NCBI GenBank assembly: GCA_003349915.1
Contig: QFXE01000010.1
Coordinates: 186,001-250,000, forward strand
Direction: 5' to 3'
Length of the DNA: 64,000 bases
Source of the DNA: an endosymbiont of Escarpia spicata
GTDB taxonomy: Bacteria > Pseudomonadota > Gammaproteobacteria > Chromatiales > Chromatiaceae
The notes under the pieces are model-generated. The model saw nothing but the letters and a program-made list of their open reading frames with translations, made no database searches and was not told the DNA's origin. This document shows, in pieces, positions 1 to 64,000 of the stretch. A program made the position numbers and the translations under genes. Numbering within the stretch: position 1 is the stretch's first letter; every line of letters starts with the position of its first letter.

Positions 1-292
1 TGCGGGCCACGAAATAGGGAGTTCCCGTTGCAACGTCGTCACCGACTTCACCAAGGAACAGCATGTCGTACGGACAGTCCCGTACGCACAACCCACAACG
101 GATACAGGCACCAAGAAAATCTTCTTCCGGCAGTGCGCCTGGTGGCCGAAGATAGTGGGCAGGGAGGGAAGAGGCTCTATTTGAGTAGATGCCCAATCCC
201 ATGCCGACCAATCCGACCCCACAGGCTGTCTTGAGCATGTTGCCCAGGAACTGCCGTCTGTTCATTCCATGTTTTTTGTCTGTATCTGACAT
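1..292 (-). CDS. napG: NapG, ferredoxin-type quinol dehydrogenase subunit (partial, cut by window start)
   Basis: Only the first 97 residues are in the window; the rest lies before position 1. NapG is a periplasmic iron-sulfur protein that, with membrane-bound NapH, passes electrons from quinol towards NapC/NapB/NapA. The N-terminus carries a twin-arginine motif (NRRQFLG) and a hydrophobic stretch, then a first [4Fe-4S] motif, CIRCGLCVRDCP, with the DML context typical of NapG. It follows napA on the same strand after 86 bases, giving the order napF-D-A-G. I chose the ATG at 292; a second in-frame ATG nine codons later (before NRRQFLG) is also possible. Confidence 0.88.
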   Translation of the reverse strand, partial: MSDTDKKHGMNRRQFLGNMLKTACGVGLVGMGLGIYSNRASSLPAHYLRPPGALPEEDFLGACIRCGLCVRDCPYDMLFLGEVGDDVATGTPYFVAR

Positions 293-378
293 TACTAACC
301 AATTGGATTGTTATCGATTACAAATGTTTTTAGTTATGACGGTCTCCGGTCTGGCGAACCAGACCGGATTCCGTCTTC

Positions 379-2952
379 TTAGGCCTTACTGATCTTCACG
401 GCGCACTTCTTGTAATCCGTCTCTTTCGAGAGCGGATCGGTGGCGTCGAGGGTCAGCTTGTTGACCAGACGACCAGCGTCGAACCAGGGGACGAATACCA
501 GTCCATCAGGCACTTTATTGCGCCCTTTGGTATCCACCCGGCAGACAATCTCACCACGACGGGAGACGATCTTGGCCATGGAGCCGTTACGCAGTTTGCG
601 TTTCTTGGCGTCCTTCTTGCTCATGAAGACCACGGCATCCGGCACCGCGCGATAGAGCTCAGGTACACGCCGGGTCATGGAACCCGAGTGCCAGTGCTCA
701 AGAACACGACCGGTGCAGAGCCACAGGTTGTACTCCTTGTCCGGCATTTCCGCTGCTGGTTCGTAAGGACCAAAGATGATGTTGGCCTTCTTGTCCTTGG
801 CGCCGTAGAACTGAACTTCGCTGCCCTTCTCTACATGCGGGTCATAACCTTCGCGGAAACGCCACAGGGTCTCTTTGCCATTGATTACCGGCCAGCGCAG
901 ACCGCGCGCCTTATGATAGACCTCGAATTCCGCCATCTCATGGCCTTTCTTGGGGATACCAGGCACGGAGTTGAACAGCCGGTACTCTTCGAAAAGACCC
1001 TTCTGCACGTAGTAGCCGAAGTGATCCATCTCATCGTTGCCGTACTCGTTGCCACGATCATCAGTGACCTGCTGTTTCGGGAACTTATCAACCTGACCGT
1101 TGGCGTAGAGGACGTCATAAAGCGTCTTACCCGCATACTCAGGTTGCTTGGCGATAAGATCCTCCGGCCAGACATCCTCCACTTTGACATACTTGGCGAA
1201 CTCCATGAGCTGCCACAGGTCGGAACGAGACTCGCCAGGTCCCTGCACCTGCTGACGCCAGAACTGGGTGCGCCGCTCTGCATTACCATAAGCGCCCTCT
1301 TTCTCGATCCACATGGAGGTCGGCAGAACCAGGTCTGCCGCCTGAGCCGATACTGTGGGATAGGGGTCTGTGACGGTAATGAAGTTAGCCGGATCACGCC
1401 AACCGGGGAGAGACTCCTCGTTCATGTTGGCCGCTGCCTGCATGTTGTTGTTACACATCACCCAGAAGCAGTTCATCTTGCGGTCTTTGAGCGCACGATG
1501 CATGGCGACCGCGTGGATCAGGGTCTTGCCCATGGGCTTCCCGCTGATGTCCGATTGAGCAGCCTTATCTGACATACCGTTATGTCTTGGGATGGTGCCT
1601 GCCGGCAGCTTCCATACTTTCTCAGCGAATTTGCAGTGAGCGTCCTTCTTGACCACGAGATCAGCCGGTAGACGATGGGTAAAGGTGCCTACCTCGCGGG
1701 CGGTGCCACAAGCAGATGGTTGACCGGTCAGTGAGAAGGGGCTGTTGCCGGGTTCGGAGATCTTACCCATCAGCAGATGGATATTATAGACCAGGCCGTT
1801 CATCCAGACACCGCGGGTGTGCTGGTTCATACCCATGGTCCAGAAAGAGGAGACCTTCCTCTTGGGATCGGCATAAGCCTTGGCCAGTTTGATCAGGTTC
1901 TTCTTAGGCACACCGGACATCTTGCTGGCTTTTTCTACGGTGTACTCGGAGACCAGCTTTGCATACTCATCGAAGGCGATCTTGTTGAACTTACCCTTGT
2001 TGGGATTCTTTGCAGCCTTCTGCAACGGATGACTCGGACGCAGACCATAACCGATATCGGTAGTGGTCTTGTTGAAGTTGACGTGCTTGCCGATGAAGTC
2101 CTTGTTGTAGGCCTTATTCTGAATGATGTAATTGGCGATGAAGTTGGCGATCGCCAGATCACTCTGGGGTTCGAAGATAATTGGATTGTCCGCCAGTTCG
2201 TAACAGCGATGCTCATAGGTGGAGAGCACGTGCACTTTGCAACCTTTCTTGGTCAGTCGGGTGTCGGTGAGACGTGACCAGAGGATCGGGTGCATCTCCG
2301 CCATGTTGGCGCCCCAGAGCACAAAGTCATCGGCATGTTCCAGATCATCGTAGCAGCCCATGGGCTCATCGATACGGAAAGCGCGCATGAAGGCGCCTAC
2401 AGCAGAGGCCATGCAGTGACGTGCATTGGGATCCAGACTGTTGGAACGGAAACCCGCCTTCATGAGTTTGGCGGCGGCATAACCTTCCCAGACGGTCCAC
2501 TGTCCGGAGCCGAACATGCCGACACCCTTCGCACCTTTGGCTTTACGGGCTGCGACCCATTTCTCGGCCATGATTTTGAAGGCTTCTTCCCAGGAAACCG
2601 CTTCAAACTTGCCGTTCTTGTCATACTTGCCGTTGGTCTTGCGCAGCATCGGTTGTGTCACACGATCCTGTCCGTAGAGAATCTTCGGCAGGAAGTAACC
2701 CTTGATACAGTTCAGGCCCTTGTTGACCGGCGCGTCGGGATCACCCTGGCTGGCCACAACCTTGCCGTCTTTGACGCCCATGAGAACGCTGCAACCGGTA
2801 CCGCAGTAGCGGCAGGCTGCCTTATCCCAACGGATACCATCGTCGCCGTCAGCTGCTGTAGCGCTTTTAATCGCCGGCAGGGTTACACCCGCCACCGAAG
2901 CCGCTGCAGCAACTGCATTGCTCTTAATAAAATCACGTCTAGTTAATTTCAC
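379..2952 (-). CDS. napA: Periplasmic nitrate reductase catalytic subunit NapA
   Basis: Reduces nitrate to nitrite in the periplasm using a Mo-bis-MGD cofactor and one [4Fe-4S] cluster. The protein of 857 residues begins with a Tat signal (LTRRDFIK, then an Ala-rich core to about residue 33). The cluster cysteines are C47, C50, C54 and C82, and the Mo ligand is C180 in NARHCMASA. Length fits the family (about 830 residues plus some extra). It overlaps the upstream napD by 14 bases, so the two are probably translationally coupled; NapD is the chaperone that handles this Tat signal. NapB and NapC are not in the window and would be expected before position 1. Confidence 0.97.
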
Positions 2953-3208
2953 GTTTCATCTCCTCCAATGATTCCTCACCACCATAGTGATAAATCAGAA
3001 TTGTACTCACTACCCCTTTAACTCCATTCATCGCGTTCATCGTGTCGGACACGGGGGATACTGTTTCCCCTTCGTCTTCAACGGTAACGATCAGTTTGTC
3101 GGCATCCTCACCGCCATGGACTTCGACACCTGTCATTTTTTCCAGCCGTTTGGAGACGACAGGCCCCTTCTCCGGCTTTGTATGCACAACAAGACTACAT
3201 ATATTCAT
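2939..3208 (-). CDS. napD: NapD, chaperone for NapA maturation
   Basis: Small cytoplasmic protein of 89 residues with the NapD start (MNICSLVVH) and a ferredoxin-like fold layout. Known NapD proteins bind the Tat signal peptide of NapA and hold back export until the cofactor is loaded. It lies between napF and napA and overlaps napA. The C-terminal end ([11 protein letters not shown]) is acidic, as is usual in the family. Nothing odd is seen. Confidence 0.93.
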
Positions 3209-3239
3209 AAGATTTGAAATTCCTCCGGGTATCTAATCA

Positions 3240-3746
3240 CTATGCCGCCTGGTCTTGTTGTTGCGGCTTGAGGGTAACAGACTGCGAGGGGCAGACGGCG
3301 AAACATTCACCACAGCCTGTACAGTCTTCTGAATTGAGCAAAGGCCTGGCCTTACCGCCGACCTCCAGTTTGAAGCGTATAGCTGATTCATCACAGACCT
3401 CGCCGCAGCTACGGCAGACAACACCCTGCATTGAAAGGCAATTGTCTGCAATCACGGCTTTCAGCGGCCAGGGCGGCTGATTCAGGTCATTAAAAAAGGC
3501 CAGCACCTTATAAGTACAGGCCTTTACGCAATCCCCGCAGAATGTGCAGCCACCCTGCGAGAAATCTATTCTGGGAAATCCACCGGGTCCCCGCTGGATG
3601 ATATGTTGCGGACATTCTGAGATGCAATCGTCACATCGTTCGCACTTTTCGACGAATTCCGCTTCAGCTTTTGACCATGGTGGTCTGATAGAGGACTGAG
3701 TCCCACGCAGGTCGCCACGAAGAAATTGTGTTCTGTTAACTGACAC
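3240..3746 (-). CDS. napF: NapF, cytoplasmic ferredoxin-type protein
   Basis: Iron-sulfur protein of the nap operon with several [4Fe-4S] motifs: CERCDDCISECP, CTFCGDCVKACT, an unusual CRSCGEVC, and CTGCGECFAVCP. NapF is thought to act in NapA cluster or cofactor assembly in the cytoplasm. The start is uncertain: a TTG at 3797 would give 185 residues, but an FNR-type palindrome centred at 3813.5 would put the transcript start near 3772. I therefore prefer the GTG at 3746 (168 residues, beginning SVNRTQFLRG, close to the usual NapF start). No strong Shine-Dalgarno precedes either. First gene of the nap operon. Confidence 0.88.
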   Translation of the reverse strand: MSVNRTQFLRGDLRGTQSSIRPPWSKAEAEFVEKCERCDDCISECPQHIIQRGPGGFPRIDFSQGGCTFCGDCVKACTYKVLAFFNDLNQPPWPLKAVIADNCLSMQGVVCRSCGEVCDESAIRFKLEVGGKARPLLNSEDCTGCGECFAVCPSQSVTLKPQQQDQAA

Positions 3747-3806
3747 TATCAAATGGTGTTTTATTAGAACCTTGCGGAATTCTGTCACTGGCACCAAACA
3801 ACATCA

Positions 3807-3820
3807 TTGACGCTGGTCAA
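3807..3820 (-). promoter_or_regulatory. FNR/DNR-type site upstream of napF
   Basis: TTGAC-GCTG-GTCAA is a perfect palindrome that matches eight of ten positions of the FNR/ANR/DNR consensus TTGAT-N4-ATCAA. If used as a class II site at -41.5, transcription would start near 3772, just ahead of the preferred napF GTG. A Crp/Fnr-type regulator gene lies 3 kb away at 6726-7424. Confidence 0.55.
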
Positions 3821-3867
3821 GGGATTGGAAAACAGGGAGGTAACTTTCTTTAAATTATTCAACAAAT

Positions 3868-3907
3868 TACCATTTAATAGTTATTCGTATATACCTAATA
3901 ATTGGTA
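3868..3907. promoter_or_regulatory. Two NarL-type 7-2-7 sites upstream of napF
   Basis: TACCATTTAATAGTTA (3868-3883) and TACCTAATAATTGGTA (3892-3907) each resemble the inverted NarL heptamer arrangement TACYNMT-N2-AKNNGTA, the second being nearly symmetrical. They sit 50 to 95 bases upstream of the FNR-like site in an AT-rich gap between napF and narL. A narXL pair is next door, so nitrate control of nap through NarL is a reasonable inference. Confidence 0.5.
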
Positions 3908-4034
3908 TATAACCTCTCTGTAGGTAGATTAATGTTTACCCTAATAGAAAAGGGAGGTTAACCATAGTTATGCAAATGTTCGATGGCGGGCTGCCAAGAT
4001 CTCAGGAATAACGATGGGCAAGCAACGGGGTTGA

Positions 4035-4679
4035 CTACTTTTTTAACGCCCATACTGCTGCCTCAACCCGCGAATGCAGATTGAGTTTTTTCAGCAGATG
4101 CTTAACGTGGACCTTAACCGTTCCCTCGGAAATATCCAGCGCCTGGGCGATTAATTTGTTACTCCTGCCACAAGCAATCTGATCCAGAATCTCCCGTTCA
4201 CGGGTGGTCAGCCCTGCAAGAGCCACAGATTGTGGCGATTTTTCCTCTCCACGAAGGGCCTGGGCAAGTAACTGGGTCAGTTGCTCACTGATGACAATTT
4301 CCCCTTTGACCGCTTTACGGAGCGATCTGAGTATATCCTCAGGCTCCATATCTTTTAACAGATAACCATCCGCACCCTGGCGCAGCGCAGCAATGACATC
4401 CTCCTCATTATCAGAAACCGTAAGCATCAAGATCCGCGCATCGAGATTTTCATCCTTGATCGCCCGCAGGGTTTCGATGCCGTTCATTCCCTTCATATTG
4501 ATATCCAACAGGATCAAGTCCGGTTTGATACGCTTTGCAAGCGTCAGACCATCGAAACCATTTGCGGCTTCACCTGCGAGCGTCAGAGATTCCTCCATAT
4601 CTATCAAGTCTGCCACGCCCTTCCGGAACAGAGGATGATCGTCAATGGCAAGTACAGTGCTAAGCTTTGTTTCTGGCAT
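4035..4679 (-). CDS. narL: NarL/NarP-type nitrate response regulator
   Basis: Two-domain regulator of 214 residues. The receiver domain has the acidic pair D13-D14, the phospho-acceptor D59 in LLDINMKGMNG, and K109 in YLLKDME. The C-terminal LuxR-type helix-turn-helix spans about residues 150-207 (LTTREREILDQIACGRSNK). The start overlaps the last 20 bases of narX, so sensor and regulator are co-translated. Likely targets are the nap promoter heptamers at 3868-3907. NarP cannot be told apart from NarL by sequence alone. Confidence 0.93.
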   Translation of the reverse strand: MPETKLSTVLAIDDHPLFRKGVADLIDMEESLTLAGEAANGFDGLTLAKRIKPDLILLDINMKGMNGIETLRAIKDENLDARILMLTVSDNEEDVIAALRQGADGYLLKDMEPEDILRSLRKAVKGEIVISEQLTQLLAQALRGEEKSPQSVALAGLTTREREILDQIACGRSNKLIAQALDISEGTVKVHVKHLLKKLNLHSRVEAAVWALKK

Positions 4680-6606
4680 TATTCATCTTCTGAAAGAGAT
4701 TTTCATGGGATAAGGTATGGTCACTGCCAGAAATGCTGAATGTCAACTCGATTCTAGTCCCGCCGCTATCCGTCTCTGTAATCGATAGTTCACCACCCAG
4801 CCATGCGGCGCGTTCCGTCATGATCGTCAGGCCATAATGCTGCATCATATCGCCGTTTTCACCGGTGATGCCAATGCCGTCATCTTCGACCCGAACTCTG
4901 ACAATGCCATCGGGCTGGCACTCAAGCAGCACTTGAGCGGTTGTTGCTCTGGCATGTCTGATTACGTTTGAAAGTGCTTCACGTACGATTTGTATGACAT
5001 GAACCTCCGCATTGGGGCTGAATCTGCAGTTTGCGATCCGGTCAACGAGTTCAACCCGCATACCACTTCTGTCGGCATATTCGCGGACGGTATTTTCCAG
5101 CGTAGCCATGAGTCCTGCCTCATTGACCCGTAACCGAAATGAAGTCAGTAATTCCCGCAGTTGCCGATAGGCACCATTGAGCGCCGAGCGCAGGACTTGA
5201 GTGATGGAGAGAATACTCTCTTGGTCATGCTCTTCGGATACACTCTTTTCCAGACGGCTGACCTGTATTTTGAGGTAGGAGAGAGATTGGGCAATCGAAT
5301 CGTGTAACTCCCGGGCAATCACACTGCGCTCCTCCATGAGTGACAGCATCCGGCCTTGTGATGCACGCTGAGCCACATTGATAGACAGGGCAATGTGGCT
5401 GGCCACGGCTTCCAACAGGCGCTGCTGCCACTCTTCAAGCGCCTCTTTCTCGGAAAATTCAACCAGGAGCACACCAAACTGTTCCGCTTGATCTCGGATC
5501 GGAGTGGAAAACACATTGACCCTTTTGCCATCGATAGTGTCGGCACCGAAGGTGTGAGTGGTGCCATCTCTGATGCAACGCTGGCAATTGCCCAGCAGAT
5601 CTGCCTGCCGCCTGTTGTTGAGCGAATTTGTCGAGGCCAGCTGGTAGCCACTCGCATCACCGGGTCTGCCCAGACAGATCGTGCCGCTATTGACCCCGAT
5701 CAGATCCTCAATGTCGTGAATGAGCGCTACCTGCACCTCACTTTCCAGGGATGAATCGTTCAACCGTCTGGTTGTCTTGTAAAGCAGCTCCAGAGAACGG
5801 TTGCTTCGCTCCAGATGTGCAGTCTGCTCTTGAACGCGCGTCTCCAGATCCGAATAGATCTTGGACAGATCCTCCGCCATTACGTTGAACGCATGACCAA
5901 GCTGGCCTAGTTCGTCTTCGCTGAGGTATCTGCTTCTTACCGTAAAGTCCCCATGTCGAGCCGCCCGCGCGCAGGCCAGTAGATCGCGGAGCGGCCTCAA
6001 CACATTGATGTGCAACAGAAAGAGACTGACCAACGCCACAAGGAGAATCAGAATCAGTGAAAAAATCTGGATGATGCGTAGCTGAGAATTTTTCTCCTCA
6101 GCATCGAGTTCAAGCACTTTCACGAAGTGGTGGATGCGATTCACAAATCCATCCACATTCGAAAGGAAGTACGCCTGTTGCTTGGTGACCTCGTGCCGAA
6201 TATCAGAAAAATCCGAATTGAGCGCAAGCAATTCCAGGTAGACGCGAAGATGGGGGAAGATATCAGTCTGCCACTGACTTGCCACCGCCTGATATGCTGC
6301 CTGCACCCGTTTGCTGGGTCCTTTCTCCAGAACATTGTGGATGCGGGGGCTGAATAACCGCTCTTCGAACTCGTCGATCAGATCCTCGGTTGTCGAAACA
6401 GGTTTTACCGTATCATCTGAGGGACCGTGAACCAGACTGCTGGCTATTCGATAGGATTGCATGCGCAGGGTGCCAGCCTGGTTGATGGCGGCGGCAAATC
6501 CCTCTGTAGTCTCCGCCATAAAGACCGAAATCAGCATACTGATGACCGCCAGGCCCAAAATGGTCATCATGGCGATTCCAAACCGAAGGAGTAATGAACG
6601 GTTCAC
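4660..6606 (-). CDS. narX: NarX-type nitrate/nitrite sensor histidine kinase
   Basis: Membrane sensor of 648 residues. TM1 is at about 9-30, followed by the nitrate-binding P-box (AAAINQAGTLRMQSYRI, 38-54). The periplasmic domain runs to TM2 at about 177-199, then HAMP, a coiled signalling helix, and a GAF-like domain (about 275-410) containing a Cys pair in CQRCIRDG. The HisKA_3 dimerisation domain has phospho-acceptor H435 in ARELHDSIAQS, and the HATPase domain contains VEDDGIGI. The domain order is that of NarX/NarQ. It is the first gene of the narXL pair. Confidence 0.95.
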   Translation of the reverse strand: MNRSLLLRFGIAMMTILGLAVISMLISVFMAETTEGFAAAINQAGTLRMQSYRIASSLVHGPSDDTVKPVSTTEDLIDEFEERLFSPRIHNVLEKGPSKRVQAAYQAVASQWQTDIFPHLRVYLELLALNSDFSDIRHEVTKQQAYFLSNVDGFVNRIHHFVKVLELDAEEKNSQLRIIQIFSLILILLVALVSLFLLHINVLRPLRDLLACARAARHGDFTVRSRYLSEDELGQLGHAFNVMAEDLSKIYSDLETRVQEQTAHLERSNRSLELLYKTTRRLNDSSLESEVQVALIHDIEDLIGVNSGTICLGRPGDASGYQLASTNSLNNRRQADLLGNCQRCIRDGTTHTFGADTIDGKRVNVFSTPIRDQAEQFGVLLVEFSEKEALEEWQQRLLEAVASHIALSINVAQRASQGRMLSLMEERSVIARELHDSIAQSLSYLKIQVSRLEKSVSEEHDQESILSITQVLRSALNGAYRQLRELLTSFRLRVNEAGLMATLENTVREYADRSGMRVELVDRIANCRFSPNAEVHVIQIVREALSNVIRHARATTAQVLLECQPDGIVRVRVEDDGIGITGENGDMMQHYGLTIMTERAAWLGGELSITETDSGGTRIELTFSISGSDHTLSHENLFQKMNNARNKA

Positions 6607-6725
6607 TGGTTAGGCTGTACCGGAGAGAGTACTGGCGGCAAACAGGGTGCCGGGCTGCTCCTAGATAATATCCCTGATTTAACTAATCCACAAAGAATCA
6701 GGTTATTTCTACTGGAAGCACTGAC

Positions 6726-7424
6726 CTACTTCGCAAGCGTCTGTAGCCCGGAAACATCTGAAATCAGGATGTTTTTGTGTTTGACGGAGATTAGTTTCCG
6801 GGTTGATAGCCGATGCAGCTCACGGGAAAAGGTCTCCGGCGTCAAATCGAGAGAGGACGCCACGACGGATTTACTCACGGGCAGTACGACTTCCCGCGGT
6901 TTATCGCCGCACAAATCCTCACCTGCAATCTTCAACAAATATCCGGCAACACGCTGAGTAGCCGACTTGAGGCAGCAGGACTCCAGGTCGGCATACAGAT
7001 TATCGAGACAGGCACCCATATGCTGAAGCAGTGCTGCCGATAACTCCGGCCACCGATAAGCGGCGCTGAGAATAGCATCCTTGTGCAATTCGACAACTTC
7101 ACAGCGATTCAATGCATGGGCGGAGATCGTCATCGGCTGGCCGGAAAAAAGTGATGAAATTCCAAAGGAATCCCCCTGGAAAAGGATGTTCACAACCCGT
7201 TCAGAACCGCCAGATGAGAGGATGCTCAATTTGACCTGACCGCACAGTACGAGATATAGGGCGGTAGGCTCCATTCCGCTGGTTACGATACTCCCGCCGC
7301 GCTTTGTTGAGACGGTTCGTGCATTGACAGACAGGTATTCAAGCACTTCAGGTATAACGCCTCGAAAAAGTGGACAATCCCCCAAAAATGACGCCAGCTG
7401 AATTCCACGTACCGCCACATCCAT
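6726..7424 (-). CDS. Crp/Fnr-family regulator, DNR-like
   Basis: Regulator of 232 residues with an N-terminal cyclic-nucleotide-fold sensor domain (about 15-125), a dimerisation helix, and a C-terminal winged helix-turn-helix. The recognition helix TPETFSRELHRL has the E-x2-SR pattern shared by FNR, ANR and DNR. The four N-terminal cysteines of oxygen-sensing FNR are absent, which favours a DNR/NnrR-type regulator responding to NO through haem; that is inference. It lies between narX and the divergent ccm operon. TTGAC-N4-GTCAA near napF and ATGAT-N4-ATCAA at 7567-7580 are candidate targets. Confidence 0.85.
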   Translation of the reverse strand: MDVAVRGIQLASFLGDCPLFRGVIPEVLEYLSVNARTVSTKRGGSIVTSGMEPTALYLVLCGQVKLSILSSGGSERVVNILFQGDSFGISSLFSGQPMTISAHALNRCEVVELHKDAILSAAYRWPELSAALLQHMGACLDNLYADLESCCLKSATQRVAGYLLKIAGEDLCGDKPREVVLPVSKSVVASSLDLTPETFSRELHRLSTRKLISVKHKNILISDVSGLQTLAK

Positions 7425-7921
7425 ACTTGTCGCCCTTAAGCAAACAATGGTCGACTCTCGAAATTAGTTAAGTATCTTTTGACCACCTAGTCATTAAAGC
7501 GATCTGTATTCATTCAACCAATAAAAATGTACGTTTATATTTTCCTTATACCGGCATTGATTGGGAATGATAATTATCAATGATGAATAAGTTTATTAGA
7601 ATATTTTATTAAAGCAATCAATTAGTTGCCAATTTATTGGTATGCAAAGCTACCTAAGTTTCGGTATTATTTGTCGATAATGAGAAACTGCAGCGATACT
7701 CCTTGCCCTCAATTATCAAGGGATAAAACAGGTGCTTTATAAGCACAATCTAAACAACGTGATAAGGTCGAAAGAATCGGGTAACCTCGCCTCACAATTC
7801 TTGTGATTCACCCCTCGTATCAGGTATGGTTGCGCCTTATTGAAATTAACGGCTTACGGCACTCCGAACTGCTGATACAGATAGTGTGATCATCTCCAAG
7901 ACCACACCCAAAATATAAATC
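7425..7921. promoter_or_regulatory. Divergent AT-rich control region between the DNR-like gene and ccmA
   Basis: This gap of about 500 bases holds no convincing gene. It contains ATGAT-AATT-ATCAA (7567-7580), nine of ten matches to the FNR/DNR consensus, with the symmetric core TGATAATTATCA. Near ccmA there is a second perfect inverted repeat, TCACAA-TTC-TTGTGA (7792-7806). The core at 7568-7579 also resembles part of a Fur box, so an iron link cannot be excluded. Control of the regulator gene and/or ccm from here is inferred. Confidence 0.5.
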
Positions 7922-8569
7922 GTGACTTCACCTCTTTCTGATACTGCAACATTTGAAGCCAAGGACCTTGAGTGCATCCGTGACGACCGGGTGCTCTTTT
8001 CAAGCCTGTGTTTCACAGTGAACCCCGGCGAAGCGCTTGTGCTCGAAGGACGCAACGGCAGTGGCAAAACATCCCTGTTGCGTATCTTGTGCGGTATCCG
8101 GCTGCCGGAATCGGGACAACTGCTCTGGAAGGGTGAAGATATCTTCAGGTTGGGTCCTGAATATCACGAACACACCGCCTACCTTGGACACAAGGACGGC
8201 AGCAAACTCGATCTGACCCCCTTGGAAAACCTGCGCGTGGCCCGAGGGTTCGGCAAGGCTAAAGAGGGGATCACCCTGGAAGAGGCGCTGAACCAGGTAG
8301 GGCTCTACGGCTTCGAGGACGTGCCAACCCGCAATATGTCAGCAGGACAGCAGCGGCGTCTGGCAATTGCCCGGCTTTTGGTCACCGATGCAAAGTTCTG
8401 GATTCTGGATGAACCCTTTACCTCACTGGACAGAAAAGGCATAGAACACATGGAACGGCTCTTTGAAGCGCACCTGCAATCTGGTGGCATGGCGGCCATG
8501 ACGACTCACCACCGTATTGGCTTCAAGGATGATGTCAAACTGGTACGGGTCAACCTGTCGGATCGATGA
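7922..8569 (+). CDS. ccmA: CcmA, haem exporter ATPase
   Basis: ABC ATPase of 215 residues of the CcmABCDE system that moves or releases haem for periplasmic cytochrome c assembly. Walker A is GRNGSGKTS, the signature is MSAGQQRRL and Walker B is WILDEP, with the switch His in TTHHR. The start is GTG. It is first in an operon of nine overlapping genes and shares ATGA with ccmB. Confidence 0.96.
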   Translation: MTSPLSDTATFEAKDLECIRDDRVLFSSLCFTVNPGEALVLEGRNGSGKTSLLRILCGIRLPESGQLLWKGEDIFRLGPEYHEHTAYLGHKDGSKLDLTPLENLRVARGFGKAKEGITLEEALNQVGLYGFEDVPTRNMSAGQQRRLAIARLLVTDAKFWILDEPFTSLDRKGIEHMERLFEAHLQSGGMAAMTTHHRIGFKDDVKLVRVNLSDR

Positions 8570-9249
8570 GCACGCTCTCTCTTACCAGCGCATTCACCCT
8601 GCTCCTCAAAAGGGACCTGGTTCTGGCCTACCGGCGTCGAGCCGAACTGGTCAACCCGCTGCTGTTTTTTGTGCTGGTCACCGCCATGTTCCCCCTGGGC
8701 ATCGGCAACGATCCCAAGCTGATTCAGGCGGTAGGCCCCGGCGTCATCTGGGTCGCGGCCCTACTCGCTGCCCTACTCTCCCTGGACACCATGTTTCGTT
8801 CCGACTTTGATGATGGCACTCTGGAACAGTTCATGCTCAGTGCCCATCCAATCTCCGTGCTGGTTCTGGCAAAGATTTTGGCGCACTGGATGATCACCGG
8901 ACTGCCGCTTTTCATCGCCGCCCCCTTGCTGGCGATGATGCTGAATGTTCCCACTGACGCCATACCGACCCTGATGCTGACGTTGGTGCTCGGAACACCG
9001 GTATTAAGCCTGATCGGTTCGGTCGGCGTGGCATTGACCGTCGGCCTGCGCCGTGGGGGCGTCATTCTTTCACTGCTGGTGCTGCCGCTCTATGTCCCGG
9101 TATTGATCTTTGCCACCGATGCAGTAAAGACCTCCATTGTGGGGATTCCCACCAGCGCGCAGATTTCCATCCTTGCAGCCATGCTGGTAGGTTCCCTTGT
9201 TCTGGCCCCTCTGGCCACCGCCGCTTCTCTGAGAATCAGTTTAAGTTGA
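8566..9249 (+). CDS. ccmB: CcmB, haem exporter membrane subunit
   Basis: Integral membrane protein of 227 residues with about six hydrophobic helices and the conserved N-terminal start region (LLKRDLVLAYRRRAEL). Forms the membrane part of the CcmAB(C) transporter that drives release of holo-CcmE. It overlaps ccmA by four bases, and ccmC starts one base after its stop. Confidence 0.95.
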   Translation: MSTLSLTSAFTLLLKRDLVLAYRRRAELVNPLLFFVLVTAMFPLGIGNDPKLIQAVGPGVIWVAALLAALLSLDTMFRSDFDDGTLEQFMLSAHPISVLVLAKILAHWMITGLPLFIAAPLLAMMLNVPTDAIPTLMLTLVLGTPVLSLIGSVGVALTVGLRRGGVILSLLVLPLYVPVLIFATDAVKTSIVGIPTSAQISILAAMLVGSLVLAPLATAASLRISLS

Positions 9250-9250
9250 T

Positions 9251-9997
9251 ATGATAGTTCGATTTTTCCATCAGATGGGTTCGCCCCGTTACTTTTACAA
9301 TGTCGCGGGTAAAATGATTCCCTGGTTCGCGATCTCTTTTCTGCTCACCCTGATCGCCGGTATCTATTACGGGCTGTTCGTCGCCCCACCCGACTATCAA
9401 CAGGGTGAAAGCTACCGCATCATGTACATTCATGTGCCTGCGGCCTGGATGTCGATGTTCATCTATATGGTGATGGCGGCCGCCGGCCTGATCAGCTTGG
9501 TCTGGCGCATCAAAATCACGGAGATCACGATTATCAGCAGTGCCTCGGTCGGGGCATCCTTTACTTTTCTGGCACTGGTGACCGGCTCATTGTGGGGCAA
9601 ACCCATGTGGGGGACCTGGTGGGTCTGGGATGCACGTCTCACATCTGAGCTATTGTTGCTGTTCCTCTACCTCGGCATCATCGCGCTCTACAGTGCCATA
9701 GAGGACAAACGCGTGGCTGCACGAGCCATCTCCATTCTGGCGCTGGTGGGCGTGGTCAATATTCCGATCATCCACTACTCGGTGGAGTGGTGGAACACGC
9801 TGCATCAGACCTCATCCGTGACCATGACTGGAAAACAAGCCATGTCGACCAGCATGCTAATCCCGCTTTTGTTGATGGGCATCTCTTTTAAACTTTATTA
9901 CGGTGCCGTGGTCTTAATGCGGGCACGAGCTGAAGTACTGGAACGTGACCGCAATACCCGCTGGGTGCGCGAGCTGGTTGAAGGGGAGATGAAATGA
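9251..9997 (+). CDS. ccmC: CcmC, haem handling protein
   Basis: Membrane protein of 248 residues with six predicted helices and the tryptophan-rich WWD segment (MWGTWWVWDARLTSE) in the periplasmic loop between two haem-ligand histidines (IHVPAAW and IIHYSVEWW). Needed to load haem onto the His of CcmE. It overlaps ccmD by four bases. Confidence 0.96.
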   Translation: MIVRFFHQMGSPRYFYNVAGKMIPWFAISFLLTLIAGIYYGLFVAPPDYQQGESYRIMYIHVPAAWMSMFIYMVMAAAGLISLVWRIKITEITIISSASVGASFTFLALVTGSLWGKPMWGTWWVWDARLTSELLLLFLYLGIIALYSAIEDKRVAARAISILALVGVVNIPIIHYSVEWWNTLHQTSSVTMTGKQAMSTSMLIPLLLMGISFKLYYGAVVLMRARAEVLERDRNTRWVRELVEGEMK

Positions 9998-10161
9998 GCG
10001 AATTTCTGGATATGGGCGGTTATGCCATGTATGTATGGCCGTCTTATGGACTGGCTTTCGTCATCCTCGTTGCCAACTGGGTCAGCCCGCTTTTACAGCG
10101 CCGCCGGGTCCTAACTGACATCGCCCGCAAACTGCGTCGCGAAAAGAGAGAGCAAAAATGA
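9994..10161 (+). CDS. ccmD: CcmD, small membrane protein of the Ccm system
   Basis: Gene of 55 codons found by reading between ccmC and ccmE. It starts at the ATGA shared with ccmC and stops inside the ATGA shared with ccmE. The protein begins MSEFLDMGGYAMYVWPSYG, has one membrane helix (about residues 18-33), and ends in a highly basic tail (RRRVLTDIARKLRRE). CcmD helps release holo-CcmE from CcmABC. Size, topology and position are typical. Confidence 0.92.
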   Translation: MSEFLDMGGYAMYVWPSYGLAFVILVANWVSPLLQRRRVLTDIARKLRREKREQK

Positions 10162-10625
10162 ATCCTATTCGAAAAAAACGCCTTTATCTGATTGGTATGA
10201 TGGTTGCCGGTATCGGTGTCGCTGCCTGGCTCGCTCTGAACGCTTTCGATGAAAATCTGATGTTTTTCTTTTCACCCTCCGAAATAGCAGAGGGCAAGGC
10301 CCCCACCGGCCATCCCTTTCGCGTCGGTGGATTGGTGAGTAATAACAGCGTCAAGCGCAAGCCAGACGGACTTACCACGGCCTTTGATGTTACGGACAAT
10401 GCCGAGACCGTCACCGTGGAGTACACAGGCATTCTGCCCGATCTGTTCCGCGAGGGCCAAGGCATCGTCGCGCTGGGGCAGTTGAACGAAAGCGGCATCT
10501 TCGTCGCCAGTGAAGTGCTGGCCAAACATGATGAGAACTATATGCCGCCGGAAGTGGCTGACTCACTGAAGACGGCCCACGACGAAGGTGTCAATGAGAT
10601 GCAGCAGCAGGTGAGTGTCCAATGA
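10158..10625 (+). CDS. ccmE: CcmE, periplasmic haem chaperone
   Basis: Protein of 155 residues with an N-terminal signal anchor (about 9-29) and a beta-barrel domain. The haem-binding His is in LAKHDENYMPPEV, matching the family motif HDExYxPPEV, including the Tyr ligand. It carries haem from CcmC to CcmF/H. Overlaps ccmD and ccmF by four bases each. Confidence 0.96.
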   Translation: MNPIRKKRLYLIGMMVAGIGVAAWLALNAFDENLMFFFSPSEIAEGKAPTGHPFRVGGLVSNNSVKRKPDGLTTAFDVTDNAETVTVEYTGILPDLFREGQGIVALGQLNESGIFVASEVLAKHDENYMPPEVADSLKTAHDEGVNEMQQQVSVQ

Positions 10626-12631
10626 TCCCGGAAATTGGCCATTATGCTCTCATTCTGGCACTCAGCCTTGCCATCATCCAGGCTGTCATCCCACTCGCAG
10701 GTACCTACACGAACACCCACAGCTGGATGGCCCTGTCACGGCCATTAGTCTGGGGCCATCTGCTCTTCCTGACCATCTCAACCGTAGTTTTGGCAAATGC
10801 CTTTTTGGCCAACGACTTCTCGGTCATCTATGTCGCTCAGCATGGCAACACCAAACTGCCGGATCTCTACAAGGTCTCCGCTGTATGGGGCGCTCACGAA
10901 GGATCACTGTTGTTGTGGGCCTTCCTGCTTGCCGCCTGGAGCGCAGCCATCGCCCTTTTCAGCCGTAACCTGCCGCTGCCCGTTGTTGCACGCGTACTGT
11001 CAGTAATGGGTATGATCAGCATCGGCTTCCTGCTGTTCCTGCTGATGACCTCCAACCCTTTCGACCGCACTTTTCCGGTGCCGTTTGAGGGTCGTGAGCT
11101 CAATCCCATGCTACAGGATCCGGGGTTGGCCATTCACCCCCCGCTGCTCTACATGGGTTATGTCGGCTTCTCGGTTGCGTTTGCCTTCTCCATTGCCGCC
11201 CTCCTTGGCGGCAAGCTGGATGCGTCCTGGGCGCGATGGTCACGTCCCTGGACCACGGTGGCCTGGGTCTTTCTGACCGTGGGTATCGCACTGGGCAGTT
11301 GGTGGGCCTACTATGAACTGGGCTGGGGGGGCTGGTGGTTCTGGGATCCGGTGGAAAACGCCTCTTTGATGCCATGGCTCGTAGGTACCGCCCTGATGCA
11401 CTCACTGGCGGTGACCGAGAAAAGGGGCGCCTTCAAGAGCTGGACCGTGCTGTTGGCCCTGTTTGCCTTCTCTCTGAGCCTGCTCGGCACCTTCCTCGTC
11501 CGGTCCGGCGTGCTGACCTCCGTCCACTCCTTCGCGTCGGATCCGGAACGCGGCGTCTTCATCCTGATCTTTCTGCTGGTCGCGATCGGTGGCTCACTCA
11601 TGCTCTATGCGTGGCGTGCCCCCTATATCTCCGGCGGCGGCCGCTTCGATCTGATCTCCCGTGAAACCTTTCTGTTGGGCAACAACCTGCTGTTATCGGT
11701 ACTGGCCGGTCTGATCCTGCTCGGCACCCTGGCGCCGCTGATCTACGATGCCATGGAGTGGGGCAAGATCTCCGTCGGATTTCCCTGGTTCAACAAGATG
11801 TTCGTCCTGCTGACGCCTTTTCTGGCGCTATTGATGGGCGTGGGATCGATCTCCCGTTGGAAACACACCGATGCCGCTTTCCTGGTCAAACAGTTGAAAG
11901 TCGCGTTTATCATCAGCATGGTCTTCGGCCTGCTCACCCTGTTGCCCATGTTTTCCGGTGGAAACCTGATGGTGGGCCTCGGCATGGGACTGGCGATGTG
12001 GGTAGTGACCTCCCATCTGGTCAACGTCAAAGAAAGACTCAAGCACAAAGCAGGATTCAATGGCTTCCTGCGTGATCTCTCGGGTGGTGGCCGCAGCTAC
12101 TATGGCATGATTCTCGCCCATATGGGTGTGGCCATGTTTATCGTCGGCGTTACCATGGTTTCCAACTATGGCATCGAACAGGACATCCGCATGTCTCCCG
12201 GTGATACCGCAGACATTGCCGGCTATGAGTTCAAGTTCGAGGGTGTCAGTGAGTTTCCCGGACCGAACTACAATGCCCATCGCGGACGTTTTCTGATTTC
12301 CAAAGATGGCGAACAGATCGCCATCCTGCAGCCGGAAAAACGCACCTATTTTGTGCAGACACGCCCCATGACTGAAGCGGGGATCGACTGGGGACTGACC
12401 CGTGATCTCTATGTCTCTCTTGGTGAATCACTGGGTGGCGGGGATTGGAGCATGCGCCTCTACTACAAACCCTATATTCGCTGGATCTGGATAGCCTCAA
12501 TCTTTATGGGCCTCGGCGGGCTGCTCGCCATCTCGGACAGACGCTATCGCACTGCCCGCAAACGCTCCCGTTCCACTTCCACCCTGACGGCAGGGAGTTC
12601 AACCACAGCCGCCACGGAGAGTCATTCATGA
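10622..12631 (+). CDS. ccmF: CcmF, cytochrome c haem lyase core subunit
   Basis: Large polytopic membrane protein of 669 residues, the usual size. It has the WWD motif (WGGWWFWDPVENAS) near residue 240 and the conserved HPPLLYMGYVG segment. Joins haem from CcmE to apocytochromes held by CcmH/I. ATGA overlaps with both neighbours. The C-terminal tail after the last helix is basic and Ser/Thr-rich. Confidence 0.97.
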   Translation: MIPEIGHYALILALSLAIIQAVIPLAGTYTNTHSWMALSRPLVWGHLLFLTISTVVLANAFLANDFSVIYVAQHGNTKLPDLYKVSAVWGAHEGSLLLWAFLLAAWSAAIALFSRNLPLPVVARVLSVMGMISIGFLLFLLMTSNPFDRTFPVPFEGRELNPMLQDPGLAIHPPLLYMGYVGFSVAFAFSIAALLGGKLDASWARWSRPWTTVAWVFLTVGIALGSWWAYYELGWGGWWFWDPVENASLMPWLVGTALMHSLAVTEKRGAFKSWTVLLALFAFSLSLLGTFLVRSGVLTSVHSFASDPERGVFILIFLLVAIGGSLMLYAWRAPYISGGGRFDLISRETFLLGNNLLLSVLAGLILLGTLAPLIYDAMEWGKISVGFPWFNKMFVLLTPFLALLMGVGSISRWKHTDAAFLVKQLKVAFIISMVFGLLTLLPMFSGGNLMVGLGMGLAMWVVTSHLVNVKERLKHKAGFNGFLRDLSGGGRSYYGMILAHMGVAMFIVGVTMVSNYGIEQDIRMSPGDTADIAGYEFKFEGVSEFPGPNYNAHRGRFLISKDGEQIAILQPEKRTYFVQTRPMTEAGIDWGLTRDLYVSLGESLGGGDWSMRLYYKPYIRWIWIASIFMGLGGLLAISDRRYRTARKRSRSTSTLTAGSSTTAATESHS

Positions 12632-13167
12632 GTCGTTATCTGCGTTTTCTCGTTCCTCTGGCGATCTTTGCAGTGATTGCCGCGTTCCTGTTCAAGGGAC
12701 TCGACATGAACCCGAGGGAGATCCCCTCCCCGCTGATCGGCAAGCAGGTGCCCGAGTTCTCTCTGCCCTTGTTGGAACAACCCGGTACTCTGATCACCAA
12801 TAAGGATCTGCTGGGCAAGGTCTACCTGCTCAACGTCTGGGCAACCTGGTGTGTCTCCTGCCGGGCGGAACATGAAACCCTGGTACAACTCGGCCGCATG
12901 AACAAGGTCGATATCTATGGCCTCAACTGGAAGGATGAACGCGTTGCTGCACAGGCCTGGCTCAAGCAGTTGGGTAATCCCTATGCCGCCAATATCTTCG
13001 ACAAGAAGGGCCGTACAGCCATCGATTTGGGCGTCTACGGCGCACCGGAGACCTTCCTGGTCGACGCCAAGGGCATCATCCACTACAAGCATGCCGGACC
13101 GGTCAACCCGGATCTGATTCGAGACAAGATTTTGCCGATGGTGGCGGAACTCAGGAAGAAAGGATGA
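12628..13167 (+). CDS. ccmG: CcmG/DsbE, thioredoxin-like thiol-disulfide protein
   Basis: Membrane-anchored periplasmic thioredoxin-like protein of 179 residues. The signal anchor is at about 7-23 and the active site C75-x-x-C78 lies in WATWCVSCRAEH; the cis-Pro region reads YGAPETFLVD. Keeps apocytochrome or CcmH cysteines reduced. The true start is the ATG at 12628 within the ATGA shared with ccmF; a longer upstream frame is out of register with any family start. Confidence 0.95.
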   Translation: MSRYLRFLVPLAIFAVIAAFLFKGLDMNPREIPSPLIGKQVPEFSLPLLEQPGTLITNKDLLGKVYLLNVWATWCVSCRAEHETLVQLGRMNKVDIYGLNWKDERVAAQAWLKQLGNPYAANIFDKKGRTAIDLGVYGAPETFLVDAKGIIHYKHAGPVNPDLIRDKILPMVAELRKKG

Positions 13168-13652
13168 TGTTCGTGCGTAGTTTTCTACTGAGCCTGTTTT
13201 TTCTCGTAATCGCCACCCCACTCCACGCCGCCACCCTGGCAGAGTACACATTCGAGGATCCGCAAAAGGCGGCTGACTTTCGCGAGGTCATCGACGAGAT
13301 GCGCTGTCTCGTCTGCCAGAATGAGTCCCTGGCCGGTTCCAATGCCGAGCTGGCGGTGGATCTGCGCAACGAGATTTTCGATATGATGACGGCGGGACAG
13401 AATAAGGATGACATCATCCGTTTCATGGTTGCCCGATATGGTGATTTTGTCCTCTACGATCCGCCGATGAAACCCTCGACCTACCCTCTCTGGTTCGGCC
13501 CGTTGGTACTGTTGATCATTGGCGCTTTGGTACTTATCCGGGCGCTACGGAAAAAAAGCGTGACTCAAGAGACCGAACTCTCGAACGATGAGCAACAGCG
13601 GCTCGATACCCTTCTTAAGCAACCGTCTGATTCCAAGGACGCAAAAAAATGA
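13164..13652 (+). CDS. ccmH: CcmH, apocytochrome c thiol-handling subunit
   Basis: Protein of 162 residues with a signal peptide (to about 22), the family motif MRCLVCQN with redox cysteines C48 and C51, and a C-terminal membrane helix (about 107-127). Only this short N-terminal-type CcmH is encoded here; the E. coli CcmH C-terminal half corresponds to the separate ccmI that follows. Overlaps ccmG and ccmI by four bases. Confidence 0.94.
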   Translation: MMFVRSFLLSLFFLVIATPLHAATLAEYTFEDPQKAADFREVIDEMRCLVCQNESLAGSNAELAVDLRNEIFDMMTAGQNKDDIIRFMVARYGDFVLYDPPMKPSTYPLWFGPLVLLIIGALVLIRALRKKSVTQETELSNDEQQRLDTLLKQPSDSKDAKK

Positions 13653-14926
13653 CCCTTTTCTGGATTATTGCGGCCGGGTTGACCCTCCTGGCCATGGCCT
13701 TTGTTATTCTGCCTTTACTAAAAGGTTTTACGAATACAGGCATCAGTTCCGATGAACTCAATCTTGAGGTTTTCCAGCAACAGCTGGAAGAATTGGATAA
13801 CGATCTCAATAGCGGCATTCTCGATCAGACCCGTTATGATGCTGCACGCAAGGATCTTGAAAAAGAGTTCTTGACCGATGTCTCGGGCGACAAAGTGGCG
13901 CCTGCAGCAATGAACCGCAGCAGCGGAAGGTGGGCGATGGGCACAGCCGTGCTTATCCCTGTCAGCGCGGTGATCATCTATCAGATATTGGGTACCCCTG
14001 AAATCATCCCACGTCTGACGGGCCAGGTAGCTGACACTACGGTGAACAGCGCCCAGGAACAAGCTAAAAACCTGCCTCCAATGGAAGAGCTGGTGCAAAA
14101 ACTGGCTGATAAACTGGTGGAACAACCCGAGAACATAGACGGCTGGTTAATGCTGGCCCGCAGCTACATGTCCATGAGTAGGGTTCAGGAAGGGCTTGAG
14201 GCCTATGGACAGGCCATGAAACTCGCCCCGGAAAACACCGCCGTTTTGCTGGCCTACGCAGAGGGCCTGGCTAAAACAGATAGCAACAACTTCACCGGCA
14301 AGGCTGCATCCCTCGTCGAGAAGGCCGTCAAGCTGGATGCGGATAACCCCAATGCACGTTGGATGATGGGAATAGTCTCCTACCAGCGAGGAAACTACCC
14401 CGCTGCCGTCGAACATTGGGAGAGAGCTCAGACTCTGCTCGGCCCGAATAACAAGGATGCGGCCACCATCACGAACGCACTTGAGGATGCGCGCAGAGAG
14501 ATGGGCGAGGCACCCAAACTACCCAGCATCGTACAGCAGACCGCCGCCAAATCAGTACCGACGGCCAATGCAGCAGGCAAGTCGAAAATAACCTTGGAAG
14601 TCGTGCTATCCGATGAGATGCGTGCGAAGGCTAAACCTGGTGATCTGGTATTTATCTACGCCAAGGCGTTGGAAGGACCGCAGATGCCACTGGCAGCCGC
14701 ACGCAAGCAGGTGCGGGATCTGCCCCTGACAATAGAGCTGGATGACGGCATGGCTATGATGCCTCAGTTCAAGCTATCCAACTTTCCTGAGGTTGTGGTA
14801 GGTGCGCGCATTTCGCTCTCAGGCAACCCCATAGCCAAGAGCGGAGATCCGGAGGGCGAGGTCAAACCCGTCACTCCTGGCCAGACGGGCACAGTGAAAG
14901 TTGTCATCAATGGGCTGCATCCCTGA
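13649..14926 (+). CDS. ccmI: CcmI, TPR protein of cytochrome c biogenesis
   Basis: Protein of 425 residues with two N-terminal membrane helices (about 4-24 and 92-112), a cytoplasmic loop rich in Leu and Glu, then a periplasmic TPR region (about 150-290) and a C-terminal beta domain (about 310-425). CcmI binds the C-terminus of apocytochromes and delivers them to CcmFH. Last gene of the ccm operon, followed by a REP-like hairpin. Confidence 0.93.
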   Translation: MTLFWIIAAGLTLLAMAFVILPLLKGFTNTGISSDELNLEVFQQQLEELDNDLNSGILDQTRYDAARKDLEKEFLTDVSGDKVAPAAMNRSSGRWAMGTAVLIPVSAVIIYQILGTPEIIPRLTGQVADTTVNSAQEQAKNLPPMEELVQKLADKLVEQPENIDGWLMLARSYMSMSRVQEGLEAYGQAMKLAPENTAVLLAYAEGLAKTDSNNFTGKAASLVEKAVKLDADNPNARWMMGIVSYQRGNYPAAVEHWERAQTLLGPNNKDAATITNALEDARREMGEAPKLPSIVQQTAAKSVPTANAAGKSKITLEVVLSDEMRAKAKPGDLVFIYAKALEGPQMPLAAARKQVRDLPLTIELDDGMAMMPQFKLSNFPEVVVGARISLSGNPIAKSGDPEGEVKPVTPGQTGTVKVVINGLHP

Positions 14927-14944
14927 TCGCTATACAGCATTCAT

Positions 14945-15022
14945 TGTAGGTCGGATTAGCGATAGCGTAACCCGAAAAGTTTTTGATTTTTGTTGGGTTA
15001 CGCTGCGCTAACCCAACCTACA
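14945..15022. repeat. REP-like inverted pair, family A (GTAGGTTGGGTTAGCG type)
   Basis: Two imperfect copies of a GTAGG-headed palindromic unit face each other around an AT-rich centre, between convergent ccmI and serS. Each unit has the form GTAGGTYGGRTTAGCG followed by a GCGTAACCC arm. The whole could fold into a long hairpin and act as a bidirectional terminator. Similar GTAGG-headed units occur at four other places in the window. Confidence 0.7.
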
Positions 15023-15029
15023 TATGACT

Positions 15030-16610
<1,581 letters not shown>

Positions 16611-16614
<4 letters not shown>

Positions 16615-16985
16615 AGCTGTCTCCCAAGTAAGACGCCAAACCAGCAGGCCAGCAGACAAGCGGTGACACTGAAAACAATGTTCAGGCCCGCTTTCAAAAA
16701 ATCCGCCTGCTCGATCAGGTTCAAAGTTTCAATGGAGAATGTTGAGAAAGTGGTAAACGCCCCCAGAAAACCCACCAGCAGTGCGGCACGCATCTCCGGC
16801 GCAACGGTCATCCTCTCCAGCAGCATAATGTAGAGAAAACCCATCAGTAGTGAACCCGCAACATTGACCACAAGGGTACCAAACGGGAAGCCACGGCCAA
16901 ACAGACCGTAGATGCCGTTGGAAACCCAAAAGCGGAACACCGCACCTGCGGCGCCTCCTGCAGCGATGGCAAATAGCTGCGTCAA
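16611..16985 (-). CDS. crcB: CrcB/Fluc fluoride channel
   Basis: Small membrane protein of 124 residues with four helices. Conserved family features are seen: GGAAGAVFRFWVS near the N-terminus, GTLVVNVAGSLLMGF with the pore Asn, and the GFLGAFTTFSTFS track with the central Na+ site and Phe box. It forms dual-topology dimers that export fluoride. No fluoride riboswitch motif is apparent upstream; a REP-like palindrome lies between it and rarA. Confidence 0.94.
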
Positions 16986-17061
16986 ACCTACTATCCTCTG
17001 AGCATGCTGAAACGAAGCATTCTACCTATGCTGTTATGGGATGGATAGTGTGGGAGCAATG

Positions 17062-17116
17062 ATGGTGCGCACGGCGCATCCTACGTTCGGCTTGTAGGGT
17101 GCGCCATGCGCACCAT
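17062..17116. repeat. REP-like inverted pair, family B (GTAGGGTGCGC type)
   Basis: Two arms of 23 bp face each other around GTTCGGCTT. The right arm (17094-17116), read on the minus strand, is identical to the plus-strand arm at 33090-33112, 16 kb away. Each arm starts with GTAGGGTGCGC when read from the centre. Lies in the crcB-rarA gap. Confidence 0.75.
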
Positions 17117-17124
17117 GACGCTAA

Positions 17125-18447
17125 CTACAAAGACTCAGCATCCAGTTTTTTCAGGTAGGCCAGCTTCTCGGCAATCTTGATCTCCAGCCCTCTGTCCACG
17201 GGAAAATAGAATTCACGGCCGGCAAGCTGCTCTGGCAAATAGTTTTCCCCGGCGACATAACCTTGGGGTTCATCATGGGCATAACGGTAGGCCTTGCCGT
17301 AATCGAGTTCCTTCATCAGCTTGGTCGGCGCATTGCGAAGATGCAAAGGGACATCAAGGGAACCAGACTGCTTTGCCTCGGCAAGTGCACTTTTCCAGGC
17401 GCTATAGACTGCGTTGCTTTTTGGTGCACAGGCCAGATAAGTCACCGCCTGTGCAATGGCCAACTCCCCTTCCGGGCTGCCGAGACGCTCCTGGGTATCC
17501 CAGGCATTGAGCGTTATCTCCAGCGCCCGTGGGTCGGCATTGCCGATATCCTCGGATGCCATACGCACCACGCGGCGCGCAATATAGAGGGGATCGCAAC
17601 CCCCATCGATCATACGGGCCAGCCAATAGAGCGCCGCTTGCGGGGCCGAACCCCGTACCGATTTATGCAGAGCGGATATCTGATCGTAAAAGGCCTCTCC
17701 GCCTTTATCGAAACGCCGCAATGTGCCGGTCGCAACCTCTTCGATAACCTGTTTACCAATCACGCTGCTTTCACTCAGGTCGGAGGCAATCTCCAGCAGA
17801 TTCAAGGCCCGGCGAGCATCGCCATCCGCCGCTTCCGCGAGCATCCCGCAAACCTCATCGTCCATCTGAAGTTCACGCGCTCCCAACCCCCGCTCCTTTT
17901 CGCTCAATGCCTGTCGAATGATGCGTTTTATATCTTCCTCGTTCAGGGACTTGAGCACATAGGTTCGTGCGCGGGAGAGGAGCGCATTGTTGAGTTCAAA
18001 CGAAGGGTTCTCTGTAGTGGCGCCGATGAAGACAACGGTGCCATCCTCCACATGGGGAAGAAACGCATCCTGCTGGGACTTGTTGAAACGGTGCACCTCA
18101 TCGATGAACAACACGGTTGCCCGATTCTCCTGTTGTCGGGAGAGGCGCGCCTGCTCAACTGCAGCCCGGATATCCTTTACTCCGGACAACACTGCCGAGA
18201 GGCTGAGAAAGTTGGCACCGGAGTGCCCGGCAATTAGACTGGCGAGGGTGGTCTTGCCGGTCCCCGGCGGCCCCCAGAAGATCATCGAGTGCAACCGGTC
18301 CTCCTCGATTGCACGCCTCAGTGGTTTACCCGGGCCGACAATGTGTGACTGCCCAACAAACTCATCCATCGTGCGGGGGCGAATGCGATCAGCCAGCGGG
18401 CGCATTCCGCTATCGGGCTCACGGCTGAACAGATCGGCTTCAGTCAT
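17125..18447 (-). CDS. rarA: RarA/MgsA, replication-associated recombination AAA+ ATPase
   Basis: AAA+ protein of 440 residues of the clamp-loader clade that acts at stalled replication forks. Walker A is GPPGTGKTT, Walker B is [10 protein letters not shown], sensor 1 lies in [10 protein letters not shown], and the MgsA C-terminal tetramerisation domain has [22 protein letters not shown]. Overlaps lolA by four bases. Conserved neighbour order lolA-rarA-serS. Confidence 0.95.
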
Positions 18448-19076
18448 AGATCGCCGATCAGATCAAGACCGGATGGGGGATCGAAGATAAACAGTTCTTC
18501 TTGCAGTTCTGTGTTGCGTGTTATGTTGGAAAAGACGAAACGGGTTACCTGTCCAAAGCTGTCGGACATATCCATGCGCCGCAGTTCATGCTCAATCAGC
18601 CCAAGACGCAGACTGTTGAACTGCACATCCTTCTGCTTGGGCAGGAGTTCCACCCAAACCAGCCCCTCTTTTTCCCCCAGCTCCCGTATGTCGAAATGAC
18701 GGTCAACCGGACTGGTATCGCTCAGCAGCAGTGCCGGCGTTCCCTTTAATGCCTCATGCTGGCTGCGGTGGGAGACCTGTTCCAACTCCACATCGTGAAG
18801 CCAGACACGGTTGCCGTCGGCGACAATGATCTGCTCATTCGGTGGTGCATATTCCCAACGAAAACGCCCAGGCCGATTGAGATAGAGGGTGCCGTTAGTG
18901 ATAAAGGTGCCTTCAAGCTCCGGGGTTGTCAGGGTCTGCTGAAAATCCGCCTGCAAGGTGGTCAGATTCTTCAGGAAAAGCTGCAATTGTTTGGACCCCT
19001 CATCCGCCTGGACGGCAATGGGGGTAAAAAGTAGTGCCAGCAACAGTAAAAATCTGGGAGTCATCGTATATGCCAA
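18444..19076 (-). CDS. lolA: LolA, periplasmic lipoprotein carrier
   Basis: Protein of 210 residues with a Sec signal peptide (to about residue 24, ending VQADE) and the half-open beta-barrel pattern of Lol[33 protein letters not shown]. Carries lipoproteins from LolCDE to LolB across the periplasm. Stop overlaps the rarA start by four bases, and ftsK lies upstream on the same strand. Confidence 0.94.
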
Positions 19077-19094
19077 TTATTTAATCGCTGTAGT

Positions 19095-19161
19095 TAGGAA
19101 CGGCGCCTCCGCCGCGACTTACTAAATCCACGAAGTTTTCGCTGCGAGGCGCCGCTCCTAC
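19095..19161. repeat. REP-like inverted pair, family C (GTAGGAGCGGCGCCTCG type)
   Basis: Two arms of about 22 bp, TAGGAACGGCGCCTCC and its inverted partner ending GGCGCCGCTCCTAC, surround an AT-rich spacer between ftsK and lolA. A shorter relative is at 44521-44544. The sequence resembles REP units of pseudomonads in form, with a GTAGG head. Confidence 0.7.
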
Positions 19162-19164
19162 AAT

Positions 19165-21471
19165 TTAATCCTCTGGCGGCGGCGGGGCCAATACTTCGCG
19201 GCTACCGTTCGATTCCACCGGCGTGACAATGCCGGTACGTTCCATCTCTTCGATCATTCTGGCCGCCCGGTTGTAGCCAATCTTCAATCTGCGCTGTACG
19301 CCGGAAATTGAGGCGCGACGCGTCTGGGTCACAATCTGTACCGCTTCGTCATAGAGCGGATCAACATCCTCCACGTCACCGGATTCCGCCGGAAAACCGG
19401 GTAGCGACTCGGTTGCCTCCTGCACGATCTCTTCCAGATAATCAGGACCGGCATTCGCTTTCAGATGATTCACCACCCTGTGGACCTCATTGTCATCCAC
19501 AAAGGCACCGTGCATGCGTTGGGGAATATTCCCCCCAGGCCCGAGATAGAGCATGTCGCCATGCCCCAGCAGATGCTCGGCACCCATCTGATCCAAAATG
19601 GTTCTGGAGTCGATGCGGGATGAGACCTGAAAGGCGATCCGGGTTGGTATATTGGCCTTGATCAGACCGGTGATCACATCCACGGAGGGTCTCTGCGTGG
19701 CAAGAATCAGGTGGATACCGGAAGCGCGGGCCTTCTGCGCCAACCTGGCGATTAACTCCTCCACCTTCTTGCGGGCCACCATCATCAAATCCGCCAGCTC
19801 ATCGATAATGACCACGATATAGGGCAGAGGTTCCAGCGTCGGGTATGCCATTGCCTCTATGATTTCAGTCGGCTCCGGCTGAAACAGCGGATCCTTGATC
19901 GGTTCACCCGCTTTTATTGCGTCTTTTACCTTGCGATTGAAACCGGCGATGTTACGTACGCCGAGGTTTGCCATCAGTCTGTAGCGCCGCTCCATCTCAC
20001 CGACGCACCAGCGCAAGGCATTGCCGGCCTCCTGCATATCGGTCACTACCGGTGTCAGCAGATGAGGAATACCCTCGTAGACCGACAACTCCAGCATCTT
20101 CGGATCGACCATGATCATGCGGACATCAGTGGGCTTGGCCTTGTAGAGCAGGCTTAGAATCATGGCGTTGATCGCCACCGATTTACCGGAACCGGTGGTA
20201 CCGGCAATCAACGCATGGGGCATGCGTCCCAGATCCGCCACCATGGGATTGCCAGCAATATCTTTACCCAGCGCCAGAGTGAGCGGTGATTTCTCCGAAT
20301 CGTAGACTTCGGACTTGAGCACCTCGCTGAGATAGACCATCTCGCGGCTTTCGTTGGGTATCTCTAGACCAATCACAGACTTGCCCGGAATCACCTCTAC
20401 CACGCGTACCGCCACCGTGGAGAGCGCCCTGGCCAGATCTTTGGACAGACTGGTTATCTTGCTCACCTTGGTGCCGGGAGCCAGTTGCAACTCGTAGAGA
20501 GTGACCACAGGCCCGGGGTGTACTGCCACGACCTCCAGCTCGATATCGAAGTCACTGAATTTCAACTCCACCAGGCGTGACATGGCCTGCAGAGACTCTT
20601 CAGAGAATTGTGGGCCTGAATGTTTCGCAGGTTCCAACAGCACCAACGGGGGCAGTTCGCTGTTGGGATCAGCCTCGAAGAGCGGCACTTGGCGTTCCCG
20701 CTCCTCCCGCATACTGGGCTTGGGGGCTTTGATGACCGGTTCAATCTTCGGCGGTTTACGTTTGCTGACCCGCTTTTTCTCTCTCTGTACCGTCTCAGCC
20801 CGGCTTTTGCGTGCCTGATTGGCAACACGTCTTTCCCGCAGAACGCTGATCTTGAGCAGCATCCACCTCTGCGCGTTCAGCACGGTTCCACCAATTCCGT
20901 CCATCACGGTGAACCAGGAGACACCGGTAAACAGGGTAAATCCACTGAGAAAAAGCGCCAGCAGCAGCAGGCTGCTGCCTGAGCGGCTGAATATCGCCTC
21001 AAAATAGCCGCCCAGAGACGCACCGAGTACGCCACCCGTGCCGGTGGGTAATCCGATCTTCAAATGTGCAGTATGCAGCGCCGCCAGCGCACTGCCGGCA
21101 GCCAGGGTGATGAAGAAACCGATCCAGCGAACGGCGACCAGATTGACGTTGACGGTATCGTCCGGATTGCGGCGCCTGAAAACCAGTACGGCACTCCAAC
21201 TCAACATGATGGGAAAGAGGTAGGCAAAAATACCAAACAGGTAGAAAAACACATCGGCAAACCAGGCGCCCGCAGGACCACCTGAATTGAGTACTTGAGC
21301 TGAGGGTCCCGTGTAGGACCAGCCCGGGTCATTACCCGAATAGGTAAGGAGTGCAAGCAGGAGATAACCACTGAGACAGAACAGACTCCACATGGCACCC
21401 TCCCGCAATGCATGACTGACATGCGCCGCAAAGGGTGTCTGATCAACCGAATCCTTTGATTTTGCCTGCAA
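19165..21471 (-). CDS. ftsK: FtsK, DNA translocase of the divisome
   Basis: Protein of 768 residues. Four membrane helices (about 27-45, 70-98, 115-135, 165-190) anchor it at the septum. A short basic/Pro linker (about 205-275) leads to the motor, with Walker [11 protein letters not shown] (424-433) and Walker [12 protein letters not shown]. The C-terminal gamma winged helix reads [20 protein letters not shown] and recognises KOPS-type sequences. Shorter than the 1,329-residue E. coli protein because the linker is short, as in many species. Confidence 0.97.
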
Positions 21472-21530
21472 TTGATTATCCTGGATTATGCAAAATAATT
21501 ATTAAGTTAGCTTACGTTCTTATTCTAATT

Positions 21531-22517
21531 TCACAAGTATTGATCGCGCAAGACTGGATGCACAATTTTTCCACCCGAAACATTAACTGCAGACGACAGC
21601 ACTTCGTCCTCTACCAGCTTTCCGGCAGCCAGACGTTGCAGATAGGGAAGCAGTGCAGCGGAGAGGGTTTGCGAGGCACTACGGGGTACGGCACCCGGCA
21701 TATTCGTCACTCCGAAATGGATAATACCGTCCACCATAAAAGTGGGTGACTCGTAGGTCGTCGGGCGGGTTGTCTCAATACATCCTCCCTGATCCACCGA
21801 GATATCGATGACCACACTACCCGCCTGCATGCTCGCCACTTGGGCTTTGGAAACCAGGTGCGGTGCTTTGGCACCGGGAATCAACACCGCACCGATGAGA
21901 AGATCGGCTCCCGCAACAGCAGCGGAGATACTTGTCGAATAGGGATAAAGCGCCGTGACATTGTCACCGACGGCGCGCATTGCGGCCATGCGTTCCCGTT
22001 GCCGGTCAAACACTGTCACCTCTGCACCCATGGCAGCGGGAAGCCCGCCCAGCAGGATTCCCTTTCCGCCTGCCGGCTGATGCAGCAGCCCTGTACCTAT
22101 CTGCACGGCCAGGCGACCGGCGATATCACTCATCGGCGCCAACACCGGTAATCCGCCTCTATCCGCTAGTGTCTCAAAAGCCACTGCGGTGACGCCGGAT
22201 TCCAACAGTTGATGGGTCAGTTGGGAATTGGCTGCAAGATGCAGAAAGCAGAATAGCAGGTGATCCCGCCGCAGCATCTCCGGTTCCCCGGCAAAAGGCT
22301 CCTTCACCTTGACGATTATTTCAGTCTGACCATAAAGCGCTTCGGCATCCGGCAGAAGCGTGACACCCAGCTGGGTATAAGACTCATCAGGATAGCCGCT
22401 TGCTACACCAGCACCCGCCTCAAGAAAGAGTTCATGGCCCGCACGAGCCAGTTCGGCACAAGCCTCCGGAACCAGCCCGACACGGGCCTCCAGTGGCTTG
22501 GTCTCTTTCGGTCGCAT
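21531..22517 (-). CDS. ald: Alanine dehydrogenase lacking the NAD-binding loop segment
   Basis: Belongs to the Ald family, which interconverts L-alanine and pyruvate plus ammonia with NAD. Present are RVGLVPE, the substrate Lys in VKVKEP, the His in CFLHLA, LAPMSDIAGRL and the catalytic Asp in VDQGGCIE. After ILLGGLP the sequence jumps directly to AAMGAEVTVFDR: some 22-28 residues that normally hold the Rossmann GxGxxG loop are missing without a frameshift. The N-terminal strand (usually IGVPKE) is also abnormal (MRPKETKP). A start at 22577 would add 20 unlike residues. Probably inactive as a dehydrogenase, or an assembly or deletion artefact. Confidence 0.8.
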   Translation of the reverse strand: MRPKETKPLEARVGLVPEACAELARAGHELFLEAGAGVASGYPDESYTQLGVTLLPDAEALYGQTEIIVKVKEPFAGEPEMLRRDHLLFCFLHLAANSQLTHQLLESGVTAVAFETLADRGGLPVLAPMSDIAGRLAVQIGTGLLHQPAGGKGILLGGLPAAMGAEVTVFDRQRERMAAMRAVGDNVTALYPYSTSISAAVAGADLLIGAVLIPGAKAPHLVSKAQVASMQAGSVVIDISVDQGGCIETTRPTTYESPTFMVDGIIHFGVTNMPGAVPRSASQTLSAALLPYLQRLAAGKLVEDEVLSSAVNVSGGKIVHPVLRDQYL

Positions 22518-22753
22518 ATTCTCAATTTTACCCTTTGAGTAATCTTCTGAAACAGTAAGAGCGACCCATTTACCCATTCAAAACAGGGTGAGTCACCTTT
22601 ACCCGGGGCAGATCATTTCGTAAAATCCGAGGATTGAGCCCGGTACTTGAAACCTCTGTTTCCATCCCCACATTTCACTGTTATCAAGCTTAAAGACTGT
22701 TAACCCGTTTTGGAAAGTTCCAGTGCGCTGGAATCCCATCAGATCTGGAGTAA

Positions 22754-23722
<969 letters not shown>

Positions 23723-23788
23723 TTAGCGCCGGAGAATACAGATCATGGCCATGCAGCGATTGGTGCGGTATGGCCTTGATCGGCTCTT

Positions 23789-24522
23789 CTACATCTCATG
23801 CTCGTGCACCATCTGGCCTAACACAAAGGCGCAGAGCAAAACCTGCTGAAAACGATTCAGCCCACTGAACTCCAGACCGTGGATATAGTAACTCCCACCT
23901 TCAGGCGTCTCTATTTCGCGAACACTGCGTAGGATACCCAGTAGCTGGAGTACATCATCACCATCGCAACTTTTTATCGATAACTGCAACTGTAGCGTCT
24001 CACCCACCTCTCCCATCGGCTTTTCACTGGAAAGACGGGCACCGGTCCGGCTCAGGTCGAGAACTTTGGCACGATTGACATGCTTTGAATCATCCGGGTC
24101 CTTTGTGTTGCGAACAACCGACTGAAGTGAGGTATGTACCCGTGGCGCATTTCTGACCACCGCACTTTCAACCTCTTCCGGGTATGCCAGGTGCAGATGA
24201 GGGTAGGGTTTTGATGAGGTCTGCAACACTTTTGCCACGAACCCAAAAATATTGCTGCTTTGGAGCACGCGAACAGTGAACATCTGACCCTCCCTGGCCA
24301 GGATTGCCTTGCCTTGCCTTGCTTTCTGGGCGTGGTGATAACCAGGCTCTCGTTGGGAAGATATCCTATCAATTTGACCGCATACCGGTCCTGATTTTCA
24401 CTGGGAGGGGCATACTGCAGCTGCAATACCTCTCCTATCTGCAAGTTCGTTACAATGTCTGACAAGGGATTTTCCTGGATTGCCCCATAGTTGAGGACAC
24501 TACGTTGCCGCAATGCTGACAA
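23789..24522 (-). pseudogene. YcgR-like PilZ protein split by a frameshift at a pentanucleotide repeat
   Basis: Two frames together make one flagellar-brake-type protein. The first (from a TTG at 24522) encodes the N-terminal domain to ITTPRKQGKA. The second (from 24283) continues with FTVRVLQSSNIFGFVAKV and a PilZ domain with the c-di-GMP motifs RNAPR and DLSRTGAR. The break falls in a TTGCC repeat (24305-24323, 3.8 copies). Removing one unit of five bases restores one frame reading KQGKAILAREGQMFTVRV. The gene may be off by slipped-strand mutation, permanently broken, or a sequencing error. No ATG is seen for the first frame, and a stop lies just upstream of the TTG. Confidence 0.8.
24305..24323. 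repeat. TTGCC pentanucleotide tandem repeat inside the PilZ gene
   Basis: Three complete TTGCC units plus TTGC. The unit length is not a multiple of three, so each gain or loss shifts the frame; 2.8 copies would give an intact coding sequence on the minus strand. Confidence 0.9.
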
Positions 24523-24662
24523 GTTCCGCTATCGGCAGTTCTCCCTGGAACTATAATTCCTGCCACGAAAAATGCGAATTATTTTCTCTGGAGATAAGGA
24601 TAAATTCGCTTCACAACAACTATCGCATGGCGCTGATTTCTATTCAGATTTAATCTTGGACT

Positions 24663-25367
24663 ATGATTTTCTTGCTGAAAAATGATCCCCGCGCCCCCTT
24701 TCCTGCAGTCAAGTTTGCTGAGCAGGAACCCAACGGATTGCTGGCAGTGGGCGGAGACCTCTCCCCGGAACGGCTGGTTAACGCATACAGACACGGCGTT
24801 TTTCCCTGGTACAGCGATAATGAACCGATCCTCTGGTGGTCGCCGGATCCTCGAACCGTTCTCTATCCCGAGAGGGTCAAGATTTCCCGCTCGCTGGGAA
24901 AGACGCTGCGCAAAGAGAAGTTTCATGTCACCCTGGACACGGCATTCAGCGCAGTTATCCAAGCATGTGCCGAGCCCCGGCCGAAGTCACCCGGTACTTG
25001 GCTGATGCCCGAGATGAAAGCGGCTTACGCCGAACTGCACGATCAGGGCGTCGCACACTCCGTAGAGGTGTGGCAAGAGGAGCAACTGGTCGGTGGACTA
25101 TATGGTGTCGCTATCGGCGGCGTCTTTTTTGGCGAATCGATGTTCAGCCGCGTATCGGACAGTTCCAAGGTGGCATTTGTTTTTCTCTGTCGACATCTGC
25201 ACCGGTGGGGTTACCGTTTAATCGACTGCCAGGTCTATACAGAGCATTTGGCGAGCCTTGGCGCAGAGGAGATCCCCCGCAGCGATTTCTGTCATTCCCT
25301 GGATGTCTGGTGTAACCTCGCGACAGACCCCGACTCCTGGAAAACCACTCAACCAACGCATGAATAA
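24663..25367 (+). CDS. aat: Leucyl/phenylalanyl-tRNA-protein transferase
   Basis: Enzyme of 234 residues that adds Leu or Phe to N-terminal Lys/Arg of proteins, making them N-degron substrates for ClpS/ClpAP. Typical motifs: FPWY near residue 40, WWSPDPR, HSVEVW and [10 protein letters not shown]. Overlaps the arginyl-transferase-like gene by eight bases. The recognition machinery (clpS, clpA) lies 2-4 kb downstream. Confidence 0.96.
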
Positions 25368-26112
25368 CGACCAGGTTTTCACAAATAATCCAACACTCGC
25401 GCTCTATCTGAGCCAGGAACACGACTGTTCCTATCTACCTGGCCAACAAGCCAGGACGCTTTTTCTGGATCCCTCCACTTCAGTCGACGCGCTGCTCTAC
25501 CAATTTCTGATCGACCAGGGATTTCGTCGCAGTGGCGCCCATCTCTACCGGCCTGCCTGCAATTCATGCAACGCCTGTACTTCACTTCGCCTGCCCGTTG
25601 CCGAATTCAGACCAAACCGCAGTCAACGACGCTGCTGGAAGCGGAATTTTGGCCATTTCTCCATCACGCCATGTCCAGCTGAATTCGATGAGGAGCATTA
25701 CGCACTCTATGTAGAATACCTGCAACAACGTCACCCCGACGGATCCATGAGCAACACTGATCCCCAGCAGTATCTGAGTTTCCTCACCACGCCATGGGCA
25801 GAGACAGTGTTTTATGAATTTCGATATAAAGACAGACTAGTGGCCGTTGCAGCCACCGACCTCCTCCCGGAAGGGATCTCCTCCGTCTACACATTCTTTG
25901 CCCCCGGCATGCAGACCGAGGGCATTGGTGTATTTGCGCTGCTCTGGCAGATTCAACATGCTGAAAAGCTTGGGCGGCGCTGGCTCTATCCCGGATACTG
26001 GATCAGCAACTGCAGCAAAATGAATTATAAATCCCGCTATCGTCCACTGGAGGCCTGGAATGGTCAGGAGTGGCTACACTTTGGGAGTGGCGAGACACTG
26101 CTCTTGCCATAA
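25360..26112 (+). CDS. bpt: Bpt, aspartate/glutamate leucyltransferase (arginyltransferase family)
   Basis: Protein of 250 residues of the Ate1/Bpt family that adds Leu (or Arg) to N-terminal Asp/Glu. The N-terminal cysteine cluster is seen in [18 protein letters not shown], with the preceding C in EHDCSYLPG; the C-terminal domain contains [20 protein letters not shown] chose the ATG at 25360 because a longer frame begins inside aat. Forms an N-degron pair with aat. Confidence 0.93.
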
Positions 26113-26267
26113 AACACTCTCTTCATTCCCGTTATTTCTCGGAGCGAACAGGGAAATAGTGGATGTCAGGCTTGCTTTACGCTGAATTATGCTGATAATG
26201 GCGTTCTTGATTTTCAGGGGTCCGGCGAGCTAGCGCCCCGAACTTCCATAATTGTTCAGGTAACAGC

Positions 26268-26486
26268 ATGGCGAAAGAAGACTTTATCGAAATGGAAGGC
26301 ACCGTTACCGAAACGTTGCCGAACACCATGTTCCGTGTGGAGCTGGAGAACGGTCACGTAGTAACAGCCCACATCTCAGGTAAGATGCGCAAGCACTACA
26401 TCCGCATTCTCACCGGTGACAAGGTTACCGTTCAGCTTACCCCCTACGATCTGTCGAAGGGGCGCATTACCTATCGCGCACGCTGA
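26268..26486 (+). CDS. infA: Translation initiation factor IF-1
   Basis: S1/OB-fold protein of 72 residues, the exact family size, beginning [13 protein letters not shown] and containing [14 protein letters not shown]. Binds the ribosomal A site during initiation. The leader contains a small hairpin, GGCG-agctag-CGCC, about 35 bases upstream. Convergent with clpA. Confidence 0.97.
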
Positions 26487-26525
26487 TTTTCGGCGACCTC
26501 CCAGCTTTACGGGAGAGTTGGCGGA

Positions 26526-28781
26526 TCAGTGTACGGGTTCTCCCTGGATCCCAAACTGCAGTTTGCCCTCCACCACATCTACTGCAACCGATCCTCCTCC
26601 AGCCAGCCGACCGAACAATAGCTCCTCTGCCAATGGCTTTTTGATCTCTTCCTGGATCAACCGTGCCATCGGACGGGCACCCATCTTCGGATCATAACCC
26701 TTCTCAGCCAACCAGACCCTCGCCTCAGCATCTATCTGCAGCGTTACGCCCTTCTCCTGCAATTGCCCTTCGAGTTCAAAAATGAACTTATCCACCACTT
26801 TGGCAATATGCTCAGTGGAGAGTGCGGAAAACTGGATCACCGTATCCAGACGATTTCGAAATTCGGGGGTAAAGAGTTTCTTGATCGCCTCCATGCCGTC
26901 AGAGGCATGGTCCTGCAAAGTAAAACCAATGGATGCCCGGCTCATCTCCTGGGCACCGGCATTCGTGGTCATCACAATGACGACATTCCGAAAATCGGCT
27001 TTGCGGCCATTGTTGTCGGTCAGTGTGCCGTGATCCATCACCTGCAACAGCAGATTAAAGACATCCGGATGGGCCTTTTCGATTTCGTCGAGCAGCAGCA
27101 CAGCGTGTGGGTGTTTGTTGATCTCTTCAGTGAGCAGGCCTCCCTGATCGAAACCCACATAACCTGGTGGGGCGCCAATCAGACGCGAAACCGTATGCCG
27201 CTCCATGTACTCCGACATATCGAATCGAATCAATTCCATATCCATGATTCTGGCCAGCTGACGAGTCACCTCCGTCTTGCCGACCCCCGTGGGACCTGCA
27301 AACAGAAATGAACCCACCGGGCGTCCTTCACTTACCAGACCGGATCGGTTCATGCGGATGGCGCTGGTCAGCGCTTCGATCGCAGGATCCTGCCCATAAA
27401 CCACCATCTTCAGATCGCGGGAGAGATTGCGCAATGATTCAGTATCCGACGAGGAGACCTTACGCGGTGGGATTCGTGCAATCTTTGCAACAATCGCCTC
27501 GATCTCCTCCACGCCGATAAGATTTTTGCGCGCATCTTTCGGTTGCAGCTGCACATTGGCACCCGCCTCATCGATCACATCGATAGCCTTATCCGGCAGA
27601 TGCCGATCGTTGATATATTTATCGGAAAGTTCCGCCGCGCTCAGCAAGGCATCCAGGGTGTACTCAATCTCGTGGTGCTCTTCGAAACGGGTTTTAAGTC
27701 CCTTCAGAATATCCACCGTCTCTTCCACCGTTGGTTCTTCCACGTCGATCTTCTGAAAACGCCGCGCCAGTGCACGGTCCTTTTCAAAGATACCGCGAAA
27801 CTCCTGATAGGTGGTTGATCCGATACAGCGCAACTCACCTGAAGCAAGAACGGGCTTGATCAGATTAGAGGCATCCATCACCCCGCCGGAAGCCGCACCG
27901 GCACCAATGATGGTGTGAATTTCGTCGATAAACAGCACCGCGTCAGGGGTTTTATTCAGCTGGGCAAGAACCGCTTTCAGACGTTTTTCGAAGTCGCCGC
28001 GATACTTTGTTCCCGCTACCAGACTGCCAAGATCCAATGAATAGATGGTTGCTCCAGCCAAGACCTCCGGCACTTCACCATCGAAGATCATCTTCGCAAG
28101 TCCCTCCGCAATCGCTGTCTTGCCGACACCTGCCTCACCGACAAGCAGAGGGTTGTTTTTACGCCTGCGACAGAGAATCTGAATCGTTCGCTCGATCTCG
28201 GACCGTCTGCCGATCAGCGGATCTATCTTTCCGGCTGCCGCCTGTTCATTCAGATTACTGGCATAACTCTCAAGCGGACTGGGTTGGCTCTCCGGCTTGG
28301 GTTCACCGGTGAAATCAACAGCATCGTCACCCTCTTCCTGTTCCTCATCAAACTTGGAAATGCCATGGGAGATGTAGTTGACAACGTCCAGCCTGGCCAC
28401 ATCCTGCTGATCTAAAAAGTAGACGGCCTGGGAATCCTGTTCATTGGAAATTGCCACCAGCACGTTGGCACCGGTCACCTCTTTTCGTCCAGATGACTGG
28501 ACATGAAAAACCGCTCGCTGAAGTACACGTTGAAAACCCAGAGTCGGCTGTATCTCACGCTCATCATCTTCCGAAATTGTCGGTGTGGTTTTATCGACAA
28601 AACGGGTAATCTCCTGCCGGAGCTGTTGTATGTCAGCGCCACAGACGGTCAAAACCTCAGCCGCCACACTATTATCCAGCAGCGCCATCAGCAGATGATC
28701 CACTGTCATAAACTCGTGACGTTTCTCTGTAGCGCGTTTAAACGCTTGGTTCAGGGTAAATTCCAGCTCTTTGCTCAACAT
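26526..28781 (-). CDS. clpA: ClpA, ATPase subunit of ClpAP protease
   Basis: Hsp100 unfoldase of 751 residues: N-terminal ClpS-binding domain (1-145), first AAA module with Walker [10 protein letters not shown] and VLFIDEIHT, second module with GPTGVGKTE and [12 protein letters not shown]. The ClpP-docking loop reads IGF rather than the E. coli IGL, a conservative change. clpS lies 15 bases upstream on the same strand. Confidence 0.97.
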
Positions 28782-28796
28782 CTGCCTACTCTTTCC

Positions 28797-29117
28797 TCAA
28801 GCCTCTTCCATATCGCATAACAGAGGGTGTTGATTGTTTCTCGAGTAATCATTGACCAGTGAAACCTTGGTTTCCGCAATGTCCCGACTGAAGACACCAC
28901 AAACCCCAACCCCACGGGTGTGGACATGCAGCATGATCCTCGTCGCCTTCTCCCTGTCCATTTGGAAAAAGGTCTCCAGGATTTGGATAACAAACTCCAT
29001 CGGCGTGTAGTCATCATTCAGAAGTATCACTTTATACATTGGAGGCTTTTTCAGCTTCGGCGGTTTCTCCTGAACCGCAAGGCTACCATCGTGCGAATTT
29101 TCTTTTCTCTCTGTCAT
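28797..29117 (-). CDS. clpS: ClpS, N-recognin adaptor
   Basis: Adaptor of 106 residues that brings N-degron proteins to ClpA. The substrate pocket is visible in [15 protein letters not shown] and the core in [15 protein letters not shown] with the usual His. Operon partner of clpA; aat and bpt in the same neighbourhood create its substrates. Confidence 0.96.
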
Positions 29118-29565
29118 AGTAAGGAATATTAGCAGGCTGTTACTGTTAGCACGACCGAATCGAAGAGAACAAAATTCACTATTTCTCTCCGGTTTTGCGA
29201 TATACGGGGCCTAACAGGGTGATGAAATCCGTAAAGCAGGAACGCCTCGACTTGTTTGAGTCATTCCAATCGGTTCAGTTCAGTTCAGTTCAGTTGATAA
29301 GTATATCCTACTATTTTACTTGGGCAATAGTTGACCAAATCGAATGGTTCACTATACTTAGCCATCAGCGGTTTTGTTTCATGCTGCCGAAATCAAAGCC
29401 GCCGGTTTAGCCGGTGAATTGCCGGCGCGGGTTTTTACGGGGCAAAGACCATCGAAAAATCCTGACAATAACAGAACGGGTTCCGGTACATTCGGATCGT
29501 TCCTAATAATGAAATTTATAAATTTTTCACCAATTCGGGGCATTGAACGCGAGGAGTATCAAGTT
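29118..29565 (+). promoter_or_regulatory. Promoter and long leader of the cold-shock gene
   Basis: No gene is seen in this gap of about 450 bases. A sigma-70-like promoter TTGACC-N16-TATACT lies at 29331-29358, which gives a leader of about 200 bases, as in cspA-type genes. The leader contains a hairpin GCCGG-tgaattg-CCGGC followed by GCGGGTTTTT (about 29411-29438), which looks like an attenuator. A strong ribosome site GAGGAG lies 9 bases before the ATG. A GTTCA tandem repeat precedes the promoter. Confidence 0.6.
29273..29295. repeat. GTTCA pentanucleotide tandem repeat upstream of the cold-shock promoter
   Basis: Four complete GTTCA units plus GTT, ending about 35 bases before the -35 box of the promoter at 29331. 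Copy number changes here would alter spacing to any upstream binding site but not a coding frame. Confidence 0.85.
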
Positions 29566-29778
29566 ATGGCCACTGGAGTTGTAAAATGGTTTAACAATGC
29601 GAAGGGTTACGGTTTCGTGACCCCGGATTCAGGAGAGCAGGACGTGTTCGTCCATTTCTCATCCATTGAGATGGACGGTTACAAGACCCTCAAAGAGGGG
29701 CAACAAGTGCAATTTGAGATCAATCAAGGTCCAAAAGGCCTTCACGCAGTCAATATACAGCGGGTTGCCAACGAATAG
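29566..29778 (+). CDS. cspD: Cold-shock domain protein, CspD-like by position
   Basis: OB-fold nucleic-acid-binding protein of 70 residues with RNP1 (KGYGFVTP) and RNP2 (DVFVHFSSI). The ATG at 29566 follows GAGGAGTATCAAGTT; an upstream in-frame extension is leader sequence. Divergent from clpS, the same arrangement as E. coli cspD-clpS-clpA, which supports the name; sequence alone would also fit other Csp members. Confidence 0.9.
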
Positions 29779-29810
29779 CGGAGTTTCCGGTCCTAACGAC
29801 CTTCCTGAAG

Positions 29811-29840
29811 GGCCGATGAGTTCAATTCATCGGCCTTTTT
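29811..29840 (+). terminator. Intrinsic terminator after the cold-shock gene
   Basis: Perfect 9-bp stem GGCCGATGA / TCATCGGCC with a 7-base loop, followed by TTTTT. Confidence 0.88.
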
Positions 29841-30095
29841 GCTGCCTTGTTGATCTGCACATGCTTTCTTGTTCCAGGAATTTCCTTCGTCTGCGTTAAA
29901 AATCATTGAACCCTCGAATCACACTAAGCACGCAATAGCTTAAATTTTGTGCTGGATTACTAAATCGCTTCAGCAACTAATTTGGCGTTGTTAGCGCTAT
30001 TTACGGATTGATGAAAACCAAGCATATAGAAAAAAGGCGCTATCGATAGACATAGAACGATATAATCCCCCCCTCGTTCCACAATCAATCCTTTC
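29841..30095 (+). promoter_or_regulatory. Gap upstream of rluE
   Basis: No gene seen. A -10-like TATAAT at 30061-30066 is 29 bases before the rluE start, preceded by a short palindrome CTATCGATAG (30041-30050). No good -35 element at the right spacing was found. Confidence 0.35.
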
Positions 30096-30662
30096 ATGCT
30101 GATCCTGTTCAACAAACCCTACGGCGTCCTGACCCAATTTACAGATAATGAGGATCGCGCCACGTTGGCCGATTTTATCCCGGTAAAACAGGTCTACGCC
30201 GCCGGTAGACTCGACCGTGACAGCGAGGGTCTGGTGATATTGACCGATGACGGAAAACTTCAACATCAACTGACCAATCCGCGAAAAAAAACCTGGAAAA
30301 CCTACTGGGTGCAGGTGGATGGAATACCCAATGCCGAGGCGATCGAGCAGTTACGACAGGGCGTCCAGCTCAAGGATGGCCACACTCTGCCAGCGCAGGC
30401 AACACTGCTGGAAGAACCGGACCTCTGGCCACGAGACCCACCGGTACGATATCGGGCGAAGATTCCCACTCAATGGCTGGAGATCAAGATTCGCGAGGGC
30501 CGCAACCGGCAAGTCCGGCGTATGACTGCCGCAGTTGGACACCCTACCCTGCGGCTCGTACGCACGACTGTCGGGCGTTGGCGTCTGGGCGATCTACAAC
30601 CTGGAAAATGGCGCCAATTTGGTGATCGGCACAGCAGTGCACAAAAAGGGGATCAAACATGA
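30096..30662 (+). CDS. rluE: RluE-type 23S rRNA pseudouridine synthase
   Basis: RsuA-family pseudouridine synthase of 188 residues. The catalytic Asp is D40 in [16 protein letters not shown], with the later motif [11 protein letters not shown]. RluE modifies a single uridine of 23S rRNA (U2457 in E. coli). It shares four bases with mnmA. Order rluE-mnmA-hflD-purB matches E. coli except that nudJ is missing. Confidence 0.92.
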
Positions 30663-31777
30663 GTGGTGACCGGGGCCTGGTCGTTGTCGGCCTGTCCGGT
30701 GGCGTCGATTCTTCCGTCGCAGCCCTGCTCCTGAAAGAACAGGGTTACCAGGTCGAAGGCCTGTTCATGAAGAACTGGGAGGAGGATGACGACGCAGAGT
30801 ACTGCGCCGCAGCAGAAGACCTCAAGGATGCCCAGGATGTGGCAGCCATACTCGGCATTCCGTTGCACAGCGTAAATTTCTCTGCTGAATATTGGGATCG
30901 GGTTTTTGCCTATTTTCTCGATGAGTACCGTGCAGGACGAACACCCAACCCCGACGTGCTCTGCAATCGGGAGATAAAGTTCAAGGCCTTTCTCGACTAT
31001 GCATTAGAGTCTCTGGGCGCGGAACGCATTGCTACGGGGCACTATGCACGACTGGGTCAGCACACGGGAGAATATCAGCTTCAGCGAGCGGCAGACGAAG
31101 GCAAGGATCAGACCTACTTCCTCTATATGCTGGGTCAGTCACAACTCTCCCACACCCTCTTCCCGCTGGGTGACCTGCAGAAGGAGGAAGTGAGAAGAAT
31201 TGCCGGGAAAGCCGGTTTTCCCAATCACAAAAAAAAGGACAGCACCGGCATCTGTTTCATCGGGGAGCGAAAATTTCGTGAGTTTCTCAGTCGATATCTG
31301 CCGGCCAATCCGGGTCGTATCGAAGATCCTGAAGGTGTGACCCTCGGGAATCATCAGGGATTGATGTACTATACCCTGGGGCAAAGACAAGGTCTGGGTA
31401 TCGGCGGCCGGAAGAATAGCGCCGAGGCTCCCTGGTTCGTGGTGGCAAAGGATCTGCGACGAAACGTATTGATAGCAGCACAGGGCCACAAGCATCCCCT
31501 GCTGATGAGTGGTGGAGCCCTCGCAACCCAGCTGCACTGGGTCTCCGGCAAGGCACCCCAATTTCCCTTGTTTTGTAAAGCGCGACTGCGGCATCGTCAG
31601 TCCCTGCAAGATTGTGAAGTCCTTCTTCGACCGGGGAACACCTGTGAAGTCGTATTCGACGAACCCCAACGGGCCGCGACGCCCGGCCAATCAATCGTAT
31701 TCTATCGGGATGGCGACTGCCTCGGCGGCGGCATTATCGAATCCTCATACCCCTCTGGAGAGGCTTACCCACCGTGA
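30659..31777 (+). CDS. mnmA: MnmA, tRNA 2-thiouridylase
   Basis: Enzyme of 372 residues that thiolates U34 of Lys, Glu and Gln tRNAs. PP-loop [15 protein letters not shown], the catalytic Cys pair in [12 protein letters not shown] and [10 protein letters not shown], and the tRNA-binding KKKDSTG region. Overlaps rluE upstream and hflD downstream by four bases each. Confidence 0.97.
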
Positions 31778-32397
31778 CATACAGCATAGAGGACCGTACC
31801 CTGGCACTTGCCGGCATCTTCCAGGCAGCCACACTGGTGCAGCAGATCGGACGGCGGGGAATGGCGGATTCGGAGATTATGAACCGCAGTATCCACAGTC
31901 TGTTCGAGACAGATGCTGGAACTGTTTCCGATGTTTTCGGCGGCATCAAAGGCGTTGCCTTCGGCCTGCGCGAGGTTTATCGTCAACTGAGTGGTGAAGG
32001 CAAACGGGATGCGGAAGTCACCGGGTATCTACTCGCCCTGATTCAACTCGAACGCAAGCTCTCAAAGCTGCCGGAGCGTTTGACGAAAATCCGCCAGGGT
32101 ATCGATTTGACCACAACCCGCCTGGCACATTTCCCTGAAATGCACTCCAATATTCTCGCCTCCCTGGCGGAGATATATGCCGAGAATGTCAGCACTCTGC
32201 AACCAAGAATCATGGTTCAGGGGGAAGTTGTCTATCTGCAGAATCCTGATAATGTGAATCGGATTCGCTCTCTGTTGCTCGCGGGCATCCGCTCCGCCAT
32301 GTTGTGGCACCAAACCGGTGGCCGCAGGATGCAAATCGCGTTTGGAAGGAAAAATTATCTGACCACAGCAAAAAAATTGCTGGATCAGTCCACATGA
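31774..32397 (+). CDS. hflD: HflD-like protein
   Basis: All-helical protein of 207 residues matching HflD ([34 protein letters not shown]-like core). In E. coli it associates with the inner membrane and modulates lambda CII; its general cell role is unclear. GTG start overlapping the mnmA stop. Between mnmA and purB as in E. coli. Confidence 0.92.
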
Positions 32398-32495
32398 GAA
32401 TTTGAACAATTGTTAAATGCGACAGTGTCGCGGGTCTTACAATCAGGGCCTGTAGTACCCTGAAAATCGAAATTTCAAACGATCAGGATATTTTT

Positions 32496-32981
32496 ATGAA
32501 ACTGCTCCATTCAGCTTTGCCCCTCGCTTTCACTTTGGCCCTTACCGCTTGCGGCGAGTCCAACACCCCCGCGCCTGTGGCCACACCTGCACCGGAACAG
32601 ACGGCTGTCAGCACATCAAATGAACCGGCCCAGGCACCACAGGTGGAAGTTGCAGAAGCCCCGGTATCGGCGACTGATCCGTCACTGACCGATCAAGCCA
32701 AAACCGTGGGGAAAGAGACCTGGGAAAAAACCAAGGAAGTCTCCGCTGACACCTATGATGCCGTTGCAGAAAAAAGCAAAGAAATCTACGAATCGACAAA
32801 AGACACTGCCGGCGAAGTCGGTGGCACCATCAAAGAAAAATCGGGCGAATACTATGACGCGGCCAAAGAGACCGCCGGGGACATCGGTAGCTCAATCGGC
32901 GACAAATCGAGTGAGTACTACGATGCCGCCAAGGCAAAAGGCATGGAGATGATGGGCGGCGCGGAAGAGAAAGCGGAGTAA
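32496..32981 (+). CDS. Predicted lipoprotein with LEA-like repeats
   Basis: Unrecognised protein of 161 residues. Signal peptide with lipobox LTAC (C19), then a Pro/Ala/Thr-rich linker (20-65) and a charged amphipathic region rich in Lys, Glu, Ala and Tyr. A unit of roughly 22 residues recurs (KSGEYYDAAKETAGDIG, then KSSEYYDAAKAKG), and shorter K-x3-YE/D units precede it. Such repeats resemble LEA-type or apolipoprotein-like helices, which may associate with membranes or protect from desiccation; this is only analogy. It stands alone between hflD and purB, with its own leader. Confidence 0.75.
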   Translation: MKLLHSALPLAFTLALTACGESNTPAPVATPAPEQTAVSTSNEPAQAPQVEVAEAPVSATDPSLTDQAKTVGKETWEKTKEVSADTYDAVAEKSKEIYESTKDTAGEVGGTIKEKSGEYYDAAKETAGDIGSSIGDKSSEYYDAAKAKGMEMMGGAEEKAE

Positions 32982-33046
32982 ATCTATAACTCAAGTTTCG
33001 GAGTTCAAGCCATCCTGAAAAGATGAAGGGGCGTATAATTCATCTT

Positions 33047-33112
33047 GTAGGGTGTACTGCGCGCACCAGAATAAGCAGCTACAGCAATCATGGTGCGCAT
33101 GGCGCACCCTAC
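33047..33112. repeat. REP-like pair, family B
   Basis: Left unit GTAGGGTGTACTGCGCGCACC is degenerate; the right arm (33090-33112) is an exact 23-bp copy, in opposite orientation, of the arm at 17094-17116. Located between the lipoprotein gene and purB. Confidence 0.75.
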
Positions 33113-33170
33113 TTTTGCCGCATTCATAGAATGCCACACCCCATCACGAACCCCAAAACTTGAGTTATAA

Positions 33171-34574
<1,404 letters not shown>

Positions 34575-34724
34575 TTCAGATCTCATATCTGCTCAAAAAT
34601 GTGATCTCCAGCACAGTTTTGCATAAGGAATTTAGTTCATACTAACTCTGCACGCACGAACCTGATTGGCTAGTCCTCCCGTTCGTGTCCGCAAACACAG
34701 GGTCTTCAGTTGTGCGTGCGATTT

Positions 34725-34770
34725 AAAACCCGGCATACCTCCCCCAACTTGGTGTGCCGGGTTTTCTTTT
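34725..34770. terminator. Bidirectional intrinsic terminator between purB and the spondin-domain gene
   Basis: A 15-bp stem, AAAACCCGGCATACC against GGTGTGCCGGGTTTT with one G-U pair, an 11-base loop and TTTTCTTTT after it. The A-rich left arm gives a U tract in the other direction too, so it can serve both convergent genes. Confidence 0.85.
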
Positions 34771-34805
34771 GCCTGTTTTACGCGCTTCTCGTTAATCCGG
34801 ATCGC

Positions 34806-35528
34806 TCAATCATCATCACGACGTTCGCCGACACGGATAACGACCCGGGCAACAGGATTCAGCCAGCGATGGACACGACTGTCGAGATCGCTGCTTCCAC
34901 CGTTCAAATCCTCGTCACCCACCACGCCCTTGTGGACATGCACGTTGACATTTTGCTCGGCGTCAAAAACTCCGGTGGCACCACTACCGTTGTATCCGCC
35001 TGGATCAGCGGGAACACCGGGCGCACCTGGAGCACCGCCGCCATTGACAATCTCATCATTGGCCTCGGTTCCAGCATCGTAGCCGTTGAGTAAATAGGTA
35101 TGGATACCTTTTCGTTTAGGGATTTTAATGGCATCCAATCCAACAAAGCCGTCATTGGTGGGCAGCAGCATGCCGATAATTGACAGACGTGAGGTGGAGT
35201 GGCCATGAATATCCAGTTCAGCATCCGTAGTCTCACCGGGTCCCAGTAGCCCGGCGGCCGGATTAGCCACATACTCACCACCGGCCGCCTCAACATCGCC
35301 AATCAGGCCAGAGATGTTCCCGCCTTCAGCTGCAGCCTGCAAATTCACTGATGCTTCCGTGCCGACTTCAAAAAGATGGGTGTCCCGATCATGCGCAGCA
35401 ACCAGCAATGGGGTGAAGTAGACACCAGCCGTAAGATTGGTGACCTCTACAGTGATATCCCTTGCCAGTAATGGTGATGAAGCCAGGATGCCACCTGCCA
35501 GTAAAAGGGTAGCGATGTGCCTTTTCAT
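34806..35528 (-). CDS. Exported spondin-domain protein
   Basis: Protein of 240 residues with a Sec signal peptide (to about 22, LLARD). The following region matches the spondin_N pattern seen in bacteria: ITVEVTNLTAGVYFTPLLVAAHD, LFEVGTEASVNLQAAAEGG, and a histidine-rich end segment NVNVHVHKG. A Gly/Pro/Ala stretch (about 170-190) lies between. Function in bacteria is not known; possibly cell-surface or matrix. Strong GAGGAG ribosome site before the ATG. Stands alone, convergent with purB. Confidence 0.82.
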   Translation of the reverse strand: MKRHIATLLLAGGILASSPLLARDITVEVTNLTAGVYFTPLLVAAHDRDTHLFEVGTEASVNLQAAAEGGNISGLIGDVEAAGGEYVANPAAGLLGPGETTDAELDIHGHSTSRLSIIGMLLPTNDGFVGLDAIKIPKRKGIHTYLLNGYDAGTEANDEIVNGGGAPGAPGVPADPGGYNGSGATGVFDAEQNVNVHVHKGVVGDEDLNGGSSDLDSRVHRWLNPVARVVIRVGERRDDD

Positions 35529-35809
35529 AATGATCTCCTCAAAACAGTGTTGTTACAGGATCCCCTGCACAACCAAGTCTGAGTCCTGGTAATCTCGCAA
35601 CCGTCCCGAAATTGTCACAATTCACTAACTTTCAGTAGAAAAAACCATTTATCAACCCCCGACCAGTCGGGAGGGTTGGTTTATACTTTGAAGAATCATT
35701 AACCAACTGTCTTTTTGAACAATGACAAATCGGCAGGAGATCTCTCCTTTCGTCGAGATGACAATGAGGGGTAATCCCCCCGAATCGCAGTGACCACGCA
35801 GATCAGACT
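35529..35809. other. Gap with palindrome upstream of roxA
   Basis: Divergent gap between the spondin-domain gene and roxA. It holds a GC-rich inverted repeat (about 35655-35682; CCCGAC-CA-GTCGGG nested in CAACC/GGTTG arms) and no gene. The palindrome could be a small mobile remnant or a protein-binding site; no promoter was assigned with confidence. Confidence 0.4.
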
Positions 35810-36982
35810 ATGCAGAGACTGAAATTTCCCGACGGATTGACTGCCGAGCAGTTCCTCACCGATTACTGGCAGCAGAAACCCCTGCTCTTTCGTCAGGCAC
35901 TGCCTGATTTCAGATGCCATCTTGAACCTGACGAACTGGCAGGACTGGCCTGTGAAGACGATGTCGAATCCCGCCTGGTATTGGAAAAACACGGGTCAAC
36001 ACCCTGGGAAGCCCGCCACGGCCCCTTCGATGACGAGACATTTTCCAAACTGCCCGAGAGTCACTGGACACTCCTGGTACAGGATGTAGACAAACATCTG
36101 CCTGAAGTCGCCAGACTGACGGAATATTTTCGTTTCCTGCCCGATTGGCGATTCGATGATGTCATGGTCAGTTATGCTGCTGACCAGGGTTCGGTAGGCC
36201 CCCACATCGACGATTACGATGTCTTTCTGTTCCAGGCCAAGGGACGTCGCCGCTGGAAGATCCACTATCAGAGAGTCACCGAGGATGATTACATCCCCGG
36301 TCTAGACCTGCGTATCCTGCCGGAATTCAAAGCTGAAGAGGAGTGGCTACTGGAACCCGGCGATATGCTCTATCTGCCTCCCAATGTTGCCCACTGGGGC
36401 GTCGCTGAGGGTGAATGTTTGAGTTGTTCGATAGGCTTTCAGGCACCTGCTTTCAGAGAAATGGCCACCGCCTGGTGCGAGGAGCTGGTACAAAAACGTA
36501 TCGCAACAGGCCGTATACGCGACAAGCCGCTCAAACCCCAGTCTGCCAGCGCCGAAATAAAACCCCAGGCGCTTGAACAGATAAGAGAGCTGCTCGATGA
36601 ACTGCTCGCACAAGATAGCGATCACCAGCGCCGCTGGTTCGGACGTTTTATCACTGAGAGCAAACTGAATCTTCAGGTAGAGGAACAGGATCAGCCACTC
36701 GATCCCGACATCTTCCACAATCGATTCAGGGAGGTAGCGGTCATCCACCGCAATCCCTGCACGCGTTTGGCATTCAGCCGCGGCGACCAGGGCAACGACT
36801 CACTCTTTGCCAACGGCAAAGAGTATCCCCTCCCCTCAGATGAGGGGGATTTCCTCCCGGTCATCACTCACTACCAAGCACTGCACTATGGCTATCTTGA
36901 GGCATGGCTGGAACAGCCTGATTATCTACAGCTGGTCTGTGACCTCTACAACGACGGCCATTTTGAGTTTCCTGATGATTAA
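35810..36982 (+). CDS. roxA: RoxA/YcfD-type ribosomal protein L16 arginine hydroxylase
   Basis: Cupin-fold (JmjC-like) 2-oxoglutarate/Fe(II) oxygenase of 390 residues. Iron ligands are visible as H-x-D in VGPHIDDYDVFLFQ and the distal His in LPPNVAHWG. YcfD hydroxylates Arg81 of L16 in E. coli. C-terminal winged-helix part follows. In E. coli the gene lies near purB beyond phoPQ, which are absent here. Confidence 0.93.
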   Translation: MQRLKFPDGLTAEQFLTDYWQQKPLLFRQALPDFRCHLEPDELAGLACEDDVESRLVLEKHGSTPWEARHGPFDDETFSKLPESHWTLLVQDVDKHLPEVARLTEYFRFLPDWRFDDVMVSYAADQGSVGPHIDDYDVFLFQAKGRRRWKIHYQRVTEDDYIPGLDLRILPEFKAEEEWLLEPGDMLYLPPNVAHWGVAEGECLSCSIGFQAPAFREMATAWCEELVQKRIATGRIRDKPLKPQSASAEIKPQALEQIRELLDELLAQDSDHQRRWFGRFITESKLNLQVEEQDQPLDPDIFHNRFREVAVIHRNPCTRLAFSRGDQGNDSLFANGKEYPLPSDEGDFLPVITHYQALHYGYLEAWLEQPDYLQLVCDLYNDGHFEFPDD

Positions 36983-37421
36983 GCCGGCCTTTCAGATACG
37001 TATTGCCCACTGGTCCGAAGACCAGGTTTTGCTGAAGCAGGTCAGAGAAATCGTCTTTGTTCATGAGCAGCACGTGCCGCAGACGCTCGAGTGGGATGGT
37101 CTGGATGAAGGCGCACTGCACCTGCTCGCCGTAGAACAGAAGACAGGTGAGCCGGTCGGTACCTCACGCCTGCTGCAAAGTGGCCAGATTGGGCGTATGG
37201 CAGTCATTCGCTCATGGCGCGGACAAGGCGTCGGCAAAGCCCTCTTACAAAAATTGCTGGTTATCGCGGATCAGAACGGTTACCCCAGCCTGTTCCTGAA
37301 TGCCCAATCAACAGCGCTCTCCTTCTATGCACAGCGTGGCTTCATTGCAGAGGGTGATGAGTTCATGGATGCCGGCATCCCGCACCGCCGGATGACAAAG
37401 GAGCCTCTGAACAATGCCTGA
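36975..37421 (+). CDS. GNAT family N-acetyltransferase
   Basis: Protein of 148 residues with the acetyl-CoA-binding signature RSWRGQGVGKALL and the earlier motif IVFVHEQHVPQTLEWDGLD, as in the YjcF/ElaA-like group. The substrate is unknown. The ATG at 36975 overlaps the roxA stop by eight bases, and the stop overlaps the next gene by eight bases, so the three are co-expressed. Confidence 0.88.
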   Translation: MIKPAFQIRIAHWSEDQVLLKQVREIVFVHEQHVPQTLEWDGLDEGALHLLAVEQKTGEPVGTSRLLQSGQIGRMAVIRSWRGQGVGKALLQKLLVIADQNGYPSLFLNAQSTALSFYAQRGFIAEGDEFMDAGIPHRRMTKEPLNNA

Positions 37422-37938
37422 TCAAGCGCCCACTTTTCAGAATGCAATCCTTGGTGTTACCAGCGACACTTTTTACCTGCAGGATCCCGCCGAAAACCTT
37501 GCCGTTGCATCACGGCTTGTCGAACAGGCAAATCGCGAGTTGCAGATATTCACCCGCGATCTCGATCCACCGGTATTTGACAAAACAGCGTTCCTTGAAC
37601 CTTTTAAGCGATTAGCGCTCAACTCCCGTTTTGCCAGAATACGGATAGTGCTGCAGGACAACAGTGCGATACAAAAAACGGGGCATCGCCTGGTCACACT
37701 GGCGCAACGTTTGACCACCACCGTTGAAATCAGAAAAACTGGCGAGACCTACCAACAATTCCCAGAGAATTTCATGCTGGTGGATGGTTGCGGTTATCTG
37801 CACCGGTCACTGCCGACCCGCTACGATGCCGTTGCTGCCTTCAATGCCCGACCAAGGGTTCATCAACTGACAGAGATATTCGATGAAGCCTGGGAGACTG
37901 GGGAGCCGGATGCTGAACTCTGGCGGCTACATTTGTAG
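37414..37938 (+). CDS. Conserved protein of unknown function downstream of GNAT
   Basis: Protein of 174 residues with no signal peptide. Conserved-looking blocks are ELQIFTRDLDPPVFD, RFARIRIVLQD, GHRLVTLAQRL and YLHRSLPTRYDA. The order of strands and the RDLDPPVFD segment recall half of a phospholipase-D-like fold without the HKD motif; this is a structural guess. It is translationally coupled to the GNAT gene, a pairing I believe occurs in other gammaproteobacteria. Confidence 0.75.
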   Translation: MPDQAPTFQNAILGVTSDTFYLQDPAENLAVASRLVEQANRELQIFTRDLDPPVFDKTAFLEPFKRLALNSRFARIRIVLQDNSAIQKTGHRLVTLAQRLTTTVEIRKTGETYQQFPENFMLVDGCGYLHRSLPTRYDAVAAFNARPRVHQLTEIFDEAWETGEPDAELWRLHL

Positions 37939-37990
37939 TGGAACTCATAACTGCATAACCTGTTTCAGCAATCCATCGTTGGAAAACGCC

Positions 37991-38788
37991 ATGACCCAAT
38001 CCATCTACCTGATTATCATCCTCCTGTTTCTTCCCCTCCAGACGCAGGCAGAGAGTTTGGGAATATTCGAACTCAAGGGCAGGACACACCAGGAGATGAT
38101 CCCTCTGCTCAAACCCTTCGTGGGTCCTGAAGGCACAATCGAAGGGATGCACAACAAGCTGATTATTCGCACCTCGCCAGAACGATTGGCTGAGATAAAA
38201 AAGATCATCAACGAGTTCGACCATGCGCCAAGACGGATGTTGATCCATGTTCGTGAACATGCACCCTCACAGCAGCAGAAACAGCAGGTCGAACTTCACG
38301 CCGGAAACGACAGCATCAGAATTGGCACTCAATCGGAACGAGGCAGTATCAAACGCTACACAACCGAAAGCCACACTGATGCCAGCCGGACGATACAGAC
38401 CCTGGAGGGTCAATCCGCCTTCATAAAAACGGGTATCAGCCGGCCTGTTGAAACAGGAACCGGGATAATAGCTGGTCCCATTGTCGGATATCAGAGCACT
38501 ACGGAGTATCAGGATATCAGCTCCGGTTTCCATGTAACACCGCAGATCATCGGTGATCACATCAGACTGGAGATCACCAACCGCCACGCACAACCCGGAC
38601 GCCGTCAGGAAACAGTTGAGCACACCGAAAGCACAACGGTGGTGAGTGTCAAACCTGGAGAATGGATTCCCCTCAGCAGCACCGGCCGAGCCGGTTCGAA
38701 TAGAATATCCGACATCGGCCTGCAGGCAAGAACCCGCACCAGCGACGAGCACTCGACCTGGATCAAGGTGGAACTACTGGACAGATAA
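37991..38788 (+). CDS. Exported secretin-like (NolW-type) protein
   Basis: Protein of 265 residues with a signal peptide (to about 20, LQTQAES). A secretin N-domain-like segment follows (GRTHQEMIPLLKPF ... MHNKLIIRTSPERLAEIKKIINEFD). The C-terminal part (GPIVGYQSTTEYQDISSGFHVTPQIIGDHIRLEI in outline) resembles the beta-lip portion of secretins but is far too short to form a full gate. I chose the ATG at 37991, ahead of the signal peptide; the upstream frame overlaps the previous gene. No other type II/IV secretion genes are nearby. Confidence 0.8.
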   Translation: MTQSIYLIIILLFLPLQTQAESLGIFELKGRTHQEMIPLLKPFVGPEGTIEGMHNKLIIRTSPERLAEIKKIINEFDHAPRRMLIHVREHAPSQQQKQQVELHAGNDSIRIGTQSERGSIKRYTTESHTDASRTIQTLEGQSAFIKTGISRPVETGTGIIAGPIVGYQSTTEYQDISSGFHVTPQIIGDHIRLEITNRHAQPGRRQETVEHTESTTVVSVKPGEWIPLSSTGRAGSNRISDIGLQARTRTSDEHSTWIKVELLDR

Positions 38789-38855
38789 CTCTCCCTTGAG
38801 GCTTCCGTGCTGTTTTATCAGCAAGAAAGTGGGAACTACCAAGGGAGGATTTTTT

Positions 38856-39257
38856 TTAGTTTCCAGGCCATATGAATTCGACTCGAATGCCACTTGGCTC
38901 ATAGCACATCATGTGTTTTGCAGGCCCCTGCCGCAATAGCTCTGGTGAAAACTCTATCTTGATGCCGTTATTTTCCAGCTTTCTGAAAATGCTGTTTAAA
39001 TCATCTTCATTTTCAACATTAAATGCCACATGGTGCAGCCCAACGTTTTTGTTTTTATTAAATTGGCTTGACGGTTCCTCTTTTGTTGCCCAAAGCGTAA
39101 CCATTATGCTGCCATCACTTACAAAGACAGCGGGATATTCATCATCTCTTCTCACCTCATTCCAGCCCAGTAACGAAGTAAAAAAGTCTGCACTCTCTTC
39201 CAACTTTGCTACGGTTAGACCGATGTGATGACAACCTTTTGTCGTTGATTTGTCCAT
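38856..39257 (-). CDS. VOC/glyoxalase-fold protein
   Basis: Protein of 133 residues with paired beta-alpha-beta-beta-beta modules. Possible metal ligands: His in GCHHIGLTV, His in VGLHHVAFNV, and Glu in GIRVEFIWPG. Could be a lactoylglutathione lyase-like enzyme or a resistance-type dioxygenase relative; the substrate cannot be told. Single gene, ATG start. Confidence 0.83.
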   Translation of the reverse strand: MDKSTTKGCHHIGLTVAKLEESADFFTSLLGWNEVRRDDEYPAVFVSDGSIMVTLWATKEEPSSQFNKNKNVGLHHVAFNVENEDDLNSIFRKLENNGIKIEFSPELLRQGPAKHMMCYEPSGIRVEFIWPGN

Positions 39258-39305
39258 GGTATTTGTTAGCTTCCCAAATAATCTCCAATATTGAATAAAG
39301 TGGGA

Positions 39306-42300
39306 CTACTCGACAGGTAACTCAGGGGTTCCGGGTGTCTCCTCCTCATCCTGTTCAGACAGCAGGCCAAAATCATTCAGTATGCTGAACAGCGCCGGTA
39401 CCACCAGTAGCACAAGCATAGTGGTCGCCAACAGGCCAAAAACGATACTGGTAGCCAGGGGTATCAGAATTTGTGCCTGCATGCTCTTTTCAAGCAGCAG
39501 CGGGGTAAGCCCGGCAATGGTTGTAATGGAGGTCAACAGCACCGCGCGGAACCGCTCCCGACTCGCCATCTTTGCCGCCTCAACAATTGCATGTCCCTCC
39601 CGTACCCGCAGCTTTAAAAACTCAACCAGCAGAATAGAGTCGTTCACCACAATTCCCGAGAGAGAGGCGAAGCCGATGACACCAGGCATGGTGAGGTTGA
39701 GCCCCATCAACAGATGGCCCCAAACAACACCAATCAAAGCCAGCGGTATCACTGTCATTACGACAACCGGCTCGACATAACTGCGAAACTGAAAGCTGAG
39801 CAGGATAAAAATACCGACAAGTCCAATACCGAATGCCCGCAGCATGGAAGCTGCTGTCTTGGCGGTCCTCTTCGACTCGCCTTCGATACCGGCGCTGACA
39901 CCGGGATAGCGCTCCAGCAATTGTGGCAGATAGTGTTTTTTGGTATCGCCGACAATCTCGGCAGCGTTGGCGATTCGGCTATCGATATCGCCCTGAACCG
40001 TTATAGTGCGCCTTCCGTTTACGCGCTGGATGCGAGCGTAACCGCGATCATGTTCAATGTGTGCAACCGCACTAAGGGGAACCTGGTCACCCGCCGCGGT
40101 GGTGATTCTGAACATCTCGATATCGGTCAGATCGGAACGGTCCTGATCCATGAGCCGGACATCGATTTCATAGGACTCAGGCCCGACCTGGATCTCTGTT
40201 GCGGTGGTTCCATAGAAGGCGGCCCGCAACTGATTGGCAATGGTAAAGGCATCCAGGCCCAGAGAGAGTGCACCCTCTTTCAGACTCAGGCGCAACTCCG
40301 GTTTGCCGGGACGCAGGTTGTCGGTAACATCGAATACCCCTCGATAGCGTGACAGCCAGGATTGAAGCTCTCGTGATGCCTGCTTGAGCTGATCCAAATC
40401 ATCGCCAACCAGACGAATCTCCATTGGAATTCCGCCCGGACCGATTACCGGCTCCTTGAAGCTCAAGGCATCAAGATCAGGGATTTCGCCCACTTCACTA
40501 CGCCACTGATTGATCACATCGTCCAATGAGCCGCTACGTTCTTCAGCCGTCAACAGATCGACAGTAACCGTGGCAACATGGGGACCGGCCTCGTTGGCAT
40601 CCATGTTGGAGTTGTAACGGATCTGGACATTCTTCAGCAGACGTTGACCACCCGGCTGTAACGGCGTGAACGTCTCATCCACTTTTTTCAGTCCAGCGGT
40701 CACCCGCTCCACCACGGCTTCCGTACGCCATAGCGGGGTACCCTGGGGCAGCAGGATACGTGCCTCTATGGTGTCACCCTCGATATCGGGAAAGGCCTGG
40801 AATTTGAGTTTGCCTCCCGCCATCATGCCGATACTGGCCACGAACAAGGCGATTACACCACCGACAAACCAGTAGCGTTGATGAATAACACTATCTACGA
40901 TACGCCCCAGAGTGACATCCCTGAAACGTAGCAGTTGATCGTCAAAGGCTTGCCGGAAGCGCCCGGTTTCCTGCTCATGGTGTTTCAATGAGTGCGCCAG
41001 ATGGTGCGGCAGGATAAGAAAGGCCTCGATCAGGCTGACTGCAATCACCAGGATCAGCACCATTGGTATGAACTGCAATACCTTGCCCAGATGTCCCGAG
41101 AGAAACGCCAGAGGCCCAAAGACAGCGATTGTGGTCAGAAATGATGAACGCACACCGGGCGCTACCTGCCGGGTTCCATCGATTGCCGCCTGCATGGCGT
41201 TTTTTCCCCGCTTCAGGTGCGTGGCGATGTTTTCTGCGATTACGATCGCGTCATCCATCAGCAAGCCAATCGCTATCAACAGCGCCACAATGGTGATCAT
41301 GTTGATAGTCAGTCCCAGTACGCTCATAAAGAAGAGCGCACCCAGAAATGAGATCGGCAGCCCCATCGCCACCCAGAAGGCAAAGCGTCCCTGGAAGAAG
41401 AGCCACATGGTCAGGAACACCAACAATAGGCCTTGGGCGCCATTTTTCAGTAGCAGAGAGAGGCGATCACGCACCACCGATGAGCGATCCTCGGTGAGCG
41501 CAAAGACTACACCGGAGGGTGCAGTCAAGCGCAATTCATCCAGATAGCTGGAGACCGCATCTATGACCACCAGCGTATCCTGCTGCTTGGTCTTGTTGAT
41601 CTGGAGAATTGCCGCACGCTTGCCATTGAAGAGAATTTTGTCCTCGTCCAGTTCAAAGCGGTCACTGATATGGGCGATATCCCCCAGACGTATCTCAGAG
41701 CCGGAACTGGCGCTGACCACAATCAAATCTGCCAACTCCTCCGGTGTCCTCCGCAGATCTATAAAGCGGAGAAGAATGTCCCGTTCCCTTGTTTCCAGAG
41801 ATCCAGCAGGCAGATCCACGCCCTGACGGGCAATGACATTGGCAATATCAGACATGCTTACGCCGTATTGGCGCAGTGCAGAAGCAGAAACCTCGATACG
41901 CAGTTGGTGATCAGAAAATCCTTTGACATCGACTTGCGAAACTTCGGGAAGTACCTGAAATCGATCCTTTACCTGTTCAGCATAGGCTTTCAGATGGCTC
42001 ACCGACATAGGACCGGTAACCGCAATGGAGACGACTCTGTCGGTACGGCCCAGTTCCCGGATGACCGGTGGTTCCACCTGTTCAGGAAAATTGTCGATGG
42101 CATCGATCTCAGTCTTGATATCGTCCTTGAAACGGAGCAGATCTCCCCCCTCCTCCATCTCCACCACAGCAACGCTGAAACCCTCTTTGGCGTCACAACG
42201 CATCTCAGCTACGTCACTGATACCATCGACGGCATCTTCGATGCGCAGGCATAGTGCCTCTTCCACGTCCTCAGCACTGGCGCCAGGATAGACGACCCGT

Positions 42301-42434
42301 ATCTCAATCTCATCACTGGCAAAGTCAGGAAAAGTCTCCCGCTGCAAACCCGGCAGCGCAGTTAATCCCAGGATGGCCAGAAACAGCATCAGCAGATTTC
42401 CGGCGGTGGGGTGTCGGGCAAAGAACTCGATCAT
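39306..42434 (-). CDS. RND-family efflux transporter, inner-membrane pump
   Basis: Protein of 1,042 residues with twelve membrane helices and two large periplasmic loops. The N-terminal start FFARHPTAGNLLMLFL, the gating segment FPDFASDEIEIRVVYPGAS, and helix 4 with the proton-relay pair in IGLLMDDAIVIAEN place it in the AcrB/HAE1-like group. Substrate unknown. It overlaps its adaptor gene by four bases. No outer-membrane channel gene is next to it, so it probably uses a TolC encoded elsewhere. Confidence 0.93.
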   Translation of the reverse strand: MIEFFARHPTAGNLLMLFLAILGLTALPGLQRETFPDFASDEIEIRVVYPGASAEDVEEALCLRIEDAVDGISDVAEMRCDAKEGFSVAVVEMEEGGDLLRFKDDIKTEIDAIDNFPEQVEPPVIRELGRTDRVVSIAVTGPMSVSHLKAYAEQVKDRFQVLPEVSQVDVKGFSDHQLRIEVSASALRQYGVSMSDIANVIARQGVDLPAGSLETRERDILLRFIDLRRTPEELADLIVVSASSGSEIRLGDIAHISDRFELDEDKILFNGKRAAILQINKTKQQDTLVVIDAVSSYLDELRLTAPSGVVFALTEDRSSVVRDRLSLLLKNGAQGLLLVFLTMWLFFQGRFAFWVAMGLPISFLGALFFMSVLGLTINMITIVALLIAIGLLMDDAIVIAENIATHLKRGKNAMQAAIDGTRQVAPGVRSSFLTTIAVFGPLAFLSGHLGKVLQFIPMVLILVIAVSLIEAFLILPHHLAHSLKHHEQETGRFRQAFDDQLLRFRDVTLGRIVDSVIHQRYWFVGGVIALFVASIGMMAGGKLKFQAFPDIEGDTIEARILLPQGTPLWRTEAVVERVTAGLKKVDETFTPLQPGGQRLLKNVQIRYNSNMDANEAGPHVATVTVDLLTAEERSGSLDDVINQWRSEVGEIPDLDALSFKEPVIGPGGIPMEIRLVGDDLDQLKQASRELQSWLSRYRGVFDVTDNLRPGKPELRLSLKEGALSLGLDAFTIANQLRAAFYGTTATEIQVGPESYEIDVRLMDQDRSDLTDIEMFRITTAAGDQVPLSAVAHIEHDRGYARIQRVNGRRTITVQGDIDSRIANAAEIVGDTKKHYLPQLLERYPGVSAGIEGESKRTAKTAASMLRAFGIGLVGIFILLSFQFRSYVEPVVVMTVIPLALIGVVWGHLLMGLNLTMPGVIGFASLSGIVVNDSILLVEFLKLRVREGHAIVEAAKMASRERFRAVLLTSITTIAGLTPLLLEKSMQAQILIPLATSIVFGLLATTMLVLLVVPALFSILNDFGLLSEQDEEETPGTPELPVE

Positions 42435-43789
42435 GGTCGGACGCCCTCTACAGCAGCCTGTTGGCCCAGAATGGTTTGAGCCGCCTCATCTGCCTGCGGC
42501 GACAACAACATGCCTTCGATAGCGGGAACCAGGTCAGAGATGACAACCCGCTCACCAGACCCCACTCCGCCGCCAATCACTGCATATTCCGGCTGCAGCA
42601 GTTCAATCTCCACTCTGCGGATCTCCAAACGGTTTTGCGCGTTAACCAGATAGACCGTACCGTCATGCATGGCCAGACGAGGTATCACAAGGCTGTTAGT
42701 GCGCACACTTCCCATCAGCGTGACCTCAACGAAAAGTCCCTTAAGCAGAGGTGGACGCACACCAGGCCGCACGTTGGCATAAGGTTCGTCAACTTCCACT
42801 ATCACACCAACCGTTCTTGTCTTGGGATCCAGGGTGTCACTCATGCGGGCAACCCGCCCCTGCCAAACAGCCTTTAGCGCTCCCTGATTCAATTTCACCT
42901 CGGCTGCGATGCCGAACGAATGATGAGAATCGGATTGCACTGCATTCAAAATATTCACGTTTTTTTCAGAGCGCATTAGCGGTGCTATCTGCTCAATCGG
43001 AATCTGCACCTCTATTTCTGCACGTTGCAGATCATCTGCCTCGACCAGAATCTCACCCACCCTGACATACTGCTCCTTTTCAAAATTGACTTCGGCAATA
43101 CGCCCGGTAAATGGCATTTGCACTTTAGTGTGCTGAAGATCCCGCTCAGCGGTAGCCAGCTTCGCCTGATGGCGTGCCAACTGTGCCTCCACCAGTGCTT
43201 TTTGACTGGGGAGCAGATTGAGTGTGTTCTCCTGCGACTGCAGTTTCTGTTTCTGCGCCAACAGGGCTTGTTCCTGACTCTCCAGATCAGAGCGGCTGAC
43301 GCCCCCCTTTCCAATCAGTTTTTTCTTGCGCTGCAGTTCTGATTCATTCAGACCCAGGGCTCGCTCTTCAATGGCCAGGGCGGCACGAGTATTGGTTGCT
43401 TTGGCATCGAGTTCCTGAAGTTGTGCCCGATTGGCCTGAATATCGGCTTTGATCTGAGTGATAGCCAACTCGAAATCCGTGGGATCGATTCGGAGCAACG
43501 GTTGTCCAGCCGGGATGATGGCCCCTTTTTTCAGCTTCGGATGTTTCTCGAGGATTTTGCCGCTAACCTGTGCCACAGCGTCCCAAGTAAAAACCGGACG
43601 CACTGTCCCGTGGCCGACGGCCTTGGGGACGACATTGAGACTGGGAATCGAGATACTTCTGACGAGCTTGGGAATCTCTGCGGGTTCCTGTTGCACTGGG
43701 GGTACCTTGCCCTGTTTCAGGAATATGAATACCGCGACACCCAAAAGGATCGGCAACAGGATCACCCATTTTCTCGATATGGTCGACAT
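42431..43789 (-). CDS. RND efflux membrane-fusion (adaptor) protein
   Basis: Protein of 452 residues with an N-terminal membrane anchor (about 7-25), a lipoyl half (KILEKHPKLKKGAIIPAGQPLLRIDP), a long alpha-hairpin (about 110-215), the second lipoyl half (HTKVQMPFTGRIAEVNFEKEQYVRVGE) and beta-barrel domains. Links the pump to a TolC-type channel. Ribosome site AGGAGTAAATGA before the ATG. First gene of the two-gene operon. Confidence 0.92.
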   Translation of the reverse strand: MSTISRKWVILLPILLGVAVFIFLKQGKVPPVQQEPAEIPKLVRSISIPSLNVVPKAVGHGTVRPVFTWDAVAQVSGKILEKHPKLKKGAIIPAGQPLLRIDPTDFELAITQIKADIQANRAQLQELDAKATNTRAALAIEERALGLNESELQRKKKLIGKGGVSRSDLESQEQALLAQKQKLQSQENTLNLLPSQKALVEAQLARHQAKLATAERDLQHTKVQMPFTGRIAEVNFEKEQYVRVGEILVEADDLQRAEIEVQIPIEQIAPLMRSEKNVNILNAVQSDSHHSFGIAAEVKLNQGALKAVWQGRVARMSDTLDPKTRTVGVIVEVDEPYANVRPGVRPPLLKGLFVEVTLMGSVRTNSLVIPRLAMHDGTVYLVNAQNRLEIRRVEIELLQPEYAVIGGGVGSGERVVISDLVPAIEGMLLSPQADEAAQTILGQQAAVEGVRP

Positions 43790-43879
43790 TCATTTACTCC
43801 TGAAAAAACGTGGGGGGATTAAGGCTGAGCAGATTTGATTTAGTGTAGACAGGAAATAGAGCGATGGGTTTCATTAAGA

Positions 43880-44482
43880 TCAAAGAGATAACCATCGGGC
43901 ACGCAGGGTTTCACGCTCCTTTTCCAACCACTGTACGGCAATAATGATGCTGGTGGAGTTGGCGCGGCCGCCATAGAGTTCTGAAATGATTTGCTCAGCA
44001 TCCATGACCACCACCCGGATATCCTCTCCTTCATGATCCAGGCCAAAGACGCCACCTGCCTGGGAGGCATCCACCCGGCCACAAAAGAGAAAAATCTGAT
44101 CCACGGAGTGGCCAGGACTCACCATCACGGTACATATCGATTCCAACTCGGTGATTTTGCAGTTGGCCTCCTCCTCCGCCTCCCTGCGTGCTACAGCCTC
44201 CGGGGATTCATTTTCACCAATGTAACCGCCCACCGTCTCCAGTACCCAGGGAGGATTCTGATGATCCAATGCACCGATACGAAACTGTTCCACCAGAACA
44301 ACCTGATCCAGATTTGGGTCATAGAGTAAAACCGAAGCAGCCTGTAACCCTTCCAGCCGCTCGCGGATCAGTTCCCGGCTGCTGCCACCCTCGTAGAGAT
44401 CATGCTTGAGCCGGTAGCGGTTCAATTTCAGAAAGCCGTCACTAACACGTTCTGAATCAATTATCTCGTAACGATATTTCAT
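43880..44482 (-). CDS. nudF: ADP-ribose pyrophosphatase (NudF-type Nudix hydrolase)
   Basis: Nudix enzyme of 200 residues that hydrolyses ADP-ribose to AMP and ribose 5-phosphate. The Nudix box reads GYIGENESPEAVARREAEEE then ANC, so the conserved Gly near the end of the box is Asn; the metal-binding REAEEE is intact. A NudF-type N-terminal dimerisation domain is present, with the downstream SPGHSVDQIFLF. Single gene between the RND operon and metY. Confidence 0.88.
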   Translation of the reverse strand: MKYRYEIIDSERVSDGFLKLNRYRLKHDLYEGGSSRELIRERLEGLQAASVLLYDPNLDQVVLVEQFRIGALDHQNPPWVLETVGGYIGENESPEAVARREAEEEANCKITELESICTVMVSPGHSVDQIFLFCGRVDASQAGGVFGLDHEGEDIRVVVMDAEQIISELYGGRANSTSIIIAVQWLEKERETLRARWLSL

Positions 44483-44520
44483 CTCTTAGGACTTCATTCT
44501 CCGCAGCTTACAATAAGTCA

Positions 44521-44544
44521 GGAGCGGCGCCCCGCCGCTCCTAC
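44521..44544. repeat. REP-like hairpin, family C
   Basis: GGAGCGGC-gcccc-GCCGCTCC followed by TAC, i.e. GTAGGAGCGGC on the minus strand. A short version of the units at 19095-19161. It lies between metY and nudF and may slow transcription from metY; no T tract is present. Confidence 0.7.
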
Positions 44545-44577
44545 TGAAAATATACACAGAGGCATTCCAATCGAACA

Positions 44578-45852
44578 CTATTTAGCCGCCGCCAGCGCCT
44601 GATCGATATCGGCGAGAATATCATCGATATGCTCCAGACCAACAGAGAGGCGTACCAAATCCTCTGAAACACCCGCTCTTTCCATCTCCTCCGGATTGAG
44701 CTGCCGATGGGTGGTGGCAGCAGGGTGGCAGGCAAGCGTCTTGGCATCACCGATATTCACCAGACGCACCGTCAGTTGCAGGGCATCGATGAATTTTGCA
44801 CCGGCTGCGATTCCCCCCTGGATGCCGAAACTGAGTATGCTGGAGGCACGGCCATTCATATATTTATCCACCAGCACTTTGTCCGGATTCTCATCCAACC
44901 CCGCATATCTGACCCATTCGATCTGTTCGTGAGACTGTAAGTGTTTTGCTACTGCCAACGCATTCTCACAGTGCCTGTCCATTCTCACCGGCAGGGTTTC
45001 GATCCCCTGGAGGATCTGAAAACTGTTGAAAGGAGAGATCGCTGCGCCCATGTTGCGCAATGGCACGACACGAGCCCGACCGATATAGGCTGCCTCACCC
45101 AGCGCCTCGGTATAAACCACGCCGTGGTAGGAGATATCGGGTTCGTTGAGGCGATTGAACCGCGTCTTGTGTTCCGCCCAGGGGAATTTGCCGGAATCGA
45201 CCAGTGCGCCACCAATCGTGGTGCCGTGACCACCCATGTATTTCGTCAAGGCATGGACGACAATGTCACAGCCGTGTTCAAAGGGGCGGCAAAGATAAGG
45301 GGTAGGAACCGTATTATCGACAATAACCGGCACACCGTGCGCATGAGCCATATCCGCTGTTGCCGCCAGATCCGCTACGTTGCCGGCGGGGTTTCCAATC
45401 GATTCACAGAAGACGGCTTTAGTACGGTCGTCGATCAGTGCCGCCATTCCATCGATGTCGTTCGGTGCGGCAAAACGGACCTCTATACCCAACTGCGGCA
45501 GTGTATGAGCAAACAGGTTGAAGGTTCCGCCATACAGAGTGGACGTTGTAACGATATTGTCACCTGATTCAGCAATCGTGAAAATCGCATAGGTAATCGC
45601 TGACATGCCTGAGGCCAACGCCAGAGCACCAATTCCTCCTTCCAGTGCAGCCACCCGCTTTTCCAGCACATCCGAGGTTGGGTTCATGATGCGGGTGTAG
45701 ATGTTGCCCTGCACTTTGAGGTCAAACAGATCAGCACCATGCTGTGTGCTGTCGAACGCGTAGGATGTGGTCTGATAGATGGGAACCGCGACGGCCTTGG
45801 TCGTGGGATCAGGCTCGTAGCCAGCATGAATTGCCAGTGTCTCCAGTTTCAT
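44578..45852 (-). CDS. metY: O-acetylhomoserine sulfhydrylase (MetY type)
   Basis: PLP enzyme of 424 residues of the Cys/Met metabolism family that makes homocysteine from O-acetylhomoserine and sulfide. PLP lysine is K204 in VVHALTKYMGGHGT; also YTRIMNPTSDVLEKR and ESIGNPAGNV. Length and the long C-terminal part favour MetY over MetB/MetC. The ATG at 45852 follows a strong GGAGGAGAGG ribosome site. Direct sulfhydrylation would suit a sulfide-rich habitat; that is inference. Confidence 0.9.
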   Translation of the reverse strand: MKLETLAIHAGYEPDPTTKAVAVPIYQTTSYAFDSTQHGADLFDLKVQGNIYTRIMNPTSDVLEKRVAALEGGIGALALASGMSAITYAIFTIAESGDNIVTTSTLYGGTFNLFAHTLPQLGIEVRFAAPNDIDGMAALIDDRTKAVFCESIGNPAGNVADLAATADMAHAHGVPVIVDNTVPTPYLCRPFEHGCDIVVHALTKYMGGHGTTIGGALVDSGKFPWAEHKTRFNRLNEPDISYHGVVYTEALGEAAYIGRARVVPLRNMGAAISPFNSFQILQGIETLPVRMDRHCENALAVAKHLQSHEQIEWVRYAGLDENPDKVLVDKYMNGRASSILSFGIQGGIAAGAKFIDALQLTVRLVNIGDAKTLACHPAATTHRQLNPEEMERAGVSEDLVRLSVGLEHIDDILADIDQALAAAK

Positions 45853-46042
45853 TTTCCTCTCCTCCAATCAATTATTATCTTTATCAATGACTCCACGAGA
45901 TGAACCGGAGGAACCCACCCGGTTGTGTAAAAATAGGATGCATTCCAATGAATTTATTTCATAATTATTTCACCAGATCCTCAAAACGTCAGATCTCATT
46001 GATCTATCAACATAAACCTTGACTTCCTTCGCAGAAAAAGAG

Positions 46043-46071
46043 TTGACTTCTCATAAAACAACAACTACATT
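46043..46071 (+). promoter_or_regulatory. Sigma-70-like promoter of the 39-residue small gene
   Basis: TTGACT-N17-TACATT, with a start expected near 46078, some 27 bases before the ATG at 46105. Confidence 0.5.
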
Positions 46072-46104
46072 AGTATTTAATTATTTAACGTTATGGTGAC
46101 TACC

Positions 46105-46224
46105 ATGAAAGACACACTTACAGTTAGTTGTGCTGAATTACGCGAACTCGCAGAGACTAATCCGGATGAGATTGAAGTCATCGTCGAGATGATGATTGAA
46201 GCGGATGTTGACATCTGCAGATAG
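46105..46224 (+). CDS. Small acidic protein of 39 residues, unknown
   Basis: Short frame MKDTLTVSCAELREL ... MMIEADVDICR, with 9 Glu and 4 Asp against few basic residues, and two cysteines. It has a promoter-like element upstream and an intrinsic terminator-like hairpin downstream, making a complete short transcription unit in the otherwise gene-free gap between metY and ygfX. An in-frame ATG at 46093 would give 43 residues; neither start has a strong ribosome site. No family recognised. Confidence 0.45.
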   Translation: MKDTLTVSCAELRELAETNPDEIEVIVEMMIEADVDICR

Positions 46225-46263
46225 CTCGCCGAGTCTCCATTACATAGACATTTGTTATTAGTG

Positions 46264-46291
46264 AAGGATGAGCCTCATAGGTTCATCCTTT
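46264..46291 (+). terminator. Terminator-like hairpin after the small gene
   Basis: AAGGATGA / TCATCCTT stem of 8 bp with an 11-base loop, then TTTCGCTTT. The hairpin overlaps the stop end of the convergent ygfX gene. Confidence 0.55.
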
Positions 46292-46751
46292 CGCTTTGCT
46301 TTGAACGTCCAGCAAGTATTCTCTCCCTGAGAAGTCGCTTGCGCAAGGTACGCGCAGTCGTTTTGTCCAAACTCCCTCTCGTCAAAATAACGGAACGTTG
46401 TGGTTGAAATCTTCCAATGGAAAAATTGAGGCTGATCAGCCAGGGTCTGCAAAAACTTGACGGCTTGAGTTGCGCGTATAGCTGCCGTCCATCTGAAAAT
46501 GTCAGTTTCCAGCTACCTTCCGGTTGCCACACCAATCGACTAATCGATGCGCTTTTAATATTTCCCCTTATCAGGGCAATCTTCCAGATGAAATGTGCGA
46601 GCACGCACAGAGTCAACACGATTTTTAGTCTGGAAGACAATTCAGTTGATAAAAGCGCCAACAAACCGGCACTATAAATAGCGGACAAGACCACCTGCTG
46701 CACTGGGGGTCTGCCGGGTTGTAGAATTATCGGTTCAGCGTTCCGCCTCAT
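46275..46751 (-). CDS. YgfX-like membrane protein
   Basis: Protein of 158 residues with two hydrophobic helices near the N-terminus (about 22-40 and 43-58) and a soluble C-terminal part, as in YgfX (CptA). In E. coli YgfX is encoded with SdhE; a toxin-type effect on division proteins has been reported, though a role in succinate dehydrogenase assembly or membrane function is also discussed. The ATG at 46751 overlaps sdhE by 17 bases; a longer frame starts inside sdhE. Confidence 0.78.
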   Translation of the reverse strand: MRRNAEPIILQPGRPPVQQVVLSAIYSAGLLALLSTELSSRLKIVLTLCVLAHFIWKIALIRGNIKSASISRLVWQPEGSWKLTFSDGRQLYAQLKPSSFCRPWLISLNFSIGRFQPQRSVILTRGSLDKTTARTLRKRLLRERILAGRSKQSERMNL

Positions 46752-47007
46752 GACCCCGGCCTCCCTGCCGAATAATCTGCACAATTTCTACCATTTGCTT
46801 ATCAGCAATCTTGCTACCTGAGATAAGCCAGGACTGTAGTGTTTGGTCCGGATATTCCAGTAATGTCGCAAAACCCTTTCGTGCCTCCCTGTCGAGGGAG
46901 GAATACTCATTTTCAAGAAAGGCAATTAACAGCAAATCGAGTTCCAGCATACCCCGGCGGCACTGCCAGCGTAAGCGGTTAATTTCCGCAGTTTCACTCG
47001 TAGGCAT
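46735..47007 (-). CDS. sdhE: SdhE, FAD assembly factor for succinate dehydrogenase
   Basis: Protein of 90 residues with the SdhE motif RRGMLELD (RGxxE) that contacts SdhA during covalent flavin attachment. Five-helix layout and size are typical. Coupled to ygfX; the sdhCDAB operon lies 1.6 kb upstream on the same strand. Confidence 0.92.
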   Translation of the reverse strand: MPTSETAEINRLRWQCRRGMLELDLLLIAFLENEYSSLDREARKGFATLLEYPDQTLQSWLISGSKIADKQMVEIVQIIRQGGRGHEAER

Positions 47008-47072
47008 TCACTGAACCTCAACTGGTATGACTCAGTATGTCCCAACACTGCCATATGGTGCAATGCGCTCTG

Positions 47073-47486
47073 TTATTGAGCCCTATCCTGCAACTGGTGT
47101 GAATACACGGCCCGGTAGCCCGTGATTCCGATTGCGATCCAAACCACAGAACGCACGGTCATGGCAGCCACAGTGCGCAGTTCATATTCACCGCCAAAAA
47201 TGATATGAATTCCAAAGGCGACGAAAACCGACAACGTCAATGTGGCAATGGTGATTGCTGCTGCTGGAGCCCAGGCTTTTCCCAACCAAATGCCAATTCC
47301 GGTAGCGATATAGACAAACCCTGCAGAAAAGTTGAACCAAAGAACAAAATCCACAATGTTTCCGGCAGCGCGCCTGGCTTCACCATCTATGAAAAGTACG
47401 CTGCCACCTGATTTAATGGTCATTACGCCAAAAAGCACTGCGATGATAGCGGTGATCCAGACCCATGCGGGCCGTTTAGTCATCAT
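47073..47486 (-). CDS. Four-helix membrane protein of unknown function
   Basis: Protein of 137 residues with four predicted helices (about 8-26, 46-68, 72-95, 106-127). Short loops, one Trp-rich start (RPAWVWITA). No family recognised with certainty. It is 16 bases after the cytochrome c gene on the same strand and probably belongs to the same operon. Confidence 0.75.
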   Translation of the reverse strand: MMTKRPAWVWITAIIAVLFGVMTIKSGGSVLFIDGEARRAAGNIVDFVLWFNFSAGFVYIATGIGIWLGKAWAPAAAITIATLTLSVFVAFGIHIIFGGEYELRTVAAMTVRSVVWIAIGITGYRAVYSHQLQDRAQ

Positions 47487-47502
47487 TAGGATATTCCTTA
47501 TA

Positions 47503-47967
47503 TCAAAGGGAAAAACCAGTATTTAGGTAGAGGGCAATCTGCCATATCTCCTTATCAGTGAGCTGATTGCCAAATGCAGGCATAGCTGTGCCGAACGCTT
47601 CACCACCTTCCGACAAGGTCCAGAAAATGAAGGCATCTGTAGCTACAGGTAATCTACGGGTAACCGCAAGGTTGGCCGGACTGGGAACCAGCAATTTACC
47701 TGCCGGGCCATCCCCTTCACCAAATGCACCATGACACACCGGGCATTGCGCTTGATAGAGCTTTTTTCCATCAGAGATATTTTCTGAAGAAGCGGGCAAG
47801 GGGTTGCTTAAATCAGCATACTGATTGGGAATGTCTCCCAGCACATATTGTGTATAGCGGCCAACAAAGAAGGAATTTGGCTCATTTATACCGAGACTCT
47901 GACAACCAGTAGTGGCCATGGCCACTACCAGTAATGAGAGCATATAGGGTGTGCGTAACGACCACAT
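47503..47967 (-). CDS. Lipoprotein cytochrome c, single haem
   Basis: Protein of 154 residues with a lipoprotein signal (ATTGC, C22), a haem site CPVCH (75-79) and a likely distal Met in GTAMPAFGNQL. The class I cytochrome c / cbb3 subunit III-like fold ends with TDKEIWQIALYL. It would be tethered to a membrane facing the periplasm. Electron partners are unknown. Stop and start are close to both neighbours; it overlaps the Gly-rich gene by one base. Matured by the Ccm proteins encoded at 7.9-14.9 kb. Confidence 0.88.
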   Translation of the reverse strand: MWSLRTPYMLSLLVVAMATTGCQSLGINEPNSFFVGRYTQYVLGDIPNQYADLSNPLPASSENISDGKKLYQAQCPVCHGAFGEGDGPAGKLLVPSPANLAVTRRLPVATDAFIFWTLSEGGEAFGTAMPAFGNQLTDKEIWQIALYLNTGFSL

Positions 47968-48377
47968 TAATGGCCACGTCCCCTGCCGCCACCAGAGCCA
48001 CCGCCACTGCGTGAGCCGTAACCACTCCCATAAGCCTGACTGGAATCTTGGCTGGAGCCTTGACCATAGCGATATTTATTACCGGAACCGTTGCCGCCAC
48101 CCTGACCATAGCGATTCATCTTTCCACTACCCTCTCCCTGTTCGCCCGTTTCATTCATCTGACGAAACAGAGAGCGCTCTTCACTGTCCATTGACTGCAT
48201 TCTATTCTGCATCTCTGTGCGATAACCTTCACGATCTTCATAGGACTGTTCCCGAACCTGTGATCGCATCTGTACCAATTCTTCATTGCTCATGTCTGCA
48301 TAATCTGCCGCTTCGACACTGATGGATCCTATCGTCAAAACCACAATCCCTGCCATGGTATTCAAACTTTTTTTCAT
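47967..48377 (-). CDS. Exported Gly/Ser/Arg-rich protein
   Basis: Protein of 136 residues. Signal peptide to about residue 23 (SVEAAD), a charged helical segment (MSNEELVQMRSQVREQSYED ... EERSLFRQM), then a low-complexity tail of Gly, Ser, Tyr, Asn and Arg ending GGGRGRGH. The helical part resembles the DUF1104-type pattern (NEEL ... E-x3-R); this is from memory. First gene of the three-gene cassette. The tail could bind metal or surfaces; unknown. Confidence 0.75.
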   Translation of the reverse strand: MKKSLNTMAGIVVLTIGSISVEAADYADMSNEELVQMRSQVREQSYEDREGYRTEMQNRMQSMDSEERSLFRQMNETGEQGEGSGKMNRYGQGGGNGSGNKYRYGQGSSQDSSQAYGSGYGSRSGGGSGGGRGRGH

Positions 48378-48545
48378 CTAAATTCTCCTCATATGGGTTC
48401 GCATGATGGTTTGATACTGTGCAGAGACGCTAATCGCTACACACTCAATCCACGCTGTGCAGTATGAGAGCAAGCTGTTTCGCAATTATTTCGGCACACA
48501 GGAAAACTGTTTCAGATTGTTACAGTCATAAAATGCAGGCGCCAA

Positions 48546-48614
48546 ATGAGGGCAGGTCATAACAACTCAGCATCGCGGGTCCTGCTCGTTGAAAACGATC
48601 CGGAGATGCACTGA
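48546..48614 (+). pseudogene. Remnant of a response-regulator N-terminus
   Basis: An ATG-started frame of 22 codons contains SRVLLVENDPEM, the usual first strand and acidic pocket of a receiver domain, and then stops (CAC TGA). Nothing further of a receiver follows; the sdhB stop codon is 26 bases away. It lies divergently upstream of the Gly-rich/cytochrome cassette and may be what is left of its regulator. Short, so chance similarity cannot be excluded. Confidence 0.35.
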
Positions 48615-48639
48615 AAAATATAGAATTGGGTAATAGTGA

Positions 48640-49335
48640 CTAAATCGATTTTTTCAACATCAGGTCACGAATATGCCCAATGGCGCGGGTGGGATTCAAT
48701 CCCTTGGGACAGACATCGACACAGTTCATAACGGTATGACAGCGAAACAGCCTGTATGGACCATCCAGTGCATCGAGTCGATCATTCTCTGCCTGATCTC
48801 TGGAGTCAGCCAGGAAACGCCAAGCCTGCAATAAGGCCGCAGGGCCAAGGAATTTATCGGGATTCCACCAGAATGAGGGACAGGATGTTGTGCAGCAGCC
48901 ACACAAAATACACTCATAAAGCCCGTCAAGCCTGTCCCGCTCATCTGGCATTTGCAGTGTTTCAACCTCTGGCTCAGGATCATGGCGGATCAGATAGGGT
49001 TTTACAGAATGATACTGTTTATAAAACCCCTGCATGTCCACTATAAGGTCCCGAATAACCGGTACCCCTGGGAATGGCCTGACTTCAACAGGTTCTTTCA
49101 ACTCGGCCAGTGGTGTAATGCAGGCGAGTCCGTTACGACCGTTGATATTCATCCCGTCAGAACCACAAACCCCTTCTCCACAGGAGTGTCGGAAACTGAG
49201 CGTTTCATCCTGAGCTTTAAGTGCGAGCAGCGCATCACGCAACATCATGCCCGAAGGGATCTCAGCAAGCTCAAAATCCTGCATGTAGGGTTCCCTGTCT
49301 TGGTCCGGGTCGTAGCGGTAGATGCGGAAACGCAT
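48640..49335 (-). CDS. sdhB: Succinate dehydrogenase iron-sulfur subunit
   Basis: Protein of 231 residues with a [2Fe-2S] domain (FRHSCGEGVCGSDGMNINGRN) and the [4Fe-4S]/[3Fe-4S] domain (ECILCGCCTTSCPSFWWN, then CHTVMNCVDVCPKGLNP). The ATG at 49335 (MRFRIYRYDPD) fits the family better than a TTG seven codons upstream. Last gene of sdhCDAB. Confidence 0.96.
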   Translation of the reverse strand: MRFRIYRYDPDQDREPYMQDFELAEIPSGMMLRDALLALKAQDETLSFRHSCGEGVCGSDGMNINGRNGLACITPLAELKEPVEVRPFPGVPVIRDLIVDMQGFYKQYHSVKPYLIRHDPEPEVETLQMPDERDRLDGLYECILCGCCTTSCPSFWWNPDKFLGPAALLQAWRFLADSRDQAENDRLDALDGPYRLFRCHTVMNCVDVCPKGLNPTRAIGHIRDLMLKKSI

Positions 49336-49365
49336 ACGCTTACCCGGTCGCTGCAAACAAAATAA

Positions 49366-51129
49366 TCAATAGACGCGCTCCTTTGGCGGAAAACTCTCAA
49401 CTGATAACGGGCGGGTCCGGACGGGCTTGAAATCCAGGCGGTCCGCTTCAAGATAGTAGAGACTGTGCTTCATCCAATTGATGTCATCGCGATCAGGGTA
49501 GTCAACCCGCGAATGCGCCCCACGACTCTCTTTTCGTGCGCTTGCAGCCATCATGGTGGCCATAGCGATGTCCATCAGATTTTCCAGTTCCAGCGCTTCG
49601 ATCCTGGCAGTATTGAAAACACTGCTGGTATCACGCAGCCGTACATCGGGGAGACGTTCGCGCAGACGCTTTAATTCAGCAACACCTTGTTGCATCACAT
49701 CCTCATTTCTGAAGACACCGCAGTGTTCCTCCATCACCTGTTTCAGGTCTGTACGCAGATTGTCGACAGTTTCACCTTCGCCGCGCAAATCCCAGCGCTG
49801 CAGCCGTGCCATCGCTTTCTCCACGCCTGCATCGTTCATCTGGCGGTGATAGCGGTTCTCCTGCAAATACTCGATAATGCGGTTACCAGCAGAGCGTCCA
49901 AAGACCAGAATATCCAACAGTGAGTTGCCACCCAGCCGGTTAGCCCCATGGATGGAAACGCAGGCACATTCACCGGCAGCATAGAGCCCGGGAATAACCT
50001 CCTCGGGTCCATTACGCACCGGCACCACCACCTGCCCATATCGGTCTGAGGGAATCCCTCCCATGACGTAGTGCGCAGTAGGAAAGACCGGAATCGGTGC
50101 CTTGGCCGGGTCGATATGGAGAAATGTCCGGCTCAGATCCCGAATACCCGGTAGCCGCTTGTGAACAACCTCCTTTCCCAAGTGATCCACCTTGAGCAAC
50201 ACATGATCCTTGTCAGGCCCACATCCCAGCCCTTCTCGTATCTCTGTGAAGATGGCACGGCTAACCACATCACGGCTGGCAAGATCCTTGGCATTGGGTG
50301 CATACCGTTCCATAAACCGCTCACCCTTGCCATTGATCAGATAGCCTCCCTCGCCCCGTGCAGCCTCTGTGATCAACATTCCCTTACCGGCTATGCCAGT
50401 TGGGTGAAACTGGAAAAACTCCATATCCTGCAATGGGATACCGGCACGCAGCGCCATCGCCATGCCATCACCGGTATTGATATGTGCATTGGTGTTGGTG
50501 CGATACAATTGCCCACAGCCACCCGTTGCAATCAGTGTGGTCTTGGCCTCAATGAGCAGCGGCTCTCCAGTTGCGATCTCCAGCACCAGGGCACCAAGAA
50601 TGACCCCTTCATCATCCTTTATCAGGTCAATCGCGAAGAACTCGTCAAAGAAATGGGTCTTGGCTCGAATGTTCTGTTGATAGAGTGAGTGAAGTATGGC
50701 GTGTCCCGTCCGGTCAGCCGCCGCACAGGTTCTGGAAGCCTGTCCCTCACCGAAATTCTGACTCTGTCCGCCGAAGGCCCGCTGATAGATACGGCCATTT
50801 TCAAGACGGGAGAATGGGACACCGAAGTGCTCCAGCTCATAAACAACCCTGGAGGCAGATCGGCACATATACTCGATAGCATCCTGATCACCCAGGTAAT
50901 CACTGCCTTTGACCGTGTCATACATATGCCAATGCCAGTTGTCTGGAGAGACATTGGCCAAAGCTGCATTGACACCCCCCTGCGCAGCGACGGTGTGGGA
51001 GCGCGTGGGAAAAACCTTCGTCACGACGGCAACTCTCGCCTCAGCCTCCGCGAGTTGAAGTGAAGCCCGTAGACCAGCCCCCCCGGCACCCAGAATCAAG
51101 GTATCGAATCTTCTGCGGGAGAGTTTCAC
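49366..51129 (-). CDS. sdhA: Succinate dehydrogenase flavoprotein subunit
   Basis: Flavoprotein of 587 residues: FAD motif [13 protein letters not shown], the flavinylation His in [11 protein letters not shown], and active-site Arg/His in [12 protein letters not shown]. Start is GTG, sharing bases with the sdhD stop. Flavin attachment is helped by SdhE (46735-47007). Confidence 0.97.
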
Positions 51130-51470
51130 ACCACACCTATTACGTTAAACAGGATACGTGCAGCCCAGGCTCCGCTGGCAACCAATCCCAACCCAACCAG
51201 AACCAACAGCCCTATCCGGGCTGGAAATGGTTGAACGTAGTCAATCACCACGTCCCTGATACCGATCCACCCATGCAGCAGGATTGCGAAAACGAACAGT
51301 AAGAGTGAAGTATTTACCCAGGGAGAACTGAGCAGTTCGACCCAAGGCTGGTAGCTCGTTACTGGGTAAAAAAGCAAATATCCCAATGCAGTCGGCACAA
51401 AGACCGCCAGATAGATGGCAGTAATGCGTTGGAAGATCCAGGCGCGAAGCCCCGAGATGCTTCGGCTCAC
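51126..51470 (-). CDS. sdhD: Succinate dehydrogenase membrane anchor SdhD
   Basis: Protein of 114 residues with three helices. GTG start at 51470 within the GTGA shared with sdhC; a longer frame from 51524 would run inside sdhC. Contains [14 protein letters not shown] and the haem/quinone-side segment [15 protein letters not shown]. Confidence 0.92.
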
Positions 51471-51844
51471 AAAAGCGCTCCCAAGAGGGTGGCCGAAGCA
51501 AAACCACTGAAAATCACCAGCCAAGCACTCTTACGGGCGACAATTCTATCCACACCAAGGTCCATATCAATCAAGAGATAACGAATACCTGCCAGCAGAT
51601 GGTGCAGCAAAATCCAAAGCATCAGAAACAGCAGTATTTGAAAAGGCAAACTGTCGATCATGGCCAAAACCTGATGAAAACCCGTTTCATCGGATACGGA
51701 CATCTCAAGCAGATAGATGCAAAAAGGAATCAACAGAAACATCACAACGCCTGTAGCCCGATGGGCAACGGACAAGAGAGCTGCAGCAGGCAGTTTGATC
51801 TGAAGCAGATTGAGAAATACAGGACGTTTAGTTTGCCGTGCCAT
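51467..51844 (-). CDS. sdhC: Succinate dehydrogenase cytochrome b556 subunit SdhC
   Basis: Protein of 125 residues with three helices and the signatures SVAHRATGVVMF and LLHHLLAGIRYLLID, which contains the haem-ligand His. First gene of the operon; the prophage-disrupted tRNA-Leu end is about 100 bases upstream. Confidence 0.95.
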   Translation of the reverse strand: MARQTKRPVFLNLLQIKLPAAALLSVAHRATGVVMFLLIPFCIYLLEMSVSDETGFHQVLAMIDSLPFQILLFLMLWILLHHLLAGIRYLLIDMDLGVDRIVARKSAWLVIFSGFASATLLGALL

Positions 51845-51950
51845 TGCCTACTTCCGTAAGGAAACATATAAGAGCGTTTCCCGCAGTATAGCCAAGTGTA
51901 GGCAGGTTGGAATGAGGAATTAGATACTACCCATATGACGGGTAGAGGAA

Positions 51951-52007
51951 TGGTGCCCGGAGCCGGAATCGAACCGGCACGACCCAAAGGTCGAGAGATT
52001 TTAAGTC
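51951..52007 (-). tRNA. 3' half of tRNA-Leu(UAA), phage attachment site
   Basis: Read on the minus strand: anticodon loop CTTAAAA with UAA, 3' anticodon stem TCTCT, a long variable arm CGACC-TTT-GGGTC, T arm GCCGG-TTCGATT-CCGGC, acceptor 3' strand and encoded CCA. The 5' anticodon stem (ATGGA instead of AGAGA) does not pair, and no D arm or 5' acceptor strand (TGCCCGG) is found in the next 200 bases. The gene has therefore been cut at the anticodon loop, a classic tyrosine-integrase site. Confidence 0.88.
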
Positions 52008-52047
52008 CATTGTGAAGGGCTAACCTATTGATTCTATTAGGACGTAG

Positions 52048-52095
52048 TGCGTCTAAACTGCGTCTTTTCGACCCCCTTGCGTCTTTTTTGCGTAG
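52048..52095 (+). repeat. Direct repeats TGCGTCT, possible integrase arm sites
   Basis: TGCGTCT at 52048, 52059 and 52078, plus TGCGTAG at 52089, all in the same direction and just inside the phage end. Short direct repeats beside an att core are typical arm-type sites of tyrosine recombinases. Confidence 0.5.
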
Positions 52096-52121
52096 TCTGA
52101 AAATTAATTCACTACTTACCC

Positions 52122-52161
52122 TTGATTATAGGGGCGTGTGGGCCTATACTTAAATCATAGG
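52122..52161 (+). promoter_or_regulatory. Phage promoter with overlapping inverted repeat
   Basis: TTGATT-N17-TATACT (52122-52150) is a good sigma-70 match ahead of the gene at 52203. The -10 box lies within CCTAT-N9-ATAGG (52143-52161), which could be a repressor site. Confidence 0.55.
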
Positions 52162-52202
52162 GAAGAGCAAACGGCTCGGCCCAGACAACCAGGAGAAACC
52201 TG

Positions 52203-52646
52203 ATGAAGACAATCAACGCCTCCACTTACGTTTCCACATCTTCCGCACATGAAGCAGCCGTTCAGGTTGGGTTCATGGAAAAAACAGCCCAACGGCTCGA
52301 TGACTACCAATCCGATCATGCTGATGCGATTTATCTTGTTGGTAACAACCCACAGCCAGGTTATCGCTGGAACCGTCCGTTTCTCGTTTGTGAACAGGTG
52401 GCAAAAACCAACAGCACAGGACATGGGTACAGCATCCGCACCGCTCACGCTGTCCGCGAGGCTACCCGCGAGGAATTCTCTCGTAACATAAATCGTCGCA
52501 TCTATTCCGTGTGGTCGATCAACCCTGCTACCGCAGTAATCGAGATTCCCGAGTGTATTGAATATGCTGACGCTAACGGCTATAGCGACGTGTCTAAAAT
52601 TCTCCGCGCTTTTTTTGTTGAGTCACGTATCAAAACCGCTGCATAA
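52203..52646 (+). CDS. Phage accessory protein of unknown function
   Basis: Protein of 147 residues, no signal peptide or membrane helix. Preceded by AGGAGAAACCTG and the promoter at 52122. Rich in aromatic and charged residues (NPQPGYRWNRPFLVCEQ, NRRIYSVWSIN). No family recognised. It is transcribed against the morphogenesis cluster and lies nearest the att site, where phages often carry lysogenic-conversion or control genes. Confidence 0.7.
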   Translation: MKTINASTYVSTSSAHEAAVQVGFMEKTAQRLDDYQSDHADAIYLVGNNPQPGYRWNRPFLVCEQVAKTNSTGHGYSIRTAHAVREATREEFSRNINRRIYSVWSINPATAVIEIPECIEYADANGYSDVSKILRAFFVESRIKTAA

Positions 52647-52648
52647 AT

Positions 52649-52673
52649 CCCCCCCCCCCCGCTTCGGCGGGAC
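52649..52673 (+). repeat. C12 homopolymer followed by a UUCG hairpin
   Basis: Twelve consecutive C at 52649-52660 run into CCCGC-TTCG-GCGGG, a stable tetraloop hairpin, between the two plus-strand phage genes. It could act as a weak terminator; the C tract is a likely site of length variation. Confidence 0.7.
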
Positions 52674-52690
52674 TTTTCATGGAGACCCCA

Positions 52691-53176
52691 ATGAGCAAAA
52701 AACAGAAATTTGAATCCCTCATGCGGCGCGCTGATTTCGAGAAGGGCGGCGGCGATAAACCAGACTACTGGGCTGGCTACACTCGCGGCCTGCGGCGCGC
52801 CTACCACGGCGAATCGTTTGGCACTGATGAGGAGCACGAGCAGTGGTTGGCTGCTGTTGATCGTCCGGGCTATGAGGAACGGGGAGAGGGTTATCTAGCC
52901 GGTCTCGCTGCGCTGGATGCCGACGGCAAGCCCGGCACTCCATCTGCGGAGGCTGTCCACGCATTTCTCCAGCAGCACGGCATTACCGGCAGCCAGGCAG
53001 CGCGCATGCTCTACCTGTCAGATTCCAGGCAGGTGCGTAAATACACGGGAGGGAAATCGCCTCGACAGCTCGGCCTGCTGCACTGGTTTGCGCTGCATGC
53101 TCATACCGTGCTGACACCGGAGCAGATCGCAGAGATAGAGGCGGCTATGGATGCGGATCTGGTTGGTGCTGAGTGA
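52691..53176 (+). CDS. Phage protein with a possible C-terminal helix-turn-helix
   Basis: Protein of 161 residues. I chose the ATG at 52691, which has GGAG eight bases upstream, over one at 52679. The N-terminal half is charged (DKPDYWAGYTRGLRRAYHG). The C-terminal half (HAFLQQHGITGSQAARMLYL, then RQVRKYTGGKSPRQL) has the spacing of an Xre-like helix-turn-helix. May be a DNA-binding regulator; unproven. Confidence 0.68.
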   Translation: MSKKQKFESLMRRADFEKGGGDKPDYWAGYTRGLRRAYHGESFGTDEEHEQWLAAVDRPGYEERGEGYLAGLAALDADGKPGTPSAEAVHAFLQQHGITGSQAARMLYLSDSRQVRKYTGGKSPRQLGLLHWFALHAHTVLTPEQIAEIEAAMDADLVGAE

Positions 53177-53225
53177 AATCCGCAGCCCAGCCACCCACAA
53201 ACCGCCCAGACTTCACACAGGAGCG

Positions 53226-54284
53226 CTAGATTGCAGCCGCCCCGGCATTCTTCCACCCAAAATCGACAATCGGCATACCTGTCGGCCCCGCCCTGTTCAG
53301 TTCGGTGCTGCTGATCTCCAACGCGCCAAGCTCAAACAGTTCTGAAACATTCACGCCCTGGTGCTCTTTCAGGTGCAACAGTTCGTGAGACAGGTCCGAA
53401 ACCGGGTCGAGCATGACGATAGTCGTACCCCCCTGCTGCTGATACGGAGACGGGATCACGTTCATATCGGCGTTTTTCATCTCGTTGGTGATCCTCTCCC
53501 TGACCATCGGCGCGGCCTTGAATGCAGCGGTATAGCGAGACAGGGCGCTAACCTCAAGTGCCGTCAGTGCCTGGCCTGCCGCCGTCTTTTCGCGAACCGC
53601 AGCCATAGCAACGGACAGGCGCCCCGCGTCTGGGGGCAGTTTTCTCACATGCCGATACCCGATCCCATCCTTGTCGTAACTGTCGGCCAATGCATTCGTT
53701 GGCCCGTTGTGCGCCCATATTGGGTCGGCCGCTTCTGACAGCCCGAGAATGTCACCGTTCGCAGCTATCTGCACATAGATGAACAAACCGCACTCTCCAT
53801 CACCAAGATCATATGGCGGGGATGCCTGGACGTACCGGGAGTGTACATAGACTGTGCGCGCAAAAGATGAGTTGGAATTGTAGAATCTTGCGCGCGCTGC
53901 GTAGGTTTGATCGTGTGCGATGCTGGTTATATCAGCCCACAACGTACTCCCGCCGTAAAAATACCCCATTGTCTGATCACCACCAGTCAACACAATGTCT
54001 GCGGTTCCCAGCGACGGAACCGAAACGGACTGACTCGCAGTTGCGGTTTTCAGCTCTCCTGACCCAACCGCATTGGCTGCTATTTCTGACTGCCCTACGG
54101 CGTCAGCCGCTATTGCGGCAGCGTCGACAGATCCGGCCGCATACGATGCGGTTTGGTTTTTCGGCGCACCGGTCGATCCCTCGGAGATCGCTATGGGATT
54201 GTCCCTGAGATGCGTCATCAGCGACGTGGTAAGGGGGCTGTCAGGATCAATATCGGCGGCGGGGATGGCGTTATATGCTGTCAT
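53226..54284 (-). CDS. Probable tail fibre or receptor-side virion protein
   Basis: Protein of 352 residues, last of the minus-strand tail series. The N-terminus (DSPLTTSLMTHLRDNPIAI) and Ala/Gly repeats (SVDAAAIAADAVGQSEIAAN) are typical of phage fibre and needle proteins. The C-terminal part (ALTALEVSALSRYTAAFKA ... LSHELLHLKEHQG) is helical and contains HELLHLKEH, which looks superficially like a zinc-protease-type helix but is not a strict HExxH. Exact role unknown. Confidence 0.65.
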   Translation of the reverse strand: MTAYNAIPAADIDPDSPLTTSLMTHLRDNPIAISEGSTGAPKNQTASYAAGSVDAAAIAADAVGQSEIAANAVGSGELKTATASQSVSVPSLGTADIVLTGGDQTMGYFYGGSTLWADITSIAHDQTYAARARFYNSNSSFARTVYVHSRYVQASPPYDLGDGECGLFIYVQIAANGDILGLSEAADPIWAHNGPTNALADSYDKDGIGYRHVRKLPPDAGRLSVAMAAVREKTAAGQALTALEVSALSRYTAAFKAAPMVRERITNEMKNADMNVIPSPYQQQGGTTIVMLDPVSDLSHELLHLKEHQGVNVSELFELGALEISSTELNRAGPTGMPIVDFGWKNAGAAAI

Positions 54285-54287
54285 AAA

Positions 54288-56048
54288 TCACACTATTTGG
54301 TATGCGGAGGCTCCGTCAGACATCAGTCCGGTATCAAGGGCGATGAATGCGTAGGATTGTTTGTTGGCGTCGCTTTCAACATCGTAATCGTTGAGGGTGT
54401 CAGGCCCGACGAACCTGTACAGCCCGGCGTAGGCAGACCCCAGCGCATCAATTTCAAAGCTGTGACCGGTGTCCCTCTCTGAAATCTGGGTAACCTGAAA
54501 TTGCTTGCTGACAGACGCCCCGGATGTGTCCTGTAGGAATTTGCACAGCAGGTTGACCAGTTGCCCAGGCTCCAGAGCGTCTTTGGCGTCAACGCGAAAT
54601 CTGGCGATCTTCTGCGGCACGGCGAAACGGTTTATCAACCTGCCGGATGTGGCGACAGCCTCAGCGCTGTTGGTCGAGTCCATCCAGCGGGATTTGATGA
54701 TTCTCGCCCGCTCTGAGCCGTACTCATCGTCTGTTTCCGAGTTCGCATCGATGGCGACATAGAGCGCCCGGAAATTCTCGATATCGTCACCGGATGTGTG
54801 ATCTATTTTGTCGTAGTAGAACAGCACCCGGGAGATGCGGGACTTTTGATTGTCCTGGAGTTTTATCGATTTCTCGATAATGTGCGCGTCTTCGTTGAGA
54901 TCGGTTACAGCGGCATTGGCGAGATCAGGAACATTCGCCTTGAGTTTGACCAGGTTGTTGACCTCATCCTCCCAGAGATTGAACCCGCACTGCTCGGAGA
55001 GTTCGGCCAGCAGTTTATTTGCCCCCGTAGGCTCGCTGATAATCGCCGTCAGATTGTAGGTAGACAGCCAGTTGGCCTTTTCATCGTCCCACTCATCCGG
55101 TGATCCAGGATTGTCATTGAACGGCACCTGAGATGCGCTAAGAGGGCCGTCGGTTACGAGTATCCCGTAGGCGATGTTGACCACGTTGACGGAGGAATAC
55201 ACTTTGCACTGCTGTACCTGGTCGGCTGCGTCATGATCTTTCACCTCACTGCCCCACTGTGCGCGAGTGGCGCCGCTGATCACGTCACCGGTCAGGGTGG
55301 TATAGGTGATAATCTCCCCACCAATTCTGACCGCGCCGCTTGAGTCGTACTCGCTACCGATGCCGGATGGCGTCAGAGTAAACGTGGTGGCGGTTGTGTT
55401 GAGTGACGCGGATAGTTCGCCGTTGGACGGCGAGGGAATCCTCACTCTGTCATCGTCCAGGGCTTTGAGAACAGTTTTCCCCGTGATCGTTACCATCCCA
55501 TCACTGCCCGGCCCGCTGATATCCTCGATCACATAGGTACGGGTGACGAAATTTGCCCAGTCCCAGGGTGAGGCGATATAGCCAGTCCTGAGCCTGAGTG
55601 TCCTGCCCACATAGAACGGATTACGCGCAATGAGTCGCCCGAAATACGTTCCCTGGGCTTCTGCGGTGCGGGTCGCATGATAGGGATCTGCTGCCCGGTC
55701 GTGAATGGTGAAATCGCGCAGCTTTACCTTGACCGACCCGCGCAGACCCAACCCTTTTCCCGGCTCTATCTTCATCGGTGTGCGGGTGATCTTGCCGGTT
55801 ATACAGGGAAGTGCATCGACGCCTGGAGGGACAGCAGAGGATTGATCGATAAAACGATAGGTTTGAGTTGATCCGTTCCAATTTGCGAGATCCTGGCAGG
55901 ATCGGCGCGTGTTGTAGCACTCTCCGCCTGTAGCAGCCGAAGCGGTACACGGAGAAACGCCGTAGGACTCTGCGCAATAGTCCAGATCGATTTCAACGAC
56001 CGTGATCGGCTGTCGGCCTACTGAGTCGGCTATTGCACTATAGGCCAT
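54288..56048 (-). CDS. Tail-tip/hub-like virion protein
   Basis: Protein of 586 residues, mostly beta, with a cysteine-rich N-terminal part (DLDYCAESYGVSPC, GGECYNTRRSCQDL) and later KLLAELSEQCGFNLWEDEVN. The size, position after the tape measure and fold hints suggest a tail hub or baseplate protein. No named family assigned. Three bases separate it from the fibre gene, and it overlaps the preceding gene by eleven. Confidence 0.65.
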   Translation of the reverse strand: MAYSAIADSVGRQPITVVEIDLDYCAESYGVSPCTASAATGGECYNTRRSCQDLANWNGSTQTYRFIDQSSAVPPGVDALPCITGKITRTPMKIEPGKGLGLRGSVKVKLRDFTIHDRAADPYHATRTAEAQGTYFGRLIARNPFYVGRTLRLRTGYIASPWDWANFVTRTYVIEDISGPGSDGMVTITGKTVLKALDDDRVRIPSPSNGELSASLNTTATTFTLTPSGIGSEYDSSGAVRIGGEIITYTTLTGDVISGATRAQWGSEVKDHDAADQVQQCKVYSSVNVVNIAYGILVTDGPLSASQVPFNDNPGSPDEWDDEKANWLSTYNLTAIISEPTGANKLLAELSEQCGFNLWEDEVNNLVKLKANVPDLANAAVTDLNEDAHIIEKSIKLQDNQKSRISRVLFYYDKIDHTSGDDIENFRALYVAIDANSETDDEYGSERARIIKSRWMDSTNSAEAVATSGRLINRFAVPQKIARFRVDAKDALEPGQLVNLLCKFLQDTSGASVSKQFQVTQISERDTGHSFEIDALGSAYAGLYRFVGPDTLNDYDVESDANKQSYAFIALDTGLMSDGASAYQIV

Positions 56049-57378
56049 GAATGCACCGAATCGGAATGACTGCCGTCATGTATTGCGAGTGTGAATATGA
56101 TGGGTTGGTGATCTTTCCGTCAGTCCATGCGAAGACCGTTTCAGCCTCGTTGCTCGCTGGACCGTCTGTGGTTTTGACGTAGATTCCTGGGGTTGAACCC
56201 TCTTTCAGCTCCAAACCCCATGGGGCACACGATCCTATTGCTGCCACCGAATGCACCCATGATGCACTCGCGCCGAGTGATGGATACAGTCTCAAATATA
56301 CCGCAGTATTTGATTGGTCAGCGGATGACTCCGTGATGGAAACTCGCCAATAATCCCCTTCGCCGGAAACGGAAACGACCGGAGAGCCTAGCGATCCGTT
56401 GTCACTGATTTCACCTGTCGATGTGTCCAGGCAAATGTAACTATTCTCGTTCGTTGACCCCTGAAAATATAACCGCAGCCCGGCAAACCGGGACGCCCTC
56501 GGCGTCGAGTCCTTCTTGATATACGCCAACCCAGTGTATGCGCTCGCAACGTCAAATGACGAGGCGGCTTGATAGACCAGCTCTGAGGAGGCAGCGTCAT
56601 CGTCCTTAATAGTGTCGGCAGTCAGCGTTCCATCAGGTGCAATATCCGCGTTCGGGGTGATTACCGGCGTTCCGATATCGATCCACGCCGCATTGTCAAT
56701 CTCCTCTGAATAACTCAGCAGGTTGATCGAATGCCGGTCATAGTCCCAGCAGAAAAAGAACGGCCTTGTCTCCAGCACAGCAGCAAGCGCAGGCCAGGCC
56801 ATTTGCACCCAGTCAGCCTTCAAGAAAGACAGATCGATAACCCCATCGTTCCCGCTTCGCAGTAGTGAGCGCCCGAGAAACTGCCCACCCTCTGATACGT
56901 TGTTCAGGTATTCTGAATTGCGATTGAGATGCGGCGGCTTGAATCCTGTGCGCATTCCGACAGGCAGGACATGAACGGCGCCGAACGACAGAACGCCCAT
57001 CGAGGGGTAGCCTGTGGAGGTGACAGACACTCTCCAGTAGTCCGCCTGGATAGCGTCGAATACTCTGAAAATTACTCGATTGTCAGCAGGAGACCAGGAC
57101 TCCACCGCGTCATACCAGGTCGTGCCGTCGGTGGAATATTCGAGTTTGATGCTCGAATCATCGTCGGCGAGATCGTGCGCGGCAACGCCAAAATAGTTGA
57201 CTGACTGATTAGCTGAAAAAGTAGCTGTCAGGGTATTGGTGCCGGTGCTGGAGGGTTTCCAAAAATCATACGTTCTATCATCGTAGGCATTTTCACCGTC
57301 GTACCCCGTCGCCTCGCTTGAGGCAGTGACCGTTGACGCATCCTGAAATAGGTTTTGATAAGCCAGATAAGGGGTCAT
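56038..57378 (-). CDS. Tail-tip protein with discoidin-like and inserted carbohydrate-binding-like modules
   Basis: Protein of 446 residues. The N-terminal 140 residues resemble an F5/8-type (discoidin) sandwich: TASSEATGYDGENAYDDRTYDFWKP in pieces, then KLEYSTDGTTWYD. A stretch of about 200 residues, from NLLSYSEEIDNAAW to GIYVKTTDGPAS, has the pattern of a sugar-binding jelly roll found in many phage proteins (PDGTLTADTI, GDYWRVSITES). It appears inserted between FFFCWDYDR and ETVFAWTDGKI, which would otherwise be contiguous. Likely adhesion role at the tail tip; inference. Four-base overlap with the tape measure gene. Confidence 0.65.
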   Translation of the reverse strand: MTPYLAYQNLFQDASTVTASSEATGYDGENAYDDRTYDFWKPSSTGTNTLTATFSANQSVNYFGVAAHDLADDDSSIKLEYSTDGTTWYDAVESWSPADNRVIFRVFDAIQADYWRVSVTSTGYPSMGVLSFGAVHVLPVGMRTGFKPPHLNRNSEYLNNVSEGGQFLGRSLLRSGNDGVIDLSFLKADWVQMAWPALAAVLETRPFFFCWDYDRHSINLLSYSEEIDNAAWIDIGTPVITPNADIAPDGTLTADTIKDDDAASSELVYQAASSFDVASAYTGLAYIKKDSTPRASRFAGLRLYFQGSTNENSYICLDTSTGEISDNGSLGSPVVSVSGEGDYWRVSITESSADQSNTAVYLRLYPSLGASASWVHSVAAIGSCAPWGLELKEGSTPGIYVKTTDGPASNEAETVFAWTDGKITNPSYSHSQYMTAVIPIRCIHGL

Positions 57379-58283
57379 GTTAATACGTACCCATCAGCTT
57401 GTTGCTCTTTTATGAGGTCGATCAGGTTACGAACAGCCTGGCCCGACATGGGAGCATCTTCGACAATGTCGGTTATGCTGAATGTGCGATTTTCTATCGG
57501 CGCGGACGTCTCAGCGCTCGTTGTTGCAGAGGGCACTGTTTCAATGGGTAAACCGCCACCAACAGTCACACTACCTGGAGCACCAGTAGACACCCCTCCG
57601 CCTGAGCTCATAGTTTGTGAGCGGATTGCGCTCACTCTTGCCATGCCGCCAAGAACCGCAGCGGCAGCGGCGGCAGCGCCCAGTGCTGGACCAATGATGG
57701 GAATTCCAGCGAGTGCTGAAAATGCCTTTTGAGCACCTACATAAGTCTCGATGATCGTCTGTGAAATTGCAGCGGCCTTTCCTATGTTGAACATCTTCCT
57801 GTTCTCGGAAATCATCAGCTGCGAAATACTTCCCAAGACACCAGCCGTCACCTGAAATTTGCCCTGCATTCCAGATGCCCAGAGTTTTTCTTGAGCACTC
57901 ATGCTTTTTTGTTCAATGTCCTTCATGCGTGACTGATGATCGGCCTCCAGCTCTTCCAGCAGTGCATAGCGCTCCTGCTGTGTTAGCAGGCCTTCCTGAA
58001 ACGCCTCTTCAATCAGAATTTCGCGCTCGTCGCGCTTCTGAATTTCAAGGTCCATTTCGCTGGTCAGATATTCTTCGAGCCCTTCGAGGCGCCCGGCCAG
58101 CTCTTCACGCTGTTTCTGACCAACGGCATCAAGCTGCTGCCCGTAGCGTTCTTCGAGTCTATTAAATGTCTCGATGCTGATTGCGCCGGCGCCGTAGAGG
58201 TCGAACAGTTCGCCCATCTGGGCTGAGTGCTTCTCCTCAATGGTCATAACCGATTTTGTCAGTTGTGCGCCTTGACTGAGCAT
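57375..58283 (-). CDS. Tape measure protein, C-terminal part only
   Basis: Protein of 302 residues. Coiled-coil region (about 10-140) followed by the hydrophobic C-terminal signature GKAAAISQTIIETYVGAQKA and an Ala/Gly-rich segment (PIIGPALGAAAAAAAVLGG), the usual end of long-tail tape measures. Full proteins normally exceed 600 residues. The frame is open back to 58346 (stop at 58347-58349), reading KISEAQKELNSMLSQG with no start codon before the ATG at 58283, and that DNA also encodes the chaperone. This looks like a deletion that removed the front of the gene. Confidence 0.75.
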   Translation of the reverse strand: MLSQGAQLTKSVMTIEEKHSAQMGELFDLYGAGAISIETFNRLEERYGQQLDAVGQKQREELAGRLEGLEEYLTSEMDLEIQKRDEREILIEEAFQEGLLTQQERYALLEELEADHQSRMKDIEQKSMSAQEKLWASGMQGKFQVTAGVLGSISQLMISENRKMFNIGKAAAISQTIIETYVGAQKAFSALAGIPIIGPALGAAAAAAAVLGGMARVSAIRSQTMSSGGGVSTGAPGSVTVGGGLPIETVPSATTSAETSAPIENRTFSITDIVEDAPMSGQAVRNLIDLIKEQQADGYVLT

Positions 58284-58542
58284 TGAGTTCAGTTCTTTCT
58301 GTGCCTCGCTGATCTTTGTAGTCTTCCCAGCCGTGAACGTGAGATTTCAGCAGCGTCTCGAAATCTTCACTGGCGATAAACTCATCATTGGCACCGCCAC
58401 GCATGGACTTGGCTTCATCACGACCCAGCAGGCTGAAGCGCACCTTGATGGTGAACTCATCGATCCTGCCGCTGCCGTCTGCCGATGGTGCGCCGATAAT
58501 GACCGGCCAAAGCACCTCTCTTTTTTCTGCAAATTGAAACAT
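58237..58542 (-). CDS. Tail assembly chaperone, truncated
   Basis: Protein of 101 residues with the usual front part of siphophage chaperones (FTIKVRFSLLGRDEAKSM ... HVHGWEDYKD). The normal continuation, where a nearly fixed PFS-type segment follows, is missing; instead the frame runs through tape-measure DNA in another register (QRGTERTELNAQSRRTT) and stops after 46 shared bases. The point of change is near 58308-58315. Confidence 0.7.
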   Translation of the reverse strand: MFQFAEKREVLWPVIIGAPSADGSGRIDEFTIKVRFSLLGRDEAKSMRGGANDEFIASEDFETLLKSHVHGWEDYKDQRGTERTELNAQSRRTTDKIGYDH

Positions 58543-58555
58543 TCTTTTTCCTGTT

Positions 58556-59536
58556 TTAGATGGTTGCGACGGCGTTCTTCAGGGTGATCTGAAGCGCGCT
58601 TGTGCTGCCGCTGAGGTAGCCTTTGAACGACAACTGAACCAGGATTCCACCGGGACCACTAATCTCGGGAGAGGTGCGCTCATACATCATCTGCTGGGCG
58701 AAGATCTCGATCGATTCGTTGCCTGCCGACCCCAAACCATCACCACGGGACAGGATGACTTTGAAGCTGGTCTCTGTGCCATTGATTGCCTTGTTCAACA
58801 GCGTCGTTGAATCAAAAACGGCGGTCAGGCTACCGGTGATGGTTGCAAACCCTTCACTCAACTCTGACCGAATACCACCCTGCCCAACGGTATATCCGTC
58901 CTGATCCAGCGCATTATCGATATTGAGTGAGTTCTCTTTTACCGTCGCGATGCTCGATCCACCCTCTTCCAGGCTCATGGCCGTGGCAAAAAACGTGGTG
59001 TGGCCGTTGTCATCAAGTGACGCATCAAGTGACGCATCAAGCGGGGCGGAGTCGGCGGTCTCTTTTGAACCAACGATGTCAAAGCTGATCGTGCAGGGCC
59101 CCTCTTGTGGGAACGTCATCGCGGCGCCGTTGATGCGACAGCCGTTGTATCTCTGGTATCTGCCTGAGCCGGAAATGTTCGAGCCGTAATCCTTCTCCAG
59201 CACAAAACTGGTGGGCAGATCACCCAGGGTCATTGTGTGGACGTATGGACCGGCGCCGGTCGTGGCGTTGGTTCCCATCGTATGTTTGAGCAGCGTACCG
59301 ATACTCTGTGCGCTCAGTTCCTGAGCCAGGGGACCCGCGACATTGATGTTGCCCTTGTCGGGTACGGAGCGCTCACGACTGCCTGTAAGGATCTCGCTAT
59401 CGAGCAGGCTTTGCGATGCCTTTACGCCGCATGAGGTGAAATAGGCTTTCTGACCAACTGGTGTTCCAGGGTCTACGCCGTAGGTGGATTCTTCGTAGAT
59501 TGCAATCGTAGTTTGTGAGCCTCTGGCCTGTGGCAT
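58556..59536 (-). CDS. Major tail tube protein
   Basis: Protein of 326 residues with the tail-tube pattern seen in siphophages: N-terminal QTTIAIYEESTYGVDPGTP, LTGSRERSVPDKGNINVAG, and a C-terminal half with EGFATITGSLTAVFDS and GILVQLSFKGYLSG. A 12-bp direct duplication in the middle gives DASLDASLDD. Position between Z-like and chaperone genes matches lambda V. Confidence 0.82.
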   Translation of the reverse strand: MPQARGSQTTIAIYEESTYGVDPGTPVGQKAYFTSCGVKASQSLLDSEILTGSRERSVPDKGNINVAGPLAQELSAQSIGTLLKHTMGTNATTGAGPYVHTMTLGDLPTSFVLEKDYGSNISGSGRYQRYNGCRINGAAMTFPQEGPCTISFDIVGSKETADSAPLDASLDASLDDNGHTTFFATAMSLEEGGSSIATVKENSLNIDNALDQDGYTVGQGGIRSELSEGFATITGSLTAVFDSTTLLNKAINGTETSFKVILSRGDGLGSAGNESIEIFAQQMMYERTSPEISGPGGILVQLSFKGYLSGSTSALQITLKNAVATI

Positions 59537-59550
59537 GATCGTGTCTCCTC

Positions 59551-60093
59551 TTACTTGTTTCGGTAATACTGGATCTGATGAACCAGTTCGCGGCTCAGTC
59601 TGTCAGTGGCAAATCGGGAAAAGTCGCGTTCGTTGTACTTCCAGGCGTTCATCATCGAAGGCCCCCACAACTCCTTTATCGGTAGATGCGACCGGCCTAC
59701 CCTGCGGAACACGCCCCGATGCCGGCCGCTGCCCACATTCCGGATGAATGCGCCTTTGTATCGGACTCGACCGCCACGCTTCTTCGGCTTTGCCGTCACC
59801 ATTCCGCTCTTCAGTGTTCGCGCACCCATGGCAGCAAGTGGAAAATGCGCACCGGATACATCAATCGCACCGAAAGCAGATCCACGCCGTGCCCGGTGGA
59901 TCTTCAGCTTCTTTTTGAAATCCCCGGCCTTGACGTTGATGTCTTTGCGAATGGTCTTCGATGAATAGGTCACCAGGCCTGTCAGCGTGCGGTTTGTTGC
60001 TGTGACCTTTGCACGATCCAAATTCTTTGCGACGCTCTTCAGCTTGCGCCGGATCGCCTTGCTCACCATCCTGTCGACCTTGACGGCGATCAT
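59551..60093 (-). CDS. Minor tail protein Z-like
   Basis: Basic protein of 180 residues matching the lambda Z/minor tail Z pattern: RAKVTATNRTLTGLVTYSSK, then a Lys/Arg-rich middle, and the end KYNERDFSRFATDRLSREL. Acts in head-tail joining or tail completion in lambda. Overlaps the preceding gene by four bases. Confidence 0.78.
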   Translation of the reverse strand: MIAVKVDRMVSKAIRRKLKSVAKNLDRAKVTATNRTLTGLVTYSSKTIRKDINVKAGDFKKKLKIHRARRGSAFGAIDVSGAHFPLAAMGARTLKSGMVTAKPKKRGGRVRYKGAFIRNVGSGRHRGVFRRVGRSHLPIKELWGPSMMNAWKYNERDFSRFATDRLSRELVHQIQYYRNK

Positions 60094-60536
60094 GTTCCGT
60101 AACTCCGGTCGTAGGTCACGACATAGGTGATACGGATACCCGCCACGCTGCCGCTATTTTCTGCGACCTGTGGCTCTTCTGAGCCGCGATAGTCGATGTA
60201 GTGAACGATGCCACCCAGGGTTTCGTCTGCCTGCTCAATGGCCTGCTTGATATCGGCTTCCAGCTGCAGGATCGCCGTCGTTGGTGCGTCCTGATCGTTC
60301 GTGTAGCCCTCGATATTGAAGGCCCGCTCATTGCGATAGCTCCGGCCGGTCAGGTGTTCGGTATCCTCATCACCCGACAATATAGTGATTACCGGGAAAT
60401 CATCGCTGACCGGATCGAGGGTCAGTTCGCCCTGTTTGACGTTGTAGCCGGCATCGGTGTTATATCCACCAGCCCGCTTGATGGCCTTGAGTCGGGTTTC
60501 GATTGCGGTCAAGCTTTGCTCCGGAACACTGCTCAT
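60090..60536 (-). CDS. Tail terminator-like protein (U-like)
   Basis: Protein of 148 residues with an N-terminal helix (ALTAIETRLKAIKRAGG-like), a central PVITILSGDEDTEHLTG, and GIRITYVVTYDRSYGT at the end. Size and order (before Z and tube genes) fit a tail terminator such as lambda U or T7-like neck proteins. Assignment rests on position as much as on sequence. Confidence 0.65.
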   Translation of the reverse strand: MSSVPEQSLTAIETRLKAIKRAGGYNTDAGYNVKQGELTLDPVSDDFPVITILSGDEDTEHLTGRSYRNERAFNIEGYTNDQDAPTTAILQLEADIKQAIEQADETLGGIVHYIDYRGSEEPQVAENSGSVAGIRITYVVTYDRSYGT

Positions 60537-60832
60537 CGAACCAGCACCTCGACAACCCCATCGTCATCATTGACTGTCGGACCTATTTCGTAGACAACAC
60601 CGTCGAATTTGATCTTCTGTCCACGCTTAGGCGTCGCAACCTCTGTTTTTTTGAACTGCACATACTTGCGCCTGTCGGCAGCAAATGAGGAATACCCGAC
60701 CAGTTCAATATCATCGTTCTCGATAATGGTTACGGCCTGCTCTTCTCCCGGTGTCGGGTAATAGGTTGCAGACACGCCAAACGATCTGAACAATGAAGCG
60801 TTCACTCGACTGAGTGAATCCGCCCAGGCCAT
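60533..60832 (-). CDS. Head-tail joining protein (FII-like)
   Basis: Beta-rich protein of 99 residues (VQFKKTEVATPKRGQKIKFDG, VYEIGPTVNDDDGVVEVLV in pieces). The motif of a small OB-like connector and its location suggest the lambda FII type. One base overlap with the gene before and four with the one after. Confidence 0.68.
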   Translation of the reverse strand: MAWADSLSRVNASLFRSFGVSATYYPTPGEEQAVTIIENDDIELVGYSSFAADRRKYVQFKKTEVATPKRGQKIKFDGVVYEIGPTVNDDDGVVEVLVR

Positions 60833-61149
60833 TACAGGTCCCTCACGTAGAGCATCGCGTCGCCTTCGATCAGGTCGCCGTTGGTGGTGACCACACGCAG
60901 TTTGATCCGGTAATTCTCGTCATCAGTGCCATCGGCGAATTTGCCCTGAACTTTTGTTCCGCTGGCAACCGGGCTGGTGATGGTGACAGTTCCAGTGCCA
61001 GGTGAAACCACCGCAGCAGCCAGGCTGGTGACGCTGGCGACGGTGTCACCACTGGCCAGCACGTCGACCAAGTCGATCTCCAGCACCCGCTCTTCATACG
61101 GCTGCTTTGTCAGTACCAGCAGGCCGGTATCTGGGTCGGTATAGCTCAT
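60832..61149 (-). CDS. Small phage structural protein, Ig-like
   Basis: Protein of 105 residues starting DPDTGLLVLTKQPYEER, followed by alternating beta strands (TVASVTSLAAAVVSPGTG, YRIKLRVVTTNGD). Looks like an Ig-type accessory. Function unknown. Sits in the overlap-linked series. Confidence 0.6.
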   Translation of the reverse strand: MSYTDPDTGLLVLTKQPYEERVLEIDLVDVLASGDTVASVTSLAAAVVSPGTGTVTITSPVASGTKVQGKFADGTDDENYRIKLRVVTTNGDLIEGDAMLYVRDL

Positions 61150-61907
61150 TAGACTGTGGTCCCAGACTCACGCGGCGTAACGGTGGTATTTGTGGCAGCA
61201 GCGCCAGCAGCCAGCGTCAACTCAAGCCACACTCCCTGCCCTGCGCCTGCGGTGTGGTTCTGACTGTTCGCCACGTTCTTTGTAGTGCTGTCGAACGTGT
61301 AGGTTGCTGGAGCGGTCTGGCGATCATTACCGACGCCATTGGTATCGGTGCCATCCAGAGTCGTCTCCAGTGCAAACGCAACATTGCCAGACGGGTCAGC
61401 CTGCTCGCTGATAGTTGCGCCTGTGAGTGACAAGACCGGATCGGTGTTTTTGAAAAACACTTTTTCGTAATATTTACGTTCCGCGCCGCCGGAGGCTTCA
61501 GCCGCCGCGTTATAGAACGGACGTCGGATCTCCAGGACGCCAGATTCAATACTGGCGATAGTCGTATCAGTATCCTGATCGCGCACAGTGATTGTGCCGG
61601 TATGGGCAGCACTGACAACGATTTTGAGAATACGCTCGAATGTCTCTGTACTCAGAACAACGGTCGTACCGTTGAGGCTCATTGCATCGCTGATCAACTC
61701 GCCTGCAGCATTGCGACCGTGGATAGTGACGGTTTGGGTGGTATCGCCAGCTGCATCGGATACGATTTCCACCTGGTCGGTTGCGGCGATATCGGTAAAC
61801 ACGACGCGCACAGTGATATCAATAGCGCCGCCGATATTGGTTGGCGTGTCGTCATCCGGCATCGATGCGCTGCCATAAACAATGATCTCTGATGCGTCTA
61901 CTGGCAT
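61149..61907 (-). CDS. Virion structural protein, beta-rich
   Basis: Protein of 252 residues, all beta in appearance, with acidic and Thr-rich repeats (DTTQTVTIHGRNAAGELIS, TFERILKIVVSAAHTGTI). A conserved-looking core is FYNAAAEASGGAERKYYEKV and FFKNTDPVLSLTGA. Could be a decoration or tail-wall protein. No family name. Overlaps its neighbour by one base. Confidence 0.62.
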   Translation of the reverse strand: MPVDASEIIVYGSASMPDDDTPTNIGGAIDITVRVVFTDIAATDQVEIVSDAAGDTTQTVTIHGRNAAGELISDAMSLNGTTVVLSTETFERILKIVVSAAHTGTITVRDQDTDTTIASIESGVLEIRRPFYNAAAEASGGAERKYYEKVFFKNTDPVLSLTGATISEQADPSGNVAFALETTLDGTDTNGVGNDRQTAPATYTFDSTTKNVANSQNHTAGAGQGVWLELTLAAGAAATNTTVTPRESGTTV

Positions 61908-61917
61908 GGTCTTTTCC

Positions 61918-63153
61918 TCAGTGCTTCTTTAATTTCCAGACGGCTGCACGGGCAGGCAACCGCCAAAGTGTTCCACGGGCATCGAGGCGCCAAACATCGA
62001 CACCGCTGATAAATGCAGGGCCATCACCATCCCATTCAATAGGGATTATTTGGTCGCTGTTGATGGTGACGGCGCCGCGCCACTCGATCAGCATTTGTTT
62101 GTCTACGCCAATGCTGGCCAGCCATTCGAGCGCTGCAGCCTGATCTGCCACTACGCCAATATCAAACGCCACCGGCACGGCCTGGTCGGTGACGATGGTC
62201 TGAATATGATCTGCCGGAATACCCTGATCTGACTGGATGGATGCTGACCAGTCGATAGGCATCTGAGCGTCTGCATTGACGACCAGTGCGCCACTCCATT
62301 CGATTGGGGTTAGTTGGTCGGAATCTACCCCGCCGCTTGCACCAACAGGGATCGATGAGTCTGACTGAATGACGGATCTGTGCTCAATTGGTGTCGCGCC
62401 ATCAGCAGAGACTGGCAGGCTCCACGCTACGGGCAACGAATTATCCGACGAGAGGGCTGTCAGGAAATCCAGCGGCATGCCGGAGTCGGCACGAACATCT
62501 GCGCTCCAGTCGATTGCCATTGGCTGGTCGCTGTCGATGGTGGTTCCGCCGCCGGACGTGTCGTAATACTCGAAATTATCAGCGAGAAAAGCGTAGCTCG
62601 AGTAACCGGTCCCGCAACCAACACCAAGCGTGCCTTTCGCTGTAAGAACTGACGATGTGTCGGTATGAGAAACCGTCACCTCGTTTGCACCACCAACATC
62701 AAATATAAATGTTAAATCTACATTCGCGCCGTTGGCAATCGCCTTGCATGTGCAATCATAAAGTGTCGAACCGCTGGCAGTGATGCTTGAGCTGGCCATT
62801 GCCGACCAGCCACCAGCATTTCGTTTATAGATGTAAGCAGTGCCGCCTTTCAGAAAATAGAAATACGCATTAGTGTCGTCAGTGCTGTACTGAACCGCAC
62901 GTAAAGCAACGCCGCAAAAGCCAACATTATTTGACAGCTTGATCCTGACTTCTTCGTCTGCGTCCGTGATCAATGTCGGGTCGATGCCCGTCATCGAGCA
63001 CTTACCGCTACTATCTGCGGTGTATCCGTCTAATTGGTTACTGACTAACTGAGCACGCGAACCAGAGCCACCGACAAACTCAGTCCACAAAGATCCGGTA
63101 TCACCAAGATCCTCATTAGACCGAGTAAAATTGTCTGACTCTTGAAGGGCCAC
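61918..63153 (-). CDS. Virion protein with lectin-like head, D-x3-P repeat region and WRL tail
   Basis: Protein of 411 residues. Residues 1-200 resemble a concanavalin-type sandwich (SDNFTRSNEDLGDTGSLW, AYFYFLKGGTAYIYKR). From about 205 to 375 there are about twelve units of 13-16 residues of the form D-x-x-x-P-I-[DE]-W-S (examples: DAQMPIDWSASIQS and DQLTPIEWSGALVV). The C-terminus repeats VWRLDARGT / LWRLPARAA / VWKLKKH, a pattern common in phage virion proteins. Role unknown; probably a surface or fibre protein. Confidence 0.7.
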   Translation of the reverse strand: MALQESDNFTRSNEDLGDTGSLWTEFVGGSGSRAQLVSNQLDGYTADSSGKCSMTGIDPTLITDADEEVRIKLSNNVGFCGVALRAVQYSTDDTNAYFYFLKGGTAYIYKRNAGGWSAMASSSITASGSTLYDCTCKAIANGANVDLTFIFDVGGANEVTVSHTDTSSVLTAKGTLGVGCGTGYSSYAFLADNFEYYDTSGGGTTIDSDQPMAIDWSADVRADSGMPLDFLTALSSDNSLPVAWSLPVSADGATPIEHRSVIQSDSSIPVGASGGVDSDQLTPIEWSGALVVNADAQMPIDWSASIQSDQGIPADHIQTIVTDQAVPVAFDIGVVADQAAALEWLASIGVDKQMLIEWRGAVTINSDQIIPIEWDGDGPAFISGVDVWRLDARGTLWRLPARAAVWKLKKH

Positions 63154-63154
63154 T

Positions 63155-63541
63155 TTACTGAACGTCTTTCAGATAGAAATCAGACATAACGCCCTTCATC
63201 CATCGAACAAGATCCCGAACGATCGCCCTGGATGACGGATGAAAAACCTCAAACATTGTTCGAGTATCAAAGCCCGACAAAGATAAAAATTTATCGATAC
63301 GTGCTCTTTGATCTGGACTGAGAGTGACCAGCAGATCATCCAGTTTCATTGGATCAATCAGGATAATATCAGGGTCGACAGATACAGCAGCTAAATCAGT
63401 GTCGGCAATTTCAATATCAGTTAGGGCAAAACCTCTGGCGTTCACTCCTGAATGTTGCGTTGTTACTGTATAACGACCAGTAGCTGCTTCATCAGCGAGG
63501 CTACCCAGTGGTACCAGTTTTGAGAATGCGTAGAGTCTCAT
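63155..63541 (-). CDS. Small phage protein of unknown function
   Basis: Protein of 128 residues: a beta-rich front (VPLGSLADEAATGRYTVTT, GFALTDIEIADTDLA) and a helical end (LSPDQRARIDKFLSLSGFD, VRDLVRWMKGV). It lies one base from the repeat protein and overlaps the next gene by four. No family recognised. Confidence 0.6.
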   Translation of the reverse strand: MRLYAFSKLVPLGSLADEAATGRYTVTTQHSGVNARGFALTDIEIADTDLAAVSVDPDIILIDPMKLDDLLVTLSPDQRARIDKFLSLSGFDTRTMFEVFHPSSRAIVRDLVRWMKGVMSDFYLKDVQ

Positions 63542-64000
63542 GGCACCGGCTGCTGAATAGAGGTTGGGCGGGGGATGATCTCAAACGAACCGTCGCTATA
63601 GACTTTGACTCGCCATAGTTCCACGCGCTCTGGTTGGGTTGGTAAGGGGGGTTGTGTGAGTACATCGACTGTCATGTCAGCAGCCACCACCTGGGGCGGC
63701 GCTTTGGCTTTTGGACTCTGCGCACCATAAGCCCAGATAGAGACCTCACAATCGTATATACCTGGGCCGTTCATCAGGATGCTGCCGATGGGTACCGCGT
63801 ATGCTGCGCCAGTCGTTGCTCTTTGAAGCAGAGGGGCAACTTTTACGGTGTAGAGCGTTGTGCCGTCTGTGCAGTCGGCAGTTACCTCATCATGACCCAC
63901 CGCATCATAAACAAAAGCCATTTCGCCAGCGGGTTGGGGTGCGGCAGTTGCATAGGACTGCCACCCCAGTGACAAAATAACTATTACCAATGCGGCAATC
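63538..64000 (-). CDS. Exported or membrane-anchored phage protein, start beyond window
   Basis: The frame is open at the window end. The first visible part is hydrophobic (AALVIVILSLGWQSYATAA), like a signal peptide or anchor, so the start is probably just past 64000; a TTG at 63990 is a weaker choice. The body has CTDGTTLYTVKVAP and GPGIYDCEVSIW with two cysteines that could pair, and a Pro-rich C-terminus. Function unknown. Confidence 0.55.
   Translation of the reverse strand, partial: IAALVIVILSLGWQSYATAAPQPAGEMAFVYDAVGHDEVTADCTDGTTLYTVKVAPLLQRATTGAAYAVPIGSILMNGPGIYDCEVSIWAYGAQSPKAKAPPQVVAADMTVDVLTQPPLPTQPERVELWRVKVYSDGSFEIIPRPTSIQQPVP

Follow-up and report, generated by a model that had tools for sequence, protein, structure and literature searches.

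The YcgR-type gene of this Escarpia spicata endosymbiont, the only one of its kind found in the genome, is split into two minus-strand frames at a short TTGCC tract, and with reasonable, although by no means full, confidence we regard this split as a recent and ordinary frameshift, caused by slippage in a short 'mutable' repeat of a single-copy gene. All five congeners carry one 5-base unit fewer at the same site, and in all of them the gene is whole.

Genomes and sequences compared

The window, i.e. the whole stretch of 64,000 nucleotides analysed here, lies on contig 22 (bases 186001-250000) of a draft genome of 4,062,513 bases in 23 contigs. It was compared with five congeners (G001-G005), each species being represented by one genome; four of the five are named as tubeworm symbionts, the vestimentiferan hosts being Lamellibrachia barhami (G001), Escarpia laminata (G002) and L. 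anaximandri (G003 and G004). The order-wide survey covered 210 genomes, this symbiont counted in, and 74 of them have a match to the YcgR-type gene; G087, G101 and G091 gave partial matches only and were left out of the judgement on breakage. At the TTGCC site itself, 29 other homologues were read.

The TTGCC tract and the split gene

The coordinates of the split gene, its parts and a damaged gene in its neighbourhood are summarized in Table 1.

Table 1 Features of the split YcgR-type gene and of the neighbouring alanine dehydrogenase gene in the window
Feature	Position	Strand	Remarks
(TTGCC)3.8 tract, perfect; GCAAG on the coding strand	24304-24322	-	Frameshift site; each of the five congeners has one unit fewer
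5' part of the YcgR-type gene, TTG start to tract	24304-24465	-	52 native residues; PilZNR positions 1-43
Open frame holding the 5' part, 156 aa	24052-24522	-	Past the tract about 85 foreign-frame residues, stop at 24052
3' part, 164 aa, from ATG 24283	23789-24283	-	PilZNR positions 52-85 and PilZ domain
RNAPR	24140-24154	-	RxxxR; both arginines invariant in 28/28 aligned homologues
DLSRTGAR	24035-24058	-	Holds DxSxxG; D, S and G invariant in 28/28 aligned homologues
Alanine dehydrogenase (ald)	21531-22577	-	3 + 23 residues lost

The initial annotation described the tract correctly as a TTGCC repeat of 3.8 copies, but its position, given as 24305-24323, was off by one base. The tract falls within the YcgR-type gene where KQGKA is encoded, and in the model of the G005 protein the stretch that it encodes is found between strands 40-44 and 60-67. 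As had been claimed, the unit of 5 bases is not a multiple of three and lies inside the reading frame, the frame being set by the copy number.

In the five congeners, the unbroken gene occupies open frames of 237-244 codons and encodes, from a TTG start common to all five, a protein of 223 residues. The proposal that the two minus-strand frames represent one gene after the removal of a single unit is thus borne out by an intact frame, one unit shorter, in each congener; the rebuilt junction suggested at that time, KQGKAILAREGQMFTVRV, is encoded by four of them, G001 differing by ILV in place of ILA. The same annotation had advised comparing the locus in related genomes, and an unbroken homologue is there in every congener. 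Perfect 2.8 copies are seen at the tract site in three congeners (G002, G004 and G005); in the other two, the repeat is interrupted with its length unchanged, by GCAGG in G003 and GGTAAGG in G001. Among the 29 other homologues, three have perfect 2.8 copies, 26 have 2.2 or fewer, and none has more than 2.8. The shorter form is likewise found in homologues from beyond the genus; the window has therefore gained a unit, a loss in the relatives being discounted, and carries a lineage-specific 5-base insertion. The tract is absent from a generic table of indels, the filter of which merges gaps lying no more than 8 bases apart and requires every covering genome; the insertion is read from the comparisons of the site and of the frames. 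It should be noted that the repeat encodes conserved residues, the purity of the repeat itself not being kept among the homologues.

In the window, the common TTG start of the 5' part has AGGA 7 bases upstream. The ATG at 24283 is preceded, 4 bases upstream, by GGGAGGG, so that a shortened protein could be made from it. Both c-di-GMP motifs are present in the 3' piece, in agreement with the earlier statement that they are intact; we take RNAPR to be the RxxxR motif and DLSRTGAR to hold the DxSxxG motif. The genes on either side are presumably trxB-like and aat-like ones, as named by sight of the sequence. A promoter-like site upstream (24578-24550) was dismissed, two such sites having been found where 0.9 are expected, which is the chance level.

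Identity of the gene

The YcgR-type identity proposed previously is supported by Pfam, which recognizes both PilZNR ('Flagellar protein YcgR'; 67.6 bits) and PilZ (27.5 bits) in one protein of the relative L024, as well as by the invariance of the motifs in all 28 homologues. PilZNR followed by PilZ in a single protein was found in L024; the window copy consists of two frames, the break being situated in the middle of the N-terminal domain. The PilZNR match in the upstream frame scores 21.0 bits, below the Pfam cut-off of 23, and the whole domain in the five congeners scores 67.8-69.8 bits. NCBIfam names no family for either the intact relative or the window piece.

One PilZNR gene was found by the search in this genome and one in each congener, and no second PilZNR gene that might serve as a paralogous backup was found in this genome at E <= 0.001. 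The genome has six further PilZ domains as well as FliG_C; a search of the G001 genome gave no match to FliG_C. The intact G005 protein was modelled from 28 sequences (pLDDT 81.7, pTM 0.52), this model having replaced an earlier one made from 6 sequences (pLDDT 49). Its best fold matches are Bacillus subtilis MotI (5vx6) and Vibrio cholerae VCA0042 (2rde), with Escherichia coli YcgR (5y6f) at rank 11; none of these matches reaches a full-length TM score of 0.5, which may be due to an uncertain arrangement of the domains. By analogy with its family, the protein would act as a motility brake, and the gene is a probable motility or adhesion regulator.

Age of the break

The substitutions on the window branch, counted with G004 and G005 as the reference, are small in number, and the age estimate is to be read with these small counts in mind: 10 synonymous and 7 non-synonymous changes and no stops. 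The part before the tract accounts for 1 of the synonymous changes; the other 9 fall after it, together with all 7 non-synonymous ones. There are fewer non-synonymous changes than neutrality predicts (P = 0.002 for a non-synonymous share of 0.767 and P = 0.013 for a share of 0.70). The branch does not differ from the five others combined (54 synonymous and 21 non-synonymous changes; Fisher P = 0.38) or, after the tract, from G004 and G005 alone (P = 0.72). These values show purifying selection acting on the gene until recently. The pattern, with its absence of stops, suggests that, measured against the divergence from the relatives, the break is probably recent, or that the gene is often intact.

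Frequency of such repeats and breaks

An order-2 Markov null of the window yields 0.35 pentamer tracts of at least 2.8 copies per 64 kb (60 replicates). Tracts of at least 3.8 copies did not occur in any of these 60 replicates, nor in 10 replicates of an order-3 null of a 400 kb sample; the TTGCC tract is more than chance. The 400 kb sampled elsewhere in this genome contain four pentamer tracts with 2.8 to 3.0 copies, and none of that class was found in 400 kb of G005.

The window has a second pentamer repeat, the intergenic GTTCA with 4.6 copies at 29273-29295, upstream of a small gene that looks cold-shock-like by sight. At this site, 3.6 copies are present in G004, 2.6 in G002, G003 and G005, and 2.4 in G001, where the end has changed. 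Heptamer repeats of 4.7 to 9.3 copies were also observed (L051:833-897, L075:12753-12817, L077:4494-4537 and L074:11367-11399), the unit being AGGTGAA in this genome and CTGTCAC (twice) and AAAGGTT in G005; by their length, these are better candidates for phase variation.

When the relatives' open frames of at least 90 residues were compared with the window (49 from G005, 50 from G001, 48 from G002, 40 from G003 and 16 from G004), they revealed 2, 3, 2, 3 and 1 frame breaks, respectively, and the YcgR-type gene is the only window break recurring against all five relatives. The remaining breaks concern the small frames 2918-3326 and 26060-26483 or are the relative's own, as with the window gene 4660-6606 that is broken in G001. 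In the opposite direction, window frames placed on the relatives (48 on G005, 49 on G001, 45 on G002 and 39 on G003) gave 1, 2, 1 and 1 breaks. The frame 37883-38788 differs in its first 25 residues from all four congeners compared, which may be a start-codon question only. Within 37883-37960, an 8-base difference (CTGCATAA) from the same number of congeners, four of four, is located at 37951, close to where one frame ends and another begins.

Among the 73 other genomes with the gene, the frame seems interrupted in two, near residue 30 in G164, a more distant relative, and near residue 91 in G221; both places lie away from the tract site. Only the G164 gene (L112:228-888) was read directly, and either break may be an assembly fault. 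Two such cases among 73 indicate that sporadic breakage occurs. A 23-base pattern, allowing up to 3 mismatches, was searched for in the genome as a sign of a second copy of the locus with another repeat number, and its one match was the locus itself.

The mutS and mutL genes of this genome were matched over the whole or nearly the whole of their models; both look full-length, so that no mutator need be assumed, and this explanation was set aside. The mutS of G001, the L. barhami symbiont (C1:3432745-3434454), covers only profile positions 264-840, in a frame of 587 codons.

The neighbouring alanine dehydrogenase gene

The ald gene lacks the residues IGI of IGIPKE near its start as well as a stretch of 23 residues that includes GAGQAGGNAV and holds the NAD-binding GAGQAGG motif and loop; both are present in the three relatives aligned. 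Its profile match falls into two pieces (181 and 150 bits); in the five congeners, the profile is matched as a single piece with 382-398 bits, and only two of the five reach the curated cut-off of 391.85. That two genes are damaged in a stretch of 3 kb is consistent with sporadic inactivation in this lineage; trouble with the assembly at this place is a less likely reading.

Explanations of the break

If the break is a recent slippage event, replication slippage would have added one 5-base unit to the short repeat in the KQGKA codons, and a full-length c-di-GMP receptor would be absent from the sequenced symbiont genotype. Its loss would release whatever the receptor brakes, be it the flagellar motor or an adhesion output, and the internal ATG may still give rise to a shortened PilZ-only protein. 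The lengthened tract could lose the unit again, presumably at a raised rate; its selection as a switch is unsupported. Short tracts are classed, in the available text of PMC4235727, as proto-mutable or mutable, i.e. as insertion-prone but not selected for mutability.

The initial annotation saw here a candidate phase-variable switch, in which the tract gains and loses units within the symbiont population and the regulator is on with 2.8 or 5.8 copies and off with 3.8 or 4.8, for example in free-living versus host stages. A unit that is not a multiple of three within the coding frame would suit such a switch, as would two flanking frames that are both intact and under purifying selection; a pentamer, GACGA, is tabulated as hypermutable at 3 or more copies (1e-5 to 1e-2 per division; PMC4235727), and the variation of the GTTCA tract within the genus shows that pentamer tracts here do change, which leaves room for repeated switching. 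All five congeners, however, are in the 'on' state with perfect repeats in only three of them and interrupted ones in two, and, as none of the 29 other homologues exceeds 2.8 copies, a conserved contingency tract is not seen. Neither the two states nor a maintained tract was encountered among the relatives, represented by one genome per species, and 3.8 copies fall short of the PhasomeIt cut-off of 5 for penta-nucleotide repeats, given for Campylobacter in the accessible part of PMC6321876. A switch is thus judged unlikely, and its fuller form, a reversible low-copy pentamer switch of the sole YcgR-type receptor found that maintains mixed brake-on and brake-off cells for the passage between sea water and host, decidedly doubtful. 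No report of phase variation in tubeworm symbionts was found in a search of open-access full texts, nor any usable parallel in the literature for phase variation combining PilZ with a simple sequence repeat. Alternation of the tract, if it occurred, would mean that a horizontally acquired mutualist has a contingency locus.

That the extra unit stems from faulty sequencing or assembly, or from a minority allele chosen by the assembler, is rather unlikely as well. The sequence comes from a single draft assembly of 23 contigs and the ald deletion is a second oddity about 1.7 kb from the tract; yet a tract of 19 bases should be shorter than ordinary reads, the added unit is what simple slippage yields, and no other break recurs against the five relatives, with 16 to 50 genes compared per relative. 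A further reading, judged very unlikely, is that the cell tolerates the split thanks to a functional PilZ-only protein that has a ribosome-binding site of its own and starts at ATG 24283, and can dispense with the N-terminal half. The upstream GGGAGGG, the presence of both c-di-GMP motifs in the downstream piece and the continued conservation of that piece would speak for it. The piece begins, however, within PilZNR, at profile position 52 of 85, so that a misfolded stub is to be expected, and the frame runs without interruption for at least 230 codons in all 12 other genomes with a match in one of the searches. An old, decaying pseudogene would account for the broken frame and the damage to another nearby gene, but there are no further stops or frameshifts and the non-synonymous/synonymous ratio is no different from that of intact branches, which makes it extremely improbable.

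Comparison with known systems

A slippage frameshift is a known kind of event, met here in the gene for a c-di-GMP receptor. If the break is fixed, the lineage would have lost the only YcgR-type c-di-GMP receptor found and kept the flagellar FliG, which would bear on how host-acquired symbionts manage motility. The gene resembles YcgR, MotI (DgrA) and VCA0042 in the combination of PilZNR and PilZ seen in L024 and in the RxxxR and DxSxxG motifs of its homologues, and departs from them in that the window copy is split. With the translational contingency genes based on simple sequence repeats, as far as they are described in the available parts of PMC4235727 and PMC6321876, it shares a unit that is not a multiple of three within the frame and an off state brought about by a frameshift; unlike them, it has few copies, a purity that is not conserved and no alternation seen. 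No slippage analogue in mutL was found in the literature. In lacI, according to the accessible text of PMC3485313, the gain or loss of one of three tandem CTGG units forms the largest class of lacI mutations in Pseudomonas putida, this being the leading site of insertions and deletions, with gain versus loss depending on the orientation of the gene. The present case concerns a pentamer, lengthened from 2.8 to 3.8 copies in the genome of a natural symbiont, but it has in common with the lacI hotspot of P. putida and E. coli, as presented there, a short coding repeat in which one unit more or less breaks the frame.
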